The notes beneath the pieces are model-generated. The model was not told the origin of the DNA, did no database searches, and saw nothing but the letters and a program-made list of their open reading frames with translations. A stretch of 29,814 bases of DNA. Origin: a virus. The translations under genes and the position numbers were made by a program. Shown one piece after another: positions 1-29,814 of this stretch (its first letter is position 1; every line of letters begins with the position of its first letter). The stretch spans positions 1 through 29,814 of the IMG/VR virus record IMGVR_UViG_3300009149_000184. The stretch is one strand, 5' to 3'.

Positions 1-464
1 GCATTGGAAGTTTTTATCAAGGTGGTAGAGTTTTTAATATATCAGGTGAGACCATTTGGATTATATCAACTGATGATGTTGGTTATAAGTGGGGGTGTAC
101 AGGTTCAACAGCAGCATATTCTGCTGCTTTTCCTGATGATAATAATAGAGCAGTTGGAGATGGTTTAAATAATACTAATTTGATCACAGGTATAACTTGT
201 ATAGATTATGAGTATGCTGCTAAGTGGTGTAAAGAATATACAGGTGGTGGATATAATGATTGGTGGTTGCCGAGTTATGATGAACTCCATTTAGCGTGGA
301 ATGTTAGAACAGATATAGGATGGGTAGGTGGTAATCATTGGACTTCATCATTTGGTAATGGAACAACAAGATCACCAGTGCTACTATTATATTCAACTAG
401 CAACCCCATCACGGTGGGAGTTCAGTTTAGTAATAAAGTTAGAGCAGTTAGAATAGGAACTTAA
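1..464 (+). CDS. DUF1566 (Lcl C-terminal-like) tail-fibre/adhesin protein, 5' partial
   Basis: The reading frame is open from the first base (first full codon at position 3) to TAA at 462-464, so the gene starts upstream of the window and about 153 C-terminal residues are seen. The sequence carries the hallmarks of DUF1566: AAKWC, then GGYNDWWLPSYDEL, then HWTSSFG, and a closing VRAVRIGT. This domain has a C-type-lectin-like fold and is common at the tips of phage fibres and in surface adhesins. I infer a receptor-binding or fibre-tip role, supported by the LamG-like gene nearby. A TTG at 180 could be taken as a start, but the domain clearly continues upstream of it, so that start is wrong. 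The catalytic or ligand specificity cannot be read from the sequence. Confidence 0.8.
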   Translation, partial: IGSFYQGGRVFNISGETIWIISTDDVGYKWGCTGSTAAYSAAFPDDNNRAVGDGLNNTNLITGITCIDYEYAAKWCKEYTGGGYNDWWLPSYDELHLAWNVRTDIGWVGGNHWTSSFGNGTTRSPVLLLYSTSNPITVGVQFSNKVRAVRIGT

Positions 465-466
465 AA

Positions 467-571
467 AAATAAATGAAGGAAAATAATTATGGGAGCAGGA
501 GAATGGATTGCCCTTATAGGACTTGTATTGTTTTGGGCTGTAACACTAATAACTTTTTGGGTAAGAATAGG
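467..571 (+). repeat. Diverged direct repeat: leader plus start of a small membrane-protein gene (copy 1; copy 2 at 839-943)
   Basis: The leader AATAAATGAAGGAAAATAATT before the ATG at 489 recurs with one change before the ATG at 861. The similarity continues into both genes through the membrane segment. The two copies lie 372 bp apart. This marks a local duplication of a small membrane-protein gene. Confidence 0.75.
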
Positions 572-653
572 AGTTCCTTATCAATTAAACGCTGCTGGAA
601 CAATAGGTCAAATATCATCACATTTGGGTTATGATAGATGGGATGATGATTAA
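489..653 (+). CDS. Small membrane protein, truncated paralogue of the gene at 861
   Basis: A 54-residue frame from ATG 489 to TAA 651-653. Residues 7-25 (IALIGLVLFWAVTLITFWV) form one strong transmembrane helix, followed by a short polar tail ending WDDD. The N-terminal 27 residues match the gene at 861 closely (shared IALIGL, FW, TLITFWVRI), but the coiled-coil C-terminal half of that paralogue is missing here. The missing half appears to sit downstream at 1169-1333. The A-rich leader is the same as that of the paralogue. Its position between fibre genes would suit a small holin- or spanin-like membrane protein, but that is only inference. Confidence 0.6.
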   Translation: MGAGEWIALIGLVLFWAVTLITFWVRIGVPYQLNAAGTIGQISSHLGYDRWDDD

Positions 654-678
654 AAAATATATATAAATTAAAAATGTT

Positions 679-858
679 ATGGAAGATTTAGAAAATATGT
701 TGTTTGATTATACTTTTATTAGTGGTGCTACAATAGAAATGTGGAGAGAAGATCAATGGGGAACTCCTTTTGAAATAGAATATATTGAGTATCTTTTGAA
801 AAACCATAAAAAGATTGAGAGAAAAAGAAAATTACAAAAAATAAATGAGGGAAAATAA
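679..858 (+). CDS. Hypothetical 59-aa protein
   Basis: ATG 679 opens a 59-residue frame ending TAA 856-858, two bases before the ATG of the next gene. The N-terminal part is acidic (MEDLENMLFDY) and the C-terminal part is strongly basic (KNHKKIERKRKLQK). I do not recognise a family. The tight spacing to the gene at 861 suggests co-translation. It lies inside the segment that seems to have been inserted into the paralogous membrane-protein gene. A tandem-duplication explanation would not bring this extra gene, so it probably travelled with the inserted cassette. Confidence 0.5.
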   Translation: MEDLENMLFDYTFISGATIEMWREDQWGTPFEIEYIEYLLKNHKKIERKRKLQKINEGK

Positions 859-860
859 TT

Positions 861-1166
861 ATGACACCAGGAGAATACATCGCCCTAATCGGGCTTATAA
901 TGTTTTGGATAATAACCCTAATAACGTTTTGGGTTAGAATAAAAATCAATCTAGCCGAATTGGATATTAAAATTAAAAATGTGGATAAAAAACTAGATGC
1001 ACATATTGCTTGGGGTTTAGGTGAGTTCTTAAAAAATGAACAAAAGTTCACTACTATAGCGTCCGATTTGAAAGATAATTATAAAGAACTTGTGAATAAG
1101 ATTGATATACTAATAGATAAGTTCGCAGATTTTAGAGTGTATCTAGAAAAGAAAGTTAAAGATTAA
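861..1166 (+). CDS. Small N-terminally anchored membrane protein with coiled-coil tail
   Basis: 101 residues. Residues 7-25 form a transmembrane helix (IALIGLIMFWIITLITFWV). The remainder is a charged heptad-like helix (DIKIKNVDKKLDAHI, then SDLKDNYKELVNKIDILID), so a coiled coil on one side of the membrane is likely. It is the intact member of a duplicated pair: its N-terminal half matches the gene at 489 and its C-terminal half matches the remnant at 1169-1333. No catalytic motif is seen. The size and topology would fit a lysis accessory or a membrane-bound phage protein; I do not assign a function. Confidence 0.65.
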   Translation: MTPGEYIALIGLIMFWIITLITFWVRIKINLAELDIKIKNVDKKLDAHIAWGLGEFLKNEQKFTTIASDLKDNYKELVNKIDILIDKFADFRVYLEKKVKD

Positions 1167-1168
1167 AC

Positions 1169-1333
1169 GATGTTAGATGGGGTGAATTAGAACAATCAAA
1201 AAATTTAAATAAGTTCAACGCAATAAATAGTGAAATCAAAGACAACTATAAAGATTTGGTTATTAAAATTGATGTGTTGATAGAAAAGTTTTCAACTTTT
1301 CAAATCTACGCAAAAAAAAACTTTCGTAAGTAA
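1169..1333 (+). pseudogene. C-terminal remnant of a paralogue of the membrane coiled-coil gene at 861
   Basis: An open frame with no usable start encodes DVRWGELEQSKNLNKFNAIN and then SEIKDNYKDLVIKIDVLIEK, which parallels SDLKDNYKELVNKIDILIDK in the gene at 861. It ends in TAA 1331-1333, which overlaps the ATG of the next gene (TAATG), as in translationally coupled genes. Joined to the truncated gene at 489-653 it would rebuild a full-length paralogue. Both broken ends carry TAGATGGG (635-642 and 1174-1181). I read it as the detached 3' half of an interrupted gene. Reinitiation after the upstream stop cannot be excluded. Confidence 0.6.
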
Positions 1334-2244
1334 TGGTAAATGAAGTTATATTTAATAGTGTGAATGGTGAAGTTGTTAGAAGAACTGATGATGATTTAGT
1401 TATATTTACACCTTGGAATGCTGGACTTTTAACATATTGGCAGAGTTATATTGATAAAACATCTGGATTTTGGCAATATGCTCCTGGATCAAATACAACT
1501 TCCAACCCCCATATATGGTATGAAAATGATCACAATGGAACATCAGGACCATCTAACGGAGCACTACTACCTACAAATCCGTACCCTTTTCCTACATCTT
1601 CTTGGCCTGATAATTTCGCTTCTTTTAGAGCATACCCTTTAGATGATTATACGGTATATACAACAAGGGCAATTTATGGTATATCACAAGCAAATCACGG
1701 TTTAGATACTGGTGATTTTAGTATATTCTTTTGGTTCAAGGCTTGTGATACAACATATTATGCTCCTGCTAATTGGAGCACATATCACACTTGGCCCTAT
1801 AATGTAGGTTATTTCGGTTTAGGACCATATAATTCATCAACTAAAAAGAATAACTTTAATTTTTGGACCATTGCTGGTGATTATGTTTTAAGTCATAATG
1901 GAGGAGAAACCACGGTGGCATCTGGAACTTTAACAAATGGAACTTGGTATCATTTAGGTATAGTAAAAAGTGGATCCAACTTAAAGATATATTTGAATAA
2001 CACTTTAACACACAATATAGCAACAACCAACCCTGATAATGATAAAATCTTTATTATGAACTTTCAAAACGAAAGTGATTTATTCGCACCAACAGGTAGT
2101 GGTGATTGGGAAGCACAAACATATAATTTTATAGGAACTGGTGGGTGGCAAACAGGAGATCCAAAATCAAGTATGAGTGGAATATACATATATAATGTTG
2201 GTGTTGGTGAAGATGTTAGAAACTATTTATATAATAACACATAA
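1333..2244 (+). CDS. LamG/concanavalin-like jelly-roll domain protein, probable tail-fibre lectin
   Basis: 303 residues. The second half reads as a LamG-type (Laminin_G_3-like) beta-sandwich: DTGDFSIFFWFKA near residue 128, then WYHLGIVKSGSNLKIYLNN at about 205-223, the usual strand pattern of this fold, then a Gly-rich end and YIYNVGVGEDV. The first 120 residues are rich in Trp, Tyr, Pro and Asn and are not recognised. LamG domains bind glycans, and in phages they are found on fibre and spike proteins, so I infer receptor binding. The start ATG overlaps the stop of the remnant upstream. A strong terminator follows four bases after the stop. Confidence 0.7.
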   Translation: MVNEVIFNSVNGEVVRRTDDDLVIFTPWNAGLLTYWQSYIDKTSGFWQYAPGSNTTSNPHIWYENDHNGTSGPSNGALLPTNPYPFPTSSWPDNFASFRAYPLDDYTVYTTRAIYGISQANHGLDTGDFSIFFWFKACDTTYYAPANWSTYHTWPYNVGYFGLGPYNSSTKKNNFNFWTIAGDYVLSHNGGETTVASGTLTNGTWYHLGIVKSGSNLKIYLNNTLTHNIATTNPDNDKIFIMNFQNESDLFAPTGSGDWEAQTYNFIGTGGWQTGDPKSSMSGIYIYNVGVGEDVRNYLYNNT

Positions 2245-2247
2245 CTT

Positions 2248-2278
2248 AAAAAACCCTCAGGACGAGGGTTTTTTTTTT
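2248..2278 (+). terminator. Rho-independent terminator, probably bidirectional
   Basis: Stem CCCTC (2254-2258) pairs with GAGGG (2264-2268) around the loop AGGAC, flanked by six A on the left and ten T on the right. It closes the fibre-region transcript. The A run also makes it usable by reverse transcripts from the minus-strand gene at 2387-2749. Confidence 0.85.
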
Positions 2279-2296
2279 GATATGAAAACAAAAATC

Positions 2297-2357
2297 TTGA
2301 AGATGTGTGATACAAAAAAATAATTTATGCCAAAAAAATAATGAACTACATCTTCAA
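2297..2357 (-). other. Long-loop inverted repeat downstream of the minus-strand sigma gene
   Basis: TTGAAGATGT (2297-2306) and ACATCTTCAA (2348-2357) are perfect 10-bp arms separated by 41 A/T-rich bases. Read on the minus strand, a T-rich tract follows the second arm. It could be a weak terminator or a protein-binding site; the long loop makes either uncertain. Confidence 0.3.
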
Positions 2358-2386
2358 ACATATATATAAAAAAATTGAGTTTTAGT

Positions 2387-2749
2387 TTAAGAATAATCAA
2401 AATTAGATAAACTTACTTTTGGTATAGTTTCGTAGTTAGTTCTACTTTGACGATCAAGATAGATGTTATATATTTTAGTATAACTCCTTTTACCTCTTTC
2501 AGTGAAATAAGCAAAGACACCCGCAGGGTTATACTTATCACAATCAACCAACCTCCAACTTTCCATCATCATACAATATGCTTCTTGGACCTGATCATCG
2601 TGAAAGTCAGTTATGAAAAATGCTGCTTTGTTTTTTAAGTTGTCAGCAATCAAGTAGAAATACTCCGATAATTTTTCGGACGCCTTACCCTTACCCTTAC
2701 ACACAACAAGTTCAAAATATAAATCTTCTGGTTTTAAATATACTGCCAT
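2387..2749 (-). CDS. T4 gp55-like late sigma factor (putative)
   Basis: 120 residues on the minus strand, ATG at 2747-2749. The core reads DFHDDQVQEAYCMMMESWRL, then YNPAGVFAYFTERGKRSYTK. This is the sigma region-2 pattern of T4 gp55-type proteins: (D)xxQEA, a helix, then D.KYxNPxAYxT followed by a basic helix. The family directs RNA polymerase to short -10-only late promoters of TATAAATA type. It is shorter than T4 gp55 (about 185 residues) and lacks most of the C-terminal part that contacts the sliding clamp. It is the only convincing minus-strand gene here, convergent with the fibre genes and divergent from the accessory block. Assignment is by motif pattern only. Confidence 0.55.
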   Translation of the reverse strand: MAVYLKPEDLYFELVVCKGKGKASEKLSEYFYLIADNLKNKAAFFITDFHDDQVQEAYCMMMESWRLVDCDKYNPAGVFAYFTERGKRSYTKIYNIYLDRQSRTNYETIPKVSLSNFDYS

Positions 2750-2818
2750 AATTAGTTATATACATTTTTTATGTTTTTGACTATTTTAATTTTTTTTATT
2801 TGAAAAAAAACCAGAAAT
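2750..2818. other. Divergent intergenic region between the sigma gene and the accessory block
   Basis: A/T-only stretch rich in T runs and A runs. It must hold the promoter of the minus-strand sigma gene. I cannot point to a convincing flavobacterial TTG/TAnnTTTG pair. Confidence 0.4.
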
Positions 2819-2870
2819 TAGCAAACCTTTTATATTTTTAACACTATAAAACTATAAACACATAAAAAAA
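2819..2870 (+). repeat. 52-bp perfect direct repeat, copy 1 (promoter-leader module)
   Basis: Positions 2819-2870 are identical to 3219-3270, exactly 400 bp apart. Each copy starts with TAGCAAACC and runs through ACACTATAAAACTATAAACA to an A run just before a gatATG start. In copy 2 the first three bases are the stop codon of the acetyltransferase gene. A third, diverged copy lies at 3912-3966. Confidence 0.9.
2821..2842 (+). promoter_or_regulatory. Promoter-like motif GCAAACC-TTTTATATTTTTAAC
   Basis: Matches the repeated window motif (C/T)AAAC-N-TTTTATATATATAA with a T run in place of the last TATA. It starts 59 bases before the ATG at 2880 and is copied at 3221-3242. Confidence 0.5.
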
Positions 2871-2879
2871 TATTAAGAT

Positions 2880-3221
2880 ATGAAAAAAAAATGGAGTATG
2901 TGGGACACCTTGATGATGACAAGTCAGTATCCTATGAAAAGAAAAGACGGCATATACCTTTATGAGCCCGAAGATTATGTGAGTTGCTTGTTATGTTATA
3001 GGAAAGGACAACTCGTTGGGACATTGAACCATTACAACATAGACATACCTGAGTTTAGGGAAAAGAAAGGCAATGTGTTCATCGTAGTTAAACCATTGTA
3101 TCAAGGGAAAGGTATAGCGACAAAGTTATTAGAAATGGGTATTGAGAAGTTCAACATAAACCTTGATAATCAAACTTATACAAAGGATGGAAAACTTTTT
3201 TTGAAAAAGTTTAAGAAATAG
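2880..3221 (+). CDS. Small GNAT-family N-acetyltransferase
   Basis: 113 residues. VKPLYQGKGIATKLLEMGIE at about residues 72-91 is GNAT motif A, with the Q/R-x-x-G-x-G/A loop that binds the pyrophosphate of acetyl-CoA; the preceding hydrophobic strand (NVFIVV) and the C-terminal LFLKKF are also typical. The substrate is unknown; phage GNATs are known to modify proteins, small molecules or DNA-linked amino groups. The start is set by the gatATG context shared by the block. The gene lies between two perfect 52-bp direct repeats, so it looks like a self-contained cassette with its own leader. Confidence 0.7.
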   Translation: MKKKWSMWDTLMMTSQYPMKRKDGIYLYEPEDYVSCLLCYRKGQLVGTLNHYNIDIPEFREKKGNVFIVVKPLYQGKGIATKLLEMGIEKFNINLDNQTYTKDGKLFLKKFKK

Positions 3222-3270
3222 CAAACCTTTTATATTTTTAACACTATAAAACTATAAACACATAAAAAAA
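3219..3270 (+). repeat. 52-bp perfect direct repeat, copy 2 (promoter-leader module)
   Basis: Identical to 2819-2870. It begins at the TAG of the acetyltransferase gene and ends three bases before the ATG at 3274. It contains the second copy of the promoter-like motif (3221-3242). Confidence 0.9.
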
Positions 3271-3273
3271 GAT

Positions 3274-3873
3274 ATGAAAACAAAAGATTTGAAAAGTGAA
3301 ACAACTTGCCCCCTATGTGGAAAGGCATTGTTGATGGACACATACAGAAACTACGGTGATAAGGTAGTATTACACTTCTGTAAGTGCGGTTATGGTTATC
3401 AAAAGTTTTACAGACAAGATGAGAAGAGCAGAACATATTTACACCAAGAGGTATGGGCTGGTATAAGTTGGAATAGAAGCAAACATAATAGTGAAGAGCC
3501 TTTAGGTTATAAATACACATCAAGTTGGATGAGAAAACATTTTACAGAGGACGAGCCTGTGGTTAAAAAATACGATAACAAGGGCAGACTAAGGGAAGAA
3601 AGGTATGTCACAAGGCGTTTAGATAAACCATCAAAGGTAATGTTTTTCGCAGACGGTAGAATACAATTTTTGGCGTTCAAGGACTTAACGAAATGGCACA
3701 ACCCTTTAGGACCAAGTGAGATTACATACTCATCAAAACCATACAAAGTGAAAGAAGAACATTACATCTTGAACAACACCTATATCAAAAAGGAAAACTG
3801 GTTGAAAGACACCGAGGTTATCAAAACACAAAGAAGAAAGAAACTGGAACAGATAAGTAAATCAGTGAGTTAG
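3274..3873 (+). CDS. Zinc-ribbon protein of unknown function
   Basis: 199 residues. The N-terminus has CPLCGKALL (two Cys at about 12 and 15), then HFCKCGYGYQ (Cys at about 36 and 38), a CxxC...CxC metal-binding knuckle. The rest is rich in Lys, Arg, Tyr and Trp and is probably nucleic-acid-facing, but I do not recognise a domain. Its leader is the second copy of the 52-bp repeat, so its expression should match that of the acetyltransferase gene. A third leader module follows it. Alternative reading frames on the minus strand here are shorter and lack initiation context. Confidence 0.6.
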   Translation: MKTKDLKSETTCPLCGKALLMDTYRNYGDKVVLHFCKCGYGYQKFYRQDEKSRTYLHQEVWAGISWNRSKHNSEEPLGYKYTSSWMRKHFTEDEPVVKKYDNKGRLREERYVTRRLDKPSKVMFFADGRIQFLAFKDLTKWHNPLGPSEITYSSKPYKVKEEHYILNNTYIKKENWLKDTEVIKTQRRKKLEQISKSVS

Positions 3874-3913
3874 AAAAAAATTTGAAAAAACTTTCAAAAA
3901 ACAGGTTTTAGAG

Positions 3914-3936
3914 CAAACTTTTTTAATATATAACAC
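3914..3936 (+). promoter_or_regulatory. Promoter-like motif GCAAACT-TTTTTAATATATAACAC (third leader copy)
   Basis: Diverged copy of the leader repeat, keeping GCAAAC, a T run, ATATATAACACTATAAAA and then ACATAAACACA before gatATG at 3974. Such conservation in a gap between genes suggests a promoter. Confidence 0.5.
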
Positions 3937-3973
3937 TATAAAAACATAAACACACAAAAATAAAATAATAGAT

Positions 3974-4156
3974 ATGAAAAGTAAAGCAGAAATTACAAGG
4001 TATAGGAATAAGTTAGAAAAGGCTGATAATAGTAGAGCCGCAAATTATAAGGAAGAGGATGAAGAGATAAGGAATAAGATTAGAAATTGGCTTCCTGATG
4101 AAAAATCTTTACAGACAGATGAAAAGATAAATCAATTGGTTGAAAAATTAAAATAA
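3974..4156 (+). CDS. Hypothetical 60-aa charged helical protein
   Basis: A short, highly charged and probably all-helical protein (MKSKAEITRYRNKLEKADNS, later DEKINQLVEKLK). No family is recognised. It starts in the gatATGaaa context behind the third leader copy, which supports expression. The following gene starts four bases after its stop, so the two are probably co-translated. Confidence 0.55.
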   Translation: MKSKAEITRYRNKLEKADNSRAANYKEEDEEIRNKIRNWLPDEKSLQTDEKINQLVEKLK

Positions 4157-4160
4157 GATT

Positions 4161-4388
4161 ATGGATATGAATATGAAATTAGAATATATCGGACAAGCAG
4201 ACCAATTCTACCTGTTTAAATATAAGGTGGATGGTGAAGATGAAATTACAAGAGTGAGAAAGATAAATGATGGTAAGAATTATGAATTGAGTATTGGGTT
4301 TGGAGACTTCAGGACTAAGATGATAATTGATAGTTTAAGCCGTATGGGGAGAGATGTAACGAACCAAATAGGAAAAGATGAGGCATAG
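4161..4388 (+). CDS. Hypothetical 75-aa protein
   Basis: 75 residues from ATG 4161. Two further in-frame ATGs lie at 4167 and 4173. The one at 4167 sits in the gatATG context preferred in this block and may be the real start. The middle section alternates hydrophobic and charged residues as in a small beta-rich fold (QFYLFKYKVDGEDEITRVRK), followed by a short helix. I do not recognise it. It is coupled to the gene upstream and followed by a small hairpin. Confidence 0.5.
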   Translation: MDMNMKLEYIGQADQFYLFKYKVDGEDEITRVRKINDGKNYELSIGFGDFRTKMIIDSLSRMGRDVTNQIGKDEA

Positions 4389-4393
4389 TATAG

Positions 4394-4413
4394 TAAGAGG
4401 CTAAAACCTCTTA
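4394..4413 (+). other. Stem-loop between accessory genes
   Basis: TAAGAGG (4394-4400) pairs with CCTCTTA (4407-4413) around CTAAAA. Only a broken T run follows (CCTTTTAAA), so it is a weak terminator at best, or an RNA-stability hairpin. Confidence 0.45.
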
Positions 4414-4455
4414 GAACCTTTTAAAACAATTAACAATTAAAAAAAAATTACAGAT

Positions 4456-4776
4456 ATGAAAAGAACAAAAAGAGTATGGACAGATGAAGTGAGAAACTTA
4501 TTATGGGCAAAAATGAAAAAAGAACTAACCAATGACCCTGATTATTTGAATACGCAAGAGTGGTATTATTGGGCTGCTGCTTATGCAGATGTTGTAGGAG
4601 CAAAGAGTTGGATGGCAGTATCATTACAGGTATTATACGGCTTGGGAAAACAGAATTATATTATCAAGAACAGGGAACAGGTCCAGATAGAAAATCAGTT
4701 ATATGCACAAAAATACGGTATTTATAACATACCATTTAACACCAAGTTATACAAGCCTAAAAAAGTAAAAGTATAA
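4456..4776 (+). CDS. Hypothetical 106-aa protein
   Basis: 106 residues, start in the gatATGaaa context. It is rich in aromatic residues, with a Trp/Tyr cluster (NTQEWYYWAAAYADVV at about residues 32-47), and has basic ends (KPKKVKV). A small helical DNA-binding fold is possible but not shown. The stop overlaps the start of the next gene by one base (TAATG), so the two are translationally coupled. No family is recognised. Confidence 0.55.
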   Translation: MKRTKRVWTDEVRNLLWAKMKKELTNDPDYLNTQEWYYWAAAYADVVGAKSWMAVSLQVLYGLGKQNYIIKNREQVQIENQLYAQKYGIYNIPFNTKLYKPKKVKV

Positions 4777-5030
4777 TGGAAATAGAAATAAAATATACTG
4801 AGCCTGGCATTTGTCCTGTATGTGAAGCAATGGCATTAGAATATACAGACCAAGAAGGTCGTGATGATTATATGGACTTGGAGTTGACTTGGAGTTGTAA
4901 CAATTGTGGAGCAATTGGAGTTGAAGGGTATAGAATGACTTTTATGGAACATTTTGACGTTGTGCCTGATGAGAAACTTTATTTGAAGATGCAAAAAAAA
5001 CAAAAATTAGAAAAAATTGAAAAGATATGA
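4776..5030 (+). CDS. Zinc-ribbon protein, 84 aa
   Basis: CPVCEAMAL (Cys at about 13 and 16) and CNNCGAIGVEGYRMTF (Cys at about 41 and 44) form a classical CxxC-CxxC zinc ribbon with a beta-hairpin. The middle is acidic (DQEGRDDYMDLELTW). The role is unknown; small phage zinc ribbons are often transcription or replication accessory factors. The start overlaps the preceding stop (TAATG), and its own stop TGA overlaps the next ATG. It shares the metal-knuckle pattern, but not obvious sequence, with the proteins at 3274 and 6593. Confidence 0.6.
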   Translation: MEIEIKYTEPGICPVCEAMALEYTDQEGRDDYMDLELTWSCNNCGAIGVEGYRMTFMEHFDVVPDEKLYLKMQKKQKLEKIEKI

Positions 5031-5221
5031 AAAAGAAAAAATTAGATGATTGGTGGAATACACCATTTAATAAATGGGAATACGATGAGTATTACAAGTT
5101 CAAGAGGAAAGTTAGAACAACAGATAAGCAGATACAAGAGGACTTTTGGCAAGGTATAGAAGAATCCATAGAGAATTATAACGAAACAATTGAAGATAAC
5201 CAAGACTTCTTTGATAAATAA
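5027..5221 (+). CDS. Hypothetical 64-aa protein
   Basis: 64 residues with the gatATGaaa start overlapping the previous stop by four bases (ATGA). The N-terminus is basic and rich in Trp and Tyr (KKKKLDDWWNTPFNKWEYDE); the C-terminus is acidic (NYNETIEDNQDFFDK). No domain is recognised. A minus-strand frame here is hydrophobic but lacks a plausible start and conflicts with the tight forward gene order. Confidence 0.5.
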   Translation: MKKKKLDDWWNTPFNKWEYDEYYKFKRKVRTTDKQIQEDFWQGIEESIENYNETIEDNQDFFDK

Positions 5222-5238
5222 AAAAAAACACAAAAGAA

Positions 5239-5448
5239 ATGAAATACAAGAAAGACAAAATTGACAGAGCACCCGTAAGTTTATTACTAAATGAAGATTT
5301 ACTTAATAAAGTTAAAGTATATTGTATGTTTAAGAAGAAAGCCTTTTCAACCACGGTTGAAGATTTACTTTTGACATATTACTTGACACATAAAGAAGAT
5401 GTGGATAAGGCAAATAACCTATACGATAGTATAGAAAAAAACAATTAA
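5239..5448 (+). CDS. Ribbon-helix-helix-like small DNA-binding protein
   Basis: 69 residues. The order is a short basic N-terminus, a beta strand (APVSLLLN, residues 11-18), helix A (EDLLNKVKVYCMFKKKA) and helix B (STTVEDLLLTYYLTHK). This is the MetJ/Arc ribbon-helix-helix layout, in which dimers insert the paired strands into the DNA major groove. It is followed within seven bases by a winged-helix gene, so the pair may be a local regulatory unit. Its start does not have the GATATG context of its neighbours (it is AGAAATG). Confidence 0.55.
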   Translation: MKYKKDKIDRAPVSLLLNEDLLNKVKVYCMFKKKAFSTTVEDLLLTYYLTHKEDVDKANNLYDSIEKNN

Positions 5449-5454
5449 AATGAT

Positions 5455-5763
5455 ATGAAAAGAAAGAATTACACCAAAGAAGATTATGAAGCAGTAGCAG
5501 ATTACTTTTTTGAAAACAAAGACAAGACTATTTCAGGTGAAAAGATTAAACAATTGTTCGGTTTGACCACCGTTAAATTACAAGCAATTATTCACGACCT
5601 TAGAGTTGATAATAAACCAATCATTTCATTAGGTAGAAATGGTTATAAATTGACCGAAGATAAAGATGAAGTTATGAAAACTTATATGAGTTTGGTTGAA
5701 AGAGCAAAAAGTATATTGGTAGCAGCAAATGGGTTAAAAGATTATATGGAACATCAGGAATAA
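5455..5763 (+). CDS. Winged helix-turn-helix protein
   Basis: 102 residues. ISGEKIKQLFGLTTVKLQAI (about residues 26-45) is a helix-turn-helix, followed by a wing (KPIISLGRNGYKLTED). This resembles HTH_11/DprA-type winged helices that read DNA through the second helix. The C-terminal third (SLVERAKSILVAANGLKDYM) is a helix that may dimerise. It lies immediately upstream of a promoter-like motif and a pentamer array, so it could regulate that region. The start is in the gatATGaaa context. Confidence 0.6.
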   Translation: MKRKNYTKEDYEAVADYFFENKDKTISGEKIKQLFGLTTVKLQAIIHDLRVDNKPIISLGRNGYKLTEDKDEVMKTYMSLVERAKSILVAANGLKDYMEHQE

Positions 5764-5765
5764 AT

Positions 5766-5787
5766 CAAACTTTTTTGAAATATAGGA
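5766..5787 (+). promoter_or_regulatory. Promoter-like motif TCAAACT-TTTTTGAAATATAGGA
   Basis: Diverged member of the (C/T)AAAC-N-TTTTATATATATAA series, in the 72-bp gap before the DUF6291 gene. It is weaker than the other copies. Confidence 0.35.
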
Positions 5788-5789
5788 CA

Positions 5790-5817
5790 ATAACATAACA
5801 TAACATAACATATGTTA
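5790..5817 (+). repeat. Pentamer array (ATAAC)x4 ending in palindrome TAACATATGTTA
   Basis: Four perfect ATAAC units (5790-5809) run into the 12-bp palindrome TAACATATGTTA (5806-5817). A related palindrome and a second pentamer array lie just after the DUF6291 gene. It may be an iteron-type binding site. Confidence 0.75.
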
Positions 5818-5835
5818 AAAAAATAAAAGATAGAT

Positions 5836-6126
5836 ATGAAACTTAGTAAAGATGGGTTGAACAAGCCCGCATTCCAGATGTATAACAAGTATATACATCA
5901 AATTGAAGAATTGACTGACGAAGAAGCAGGAAGATTGTTTAAACATATATTTAGATATGTAAATGATTTAGAACCACCTGAGTTAGAAGATAGGTTGTTA
6001 AAGGTAGTATTCAAGAACATCAAAGAAGATTTGAAAAATGACTTGGAGAAATACATAAACGCCTGTAAATTAAAATCATTGGGAGGTAAAAATGCGATGG
6101 CTAAAAGATACGGCAAGAAAACATAG
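5836..6126 (+). CDS. DUF6291-domain protein (replisome-organiser N-terminal type), short form
   Basis: 96 residues matching the DUF6291 pattern: AFQMYNKYIHQIEELTDEEA, then GRLFKHIFRYVNDLEPPEL, then VFKNIKEDLKNDLEKY, and the closing basic SLGGKNAMAKR. In many phages and prophages this domain is the N-terminus of replication-initiation or replisome-organiser proteins and is followed by a low-complexity linker and a DNA-binding domain. Here only the DUF6291 module is present and the frame stops at TAG 6124-6126, so it is either a natural short form or a truncated initiator. Pentamer arrays flank the gene on both sides, which supports a link to an origin, but that is inference. Confidence 0.65.
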   Translation: MKLSKDGLNKPAFQMYNKYIHQIEELTDEEAGRLFKHIFRYVNDLEPPELEDRLLKVVFKNIKEDLKNDLEKYINACKLKSLGGKNAMAKRYGKKT

Positions 6127-6168
6127 CATATGTTATGTAATCATTGCTGATAAGATAAGATAAGATAA
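6121..6168 (+). repeat. Imperfect palindrome plus (GATAA)x4 array after the DUF6291 gene
   Basis: ACATAGCATATGTTATGT (6121-6138) is an 18-bp near-palindrome with the same CATATGTT core as the site at 5806-5817. Four tandem GATAA units follow (6149-6168). Together with the upstream array they bracket the DUF6291 gene. Confidence 0.7.
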
Positions 6169-6170
6169 GG

Positions 6171-6190
6171 TAAGGGGACCTTCCCCCTTA
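6171..6190 (+). other. Stem-loop TAAGGGG/CCCCTTA
   Basis: A perfect 7-bp stem with the loop ACCTTC directly after the GATAA array. The following bases are AAATTATATT rather than a T run, so termination is doubtful. Confidence 0.5.
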
Positions 6191-6237
6191 AAATTATATT
6201 ATCAAGGCATACTTAAACCCTAAACCTTTTAAGAAAA

Positions 6238-6260
6238 AGAGTGAGACTGCGTCTCACTCT
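6238..6260 (+). other. Perfect 10-bp hairpin AGAGTGAGAC-TGC-GTCTCACTCT
   Basis: A strong stem with a 3-base loop. On the + strand no T run follows. On the minus strand it would be followed by TTTTTCTTAAAA, so it could act as a reverse-direction terminator. Confidence 0.6.
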
Positions 6261-6310
6261 GCCCCCTGAAACAAAAAAACAAAAAAAGATTTAGACTTTA
6301 AGGATGGGAG

Positions 6311-6389
6311 GCGCCTTCGGCGCACAGGAATAGACTGAGACTTAAACTTTTTTTATGTTTAAGTTAAAGTGGGGCACGCCTTCGGCGTG
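6311..6389 (+). other. Cluster of three hairpins with a repeated CGCCTTCGGCG palindrome
   Basis: GCGCC-TTC-GGCGC (6311-6323), ACTTAAAC...GTTTAAGT (6340-6364) and CACGCC-TTC-GGCGTG (6375-6389) stand in series. The 11-bp core CGCCTTCGGCG is exactly repeated at 6312-6322 and 6377-6387. This is a GC-rich island in very AT-rich DNA. With the two hairpins before it, it fills the 293-bp gene-free stretch 6127-6419, where I see no coding frame. A structured RNA, REP-like element or origin structure are all possible. Confidence 0.6.
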
Positions 6390-6419
6390 GGATAGTTTTA
6401 ATGTAATAAAATAAATGAT

Positions 6420-6587
6420 ATGAGAAAGCAGATTGAAATTGAAATTGTAGGCGATTTTTTAGGTAAGAACGAAAAACGGAACTATTCTACTAATGATATA
6501 CATTCGGTATGTTTAAAGAATTGTAAAGTATGTAATTTATCACCGTGTGTATTACCTAAAAAAACAAGATGGAACAAAAATAAATGA
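6420..6587 (+). CDS. Hypothetical 55-aa cysteine-rich protein
   Basis: ATG 6420, in the gatATGaga context, to TGA 6585-6587 gives 55 residues. The centre holds four cysteines in a tight cluster (VCLKNCKVCNLSPCVL at about residues 30-45), which could bind zinc or an iron-sulphur cluster. No family is recognised. It is the first gene after the hairpin cluster, and it ends six bases before the chosen start of the next gene. Confidence 0.5.
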   Translation: MRKQIEIEIVGDFLGKNEKRNYSTNDIHSVCLKNCKVCNLSPCVLPKKTRWNKNK

Positions 6588-6592
6588 ATGAT

Positions 6593-6952
6593 ATGAAAGA
6601 AAGAAAAGATTTAACGATTAAAGATTTAGAAAGAAGAAATCTTATTGAAGATATACTTGATAGCAAGTTTAAGTTTAATGATGATTTATATTGTTGGAAG
6701 CCGTTTAAAAAGATGGTTGATGAAAAGTGTTGCATATGTAATGCAAGACTTGATTTTGTTGATGATGTAGATATAAGTTTATGGGACAACCCGCATTATG
6801 GTAGGAAGTATTCCTGCGATAAATGTGGTGTGAGTTTTGGTTATTATTGGAAACTTATACCTGAAGGAGTTTATGATGCAAGAGTGAATGATGAAAAGAT
6901 TTTTGACCAATATGAAAGAAAGTTGAAATTGAAAAAAATAAATAAGATATGA
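6593..6952 (+). CDS. Zinc-ribbon protein of unknown function, about 119 aa
   Basis: I choose the ATG at 6593 because it has the gatATGaaa context of the block; an earlier in-frame ATG at 6584 would add three residues and overlap the previous gene. CCICNARLDF (about residues 43-52) and CDKCGVSFGYYW (about 75-86) give a CxxC-CxxC zinc ribbon around an acidic loop. The N-terminus is a charged helix. The same knuckle layout occurs in the proteins at 4776 and 3274, so these may be distant relatives within one accessory block. The stop overlaps the next start (ATGA). Confidence 0.55.
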   Translation: MKERKDLTIKDLERRNLIEDILDSKFKFNDDLYCWKPFKKMVDEKCCICNARLDFVDDVDISLWDNPHYGRKYSCDKCGVSFGYYWKLIPEGVYDARVNDEKIFDQYERKLKLKKINKI

Positions 6953-7149
6953 GAAAGAAAGAACAGAAAGCAGTTAAAGAATATATGAATAACTATTCAA
7001 CACCGAAAGAAATTGCGGAAAAGTATAGTATTGATATAGACAGACTTAGAGACTTGATTGAATTAGAGTTGAAAGAAGAACACATTAAAGCAAAGAAAGA
7101 TTACTTATTTGGAGATCAAGTGGGAAACCCTTTCATAGATTTAGATTAA
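6949..7149 (+). CDS. Small helix-turn-helix protein, 66 aa
   Basis: 66 residues. STPKEIAEKYSIDIDRLRDL (about residues 17-36) reads as a helix-turn-helix: T-x-x-E-I-A, a turn, then a recognition helix. The C-terminus DQVGNPFIDLD is polar. It may be a small regulator or a DNA-binding adaptor. Its start overlaps the preceding stop by four bases and has the gatATGaga context. It is the last gene of the accessory block and is followed by a strong terminator. Confidence 0.5.
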   Translation: MRKKEQKAVKEYMNNYSTPKEIAEKYSIDIDRLRDLIELELKEEHIKAKKDYLFGDQVGNPFIDLD

Positions 7150-7201
7150 AACGACCGTGACCACCAACTCATTTTATTAAAAAAGGTGTGGTGCGATCAG
7201 T

Positions 7202-7236
7202 AAAGGAATAGCAATAAACGGCTATTCCTTTTTTTT
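7202..7236 (+). terminator. Rho-independent terminator closing the accessory block
   Basis: AAAGGAATAGC (7202-7212) pairs perfectly with GCTATTCCTTT (7221-7231) around AATAAACG, followed by a T run to 7236. The upstream stretch 7150-7201 has a partly self-complementary ACCACC/GGTGTGGT pair and no coding frame. Confidence 0.9.
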
Positions 7237-7261
7237 GGCCCGCACTAAAAAGAGGGGCGGC

Positions 7262-7277
7262 AACATTTTATATATAA
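7262..7277 (+). promoter_or_regulatory. Promoter-like motif CAACA-TTTTATATATAA before the modification/packaging operon
   Basis: Member of the repeated (C/T)AAAC-N-TTTTATATATATAA series. It lies between the terminator at 7202-7236 and the ATG at 7307, so it is well placed to start the long operon 7307-13796. Confidence 0.55.
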
Positions 7278-7306
7278 AAGTATAAAAATAAAAAAACCAT
7301 AAAAAG

Positions 7307-8110
7307 ATGGAAATAATTGAAGGTTTGGTATTTGTAGTTAAAAGTCACGAAAGATTGGAAAGGTTTTATGAGAAAACATATTCAAAAATTATATTAAAAT
7401 ACGGTTTTGATTTGAGCAAAGTTTATGTGTTTGTATCAACAGACAAAGACAAGACAGAGTATCAGGAAAAATATAAGGAAATAAATATAGTTAAAGCACC
7501 GAAAGGGGTGGCGGCAGTAGATAATTTTATAACAGATTATTTTGATGAAGGGCAAAAGATTATTTATATGAATGATGATGTGAGCACAATTTTATATTTA
7601 AAAGGAAACGGACTAATTGCGAATGAAGTTCAAAAGTTGGTTGAAATAAACAAGGACAATTTATATATAGTTATAAAAGAGTGTTTTAGAATTATGGAGA
7701 AGAATAACATTACTTATGGAGGGTTTTACCCCGTGGCTAACGATTTTTATATGAAGAATAGTAAGGGAAGATTTACATTTGGGTTGAGTTTGATTATGGA
7801 CCCTTTTTCATTTGTGATAAACAATAAGAAAGTGAGAATTACGATAAGCGATAAGAGTGATTTTGAGAAAAGCATTCAACATTTTACATATCAGGGAGCG
7901 ATTTTAAGGTGTAATTTTATGGCATTGAAGGTTGAATACTACGGAAAGAAAGGAGGCTTCCAAGGCAGGGATGATATTACTGAGTGGGAAACGGCTAACA
8001 AGATGTTGAATAAATACCCTGATTATATCAGCAGCGTTATAGTTAAAAAGGAAGGCAAGACATCACTTAGATTTAAGAAGATGAAACCGAAAAAAAGAAT
8101 TGAATTATGA
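7307..8110 (+). CDS. TET-associated glycosyltransferase (TAGT)-like protein
   Basis: 267 residues with a GT-A-like layout. An N-terminal strand GLVFVVKSHERLERFYEKTY is followed by YGFDLSKVYVFVSTDKDKTE, then KAPKGVAAVDNFITDYF, then the acidic metal/nucleotide-sugar motif IYMNDDVSTI (D90, D91). Further on come FGLSLIMDPFSFVIN and YQGAILRCNFMALKVEYYGK with GGFQGRDD. This order fits the TAGT family described in phages beside TET/JBP oxygenases, which is thought to glycosylate 5-hydroxymethyl-pyrimidines in DNA. I recognise the family from its pattern, not from a search. Its stop overlaps the next start (ATGA). No TET/JBP gene is seen in the window, so the acceptor base is unknown. Confidence 0.65.
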   Translation: MEIIEGLVFVVKSHERLERFYEKTYSKIILKYGFDLSKVYVFVSTDKDKTEYQEKYKEINIVKAPKGVAAVDNFITDYFDEGQKIIYMNDDVSTILYLKGNGLIANEVQKLVEINKDNLYIVIKECFRIMEKNNITYGGFYPVANDFYMKNSKGRFTFGLSLIMDPFSFVINNKKVRITISDKSDFEKSIQHFTYQGAILRCNFMALKVEYYGKKGGFQGRDDITEWETANKMLNKYPDYISSVIVKKEGKTSLRFKKMKPKKRIEL

Positions 8111-8826
8111 TAAAGATAGATACATTTAGGGAAAATGAAGAAAACCCGAGGCAGATTACAGAAGAACATTTGAAAAAATTGATGAAAAGCATTAAACAAT
8201 TTGAGAAGATGATGACTTATAGACCAATTGTTATTGATGAGAACAACATTATATTGGGAGGCAATCAAAGATTTAAAGCGTTGGTTGAATTGGGCTATAA
8301 GGAAATACCTAACGATTGGGTAGTAAAGAAAACAGATTTTACAGACAAAGAAAAGCAGGAGTTTATTGTGAAAGACAATTTGAACTACGGCTATTGGGAC
8401 TGGAGCAAAATTGAAGTTGATTTTGAGAGCACAGATTTAGTAGATTGGGGTTTAGATTTACCATTTGTTTTTGAAAAGAAGGTTGAGTTTGATGAGCCGA
8501 CATCACAGAATACATTTGAGTTCATTATAGATGAAAATAACGATGAACCTGAGATTATTCACACAGAGGAAGAGGTGGATGGAATAGATGAAGATTATGA
8601 AGGAATAGATGAAGAAGCAGAATACTTTTTAGACTTAGAAAACAATGAAGCATTACAGACTGAAAGCGCACTTATAAGCGGGCAAAGTTTTACTAATAAA
8701 TTTGTTACGATTACAATACCAATAGCAGACAAGGAAAGGATGGCACAGACATTGGGACTTATGCAGATGAAAAGAATACTTACATTAAACGAAATAAAAA
8801 ACATAGTAATAGATGAAAATAAATAG
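8107..8826 (+). CDS. ParB/sulfiredoxin-fold protein with acidic linker (ParB-like 1)
   Basis: 239 residues. The N-terminal half is a ParB-N-like domain: NPRQITEEHLKKLMKSIKQF, RPIVID, GGNQRFKALVELGY (GGNQR at 51-55), then KDNLNYGYWDW. A very acidic linker (about residues 140-185) leads to a small C-terminal module (KFVTITIPIADKERMAQTLG). Classical ParB binds CTP; in phage modification islands ParB-fold proteins are thought to act as nucleotide-using or nuclease partners. It overlaps the glycosyltransferase gene by four bases and the second ParB gene by 14, so the three are made together. A role in chromosome partition is unlikely, since no ParA is present. Confidence 0.7.
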   Translation: MIKIDTFRENEENPRQITEEHLKKLMKSIKQFEKMMTYRPIVIDENNIILGGNQRFKALVELGYKEIPNDWVVKKTDFTDKEKQEFIVKDNLNYGYWDWSKIEVDFESTDLVDWGLDLPFVFEKKVEFDEPTSQNTFEFIIDENNDEPEIIHTEEEVDGIDEDYEGIDEEAEYFLDLENNEALQTESALISGQSFTNKFVTITIPIADKERMAQTLGLMQMKRILTLNEIKNIVIDENK

Positions 8827-9334
8827 ATTGAGATTTGGGAAAAAGAACCCGAGGGGAATAACAGAAGCAAAGTTGAATAAATTGAAAGGTTCCATTGAGC
8901 AATTTGGAAAGATGATGGAATTGAGACCAATTATTTATGATGAAAATATGGAGGTTATATCAGGTAATCAAAGATTGAGAGCGATGTTAGATATGGGATA
9001 TGAGGAAATACCTGATAATTGGTTGAGGGAAGCAAAAGGTTTAACAGAAAAGGAAAAGGAACAATTTTTAATCAAAGATAATTTAACTTTTGGTGATTGG
9101 AACTGGTTGAGATTAAAAGAATGGGGTTTTGAAAACCTTGATGTTTGGGGTTTAGATACACCATATTCGGGAGGTTTATTTAACAAGACAATAGCACAGA
9201 AAGAAAACGCAGATTTGGACTATAAGTTTATGATTATATACAACAACCCTAATGAGTTGAGAGCGATTAGAGAGTTGTTAGGCATTACAGCAGACGGATC
9301 ACACTATACAAAAGAAATGATAACTAAATGGTAG
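8813..9334 (+). CDS. ParB/sulfiredoxin-fold protein (ParB-like 2)
   Basis: 173 residues, a clear paralogue of its upstream neighbour: NPRGITEAKLNKLKGSIEQF, RPIIYDENMEVISGNQRLRA (SGNQR at 50-54), then IKDNLTFGDWNW and DVWGLDTP. It lacks the acidic linker of the first copy but keeps a similar C-terminal module (KFMIIYNNPNELRAIRELLG). The change of GGNQR to SGNQR at the nucleotide-contact loop could mean divided roles, or a heterodimer. It overlaps the radical-SAM gene by seven bases. The exact chemistry is unknown. Confidence 0.7.
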   Translation: MKINRLRFGKKNPRGITEAKLNKLKGSIEQFGKMMELRPIIYDENMEVISGNQRLRAMLDMGYEEIPDNWLREAKGLTEKEKEQFLIKDNLTFGDWNWLRLKEWGFENLDVWGLDTPYSGGLFNKTIAQKENADLDYKFMIIYNNPNELRAIRELLGITADGSHYTKEMITKW

Positions 9335-10581
9335 AAAAGAAAGAACCAACAAAATACTACGGAAGTCCAAGATGGAGTTATGAACTTTATGATTGTAGTA
9401 TGCCGATGACATTTGATACATATTCAAATTGCGGTTTTGGATGTTTATATTGCTTTTCACAATTTCAAAAAGGAATAGGGCAAAGCAAAGACAATTACCT
9501 AAACAAAAAGATTACCGCAGTAAATGTTGAGAAGGTTAAAAAGTTGTTTAGAGGGGAGATAAAGAACTCACAATTTAACGAGTATATAGAACAGAGGAAG
9601 ACATTACAATGGGGCGGGCTCACAGATCCTTTCTGCAACATAGAAAGAAGCAGGGGTGTAACCTTAGAACTTTTAGAGTTTTTCCACGAAATAAAATACC
9701 CGATTTGTTTTTCAACAAAAGGAGTTTTTTGGACAGAAGATGAAAGATATATGAAATACTTTAGAGATAATGATTTTTGGAATGTGAAGTTCAGCATTAT
9801 TACAATGGACGAAGAAAAGGCGAAGTGGATAGAAAAAGGAGTTCCAACACCAACAGAAAGATTAGCAGCGATGAAAAGACTGACAGACAACAATTTAATA
9901 GGAGGCGTAACCCTTAGATTGAGACCATTTATTATAGGTATATCAACACCATCTTACAAAGAGGTTATTAGAAAAGCAGCAGAAGCAGGGGCAACGGCAA
10001 TAAGCACAGAGTTCTTTTGTTTAGATGTAAGGAGTTTAATTATGAAAGAAAATATGAAAGTTTTTGATAGTTTGACGGATATGAATACACTGAAGTTTTA
10101 TAAACAATATAGCGATGGAAATGGTTATTTAAGATTGAGCAGGAAGGTTAAAGAAATATATATTAAGGATATGAAGAAGACCTGCGATGAGGTTGGAATG
10201 AGATTTTATGTGAGTGATGCACACTTCAAAGAAGAGTGTGCGAACGGATCTTGTTGCGGTTTAAGCGAAGATTGGAACTACTCACACGGACAATTTACAG
10301 AAGCATTATTGATAGCAAAGAAAAATGGGTTTGTGAGTTGGGGTGATATATCACACGATATGAAGCACTTAGAAAATGTGCCTTATGTGGGAGCAGAGGG
10401 TTTTAACTCAGGTTCAAATCAAAACAGGGCGAAATACTACGGACTGACAATGAAAGATTATATACACCACTTGTGGAATGACACAAAGCAACAGAAGGGG
10501 ATATATCAAATGTATGAGAAGATTTTAACACCGATTGAGAAAGATGAGAACGGTGATTTAATTTATAAATATAATGGATAA
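9328..10581 (+). CDS. Radical-SAM enzyme of the modification cassette
   Basis: 417 residues. The CxxxCxxC cluster C35-G-F-G-C39-L-Y-C42 binds the [4Fe-4S] cluster that cleaves S-adenosylmethionine. A TIM-barrel-like body follows (LQWGGLTDPFCNIE, YPICFSTKG, NVKFSIITMDEEKAKW, GVTLRLRPFIIG). The overall pattern resembles the spore-photoproduct-lyase-like branch, whose known member repairs thymine dimers in DNA. C-terminal cysteines (C286, C304, C309, C310) may hold a second cluster. Tight overlaps with the ParB-like gene upstream and small terminase downstream suggest a substrate in the DNA about to be packaged. Substrate and reaction are inference; a tRNA- or protein-modifying role is possible. 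Confidence 0.75.
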   Translation: MVEKKEPTKYYGSPRWSYELYDCSMPMTFDTYSNCGFGCLYCFSQFQKGIGQSKDNYLNKKITAVNVEKVKKLFRGEIKNSQFNEYIEQRKTLQWGGLTDPFCNIERSRGVTLELLEFFHEIKYPICFSTKGVFWTEDERYMKYFRDNDFWNVKFSIITMDEEKAKWIEKGVPTPTERLAAMKRLTDNNLIGGVTLRLRPFIIGISTPSYKEVIRKAAEAGATAISTEFFCLDVRSLIMKENMKVFDSLTDMNTLKFYKQYSDGNGYLRLSRKVKEIYIKDMKKTCDEVGMRFYVSDAHFKEECANGSCCGLSEDWNYSHGQFTEALLIAKKNGFVSWGDISHDMKHLENVPYVGAEGFNSGSNQNRAKYYGLTMKDYIHHLWNDTKQQKGIYQMYEKILTPIEKDENGDLIYKYNG

Positions 10582-10996
10582 AAAAATGGCAAGAAAGAAG
10601 AAATACACAATAAAGGAAGCGAAAGAAATGAAGGAAAAGGTGTTGAAGATGTTGAAGGAAAACCTTGGAATACTTACACCTGTTTTACAGACATACGGAA
10701 TACCAACAGGAGTTTATTATAGATGGTTGGATGAGGATGATGATTTTAGGAAAAATGTTAGTGATATAAAAGAAATATCATTAGATTTTGTTGAGAGCAA
10801 GTTATTGAAATTGATTAGGGATGAAGATAAAACTGCGATTATATTTTATTTGAAATGTAAGGGCAAAGAAAGAGGATATGTAGAGGTTCAAAGAATTGAA
10901 CAGGAAACAAGTTTTAAAGAACCATTGAGAATAAATGTAGTTCCTCCAGATGAGCAATATAAAATAGAAGGACCTGATATAAAACAAATACCATAA
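10574..10996 (+). CDS. Terminase small subunit (HTH, phBC6A51-like)
   Basis: 140 residues. A helix-turn-helix (LGILTPVLQTYGIPTGVYYR at about residues 31-50, then WLDEDDDFRKNV) is followed by FVESKLLKLIRDEDKTAIIF and LKCKGKERGYVE, a pattern common to small terminase subunits of Gram-positive and Bacteroidota phages. The protein recognises the packaging site on concatemeric DNA and hands it to the large subunit. The start overlaps the radical-SAM gene by eight bases; an in-frame ATG at 10586 is an alternative. The large subunit starts two bases after the stop. Confidence 0.75.
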   Translation: MDKKMARKKKYTIKEAKEMKEKVLKMLKENLGILTPVLQTYGIPTGVYYRWLDEDDDFRKNVSDIKEISLDFVESKLLKLIRDEDKTAIIFYLKCKGKERGYVEVQRIEQETSFKEPLRINVVPPDEQYKIEGPDIKQIP

Positions 10997-10998
10997 AC

Positions 10999-12297
10999 TT
11001 GGACATAACTTTTAGACCATTACCAATACAATACAAGGTGTGGAACTACCTTTTTGATAAGGACAATACACAGATTTTATTTGGGGGCGCAGCCCGTGTA
11101 AGCAAATCATACTTATTGTGCGCTTGGGCAACCATATATTGCTTGGCTTTTCCGCAGATACACGGTGCGATATGTCGTTCAAGATTGACGAGTTTAAAGA
11201 AAACAACATTACAGACTTTATTTGAGTTTTTCAGGCATCAGGGTTTGAAAGAAGATAAACATTTTACATTTAACAGAGGCGATATGGTTATTACTTTTCA
11301 AAATGGTTCAAAGATTTTTTTTATTGAATTATATAACAACCCTTCTGACCCTGATTTTGATAGAATTATGAGTTTAAGTTTAACATTCGCAGGGGTTGAT
11401 GAAGTAAGTGAGATTAGTGAGAACGCAATAAATAAACTCCAGACAAGATTATCACATATGTTGATTGAATATAATTTGAAACCTAAGTTATTGTTAGTGA
11501 GCAACCCGAATAGGGGTTGGTTATACAACAAATACTACAAGCCGTTCAAATCAAATGAATTACCTAAGTATAGAAAAGTTATATTAGGACTTCCAGACGA
11601 CAATAGTTATGTGAGCAGGGACTATATTGACAACTTAGAACAATTAGACCAAGGCACCGTTCAAAGATTGAGATGGGGCAATTGGGAATACGCTGATGAA
11701 GATTTTAATATCATTAGTTATGACCAGATTTTACAGATGTTTTACAACGACCCGATAGCGGGTGAAAAATATATAAGTTGTGATGTTGCGAACATTGGAA
11801 ATGATAAAACGGTTATAGGAGTTTGGAACGGGTTGGAGTGTTTTAATATATACACTTATGATAAGGCTGATACGCCGATGGTTGTGAATTATATAAAGGA
11901 AAAGATGAAAACTTTTAATGTTAAAATAAAGAATGTTATAATTGACGCAGACGGTTTAGGAATAGGTGTGGCAGATTACTTGAAAGGTTGTGTTCCATTT
12001 AAGGGCGGCAGTTCAGCATTGAATAATGAGAATTATAGGAACCTTAGAAGTCAGTGTTATATGAAATTAGCAGATTTATCTGATCAGATAAAATTGGTTG
12101 ATAAACATAGGGACGAAATAATACAAGATTTACAGGCACACAGATTGAACGACCCTGATAGCGAAGGCAAGACAAGCATTATTTCAAAAGATAAAATTAA
12201 ACAACACATAGGCAGAAGCCCTGATTATAGTGATATGTTGATGATGAGGATGTATTACGAAATGAAAAGGGTGAGACATAAAACAATTATATATTGA
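10999..12297 (+). CDS. Terminase large subunit (ATPase/nuclease)
   Basis: 432 residues. Walker A variant GGAARVSKS (29-37), Walker B TFAGVDEVSE (D134, E135), then a linker and an RNase H-like nuclease with YISCDVANIG (D262), VIIDADGLG (D316, D318) and PDYSDM (D412). This is the motor that cuts and pumps DNA into the prohead. The length is normal for the family. The start is TTG at 10999, two bases after the small-subunit stop; no ATG occurs in frame until well inside the ATPase domain, and the sequence right after TTG already matches a terminase N-terminus (FRPLPIQYKVWNYLF). The stop TGA overlaps the next ATG. Confidence 0.92.
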   Translation: MDITFRPLPIQYKVWNYLFDKDNTQILFGGAARVSKSYLLCAWATIYCLAFPQIHGAICRSRLTSLKKTTLQTLFEFFRHQGLKEDKHFTFNRGDMVITFQNGSKIFFIELYNNPSDPDFDRIMSLSLTFAGVDEVSEISENAINKLQTRLSHMLIEYNLKPKLLLVSNPNRGWLYNKYYKPFKSNELPKYRKVILGLPDDNSYVSRDYIDNLEQLDQGTVQRLRWGNWEYADEDFNIISYDQILQMFYNDPIAGEKYISCDVANIGNDKTVIGVWNGLECFNIYTYDKADTPMVVNYIKEKMKTFNVKIKNVIIDADGLGIGVADYLKGCVPFKGGSSALNNENYRNLRSQCYMKLADLSDQIKLVDKHRDEIIQDLQAHRLNDPDSEGKTSIISKDKIKQHIGRSPDYSDMLMMRMYYEMKRVRHKTIIY

Positions 12298-12539
12298 TGG
12301 CAATTACAGATAAACAGAAAGAATATAATAAAGCATTCTACAAGAAGAATAGTAAGAAACTTATTGAAGATATGAAAGGGTATAGAAAGAAGAACCCTGA
12401 ACGATGTAAAGAAATACAGAAGGCGTGGTATGAAAGGAATAAAGAAAAGATTTTAGAAAAAAGAAAAAACAAAAATGATCCTGCCGAGTTTAGGGAATAC
12501 ATACGACAATTGATAAAAGAATATGAAGAAAATGAGTAA
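12297..12539 (+). CDS. Basic helical protein, paralogue of the next gene (copy 1)
   Basis: 80 residues starting with the ATG that overlaps the terminase stop (TGATG). Lys/Arg/Tyr-rich helical repeats (KEYNKAFYKKNSKKLIEDMK, AWYERNKEKILEKRK) recall the basic helices found next to phage HNH or recombination-endonuclease domains, but no nuclease domain is present. It ends with FREYIRQLIKEYEE, which is repeated almost unchanged at the end of the next gene. The function is unknown; nucleic-acid binding is plausible from its charge and its place after terminase. Confidence 0.6.
   Translation: MAITDKQKEYNKAFYKKNSKKLIEDMKGYRKKNPERCKEIQKAWYERNKEKILEKRKNKNDPAEFREYIRQLIKEYEENE
12486..12531 (+). repeat. 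Duplicated gene-junction segment (copy 1; copy 2 at 12829-12874)
   Basis: About 40 of 47 aligned bases match at an offset of 343 bp. The segment encodes FREYIRQLIKEYEE at the end of one gene and also carries the overlapping start of the following gene (ATG 12523 matches ATG 12866). Confidence 0.75.
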
Positions 12540-12912
12540 AAAAGGAACATACTACGAAAGACATAAGGAGGAGATAAGGGCAAAGCAGAAAGAGCATTAT
12601 GAAAAGAATAGAGAAAGCATAAACAGAAAGTCTGCTGAAAAGTATGAACAAGATAAAGAAAACAGGAAAACATATTACTTAGAGAATAGAGATAAGATAC
12701 TTAGAAAAATGGCAGATAAACGAGAAGCCGAAAATAAATCAAAAAGAAAGCCTTATGATTTTAGTAATAAGACACCTGATGATATATTACAGAAACAAGG
12801 TTTAGTAGCAGCAATAGAAGCCGCACCTAAGTTCAGGGAATATATTAGACAATTGATAAAGGAATATGAGGAAAAAAATAATAGCATTGATGATAAGGAA
12901 CTGGATCAGTGA
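12532..12912 (+). CDS. Basic helical protein, paralogue of the previous gene (copy 2)
   Basis: 126 residues from ATG 12532, which overlaps the upstream stop by eight bases (ATGAGTAA); an in-frame ATG at 12523 would add three residues. Tandem basic helical repeats (YYERHKEEIRAKQKEHYEKN, RKTYYLENRDKILRKMADKR) lead to a less charged section (YDFSNKTPDDILQKQGLVAA) and then the shared C-terminus FREYIRQLIKEYEE. I infer it arose with copy 1 by duplication. It overlaps the start of the sigma-like gene. Nucleic-acid binding is likely from composition; no enzyme motif is seen. Confidence 0.6.
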   Translation: MSKKGTYYERHKEEIRAKQKEHYEKNRESINRKSAEKYEQDKENRKTYYLENRDKILRKMADKREAENKSKRKPYDFSNKTPDDILQKQGLVAAIEAAPKFREYIRQLIKEYEEKNNSIDDKELDQ

Positions 12913-13414
12913 GAATTATGATATAATAAAACAAAAGACGATTGGAATAAATGTTAAAGAACCTGATGATGTTTTTCAAGAAGTCATTATTCAGTTTTTA
13001 GAAATGGATACTGGTAAGACTTCATTGCTAATAAATAACAATGAGGCATCAAAGTATATTATGGCGATGTATAAGGTAAATTGTTTTAGTAAAACAAGTC
13101 CATATCAAAGGACTTTTAATAAATATAAGTATGTAGATTTTGATGAGAATAAACATAAAGAATTACACGACAGAAATACTGAGGTTTGTATGAAAGATTT
13201 TGAATTGATGTTGGAACAGGTTGATATGTTTTTCGTTCATAAAGAGGTTTATAAAGATTACATATACAGAAAGATTAAAACAAAGGGTTATAGTATAAAC
13301 AAGATAGCAAAGGAAAGTGAAATACCGAAGCCGACATTAGATACAAAGTTCAAAAAAATAAAACAAGAATTAAATAAAATAAACGATAGAAATGAAGAAA
13401 AAAGAAGTGATTAA
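12866..13414 (+). CDS. Sigma-factor-like transcription protein
   Basis: 182 residues. The N-terminal part has PDDVFQEVIIQFLE (about residues 33-46), matching the sigma region-2 signature D-x-x-Q-E, then a region with SKYIMAMYKVNCFSKTSPYQ. The C-terminus has YSINKIAKESEIPKPTLDTK (about 146-165), a helix-turn-helix as in sigma region 4. ECF-like or phage sigma factors have this two-domain shape. It overlaps the upstream gene by 47 bases from ATG 12866; a second in-frame ATG at 12890 is possible. Its position after terminase suggests a role in switching on the structural genes downstream, alone or with the gp55-like protein at 2387-2749. Confidence 0.6.
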   Translation: MRKKIIALMIRNWISENYDIIKQKTIGINVKEPDDVFQEVIIQFLEMDTGKTSLLINNNEASKYIMAMYKVNCFSKTSPYQRTFNKYKYVDFDENKHKELHDRNTEVCMKDFELMLEQVDMFFVHKEVYKDYIYRKIKTKGYSINKIAKESEIPKPTLDTKFKKIKQELNKINDRNEEKRSD

Positions 13415-13796
13415 ACAACTATTAGACAACGGCTATGAAGATTTAGAAGAAATGAGTTGGTCAGAACTTCAGGCATTTTACAAGGAAAAGAAACCATTTT
13501 TTCAACTACCATTAAAGAAACCTGATGAGAAAGATGTTGAAGAAAACTTAGAAAGAAAAATTGAAAAGGCACCTGATTTGAGAACACCTTTAGAAAAGAC
13601 AAGAGCAGAACTATACCCGAAGATTATAGATGTGATGAGAAGATTAAAAGGTAGAAGCAGAGCAACACACGAAGAGTTGAGGGAAATGTTCAGTTTATAT
13701 AACGCATTTTATTTGAGGGCAGATAGTCCCACTTGTGGTGCTTGTGTAGGTAGAGTATGGCAGACTTTTAGTAAGATAACAAAGGGACACCTTTAA
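13392..13796 (+). CDS. Conserved-looking hypothetical phage protein, 134 aa
   Basis: 134 residues. The N-terminus is helical and acidic/basic (EVIKQLLDNGYEDLEEMSWS). The C-terminus has a well-defined ELYPKIIDVMRRLKGRSRAT and then ADSPTCGACVGRVWQTFSKI, with a CxxC pair that could bind metal. No function is known to me. It overlaps the sigma-like gene by 23 bases and is the last gene of the packaging operon, followed by a promoter-like motif in a 29-bp gap. It is probably involved in head assembly or late regulation by position only. Confidence 0.55.
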   Translation: MKKKEVIKQLLDNGYEDLEEMSWSELQAFYKEKKPFFQLPLKKPDEKDVEENLERKIEKAPDLRTPLEKTRAELYPKIIDVMRRLKGRSRATHEELREMFSLYNAFYLRADSPTCGACVGRVWQTFSKITKGHL

Positions 13797-13803
13797 AAAA
13801 TTA

Positions 13804-13823
13804 AACAATTTTATATATATAAC
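13804..13823 (+). promoter_or_regulatory. Promoter-like motif AAACAA-TTTTATATATATAAC before the tail operon
   Basis: Best-conserved class of the repeated motif, shared almost base for base with 27453-27472 (TTAAACA, two variable bases, TTTTATATATAT). It ends only two bases before the ATG at 13826, so a transcript from here would be leaderless or nearly so. Confidence 0.6.
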
Positions 13824-13825
13824 TG

Positions 13826-14434
13826 ATGATAAAGATAACAATAGATAAAAAGACATATAAAGTTCCTACTTTATTTAAGGAACTGAATATAGCAACATAC
13901 CAAGAGTTAAACAGAATAGAGGAAAAGGATGAAATTAAAAAACTCATCACATATTTGAATGTTTTAACAGGGATAGATGAGAAGATTATTAGAAAAATAG
14001 AGTTAGAAGATTTGAAGAAACTGACAGACAACCTGTTAGTATATTTCAACAAGACCGAATATGAATTAGTTAAAGCCGTTGATGTGAAGGGAAAGGTTTA
14101 TGTTTTTGATTACAATTTGAGCAATATGAGATTTGACCAATATATAGATTTAGAGGAAATGACGAAGGATACAGATTTAATTATAGAAAACTTACATTTA
14201 ATAATGGCTATTTTATACAGACCCGCAAAGAAGAAAAGATTTTATCAAAGAAAGTTGAAGATTGAAGAGTATGATAGTGAGACGGTTAGAGAAAGAGCAG
14301 ACTTCTTTAAAAAGAATATGATGATGGACAAGGTATTTGGAGCGTTGTTTTTTTTTACCAATTTAAGAGCGAAATATATAACAACTTTAGAGGACTTTTT
14401 GGAGGAACAGAAGAAACAAAGCGAACAGATTTAG
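13826..14434 (+). CDS. Tail assembly chaperone, short (zero-frame) form
   Basis: 202 residues beginning MIKITIDKKTYKVPTLFKEL, a short strand-rich N-terminus followed by helices. The placement just upstream of the tape measure gene, and a second short frame overlapping in the -1 register, match the gpG/gpGT tail chaperone arrangement of long-tailed phages. These chaperones coat the tape measure protein and load tail-tube subunits. A run of nine T at 14348-14356 falls on three Phe codons and can act as a slippery site. The zero-frame product ends at TAG 14432-14434. The sequence family was not recognised, so the call rests on position and frameshift architecture. Confidence 0.65.
   Translation: MIKITIDKKTYKVPTLFKELNIATYQELNRIEEKDEIKKLITYLNVLTGIDEKIIRKIELEDLKKLTDNLLVYFNKTEYELVKAVDVKGKVYVFDYNLSNMRFDQYIDLEEMTKDTDLIIENLHLIMAILYRPAKKKRFYQRKLKIEEYDSETVRERADFFKKNMMMDKVFGALFFFTNLRAKYITTLEDFLEEQKKQSEQI
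14348..14356 (+). promoter_or_regulatory. Putative -1 programmed frameshift site (TTTTTTTTT)
   Basis: The nine T are read as TTT TTT TTT in the zero frame and contain the canonical heptamer T TTT TTT. The -1 frame is closed upstream at 14308-14310 but open from 14311 past the site to 14607, so a slip here yields a longer fusion. Confidence 0.7.
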
Positions 14435-14607
14435 ATTTGGAGGACACCAAGAGTGAGAAGTTTTACAAAAAGTGGGGATGGCAATTGGTTTTACATAATT
14501 TGGTGGATGGTGATTTAGTTAAAACTGAGGCTATTTATGGAAAAAGATTGTTAGAGGTGTTGAATTGGTTGAGTTTAATAAAGGAAAAAAGTATGTATGA
14601 TAAATGA
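14357..14607 (+). CDS. Tail assembly chaperone, -1 frame extension (gpT-like)
   Basis: After a -1 slip at 14348-14356 translation continues for 83 residues (YQFKSEIYNNFRGLFGGTEE ... KFYKKWGWQLVLHNLVDGDL ... LLEVLNWLSLIKEK) to TGA 14605-14607, giving a fusion of about 260 residues. The Trp-rich WGWQLVLHNL segment and helical end resemble a folded domain, not random frame. There is no ATG in this frame except near its end. A TTG at 14437-14439, three bases after the zero-frame stop, could instead start a separate 56-residue protein. The stop overlaps the next gene's ATG (ATGA). Confidence 0.65.
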
Positions 14608-14756
14608 CGATAGAAGATTTAAATAAAAAAGACAAATTGTTGATTAAACATTTTACATTTATATCAAATATGTTTGATTTACACACAAAGCAGATTAGTA
14701 TAGTTTTTACAGATATGGCTAAGATTATATTTGATTTAAAAAATAATATAAAGTAA
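14604..14756 (+). CDS. Hypothetical 50-aa protein between tail chaperone and tape measure
   Basis: ATG 14604 overlaps the stop of the -1 frame product (ATGA), and its TAA 14754-14756 overlaps the tape measure ATG (TAATG). The 50 residues are helical and amphipathic (MTIEDLNKKDKLLIKHFTFI, then MAKIIFDLKNNIK). Overlaps at both ends argue that it is translated. No family is recognised. It may help couple tape measure translation to chaperone synthesis. Confidence 0.6.
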   Translation: MTIEDLNKKDKLLIKHFTFISNMFDLHTKQISIVFTDMAKIIFDLKNNIK

Positions 14757-16696
14757 TGGCTGGTGATACTTATAATATAACATACCACATAGGAGCAGAC
14801 ACAAGTAGTGCGAATAAAAACTTGGACGAAACTGGAAAAAAAGTTGAAGAGGTTGGTAAGAAAGCAGAAGGAACCAAGAAGGGTTTTGGAGCAATGGGAA
14901 CCGCAGTTAAAGGCGTAGGAACGGCATTGAAAGCCGCAGGAATAGGTTTGGTTTTAGCAGCAATAGCAGCATTATTCAACTTATTGAAAGAAAATCAAGC
15001 AGTTATGGACTGGTTGAATAAGGCGACAAAGACAATGGCAATTTTATTCAACCAATTAGTAGGAGTTATTGGAGGACCTGTTAAAGATATATTTACAGGG
15101 TTTTTTAGTATGATGGCTGGTGGCTTTAAAGCAACCGTAAATTGGGTGATGGGCGCAGCACTCGCAGTTAAAGGTATATTTGATGATGAGGCAAAAGCAA
15201 AAAGTCAGGCATATTTTGATGCGGCAAAGAAAAACGCACAGGAAACTGCTGATGGTTTTAAACTTATGGCAGACGGTATAGTTGATTTAACCGTGAAAGT
15301 ATATGAAGGTGCATCAGGTATTGGAGATGCGTATGATAAGGCATCAGCAGCAGCAGACAATTTTATTAAAAGACAGGAACAATTGAAAATAAATGAGGCT
15401 GAATTAAATAAGTTTATTGCTGGAAATAGATTAGAATTAGAACAATTGAAGGGAGTTCGTGAGGATGAAACAAAAAGCATAGAGGAAAGAATAGCGGCAT
15501 CAGACCGTATGATGGAACTTATTCAAGAAGAAGAAGATAGAGCAATTAGATTACAACAAGAAAAGATTGCTTTAATGAAGGCTGATTTGGCTTTAACGCA
15601 GACTACCAATGATGATTTGGTGGCAATAGCGAATGCTGAAGCAGAATTAGACAATTTAAGAACCAACGCAGCAGTTAGAAATACTGAAAATATGAAGTTC
15701 GCAAATGGTTTAAGAAAAAGAATAGCAGATAAAGCAGCGGTAGAAGAAGCAGAACGCAGAAAAACAAGAAGCGATGAAATAGATGCTGAGATACAGGCAG
15801 ATATAGATAGGTATGATGCTTTCCTTTTAAGAAAAGCAGAACTTACAAAAGAGTGGGCTTTAGAAGATGCTGAAACAGACCAAGAGTTTTATGAATTAAA
15901 ATTAGAACAGGAGCAGGAAAGATTTGATGCATTATTAGAAAATAAAATGCTTACTGCCGAAGAAATAGAATTATTAGAAGAGGAACATCAAAGAAAGATG
16001 GCTGAAATAAAAGGTGAAGCAGATAGGGTAGAAAAAAAGGCGGATGATGATAAACTACAGAAGAAATTAAAAGATATAGGACAGGTTTTAGATTTCGCTA
16101 AGAAAAGTATGGATGTTTATAGCGCCGTTCTTGATCAACAGATGAATAAGGAGTTAAAAGCAGCAGAAGGAAACGCAGCAAAACAGGATCAGATTAGAAA
16201 AGAGTATGGTGAAAAGAAAAAGAGGGCTGCGATTATATCAGCGATAATTGATACTGCGATGGGTGTTGTTAAAGCAATAGCACAAAATCCACCACCATCA
16301 CCAATAGGTATTATATCAGGTGTGTTAGTAGCGGCAATGGGTGCGGTTCAAATAGCAGCAATTAGTCAGCAACAATTTGCTAAAGGCGGTATTATATCTG
16401 GTCCGAAACACGCACAAGGGGGCATCGCAACACCATTTGGAGAATTAGAAGGCGGTGAAGGAATAATAAACGCAGCAAGTATGAGTAATCCATCATTTAG
16501 AAATATAGCAAGTATAGCAAATACAACAGGCGGTGGTGAAGATTTTTCAACAGGCGATGGAAGCATTAGTTTATCATCAGCAAGTATATCAGCAATAGTA
16601 GGTGGAATAAACAATAAGAAAGTTTATGTTAGTGAGACTGATATAACTTCTACACAAAATAGAGTAGAAGCAATTGAAACAGAAGCAACTTTATAA
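14756..16696 (+). CDS. Tail tape measure protein
   Basis: 646 residues. An N-terminal Ala/Gly/Lys segment is followed by hydrophobic membrane-like helices (AGIGLVLAAIAALFNLL at about 62-78, and a second stretch at about 90-120), a long charged coiled coil (about 200-470), a second hydrophobic part with IISAIIDTAMGVVKAIA and IISGVLVAAMGAVQIAAI, and a Gly/Ser-rich end. This is the usual tape measure layout. It sets tail length and takes part in DNA entry. At about 0.15 nm per helical residue the tail would be near 100 nm. It follows the chaperone genes, as expected. Confidence 0.88.
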   Translation: MAGDTYNITYHIGADTSSANKNLDETGKKVEEVGKKAEGTKKGFGAMGTAVKGVGTALKAAGIGLVLAAIAALFNLLKENQAVMDWLNKATKTMAILFNQLVGVIGGPVKDIFTGFFSMMAGGFKATVNWVMGAALAVKGIFDDEAKAKSQAYFDAAKKNAQETADGFKLMADGIVDLTVKVYEGASGIGDAYDKASAAADNFIKRQEQLKINEAELNKFIAGNRLELEQLKGVREDETKSIEERIAASDRMMELIQEEEDRAIRLQQEKIALMKADLALTQTTNDDLVAIANAEAELDNLRTNAAVRNTENMKFANGLRKRIADKAAVEEAERRKTRSDEIDAEIQADIDRYDAFLLRKAELTKEWALEDAETDQEFYELKLEQEQERFDALLENKMLTAEEIELLEEEHQRKMAEIKGEADRVEKKADDDKLQKKLKDIGQVLDFAKKSMDVYSAVLDQQMNKELKAAEGNAAKQDQIRKEYGEKKKRAAIISAIIDTAMGVVKAIAQNPPPSPIGIISGVLVAAMGAVQIAAISQQQFAKGGIISGPKHAQGGIATPFGELEGGEGIINAASMSNPSFRNIASIANTTGGGEDFSTGDGSISLSSASISAIVGGINNKKVYVSETDITSTQNRVEAIETEATL

Positions 16697-16848
16697 TGAC
16701 AGCGATTGAAGAATTGAGGGAAATGATTAGGGAAAATAAAGTTATCAAAGGCGGTGGATATACTGATGAGTGGATGGAAGCAATGAGAAAATATAGATTA
16801 AAACAACTAAGAAAGAAAAAATTAGATAGAATAAATGGTAAAGGTTAG
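16696..16848 (+). CDS. Hypothetical 50-aa protein after the tape measure
   Basis: ATG 16696 overlaps the tape measure stop by one base (TAATG) and the frame ends at TAG 16846-16848, overlapping the next gene by 14 bases. The product is a short basic helix (IEELREMIRENKVIKGGGYT, then KYRLKQLRKKKLDRINGKG). No family is recognised. The coupling at both ends supports a real gene. Confidence 0.5.
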   Translation: MTAIEELREMIRENKVIKGGGYTDEWMEAMRKYRLKQLRKKKLDRINGKG

Positions 16849-17044
16849 TATTGATTTAACACTCAGCAAGTTATTAGCATACTTAGTTCTAATAATTGGT
16901 AGTATATATTCATTTGTTTTTAATGATGCTACGGTTTTGATTTCAACTTTTGGTGCGGCATCAGCAATTATAGCAGTAAAAACATATACATCATCAGTAG
17001 AAAGACAAAAGAAAATTGAGTTCCCCGAGGAAAATGATATATAA
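16835..17044 (+). CDS. Small membrane protein with two transmembrane helices (holin-like)
   Basis: 69 residues. Two hydrophobic helices (LLAYLVLIIGSIYSFVF at about 12-28, and ATVLISTFGAASAIIAV at about 32-48) are followed by a charged tail (SVERQKKIEFPEENDI). The size and topology would suit a class II holin, but similar small membrane proteins next to tape measure genes in Bacteroidota phages have no proven role. It overlaps the upstream frame by 14 bases. Confidence 0.55.
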   Translation: MVKVSIDLTLSKLLAYLVLIIGSIYSFVFNDATVLISTFGAASAIIAVKTYTSSVERQKKIEFPEENDI

Positions 17045-17077
17045 TATGTAAAATGTCAAAAAAAGATATATATTGAT

Positions 17078-17173
17078 ATGTTTAGCGCTTGGGCAATAAC
17101 AATTTTTTTAGCAGTATGCTTAGGCATCATCTTCGGTATGATAGCACAAAAAATAATAGATAAAGATGAGTAA
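17078..17173 (+). CDS. 31-aa single-pass membrane peptide
   Basis: ATG 17078, in a gatATG context, to TAA 17171-17173 encodes MFSAWAITIFLAVCLGIIFG followed by MIAQKIIDKDE: one transmembrane helix and a short charged tail. Its end overlaps the start of the protease gene by eight bases. Too small for a family call. It would form, with the gene at 16835, a pair of membrane proteins in the tail operon. Confidence 0.45.
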   Translation: MFSAWAITIFLAVCLGIIFGMIAQKIIDKDE

Positions 17174-17786
17174 GAAACCACAACCCGATATAATGGAAAT
17201 AGAATTAGTTGTTGATGATGAGAACAAAGACTTTTTATCAGCAATGGGGTTCGTATCAAGACCTGCAATAGAGCAACCTTTAATATATTTCAAAAATGAA
17301 AAGAACAATTATGTTTTTGGTAAAGTTATAGATGAAGAACAAGGTATAATTGTGTCACCCGCTTTAATACCTGAGAAAAGAATATATAGATATGACCCGA
17401 CCACCAATGAAGAGTATTATGTATATTTTTCAAAAGAAACAATCAAAAAACTATCACAGAACTTTTTAATTAGCGGCAATCACATCAACGCAACAGAGGA
17501 ACATCAAAACCCTATCAAGGGAGTTCATTTGATTTATAGTTGGATAGTTGAAAATCAACAAGACCAATTGATAACAAAGTATGGCTTCAAAAATATACCT
17601 GATGGAACTTGGGTAGTATCTTACAAGATTGAAAATGAAGACATTAAACAAAAAATTAAAAACGGTGAGATTACTGGTGTTAGTATTGAAGCGTGGTTGA
17701 GTGAGAAGTTTGATAGTAAGAGTGAGAAGTCAAATGATTTAGAAATAATAGAAAAAATCAGGAAGATTTTGAGCACTTTGGAGTAA
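17166..17786 (+). CDS. XkdF-like prohead protease
   Basis: 206 residues. FVSRPAIEQPLIYFKNE, then GIIVSPALIPEKRIYRYD, EEYYVYFSKETIKKLSQNFL, EEHQNPIKGVHLIYSWIVEN, YGFKNIPDGTWVVSYKIENE and GVSIEAWLS follow the XkdF-like serine protease family (PF14550 pattern). H113 and S152 fit the expected catalytic histidine and serine positions of prohead proteases. It is expected to cleave the scaffold and possibly the capsid N-terminus during head maturation. It lies upstream of a scaffold-like gene and the capsid gene, the usual order. The start overlaps the small membrane peptide. Confidence 0.8.
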   Translation: MSKKPQPDIMEIELVVDDENKDFLSAMGFVSRPAIEQPLIYFKNEKNNYVFGKVIDEEQGIIVSPALIPEKRIYRYDPTTNEEYYVYFSKETIKKLSQNFLISGNHINATEEHQNPIKGVHLIYSWIVENQQDQLITKYGFKNIPDGTWVVSYKIENEDIKQKIKNGEITGVSIEAWLSEKFDSKSEKSNDLEIIEKIRKILSTLE

Positions 17787-17805
17787 AATATGTTAAAATG
17801 AGGTT

Positions 17806-17820
17806 TTTTATATATATTAC
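17806..17820 (+). promoter_or_regulatory. Promoter-like motif TTTTATATATATTAC before the scaffold/capsid block
   Basis: Member of the repeated TTTTATATATATAA series, here after GTTAAAATGAGG, in the 61-bp gap between protease and scaffold genes. It is 27 bases before the ATG at 17848. Confidence 0.55.
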
Positions 17821-17847
17821 CACAAAGAAAAAAATAACATTTAAGTA

Positions 17848-18420
17848 ATGAGTAAGTATAAAGCAGTTTTAAATGAAATGAGATCCATTTTAGGTATGGT
17901 AGAATTACCACAAGAGCAAGTTATACTTGAAGAAACACCCGTAGTTGATACAACTGAAGTTGAATTGGCTGAGGCAACATTAGAAGATGGAACAATTGTT
18001 TATTTTGATGGGGAGTGGGGTTTAGAAACCGCAGTTTTTGTTGATGAAGCATTTGAAACTCCTGTTGAAGATGGTGAATATGTTTTGGAAAGTGGAGATA
18101 AGTTCGTTATCGCAGGTGGTTTAATTACTGAAATTACACCAATGGAAGCACCTGTGGAAGACACTCCAGAGGAAGTGCCTATGGGTGAAGATTTTGAGAA
18201 AATGTATAATGACTTGAAAGTTGTGGTTGATGAAATGAAATCACAATTGGCAAAGTTTAAAGAAAATGAGGTTCAAATGAAGAGCCGAATTGAAAAACTT
18301 TCGGTAGAACCTGAAGTTGAAAGTATTAGTCAGCAACCGCAAGAAAAAAGAGAATTGAGTTCTTTAGAAAAAAGAATGAACACTCTTGAGGCGATAAGAA
18401 GACTTACAAAAAATAAATAG
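17848..18420 (+). CDS. Capsid scaffold-like protein
   Basis: 190 residues and strongly acidic. A short N-terminal helix is followed by a small beta domain with repeated EDGTIVYFDGEWGLETAVF and EDGEYVLESGDKFVIAGGLI, then an acidic linker, a coiled coil (MYNDLKVVVDEMKSQLAKF) and a basic end (LEAIRRLTKNK). Proteins of this layout follow XkdF-like proteases and precede major capsid genes in many Bacteroidota phages and are taken as scaffolds, which the protease removes after shell assembly. The function is inferred from position and composition. Confidence 0.7.
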   Translation: MSKYKAVLNEMRSILGMVELPQEQVILEETPVVDTTEVELAEATLEDGTIVYFDGEWGLETAVFVDEAFETPVEDGEYVLESGDKFVIAGGLITEITPMEAPVEDTPEEVPMGEDFEKMYNDLKVVVDEMKSQLAKFKENEVQMKSRIEKLSVEPEVESISQQPQEKRELSSLEKRMNTLEAIRRLTKNK

Positions 18421-18426
18421 AATAAA

Positions 18427-19140
18427 ATGAGTAAAAAATATGATTTCGCTTGGAGTGAAAGTTTAACAGACTTCACCAATGAGAACACAGGTTTAGTAGC
18501 AACTGCATTATATTCAGCACCAACAATCGCATCAGGTATTCAAATACTTGTGGGACAAAAGGGCGATGTAAAGTTGAACACATTAGACCATAACTTATAT
18601 CTACAATCAGCGGCTTGCGGATGGACCGTTAGTGGTGATACACTATTAGCACAAGTCTCAGTATCAGTGTGTTCCGTAGATTATAAAGAGGCTTTATGCC
18701 CTAAAACATTAGAACCATTATGGTATGGACAATTGATGGCTAAGGGTTCAAACCCTGAAACTTTCCCTTTCGCACAATATATTGTGGATAATAAAATGGG
18801 CGCATTAGAAGCAGAAGTAGATAGAATGTTTTGGCAAGCAGATAGCACAAATGGAACAGGCAACAACTCACTATGTGATGGTGTAGCATCTTTCCTTTCA
18901 GGAGCAACTGGTGATGTTTATGTATCAGGTAGTTCAACTGCTTATTACACAGGTGGTTTTACAACTGCTAACATCAACGCAGCAGTAAATCTAATGATTT
19001 CAAATGTTGATGAAAGAGCATATACAGAAGGCGATTTAACACTTTATATGAGTGTTGCTAACTTTAAGAAATATGTAACTTATTTGATAAGTGCTAATCT
19101 TTACAATTATGCAGATAATGTAGCAGGTAAAACATTATAA
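18427..19140 (+). CDS. Major capsid protein (HK97-type), N-terminal 237 residues up to an in-frame TAA
   Basis: The frame starts at ATG 18427, six bases after the scaffold-like gene. It encodes a capsid-type protein (YDFAWSESLTDFTNENTGLV, LCPKTLEPLWYGQLMAKGSN, GALEAEVDRMFWQAD, and AYTEGDLTLYMSVANFKKYV). TAA at 19138-19140 interrupts it, but the same frame stays open past the stop as VTIPGHDIRVMGVGGLRGTD and on to TAG 19378-19380, giving an intact length of about 317 residues. The reading on both sides matches one protein of the HK97 major-capsid type. TAA ends many other genes here, so a recoded genetic code is unlikely. A point mutation, sequence error or readthrough are the options. Confidence 0.8.
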   Translation: MSKKYDFAWSESLTDFTNENTGLVATALYSAPTIASGIQILVGQKGDVKLNTLDHNLYLQSAACGWTVSGDTLLAQVSVSVCSVDYKEALCPKTLEPLWYGQLMAKGSNPETFPFAQYIVDNKMGALEAEVDRMFWQADSTNGTGNNSLCDGVASFLSGATGDVYVSGSSTAYYTGGFTTANINAAVNLMISNVDERAYTEGDLTLYMSVANFKKYVTYLISANLYNYADNVAGKTL

Positions 19141-19170
19141 GTAACTATTCCAGGTCACGACATTAGAGTT

Positions 19171-19380
19171 ATGGGAGTTGGTGGTTTAAGAGGAACAGAC
19201 TTCTTCTACTTGACTCCAGCATCTAACTTGGTATTCGTAACAGATAGTTTAAGTGATGGTGATTTGGATATGTGGTATTCAAAAGACAATGTTGAAGTTA
19301 GATTACTTGGTTCATTTAAGTTTGGAGTTGGTGTATATTTCAACGATTTAGTTGTTCATAACAATCAAAACTTACAATAG
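19171..19380 (+). CDS. Major capsid protein, C-terminal part after the in-frame TAA
   Basis: Same frame as the upstream part (open from 19141). The first available ATG is at 19171, but the preceding ten codons (VTIPGHDIRV) already belong to the capsid fold, so this is not a separate gene by origin. The segment carries the typical end of HK97-type capsid proteins: LTPASNLVFVTDSLSDGDLD, MWYSKDNVEVRLLGSFKFGV, then GVYFNDLVVHNNQNL. It would form the last strands of the A-domain and the P-domain return. No leader or initiation signal precedes the ATG. Expression as full-length capsid would need a sense codon at 19138. Confidence 0.75.
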   Translation: MGVGGLRGTDFFYLTPASNLVFVTDSLSDGDLDMWYSKDNVEVRLLGSFKFGVGVYFNDLVVHNNQNLQ

Positions 19381-19411
19381 GAGTAGTCCTAAAAAATAAA
19401 AATAAAAAATT

Positions 19412-19954
19412 ATGGCTTGTTTAAGTAATAGTGGATATGCTAAGGGATGTGACAGTTCCTATGGTGGTATCAAGAAAATAGCAATTTATGAAAAAGCCGC
19501 TTTTAACCTTACAGGAATGACCGTAACTGCTGGTGTAGTATCTGCATCAACATTATATTCTGGTTATACTGGTTATACATATGATTTTTTAAAGGACAAC
19601 TCTAACTGGACAGAAGCAATCGTGGGTGATGGAATAATGACAACTGTGCATTTTACACCAATCATTACACTTGTTTTTAGAAAAATGAGCAACACTTTAA
19701 GAAATGAAATTATGGAACTTACAAAAGGTGAATTAGTAGCATTTTTGACTGACTACAACGATGTGACTTGGATGATAGGGTCCGATAGAGGCTTACAATT
19801 AGGTGCAGGTGCAGGTGGATCATCTGGTTCAAAACTTGAAGAACTTAACGGTGAAACAATTGTTTTGACTGGAGCAGAAACTTACAAAGCATACACAATA
19901 GATGTGACAACACAAAGTTGGTATGTAGCAGGAGCACAACCATCAGGTTGGTAG
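19412..19954 (+). CDS. Virion structural protein, tail-tube-like
   Basis: 180 residues. The N-terminus MACLSNSGYAKGCDSSYGGI followed by KKIAIYEKAAFNL, and the later TLVFRKMSNTLRNEIMELTK with LVAFLTDYNDVTWMIGSDRG, form a beta-rich pattern. It is widespread in Bacteroidota phages directly after the capsid gene, where it is considered the tail-tube or major tail protein. A Gly/Ser-rich loop (GAGAGGSSGSK) precedes the last strands. The role is inferred from position and fold pattern. It is followed by a strong terminator, which makes this the end of the capsid transcript. Confidence 0.6.
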   Translation: MACLSNSGYAKGCDSSYGGIKKIAIYEKAAFNLTGMTVTAGVVSASTLYSGYTGYTYDFLKDNSNWTEAIVGDGIMTTVHFTPIITLVFRKMSNTLRNEIMELTKGELVAFLTDYNDVTWMIGSDRGLQLGAGAGGSSGSKLEELNGETIVLTGAETYKAYTIDVTTQSWYVAGAQPSGW

Positions 19955-19978
19955 AATTAAAATAAATAGTTTATTGAT

Positions 19979-20016
19979 AAAAGGACTTTTCTTTGATGAA
20001 AAGTCCTTTTTTTTAT
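19979..20016 (+). terminator. Rho-independent terminator after the capsid/tail-tube block
   Basis: AAAAGGACTTTTC (19979-19991) pairs over 13 bp with GAAAAGTCCTTTT (19998-20010) around TTTGAT, followed by T. The T run merges directly into the next promoter-like motif. Confidence 0.92.
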
Positions 20017-20024
20017 ATATATAA
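20011..20024 (+). promoter_or_regulatory. Promoter-like motif TTTTATATATATAA before the portal operon
   Basis: Exact 14-mer, identical to 13809-13822, lying directly on the tail of the terminator. This gives a terminator-promoter relay between the capsid and portal transcripts. It ends 35 bases before the ATG at 20060. Confidence 0.6.
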
Positions 20025-20059
20025 GTGAGTAAAACTATATAAAAAGTAAAAAAAAACAT

Positions 20060-20482
20060 ATGTCTTTAAGATTACCATACAATAACAGCGATACAACATA
20101 CTTTTATTTGACTTTAAATGAAAGATATATTGGAACAATAGAAACAGGACTTACATATTCAGTTCAGTTTAGTAAAAACACATCATCAACCACAAAAAGT
20201 GCCGCAGTGGCTGACTTATCACAATACCCTGAGACATATAACTATGTCGGTTTAACAACTATAACAGGCGGCACAGGTTCAAATGGTTCAAACAATGTAA
20301 AATTAGATGAAGGTTGGTATAAATATGAAGTATATACTTGGGCTGATAGAACAACAAAGTTGAATAGATTAGAATTGGGACAGGCATATATTTTTGATAA
20401 TGCGAATAAAACACAAAATACACCTGATGATACAGAAACTTATGTTGAGACAAAGGACAAATATGTATATAATAGAGGATAA
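20060..20482 (+). CDS. Virion-associated hypothetical protein upstream of portal
   Basis: 140 residues, probably all-beta: YFYLTLNERYIGTIETGLTY, YSVQFSKNTSSTTKSAAVAD, then a Gly/Asn loop and DEGWYKYEVYTWADR. Similar short beta proteins often sit between tail-tube and portal genes in Bacteroidota phages, and a decoration or tail-associated role is possible. No family was recognised with confidence. It has its own promoter-like motif and the portal gene starts 17 bases after its stop. Confidence 0.55.
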   Translation: MSLRLPYNNSDTTYFYLTLNERYIGTIETGLTYSVQFSKNTSSTTKSAAVADLSQYPETYNYVGLTTITGGTGSNGSNNVKLDEGWYKYEVYTWADRTTKLNRLELGQAYIFDNANKTQNTPDDTETYVETKDKYVYNRG

Positions 20483-20499
20483 AAAAATAAAAATTAGAA

Positions 20500-22128
20500 A
20501 TGAAATTAAATAATAGTTCAAAAAATGAAGAAAGGTTCTTATTTTCAGCACTTTCCTATCAAGAAAACACCGTTTTACCCGATTTTAAGGTTCAAGTGAA
20601 TAAAGATTGGGTGCCTTACGGTGATAATAACCTTTTTCCTGATGAATTGGTAAATCTTTTTAATAAATCAGGTATTCATAACGCAATTATTGAGAGTAAA
20701 ACAAGAATGATGTGTGGAGATGGAATGGTTCAAGACGCACCCGAAGAAGAATGGAGTGATAAAACACAAGCGTTTATAGATATGTGTAACCCTTATGATA
20801 GTTTAACAGATGTATATAAGAAATGTGCGATGGACTATGAGATTTATGGGCTTGCTTATATTGAAGTTATATGGGGAAAAGGTAGAAAACAAATAGCAGA
20901 AATATACCACTTAGACGCATCAAAAGTTAGATGGGGAAAAAGGGACAAAGGCAGAATTAAAACTTATTATTATAGTGAAGATTGGAACAATTATAGAAAG
21001 TTTGATTACAAGCCGATTGAAATACCTATATTTGATCAGACCGCAACATCACCAAGACAGGTTATTCCAATTGTGAGATATACACCTGCTTTGAATTACT
21101 ACGCTTTTCCTGATTACACAGGCGGGTTAAAATGGATACAGATAGATACAGAAATTGCGAACTTCCATTTTAATAACTTAAAGAACGGGATGGCACCTTC
21201 AGTATTTTTTGGTTTTCCAGTTGGTGAAACCACAAATGAAGAAAGGGAAACAATTGAAAGAAAAATCAAAGAAAAATATACAGGAACAAATCAAGCAGGT
21301 AAGTTCATCTTAGCATTTTATGATGCAGAGGGTGATAAGAAACCTGAGGTAACAATTTTGGAGCAATCTAACGCAGATAAACAATATGATTTGTTGAACA
21401 GAACTACATTACAACAGATTTTAATAGCACACAAAGTAGTAAATGAAAACTTGGTAGGTATATCAACACCTGGTAAATTGGGTTCAGGTAAAGAGGTTCT
21501 TGCGAATTATGAATTATATTTCAACACCGTTGTTAAGCCTGAGCAACAATCAGTTTTAGATCCTTTTAAAAAGATAATGTTGGTGAATGGTTTTAACGAT
21601 ATAATGATTTTAGAAAACCAACCTATTTCATTAGACTTCAGTGAAAACATTATGAGGGAAATACTTACACAAGATGAGATGAGGGAAATACTTGGTTATG
21701 AAGCATTGGAAATAGCAGAAGATGTAATTGATGAAAACGCAATTATTGAAGATGAAAGTGGAGTGACGGTAAATCAAAAAAGATGGACTTATGATTTCGC
21801 AGGAGTAAGTAAAATAGATAAGGCAAATGCACAGACGGTTTTACAAAATGCTAATTTGAAAGATTTATATATGTGGAGAATAGTAAAGGGTTCAAAAGAA
21901 AATTGCCCTGCCTGTGATAAAGATAAAAAGACAGGTAAAATTGGATACAACGGACAAGTAAGAACATTGGAAAGATGGTTAAAAACTGCTATTCCAGGTC
22001 AGATTGACGGACAGAGGTTTGGTTCTTATCAGTTTAGTAGCCCTTTTGGTTCAGGAAAATACGGAACATATTGTGAAGCAGATTGCCAATGTAAATTGGT
22101 TAAAGTTGGTTCAGTTGAAAAGAAATAA
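20500..22128 (+). CDS. Portal protein with C-terminal Cys-rich (MuF-like) extension
   Basis: 542 residues. The body has portal features: VPYGDNNLFPDELVNLFNKS, SGIHNAIIESKTRMMCGDGM, DYEIYGLAYIEVIWGKGRKQ, HFNNLKNGMAPSVFFGFPVG, and the helical stem followed by LVGISTPGKLGSGKEVLANY. It forms the dodecameric ring at the head vertex through which DNA passes and to which terminase docks. The last hundred residues add ENCPACDKDKKTG and YCEADCQCKLVKVG, a CxxC...CxCxL ending like that of MuF-type minor head proteins; such a fusion is noted only by motif. The length is above a typical portal by about that extension. Confidence 0.88.
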   Translation: MKLNNSSKNEERFLFSALSYQENTVLPDFKVQVNKDWVPYGDNNLFPDELVNLFNKSGIHNAIIESKTRMMCGDGMVQDAPEEEWSDKTQAFIDMCNPYDSLTDVYKKCAMDYEIYGLAYIEVIWGKGRKQIAEIYHLDASKVRWGKRDKGRIKTYYYSEDWNNYRKFDYKPIEIPIFDQTATSPRQVIPIVRYTPALNYYAFPDYTGGLKWIQIDTEIANFHFNNLKNGMAPSVFFGFPVGETTNEERETIERKIKEKYTGTNQAGKFILAFYDAEGDKKPEVTILEQSNADKQYDLLNRTTLQQILIAHKVVNENLVGISTPGKLGSGKEVLANYELYFNTVVKPEQQSVLDPFKKIMLVNGFNDIMILENQPISLDFSENIMREILTQDEMREILGYEALEIAEDVIDENAIIEDESGVTVNQKRWTYDFAGVSKIDKANAQTVLQNANLKDLYMWRIVKGSKENCPACDKDKKTGKIGYNGQVRTLERWLKTAIPGQIDGQRFGSYQFSSPFGSGKYGTYCEADCQCKLVKVGSVEKK

Positions 22129-22145
22129 AAATAAATAAAAATAAG

Positions 22146-22703
22146 ATGAGCACAAGAGTATATATGATGAGCGTGAATGACTTGAAAGAGTATAGCACAA
22201 TAGACTATTCAGTAGAAGATAAACTTTTAGAGAATAGTATATATGACGCACAGAAGATTGATGTTCAAGCAATTTTAGGAACAAGGTTGTATAAGGCATT
22301 AGAAACAAAGATTATTTCAGGTTCCATATCTGGCGAAACTGCTTATAAGACATTATTGGATGATTATATTTTTGATGTTTTAATGAAGTCAGCACAAATG
22401 AGAGGTTTGTTATATGTTTTCGCTAAGATAAGAAACAAAGGTATAATGGAACAGAGCAGCGACAACTCTAACCCTGTGGATATAACAATTTTGAACAAAA
22501 TGAGGGACGAAATACAGAATGATTTTGAATACTTTTCAAATAAGTTGAAACAATACTTATGTGAAGTTGAATTACCTGAATATAAAGATTACAACCCTGA
22601 TAGTTTAGATTATTATGATACACCGAATAAAACAGATAGTTATTTTACTGGAATATATTTAGGATATGATGAAAGTGATAGGGACTGGAAAAATGAAGCA
22701 TAA
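22146..22703 (+). CDS. Head-tail connector/adaptor-like protein (DUF6712 type)
   Basis: 185 residues, mostly helical: SVNDLKEYSTIDYSVEDKLL, IYDAQKIDVQAILGTRLYKA, LLDDYIFDVLMKSAQMRGLL, ending in an acidic Tyr-rich tail. The pattern of a helical bundle containing A-Q-x-x-D-x-x-x-I-L-G-x-x-L resembles DUF6712 and other phage adaptor proteins that bind below the portal ring. The placement directly after portal supports a head-completion role. Family assignment is by pattern only. Confidence 0.65.
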   Translation: MSTRVYMMSVNDLKEYSTIDYSVEDKLLENSIYDAQKIDVQAILGTRLYKALETKIISGSISGETAYKTLLDDYIFDVLMKSAQMRGLLYVFAKIRNKGIMEQSSDNSNPVDITILNKMRDEIQNDFEYFSNKLKQYLCEVELPEYKDYNPDSLDYYDTPNKTDSYFTGIYLGYDESDRDWKNEA

Positions 22704-22708
22704 AAATT

Positions 22709-22993
22709 ATGGAATTATTAGTATTTATATTAGCAACATACGGACTTACAAATATAATTGTAAATGAAAGTGTGTTTAGAAAACAAGTTGAATGGGTTAA
22801 AAAGAAATTACCATTTTTGAAAAATGTTTTGAGTTGCCCTACTTGTTGTGCCTTTTGGGTTGGCGTTGGGTTGTTTTTGGTGGCTCCTACGGCACTTTCA
22901 GGTTTGTTCTTAGCAGATGTGTTGTTAGCAGGTTTAATAGCGTCAGGTGCGATAAATATAATTGAGCATTTAAAAATAAAGTTTGGAATATAA
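22709..22993 (+). CDS. DUF1360-like small membrane protein
   Basis: 94 residues. An N-terminal hydrophobic helix (LLVFILATYGLTNIIV) is followed by a basic loop, the motif LSCPTCCAFWVGVGLFLV and a further hydrophobic part (LADVLLAGLIASGAINII). The C-x-x-C-x-x-F-W-x-G motif in a small membrane protein is typical of DUF1360. Its role is unknown. Its place inside the head-tail connector operon is usual for related Bacteroidota phages. The stop overlaps the next ATG by one base (TAATG). Confidence 0.6.
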   Translation: MELLVFILATYGLTNIIVNESVFRKQVEWVKKKLPFLKNVLSCPTCCAFWVGVGLFLVAPTALSGLFLADVLLAGLIASGAINIIEHLKIKFGI

Positions 22994-23442
22994 TGGACAA
23001 AACATACTATCAAGTTTTAACAAAGATGAGTGAAATAGCGCTTTCAGGTGTAAATGAGTGTTTTATTGGAGATGTTTGGGAGGTTCAAGCAGTTGCAAGA
23101 AAATACCCTTTATTGGTTATTGACCCGCATTACAAAAACCACACATATCAAAATGGTTTATTTACTTTAAGATTAGATTTATATATGGTTGATTTGGTTT
23201 ATGATGATGAGAGCAATGAATTAGAAGTTTTGAGTGATATGACAGGGTATATGATACAATATATAAATTACCTTAGGGATAAAGATGAGACTTATGGGTT
23301 TTATTTTATAAAAGATATAAACACCGTGATAAACTTACAGACTTTTACTGAAAAGTGGGATGATAGTGTGAGCGGAGTTAAAGTTGAAATAGACATAAGA
23401 GTTCCCGATGATGGTTCTTTATGTAAAAGTATATGGTATTAA
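22993..23442 (+). CDS. Tail terminator/completion-like protein
   Basis: 149 residues with an alpha/beta pattern: a helix at the start, PLLVIDPHYKNHTYQNGLFT, LRLDLYMVDLVYDDESNELE, a helical middle (VLSDMTGYMIQYINYLRDKD) and a strand ending VKVEIDIRVPDDGSLC. The order beta-beta-helix-beta and the place between the connector and an HK97 gp10-like gene fit a tail terminator or tail-completion protein. The sequence family is not certain. The start is ATG 22993, overlapping the previous stop. Confidence 0.55.
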   Translation: MDKTYYQVLTKMSEIALSGVNECFIGDVWEVQAVARKYPLLVIDPHYKNHTYQNGLFTLRLDLYMVDLVYDDESNELEVLSDMTGYMIQYINYLRDKDETYGFYFIKDINTVINLQTFTEKWDDSVSGVKVEIDIRVPDDGSLCKSIWY

Positions 23443-23443
23443 A

Positions 23444-23884
23444 ATGGCAGACAGAATACATTGGAAAAGATTAGAAAGCGCACTGAAGAGGTATGGTAAG
23501 AAGGTCGTTGATGATATGACTGACCTTTTAACTAAACAGGATCATATTGATACTGGTAAATTGAGGGATAGTATTAAAGCGTATGTTGAGGGAAGCGATG
23601 AAGCAAAGTTGGCATTATACATAACATACTACCCCGCAGAATATGGACAATATGCTTACAGATGGTTTGAAAAGAGTAGTATAAGAACAATAACAACAAC
23701 TACAACAATAAAAGGAAAAAAGAGGACAATTAGAAAGAAGGTTGGAACAAGACCCGAAAGTCCGCTTTTTACAGAACCAATGATAGACTTGATTGACTTT
23801 AATGATGAACTGACAGACTTGATGACACAGGCTTCAAGAGCAGATTTGGAAGAAACAATATACAATCATATTAAAAATAAATAA
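23444..23884 (+). CDS. HK97 gp10-like head-tail joining/tail-completion protein
   Basis: 146 residues from ATG 23444, one base after the previous stop; an upstream ATG at 23408 lies inside the preceding gene and is rejected. The pattern LESALKRYGKKVVDDMTDLL, DTGKLRDSIKAYVEG, YYPAEYGQYAYRWFEKSS, then RPESPLFTEPM, is that of the HK97 gp10 family: a helix, the DTGxLRxSI turn, strands, and a P-x-x-P-F/L-x-x-P end. This family closes the tail-proximal face of the head-tail joint. Together with 22146 and 22993 it forms the usual connector set. Confidence 0.7.
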   Translation: MADRIHWKRLESALKRYGKKVVDDMTDLLTKQDHIDTGKLRDSIKAYVEGSDEAKLALYITYYPAEYGQYAYRWFEKSSIRTITTTTTIKGKKRTIRKKVGTRPESPLFTEPMIDLIDFNDELTDLMTQASRADLEETIYNHIKNK

Positions 23885-23890
23885 AAGAAA

Positions 23891-25120
23891 ATGAGTTTAG
23901 CAGCAATACAAGACCCTTATGATTTAATGCCAGTAGTGAATACTATACCAATTGTTTATAGTAGTTCCTTTTCGGCACAAAGCGGGTTTAGATATAAAGT
24001 GATTTTACTAAATAGTGGAGCAACAGAAGAACTTACATTGTGGATACACCCTGATACTAATAATAGCAATTATTGCATATACAATTTTAATATGGTTTTA
24101 GGTGATTTGGTTGGAACAGACAAAGACAACTGGGATGTTGAGACATTTACAGCAGCACCGAACTCACTATACAATTATAATTTTAGATTGATAGAATATA
24201 TTGGAGCAACAAGCGGGGCAACAACTTTATATAAATCAGGCGGCTTTTATGTTTTTAGAGGCGTTAAACAATATGGAGATTTTTGGAGTATGGGTGATTA
24301 TATACCTTGGTCGGGAAACACCGCAACTTTTTTATCAACAAGACAAAAGAGGGAATATAGTTTAACTGAAACGGCAGTTGTGAATACATTTTTTGGTAGT
24401 TTTGGACCAACAACAGAAGATGCTGATTGGGACAGATTAAACATAAGTGTTTATAATGGAGATTTTTTAGTTGAATATACGATTAGTGGAAAAACATTAG
24501 CAAGTCCATATATTTATACTTTACCAATAGGACCCGCACAATTGAATAACATATCAACAGCGGGTGATATGGTGAATGCGACAACAGGAGCACCAACAAC
24601 GGGAGCGATTTTAGATACAGACGACATTTGGTATGAGGTTTATTTGAAAAATGGAAATGACTATGTGAGTGAAACTTTAAGAATAAACTTAGACCATACT
24701 TGTTATAAACACGATGGAGTTAAGTTCGTTTGGTTGGGCGACTTATCAACATATGAACAATTTACATTTAGAATGGCAGACACTAAATCATTTAAGACAA
24801 GTAAAAATGAAATTAAAAGCGACCACAGACATTTAATAGGAAGTGAATGGACATATGCGGTTGGAGATAGAGGTAGAAAAAATATAAATGTATCAACAAC
24901 TGAAAACCACAGAGTTATTAGTGGTTGGATAAAAGATAAAGAAGCAAGCGATTTAATGGAGTTGTTTAGAAGCCCTGATGTTTATATCAACATAGATGGG
25001 AGTTTATTTCCAGTTATTATAACATCAACAAGTTATGAAGAACAGACGGTAAGAAACAACAGATTATTCAACTATACAATTGATTTTGAGATGGCTTTTG
25101 AAAAACTAAGTAATGTTTAA
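23891..25120 (+). CDS. Baseplate/distal tail structural protein
   Basis: 409 residues, beta-rich throughout (PIVYSSSFSAQSGFRYKVIL, GGFYVFRGVKQYGDFWSMGD, DDIWYEVYLKNGNDYVSETL). It ends in an HRHLIG/ENHRVISGWIKDKEASDLMEL segment and a final NRLFNYTIDFEMAFE, the kind of ending seen in distal tail or tail-hub proteins of Bacteroidota phages. It overlaps the next gene by one base (TAATG). The role is assigned from position between tail completion and tail-tip genes; no enzymatic motif is seen. Confidence 0.55.
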   Translation: MSLAAIQDPYDLMPVVNTIPIVYSSSFSAQSGFRYKVILLNSGATEELTLWIHPDTNNSNYCIYNFNMVLGDLVGTDKDNWDVETFTAAPNSLYNYNFRLIEYIGATSGATTLYKSGGFYVFRGVKQYGDFWSMGDYIPWSGNTATFLSTRQKREYSLTETAVVNTFFGSFGPTTEDADWDRLNISVYNGDFLVEYTISGKTLASPYIYTLPIGPAQLNNISTAGDMVNATTGAPTTGAILDTDDIWYEVYLKNGNDYVSETLRINLDHTCYKHDGVKFVWLGDLSTYEQFTFRMADTKSFKTSKNEIKSDHRHLIGSEWTYAVGDRGRKNINVSTTENHRVISGWIKDKEASDLMELFRSPDVYINIDGSLFPVIITSTSYEEQTVRNNRLFNYTIDFEMAFEKLSNV

Positions 25121-27453
25121 TGGAACTTTTTATAGAGATACTTGTTAAAGATGTAGGAACTTTAGATATAAATACTAAGGATATGGAAAGTTTTGGCATT
25201 CCTTTAACTTTTAATGTTAGTGATATAAAAGACTTCGCTTCAAGAAAGGCGAGTTTTAGTAAAACAATTAAAGTCCTTGGATCACCTAACAACAATATAA
25301 TTTTTAATCATCTTTACGAAATAAAAGGTGATAATTTTATATTTGATATGACACAAAGACACGATTGTGTTTTAACGGTAAATAAAGCAACCGTAATGGA
25401 AGGTTATTTGGTTTTAAAGGAAATACAGAAGATTAAAGTAGGTGACAGGTTCCAAGTTGTTTATGATGTAGTTATATTTGATCAGGCAAAGAACTTTTTT
25501 GAGGAAATTAGTGGAAATAAACTTACAGATTTAGATTTTTCATCAGGTTTTACTTTTAATGGAGTAAATTATAACGCAGGAGATCACACTTTTGATGAGA
25601 CAACAATAGGATATGCTATGAATTATCATTTAGTAAATAGCGTATATACCTACCCTATAATTGATTATGGTTATTATATTGAGGAAGACACAAAGCCTTT
25701 TCCTTATGAAAATACGGTGAGTGCTAATATATTATACCCCGCAGTTTTTTTAAGAGCAGTTATTGATAGGATTTTTTATGAAAGTTCAGGATATACTTAT
25801 GAAAGTCAGTTTTTTAATGGTGATACACAATCAGGAATGATAAATCAAATGGTTTTACCATCACATAAAGGAATAGAGTATGATGATTTACATATGTGTG
25901 AATATGTTGCGAATAGTTTTTCAACAGGTTCAGGTGCATATAAACCTGATTTAGATAGAAACAACGCTATAATGAACTCACTTCAAACCGTATATTATGA
26001 AATAGATGATTATTTAACATCAGCATATTCAGGTGGAACTTTTATGGGTAAAGGTCCAGCAGCACAGACAGAAAATGACCATATACTTAGATTTAGAGTT
26101 GAAGCAACAAATGATAGGGGAGGTTTAAGTGATTGTCCATTAGAAACTGGTGTAGATACAAGATACTATGTTATGAAGTGGAATATAAAAGAACAGATTA
26201 GAGAAACCGTTGGAACTTTTACATCAACAATGGCAAGAACTTATGCTGGAACACCCTTAGCAACATCATATTACTATGAAGTAGATATATCTTTAACTGA
26301 TGTAAATGATGGTGATGTTTATTTCATCATTATATCTGTTGGTCAAGAAAGAATAGATTTAGGAATACCACCACCTGGTTCAAAATGTAGAGGGCAGGCA
26401 ATAACACTGCAAGTAGCAGGTTTAAGTTTAGAATTGATTTGTGTTAGAGATAAACAGGCAACAACAGATGTGAAAATAAACAACATACTACCTGATATGG
26501 ACCAATCTACCTTTATAAGAAACCTTATAAAGATGTTTAATCTTTACATTTACGCAGATAAAGAAGACCCGAATAAATTGTTTATTGAACCAAGGGACGA
26601 GTTTTACAAGCAGGGTGGTTTAGTAAATTGGACTGAAAAAGTAGATTATAATAAAGATATAAAAATAAAAACATTATCAAGCAGCATTGCGAACAATATA
26701 GGCTTCCACCATAAGTTAGGAACTGACTATTATTCAACACAATATAAAAATACTTATAATGAAACTTATGGTGATAAGATTATAGATTTACAGAACCCTC
26801 AGTTGAGTGAGAATAAAGATATAACTATTGATTTTCAGAGTTATATGATGCAGAATAGAAACATTTGGAATGTTCCAGTTTTATATGAGGAACAAAATTA
26901 CCAACATACTTATTTTGATGATAGAAGTGATTTTGAACCTTTTGTTGCTTTTATTGAAAGTAAGGGTGGAAATATACAATTTGGAAATTGGACTTCTGGT
27001 GTGGTTAGAAACGCAACAATTACATCACCTAAGGTGGGAACACACGCAAAGATAATGGGTGGTTTTAGTTTTGATTTAAATTATGAAACAGAAACAGGAT
27101 ACACTTTTACATTTAGTGGTTATGATCCAACAAGGGGTTTATATAAGATTTTTTGGGAAAACTATATGAATGATTTAATTGATGATAGTTCAAGAATAGT
27201 TGAAATGTATTGTAATTTGAACTTGAATGATATAACTGCTTTAAACTTTAAAAATAGAGTTTTAATAGACGGACAAGTATATTATTTAGAAAAAGTAGAA
27301 TATGACCCTTCAAAAAGAAATAGTAGTAAGGTGACACTTATGAAAGAAATTGACCCTATCGCAGAAGGTAGTTTTGAAACTTGGTTCTTGTTGAAAAATG
27401 ATAGTGGCGATTATGTTTTAACAGATGCGAGTGATAAAATCATTATAAATTAA
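25120..27453 (+). CDS. Large tail-tip/baseplate hub protein
   Basis: 777 residues. The N-terminal domain (SFGIPLTFNVSDIKDFASRK, ASFSKTIKVLGSPNNNIIFN, LTVNKATVMEGYLVLKEI) is a recognisable module found at the start of large tail-tip proteins of Bacteroidota phages. The middle is beta-rich with aromatic loops, and the C-terminus has NRVLIDGQVYYLEKVEYDPS and KRNSSKVTLMKEID. It probably forms the tail tip under the tape measure, linking fibres. It is coupled to the upstream gene and followed by the promoter-like motif before the fibre gene. Confidence 0.65.
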   Translation: MELFIEILVKDVGTLDINTKDMESFGIPLTFNVSDIKDFASRKASFSKTIKVLGSPNNNIIFNHLYEIKGDNFIFDMTQRHDCVLTVNKATVMEGYLVLKEIQKIKVGDRFQVVYDVVIFDQAKNFFEEISGNKLTDLDFSSGFTFNGVNYNAGDHTFDETTIGYAMNYHLVNSVYTYPIIDYGYYIEEDTKPFPYENTVSANILYPAVFLRAVIDRIFYESSGYTYESQFFNGDTQSGMINQMVLPSHKGIEYDDLHMCEYVANSFSTGSGAYKPDLDRNNAIMNSLQTVYYEIDDYLTSAYSGGTFMGKGPAAQTENDHILRFRVEATNDRGGLSDCPLETGVDTRYYVMKWNIKEQIRETVGTFTSTMARTYAGTPLATSYYYEVDISLTDVNDGDVYFIIISVGQERIDLGIPPPGSKCRGQAITLQVAGLSLELICVRDKQATTDVKINNILPDMDQSTFIRNLIKMFNLYIYADKEDPNKLFIEPRDEFYKQGGLVNWTEKVDYNKDIKIKTLSSSIANNIGFHHKLGTDYYSTQYKNTYNETYGDKIIDLQNPQLSENKDITIDFQSYMMQNRNIWNVPVLYEEQNYQHTYFDDRSDFEPFVAFIESKGGNIQFGNWTSGVVRNATITSPKVGTHAKIMGGFSFDLNYETETGYTFTFSGYDPTRGLYKIFWENYMNDLIDDSSRIVEMYCNLNLNDITALNFKNRVLIDGQVYYLEKVEYDPSKRNSSKVTLMKEIDPIAEGSFETWFLLKNDSGDYVLTDASDKIIIN

Positions 27454-27472
27454 ACAGATTTTATATATATGA
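27452..27472 (+). promoter_or_regulatory. Promoter-like motif AAACAGA-TTTTATATATATGA before the fibre gene
   Basis: Near copy of the motif at 13804-13823 (shared ATTAAACA, then TTTTATATATAT). It overlaps the stop of the hub gene and ends 21 bases before the ATG at 27494. Confidence 0.55.
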
Positions 27473-27493
27473 TTAGAAAAAAAGAATATAAAG

Positions 27494-29494
27494 ATGGCTG
27501 ATAGTAGAATAAGAAACCTTACATATGAAAGCGCACCAACAGGCACAACACAAATAGTCGTTGATGCCGCAAGTTATAGTGATGCTAAAAGAACAACTTT
27601 AGGTGATGTAAAAGATTATATATTAGATGGTATAGACGCAGGTGATACTTATACTACTGGAGTTAGTTTTGATATAAACACAGGTATATTACAATTCACA
27701 AGAAATGATATTGGTGGAGTATATTGGACTGATTTAGATGGTAGATATAATTTAAGTGGGACAACATTTCCATTATCTTTAAGTGGTTTAACTGATGTTG
27801 ATTTTACTACTTTAACAACAGGTGAAGTTTTAACTTTTAATGGTTCAATTTGGGTAAATAGTGGTTCAACTGGTGGTGGAACAGGAACTTCTGGAACATC
27901 AGGTGTTGATGGAACTTCTGGAACATCAGGTGTTGATGGAACTTCTGGAACATCAGGTGTTGATGGAACTTCAGGTAGTTCAGGTTCATCAGGAACATCA
28001 GGTGTTGATGGAACTTCAGGTAGTTCAGGTTCATCAGGAACTTCAGGTGTTGATGGAACAATAGGTAGTTCAGGTTCATCAGGAACATCAGGTGTTGATG
28101 GAACTTCAGGTAGTTCAGGTTCATCAGGTAGTTCAGGTTCAAGTGGAACATCAGGTAGTTCAGGCACTTCAGGTTTAGATGGTTCGCTCACAGGCGTTAC
28201 AACCGATAGTAACTTCTGGTATGATCCTACTACTGATATATTATATACTCCTGAGATAAACTTGTTAGGAACAACAGGTTTCACTACACACGCTGCCTCG
28301 TATTGGGGTTTATATATTGATAGAGCAACAGGTTTAGTATATTCCAATTCAGGATCAACTGGGGATAGTGGAAGTTCAGGTTCATCAGGAACCTCAGGTA
28401 GTTCAGGTATATCAGGAACAGATGGAACATCAGGTATAGATGGAACTTCAGGTTCAAGTGGAATAAGTGGAACAGATGGAACTTCAGGTAGTTCAGGTAT
28501 TTCAGGAACAGATGGAACCTCAGGTAGTTCAGGTAGTTCAGGTATATCAGGAACGGATGGAACATCAGGTTCATCAGGTAGTTCAGGTTCATCAGGTAGT
28601 TCAGGAACATCAGGAATAGATGGTAGTATTAGTGGATTAACCTTTGATACTGACCTTTTTTATGTTGATGATATATTATATACACCACAAATAGTTATGA
28701 CTGGAACCACAGATTTTAGTATTCATCCTTCTAACTACTGGGGACTTTTTATAGATAGTGATACAGGTTTAGTATATTCCAATAGTGGATCAACAGGAGC
28801 ATCAGGAACATCAGGTAGTTCAGGAACATCAGGTTCATCAGGTTCATCAGGTTCAAGTGGTAGTTCAGGTATATCAGGTAGTTCAGGAAGTTCAGGCACA
28901 TCAGTAAGTTCAGGAATAAATGGAACATCAGGTAGTTCAGGCACATCAGGAAGTTCAGGAATAAATGGAACATCAGGAAGTTCAGGCACATCAGGAAGTA
29001 TAACTGGTTTAACCTACGATGTTGATTACTACTATGATACGAGTGTAGATAGATTATATACACCAAGTTTAACTCTACCAGGCGAAACTACAAATACAGC
29101 ACACGGAATAAGTTATGGATCAGTTTTTATAGATAAAACTAATGGAAACTTATATACTAATGAAGTCGCAGGTGGAGGTTCGGTAGGAACATCATTACCA
29201 ATTAAAGCAGTAACAGGTGATTATACAATAGTAACAAAAACAGATTATACGGTTTTAAGTTATTCAACAGGTCAGACCATCAACATTACGGTTCCATTAG
29301 CAGAAGATGAAAAGGGTGAAGTTTTTGTAGTGAAAAATCTAACAGCATCAGGAACAACTAATTTAGTTAGAACAAGCCCTGATGAAATAGATGATGTGAC
29401 AACAACTGCTATACCACCGTTCCATAGTTATATGTTCCAATCGGATGGAGTAACAACTTGGTATATAATAGCCGCATATCAAAGTAAGATTTAA
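27494..29494 (+). CDS. Collagen-like (Gly-X-Y) tail fibre with three repeated modules
   Basis: 666 residues. After an N-terminal domain (about 1-130), three tracts of Gly-X-Y triplets made of Ser/Thr/Val-Asp ([13 protein letters not shown]) alternate with three homologous modules. The modules contain [17 protein letters not shown]...[30 protein letters not shown]...[16 protein letters not shown], and [16 protein letters not shown]...[17 protein letters not shown] beta-rich C-terminal domain follows. Gly at every third position, without proline, suggests a collagen-like or polyglycine-type triple-helical shaft carrying repeated knobs. I infer a host-binding fibre. The long open minus-strand frames here are by-products of the repeats. 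Confidence 0.8.
27884..28180 (+). repeat. Tandem coding repeats of the fibre, tract 1 (27- and 45-bp units)
   Basis: Three 27-bp units (27884, 27911, 27938; GTSGTSGVD) and then 45-bp units at 27965, 28010 and 28055 ([15 protein letters not shown]), followed by shorter units. All unit lengths are multiples of nine, so gain or loss of a unit keeps both frame and triplet phase. Confidence 0.85.
28366..28620 (+). repeat. Tandem coding repeats of the fibre, tract 2
   Basis: Repeats of GGAACTTCAGGTAGTTCA and related units encode GTSGSS and [11 protein letters not shown]. They separate globular modules 1 and 2. Confidence 0.8.
28796..29001 (+). repeat. Tandem coding repeats of the fibre, tract 3
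   Basis: Units of GGAACATCAGGTAGTTCA type encode GTSGSS, with a repeated [15 protein letters not shown] element at about 28912-28998. They separate modules 2 and 3. Confidence 0.8.
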
Positions 29495-29497
29495 GTT

Positions 29498-29814
29498 ATG
29501 GGAGAAAACGCAATAGATAAAGGGGTAGATCTTGTAACAATAGGGGCAGGAGCACAATTGTTACACACACAATCGGTAGATAGTAGAACTAAATATGTGG
29601 CTTTTAGAACAACAGGTTCCACAATAGAACCACCACCTTCAACGGGGACAACTTATAGGTTAGGAGTTTGTTATTATGGTCAGACTGATAGTGAATTAGA
29701 AAAGAGTATTAGATTTAGTGATGAGAGTTTTGTAAGTATGACTGACCCTGACGCAAATACATATTATCTTAGTCAAACGGGTCCTGACCATATAAATACT
29801 TATGATCTACCACC
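29498..29814 (+). CDS. Putative virion/fibre protein, 3' partial
   Basis: ATG 29498, four bases after the fibre stop, opens a frame that runs off the window end with no stop (105 full codons). It begins MGENAIDKGVDLVTIGAGAQ and continues LLHTQSVDSRTKYVAFRTTG, then YRLGVCYYGQTDSELEKSIR. The sequence is beta-like and polar, consistent with a virion or fibre protein, but no family is recognised. If the genome map is circularly permuted it may lie upstream of the DUF1566 protein seen at the left end of the window. Confidence 0.6.
   Translation, partial: MGENAIDKGVDLVTIGAGAQLLHTQSVDSRTKYVAFRTTGSTIEPPPSTGTTYRLGVCYYGQTDSELEKSIRFSDESFVSMTDPDANTYYLSQTGPDHINTYDLP

Follow-up and report, generated by a model that had tools for sequence, protein, structure and literature searches.

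The window analysed here, that is the whole stretch of 29,814 nt constituting IMG/VR record IMGVR_UViG_3300009149_000184, is a fragment without end repeats, and it carries a cassette of four genes directly upstream of terminase (Table 1). All four open reading frames lie on the plus strand, and their coordinates confirm the successive overlaps of 4, 14 and 7 bases described in the earlier note. The 3' end of the radical-SAM (rSAM) gene in turn overlaps by 8 bases the small-terminase-like gene, which serves as the landmark of the conserved cassette position. As that note had also claimed, genes for an oxygenase, a methylase or a hydroxymethylase are missing: we found no TET/JBP, thymidylate-synthase-fold, ThyX or C5-methylase gene in this 29.8-kb fragment. 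The window cassette also lacks the 5hmU DNA kinase and the amino-acid:DNA transferase, both of which are present in sister cassettes.

Table 1. Genes of the window cassette and its downstream neighbours.
Feature	Coordinates	Strand	Basis
TAGT-type GT-A glycosyltransferase, 267 aa	7307..8110	+	PF20691, phrog_25200, tblastn, GT-A fold model
ParB-like protein 1, 239 aa	8107..8826	+	PF02195, phrog_940/498
ParB-like protein 2, 173 aa, paralogue of ParB-like protein 1	8813..9334	+	PF02195 (below cut-off), clustering
Radical-SAM enzyme, 417 aa, PA0069/SplB-like	9328..10581	+	cysteine motif, NF033668, AlphaFold
Small-terminase-like protein, downstream neighbour	10574..10996	+	phrog_309, phrog_1482 terminase small subunit, E ~3e-4
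Terminase large subunit, neighbour	10999..12297	+	PF04466, 38.4 bits; phrog_2, E 1.1e-29

The protein encoded by the first gene passes the TAGT model PF20691 only marginally (27.6 bits at a cut-off of 27.5), and it also matches phrog_25200 (E 1.6e-15) and, by tblastn, the TAGT genes of Arthrobacter phages (E 2e-18). Fold prediction, which had been set in advance as the test that could refute its identity as a glycosyltransferase, gave a GT-A fold (pLDDT 80.7) and thus no refutation; among the PDB matches listed for this model all were of the glycosyl- or nucleotidyltransferase type. Two aspartates, D90 and D185, are invariant in the TAGT alignment. When the window glycosyltransferase (GT) was used as a query in a scan of viral contigs, no close relative was obtained. 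The two ParB-like proteins fall in one cluster; the first scores 29.3 bits with PF02195 (cut-off 26.3) and the second, at 24.1 bits, is slightly under this threshold.

The rSAM enzyme bears the CX3CX2C motif (C35/C39/C42), which is invariant across 97 relatives, as are the further cysteines C23, C231, C309 and C310. Its score with PF04055 is below the cut-off (26.4 versus 29.5 bits), its 79.9 bits with the PA0069-family model NF033668 do not reach the curated cut-off of 360, and there was no match to a spore photoproduct lyase (SPL) NCBIfam model. Sequence comparison with PDB chains gave no match, and a profile gave only irrelevant phosphoprotein matches, so that comparison of folds was required. 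The best PDB match of the AlphaFold model (pLDDT 93.4) is the SPL structure 4fhc (E 4.9e-9, TM 0.48/0.57, 16% identity). Membership in the radical-SAM superfamily is met through the motif together with the structural matches. The identities proposed for the cassette genes (TAGT-type, two ParB-like, radical-SAM) are upheld; for the TAGT, tblastn, the fold model and the conserved residues support the marginal Pfam assignment. SPL generates a thymine-centred radical in DNA, and this thymine-in-DNA radical chemistry is what SplB has in common with the role considered below; in contrast to SplB, the window rSAM shares only 16% identity with its structural match, belongs to a modification cassette and matches no SPL family model. 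An SPL-type repair role for the rSAM was considered and rejected.

Relatives of the rSAM were found in at least 134 viral contigs and in 17 loci of bacterial genomes, almost all from anaerobes, the genomes being those of Bacteroides, Prevotella, Phocaeicola, Selenomonas, Clostridia, Victivallales and similar. The family is almost missing from the genomes of cultured phages, where 50,697 records gave a single weak match, but it does occur in loci resembling prophages in culturable Bacteroides and Selenomonas, among them Bacteroides fragilis S82 and Selenomonas ruminantium S137. A Bacteroidales-wide search of 393 genomes found the rSAM in one, the centre genome of the search itself, and TET above the cut-off in none. 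Cassette composition was counted in the 59 rSAM loci for which 3.5 kb or more of upstream sequence was available. In 56 of these a ParB gene is found near the rSAM, so the two form a constant core whose association is far beyond chance, and a chance neighbourhood of the cassette genes was rejected on this ground. We also rejected the possibility that the cassette is a partition system; ParB belongs here to a modification operon, as it also does in the contexts of TET and CmoX (PMC12783734), and its role in DNA targeting or loading is inferred.

The third component alternates. It is either a TAGT (GT in 12/59 loci) or a 5hmU-DNA-kinase-like protein with or without an amino-acid:DNA transferase (transferase and/or kinase in 43/59), and both types never occur together (0/59); some ParB-rSAM loci have no recognised tailoring gene. 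On the rSAM tree of 91 rows, well-supported branches show no fewer than 10-12 switches of the tailoring label, and parsimony requires 16-22 changes, close to the mean of shuffled labels. Pairs of rSAMs that are 95.9%, 93.2% and 93.0% identical nevertheless have GT partners on one side and kinase/transferase partners on the other. Such swapping beside near-identical enzymes indicates that the product of the rSAM suits both types of tailoring. In their known chemistry, both types require a base that carries a hydroxyl.

To our knowledge, pyrimidine hypermodification in phages is known to begin with either TET/JBP or a hydroxymethylase. Since the window itself is a fragment, the absence of TET/JBP from the phage was examined through its relatives. 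TET/JBP, the partner of TAGT, was missing from the window and from 46 of 47 rSAM-bearing viral records, while the same search detected the Arthrobacter record used as a positive control. In these rSAM-bearing records, a thymidylate-synthase-fold hydroxymethylase (PF00303) was found in 0/47, ThyX in 1/44 and a C5-methylase in 6/47. Most of them are metagenomic contigs labelled 'linear', from which part of the genome may be missing; many of the records nonetheless span 45-60 kb, still without TET or hydroxymethylase genes. The single exception is phage L079, with a full ParB-TET-PLP enzyme-transferase-kinase operon plus ParB-rSAM, so that TET and rSAM are not strictly exclusive.

Operons of equivalent layout are found in TET phages, where the oxygenase occupies the place of the rSAM. 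The gene order is ParB-x-TET-TAGT-deacetylase in Arthrobacter phage Lilmac1015 (genes 65-69), ParB-TET-transferase-5hmU kinase-x-terminase in Gordonia phage Wooper and ParB-TET-x-terminase in Microbacterium phage MementoMori; the operon of Rhodococcus phage Tonitrus, a thymidine hypermodification operon with TET (PMC11955845), is similar to that of Wooper. By hhalign, the profile of the cassette ParB family matches ParB from TET operons at 96.5-99.5%, and in sister cassettes the transferase (99.2%) and the kinase (97.6%) match their respective counterparts; the transferase family matched the Gordonia transferase by this method but not that of Rhodoferax. In the Arthrobacter operon ParB and TAGT are homologous to those of the window and likewise lie in one operon, whereas the window has an rSAM instead of TET/JBP, two ParB genes and no deacetylase. 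The Wooper and Tonitrus operons share ParB, transferase and kinase relatives, as well as the place upstream of terminase, with the sister rSAM cassettes; they differ in having TET in place of the rSAM, and from the window also in that the latter has TAGT and not transferase/kinase. In having a ParB-like gene accompanied by TAGT or by transferase/kinase in a place upstream of terminase, the rSAM cassettes conform to the TET operon; the TET/JBP dioxygenase gene itself is absent from the window cassette. The named TET phages have aerobic hosts, the labels aerobic and anaerobic for the hosts named here being established knowledge, and the host of the window phage is probably anaerobic.

As TET stands in the matching operons where the cassettes hold the rSAM, we propose that the rSAM takes over the function of TET, without need of oxygen, in a two-stage DNA base-hypermodification module of anaerobe phages, a reading to which we assign a probability of roughly 0.6. 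In the first stage, the constant core of ParB-like protein(s) and SplB/PA0069-like rSAM would act on phage DNA; a 5'-deoxyadenosyl radical would activate the methyl group of thymine (5-methylcytosine being less likely), and the product would be a hydroxymethyl or an equivalent hydroxyl-bearing acceptor made without O2, which is the job of TET/JBP dioxygenases in phages of aerobes. In the exchangeable second stage, the window TAGT is predicted to add a sugar to this hydroxyl, and in sister phages the 5hmU-DNA-kinase-like protein and the amino-acid:DNA transferase may use the same group. Gene content, conservation, swapping of the second stage, near-absence of TET and of thymidylate-synthase-fold hydroxymethylase, the equivalent TET/rSAM operon context and the SPL-like fold are direct observations. 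The DNA substrate, the thymine target and the hydroxylation reaction are inferred, with no biochemistry. Whether the rSAM is an 'anaerobic TET' in the strict sense, the first enzyme class that hydroxylates the thymine methyl in DNA without O2, we consider evenly balanced.

The earlier note had left two possibilities, replacement of the oxygenase by the rSAM or an acceptor made elsewhere in the genome, and the figures for TET/JBP (1/47) and hydroxymethylase (0/47), together with the matching TET operons, favour the former. Under the latter, the acceptor base would be supplied by the host, by a hydroxymethylase of divergent sequence or by a TET that escaped detection, with the rSAM as an accessory in repair or de-modification. 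The window and most relatives are indeed fragments without end repeats, and the rSAM model resembles SPL, a repair enzyme; still, such genes are lacking in many records of 45-60 kb, of all cassette members the rSAM is the best conserved, its gene lies among others that overlap, and repair would need no swapping of GT and transferase partners, so we find this explanation very hard to sustain. That the cassette modifies no DNA at all, acting for example on protein or cell surface, can practically be dismissed: proteins and glycans are also substrates of GT-A-fold enzymes and of rSAMs, but the sister-cassette partners are relatives of 5hmU-DNA kinase and amino-acid:DNA transferase, and TAGT and ParB relatives adjoin TET/JBP.

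The main rival, which we regard as doubtful, is that the rSAM is a tailoring isomerase like gp53 of Pseudomonas phage M6, rearranging an adduct on 5hmU supplied by an unrecognised gene or the host. In M6, whose thymidine hypermodification pathway includes a dUMP hydroxymethylase, the genes for a thymidylate-synthase homologue, the 5hmU kinase, a PLP enzyme and a transferase lie in one region with that for an rSAM from the broad PA0069/SplB group, an arrangement in which the rSAM adjoins kinase and transferase genes as in sister cassettes; L079 likewise has TET, a PLP-enzyme-like gene, transferase, kinase and rSAM. The M6 rSAM reportedly works after 5hmU formation (Lee et al.), which counts against the TET-substitute reading. 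However, M6 has the thymidylate-synthase-fold gene gp58, whereas no such 5hmU source occurs in the rSAM family records and no hydroxymethyl source at all was seen in 46/47; the similarity of the family to gp53 is modest (hhalign probability 82%, 21% identity); near-identical rSAMs serve both GT and transferase cassettes; and in the tree rows with GT only (22) or with neither tailoring class (8) an amino-acid adduct is not expected. It is also conceivable, if unlikely, that the rSAM acts on DNA without hydroxylating it and installs another hydroxyl- or amine-bearing group, e.g., a SAM-derived C-C or C-S substituent, for tailoring. The diversity of rSAM chemistry, the extra invariant C23, C231, C309 and C310, which could bind a second cluster, and the commonness of SAM synthetase genes in the cassette (21/59) are compatible with this; yet the tailoring enzymes are homologous to those behind TET or hydroxymethylase, which makes that same hydroxymethyl group the simplest choice of acceptor.

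Replacement of TET by the rSAM has further points against it, namely the rarity of hydroxylation among rSAM reactions, the lack of biochemistry, L079 with both enzymes, the possible incompleteness of most contigs and the ParB-rSAM loci without a recognised tailoring gene. TET needs O2, which leaves the question of how phages of strict anaerobes (gut, rumen) modify their DNA, and the rSAM is a specific candidate enzyme; our data suggest that a DNA base may receive its first chemical handle without oxygen, by a route not described before. If true, phages would reach hypermodified DNA by two parallel routes, one that depends on oxygen and one that does not, sharing the modular downstream enzymes of TET phages, a division of labour resembling that of aerobic and anaerobic ribonucleotide reductases. 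Oxygen-independent DNA-base oxidation would be added to enzymology, along with a tool for placing 5hmU in DNA. BciD of bacteriochlorophyll e synthesis, an rSAM that hydroxylates a methyl group twice (PMC7242693), sets a precedent for such a reaction without oxygen; its substrate differs and no homology is claimed. The SAM synthetase encoded by the phage in 21 of the 59 loci fits a stoichiometric use of SAM.

The four overlapping reading frames that the earlier note had described are all present in the window, with overlaps of 4, 14 and 7 bases. By Pfam, the product of the gene at 7307 is a TAGT-type glycosyltransferase (marginally, 27.6 bits against a cut-off of 27.5), the next two are ParB_N proteins, at 29.3 and 24.1 bits against a cut-off of 26.3, and the fourth is a radical-SAM (rSAM) enzyme (26.4 bits, under the 29.5 cut-off), whose nearest NCBIfam models, the PA0069/Rv2578c rSAM proteins, score far under their cut-offs. 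A small-terminase-like gene and then TerL lie downstream. The window is a complete IMG/VR record (29,814 bases), probably a fragment of a larger genome. The marginal TAGT score is backed by tblastn matches to annotated phage glycosyltransferases (in Arthrobacter phages, E down to 2e-18, and in Mycobacterium, Caulobacter and Synechococcus phages) and by the invariance of R16, D90 and D185 in the alignment. Further support comes from the AlphaFold model (pLDDT 80.7), which is matched in the PDB by GT-A glycosyltransferases. Thus, the TAGT-like identity, which assignment to a non-glycosyltransferase family would have refuted, withstood the fold check.

Close relatives of the rSAM enzyme are encoded on at least 134 viral contigs and at 17 bacterial genomic loci, and 59 loci having at least 3.5 kb upstream of rSAM were surveyed. 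A ParB-like gene lies near rSAM in 56 of them. A TAGT-type glycosyltransferase stands between or beside ParB and rSAM in 12 loci, and a P-loop kinase and/or amino-acid:DNA-transferase relative in 43, plus one transferase-only case; the two tailoring classes never occur together within the 59, and both are present in one shorter locus outside this set (L069). GNAT acetyltransferases accompany 25 of the 59 loci and a phage-encoded SAM synthetase about 21, beside the cassette (none was found in the window), and terminase genes usually follow. In the transferase family 18 of 22 members match Pfam ADDT, and hhalign relates this family to the aGPT-PPlase2 protein of Gordonia phage Wooper (probability 99.2%) and the kinase family to the Wooper 5-hmU DNA kinase (97.6%). 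By tblastn the kinases also match a Rhodoferax phage protein that has a thymidylate-synthase homologue on one side and, on the other, a transferase scoring 164 bits with ADDT. On context, it is close to certain that this is a DNA-hypermodification cassette. Glycosyltransferase cassettes can include HAD/kinase-like and cytidylyltransferase genes, which would fit, by inference, a custom sugar donor.

Both tailoring chemistries need a base hydroxyl, either for glycosyl transfer or for phosphorylation and then amino-acid displacement. Among 47 rSAM-bearing viral records (window included, some near-duplicates, many of 35-60 kb), TET/JBP was detected in one, a C5-methylase in six and a thymidylate-synthase fold in none, while ThyX occurred in 1 of 44; the TET search recovered its positive control, an Arthrobacter record. 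A methylase is unnecessary if thymine is the target.

Matching operons exist around TET. In Arthrobacter phage Lilmac1015, ParB is separated by one small gene from TET/JBP (Pfam 25.2 bits, under cut-off), which is followed by TAGT and a deacetylase; Wooper has ParB, TET, transferase, 5hmU kinase, one gene and terminase; Microbacterium phage MementoMori has ParB, TET, one gene and terminase. Rhodococcus phage Tonitrus shares the gene set of Wooper with small insertions, reported as a putative thymidine hypermodification system (PMC11955845). Comparison by hhalign shows the ParB proteins of TET operons and those of rSAM cassettes to be homologous (96.5-99.5%, against 0.1-0.6% for non-ParB controls). 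Thus, the same partners surround TET in one phage set and rSAM in the other. The order differs, however: TET directly follows ParB, whereas rSAM usually comes last. Together with the near absence of TET/JBP, these operons make provision of the acceptor by rSAM in place of TET, which the earlier note had offered among other possibilities, the best-supported mechanism, at a probability of roughly 0.6. The most probable product is 5hmU from thymine, at about even odds. No description of such a replacement was found in the literature searched, the coverage of which was incomplete, so that priority remains unsettled.

TET requires O2, and the hosts of the named TET phages (Pelagibacter, Nonlabens, Stenotrophomonas, Caulobacter, Methylophilales, Synechococcus, Microbacterium, Arthrobacter, Gordonia, Rhodococcus and Mycobacterium) are all aerobes, whereas the rSAM-bearing genomes (Bacteroides, Mediterranea, Phocaeicola, Prevotella, Candidatus Azobacteroides, Victivallales, Clostridia, Oscillospiraceae and Selenomonas) belong to anaerobes, apart from one Bacteroidetes/Chlorobi MAG of unknown physiology. 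Replacement by rSAM therefore makes biological sense. BciD, an rSAM enzyme hydroxylating a methyl group, is a precedent (PMC7242693; bciD mutant, PMC3613366). Among cultured phages, 50,697 records yielded a single weak rSAM relative.

C35, C39 and C42 are invariant in 97 rSAM sequences, as are C23, C231, C309 and C310, which we infer may be second-cluster ligands or catalytic. The top match of the rSAM model (pLDDT 93.4) is spore photoproduct lyase (4fhc, E 4.9e-9, TM 0.48/0.57, 16% identity), an rSAM enzyme acting on thymines in DNA. On a quick 91-sequence tree, parsimony required 16 (glycosyltransferase) to 22 (kinase/transferase) tailoring changes, close to the count for shuffled labels, with at least 10-12 on well-supported branches. 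Tailoring partners differ even between rSAMs that are 95.9%, 93.2% and 93.0% identical in three pairs, so an enzyme of almost unchanged sequence is used ahead of or alongside both chemistries.

Only one of the 47 records (L079) carries both TET and this rSAM family, with TET in a complete operon of its own type. Both routes may be in use there, by analogy with phages that encode both aerobic and anaerobic ribonucleotide reductases. Alternatively, the rSAM of L079 could act late, as a tailoring isomerase, the role reported for that of phage M6. The M6 region brings together kinase genes, a PLP enzyme, a transferase and a thymidylate-synthase homologue with an rSAM of the PA0069 group, and alignment of this M6 rSAM to the family studied here is only weak (82% probability, 21% identity). 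An isomerase, however, leaves unexplained the glycosyltransferase-only cassettes, those without a recognised tailoring gene and the absent 5hmU source, and is therefore ranked second, as the main rival to rSAM in place of TET.

Coordinates of cassette-associated and other features (L-numbers, loci or records with rSAM relatives, or comparison phages)
Location	Feature	Remark
L009:4903-5760; also L076, L108, L109, L110, L126	Second PA0069-like rSAM upstream of cassette, often shorter	285 aa in L009
L072:11775-12965	Large rSAM-like protein of 396 aa that matches PF04055 weakly	Adjoins ParB-rSAM-ParB arrangement
L061:4312-5235	Second rSAM, SPASM-domain	Between glycosyltransferase and main rSAM
L122, L123	Extra 314-aa gene between glycosyltransferase and rSAM	No identification
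L031:1229-2724; similar L027, L048, L052, L116, L125	Glycosyltransferase cassette with HAD/kinase-like, often cytidylyltransferase-like protein	Possibly makes nucleotide-activated custom sugar donor
L075:3649-4674	SAM synthetase	
L079:11223-15583 (minus)	ParB, TET, PLP-enzyme-like gene, transferase, kinase	
L079:9354-11257 (plus)	ParB-rSAM pair	Convergent with TET operon
L106:21686-22249 (M6 gp54); Rhodoferax phage P26218 gp15 (NC_029061)	Labelled terminase small subunit; match 5-hmdU DNA kinase family	Likely misannotation
Window 7280-10600	Gene starts without Shine-Dalgarno motifs, A/T-rich sequence ahead	Would fit a Bacteroidota host
Window 27494-29494	Collagen triple-helix repeat protein (PF01391)	Probably tail or fibre component
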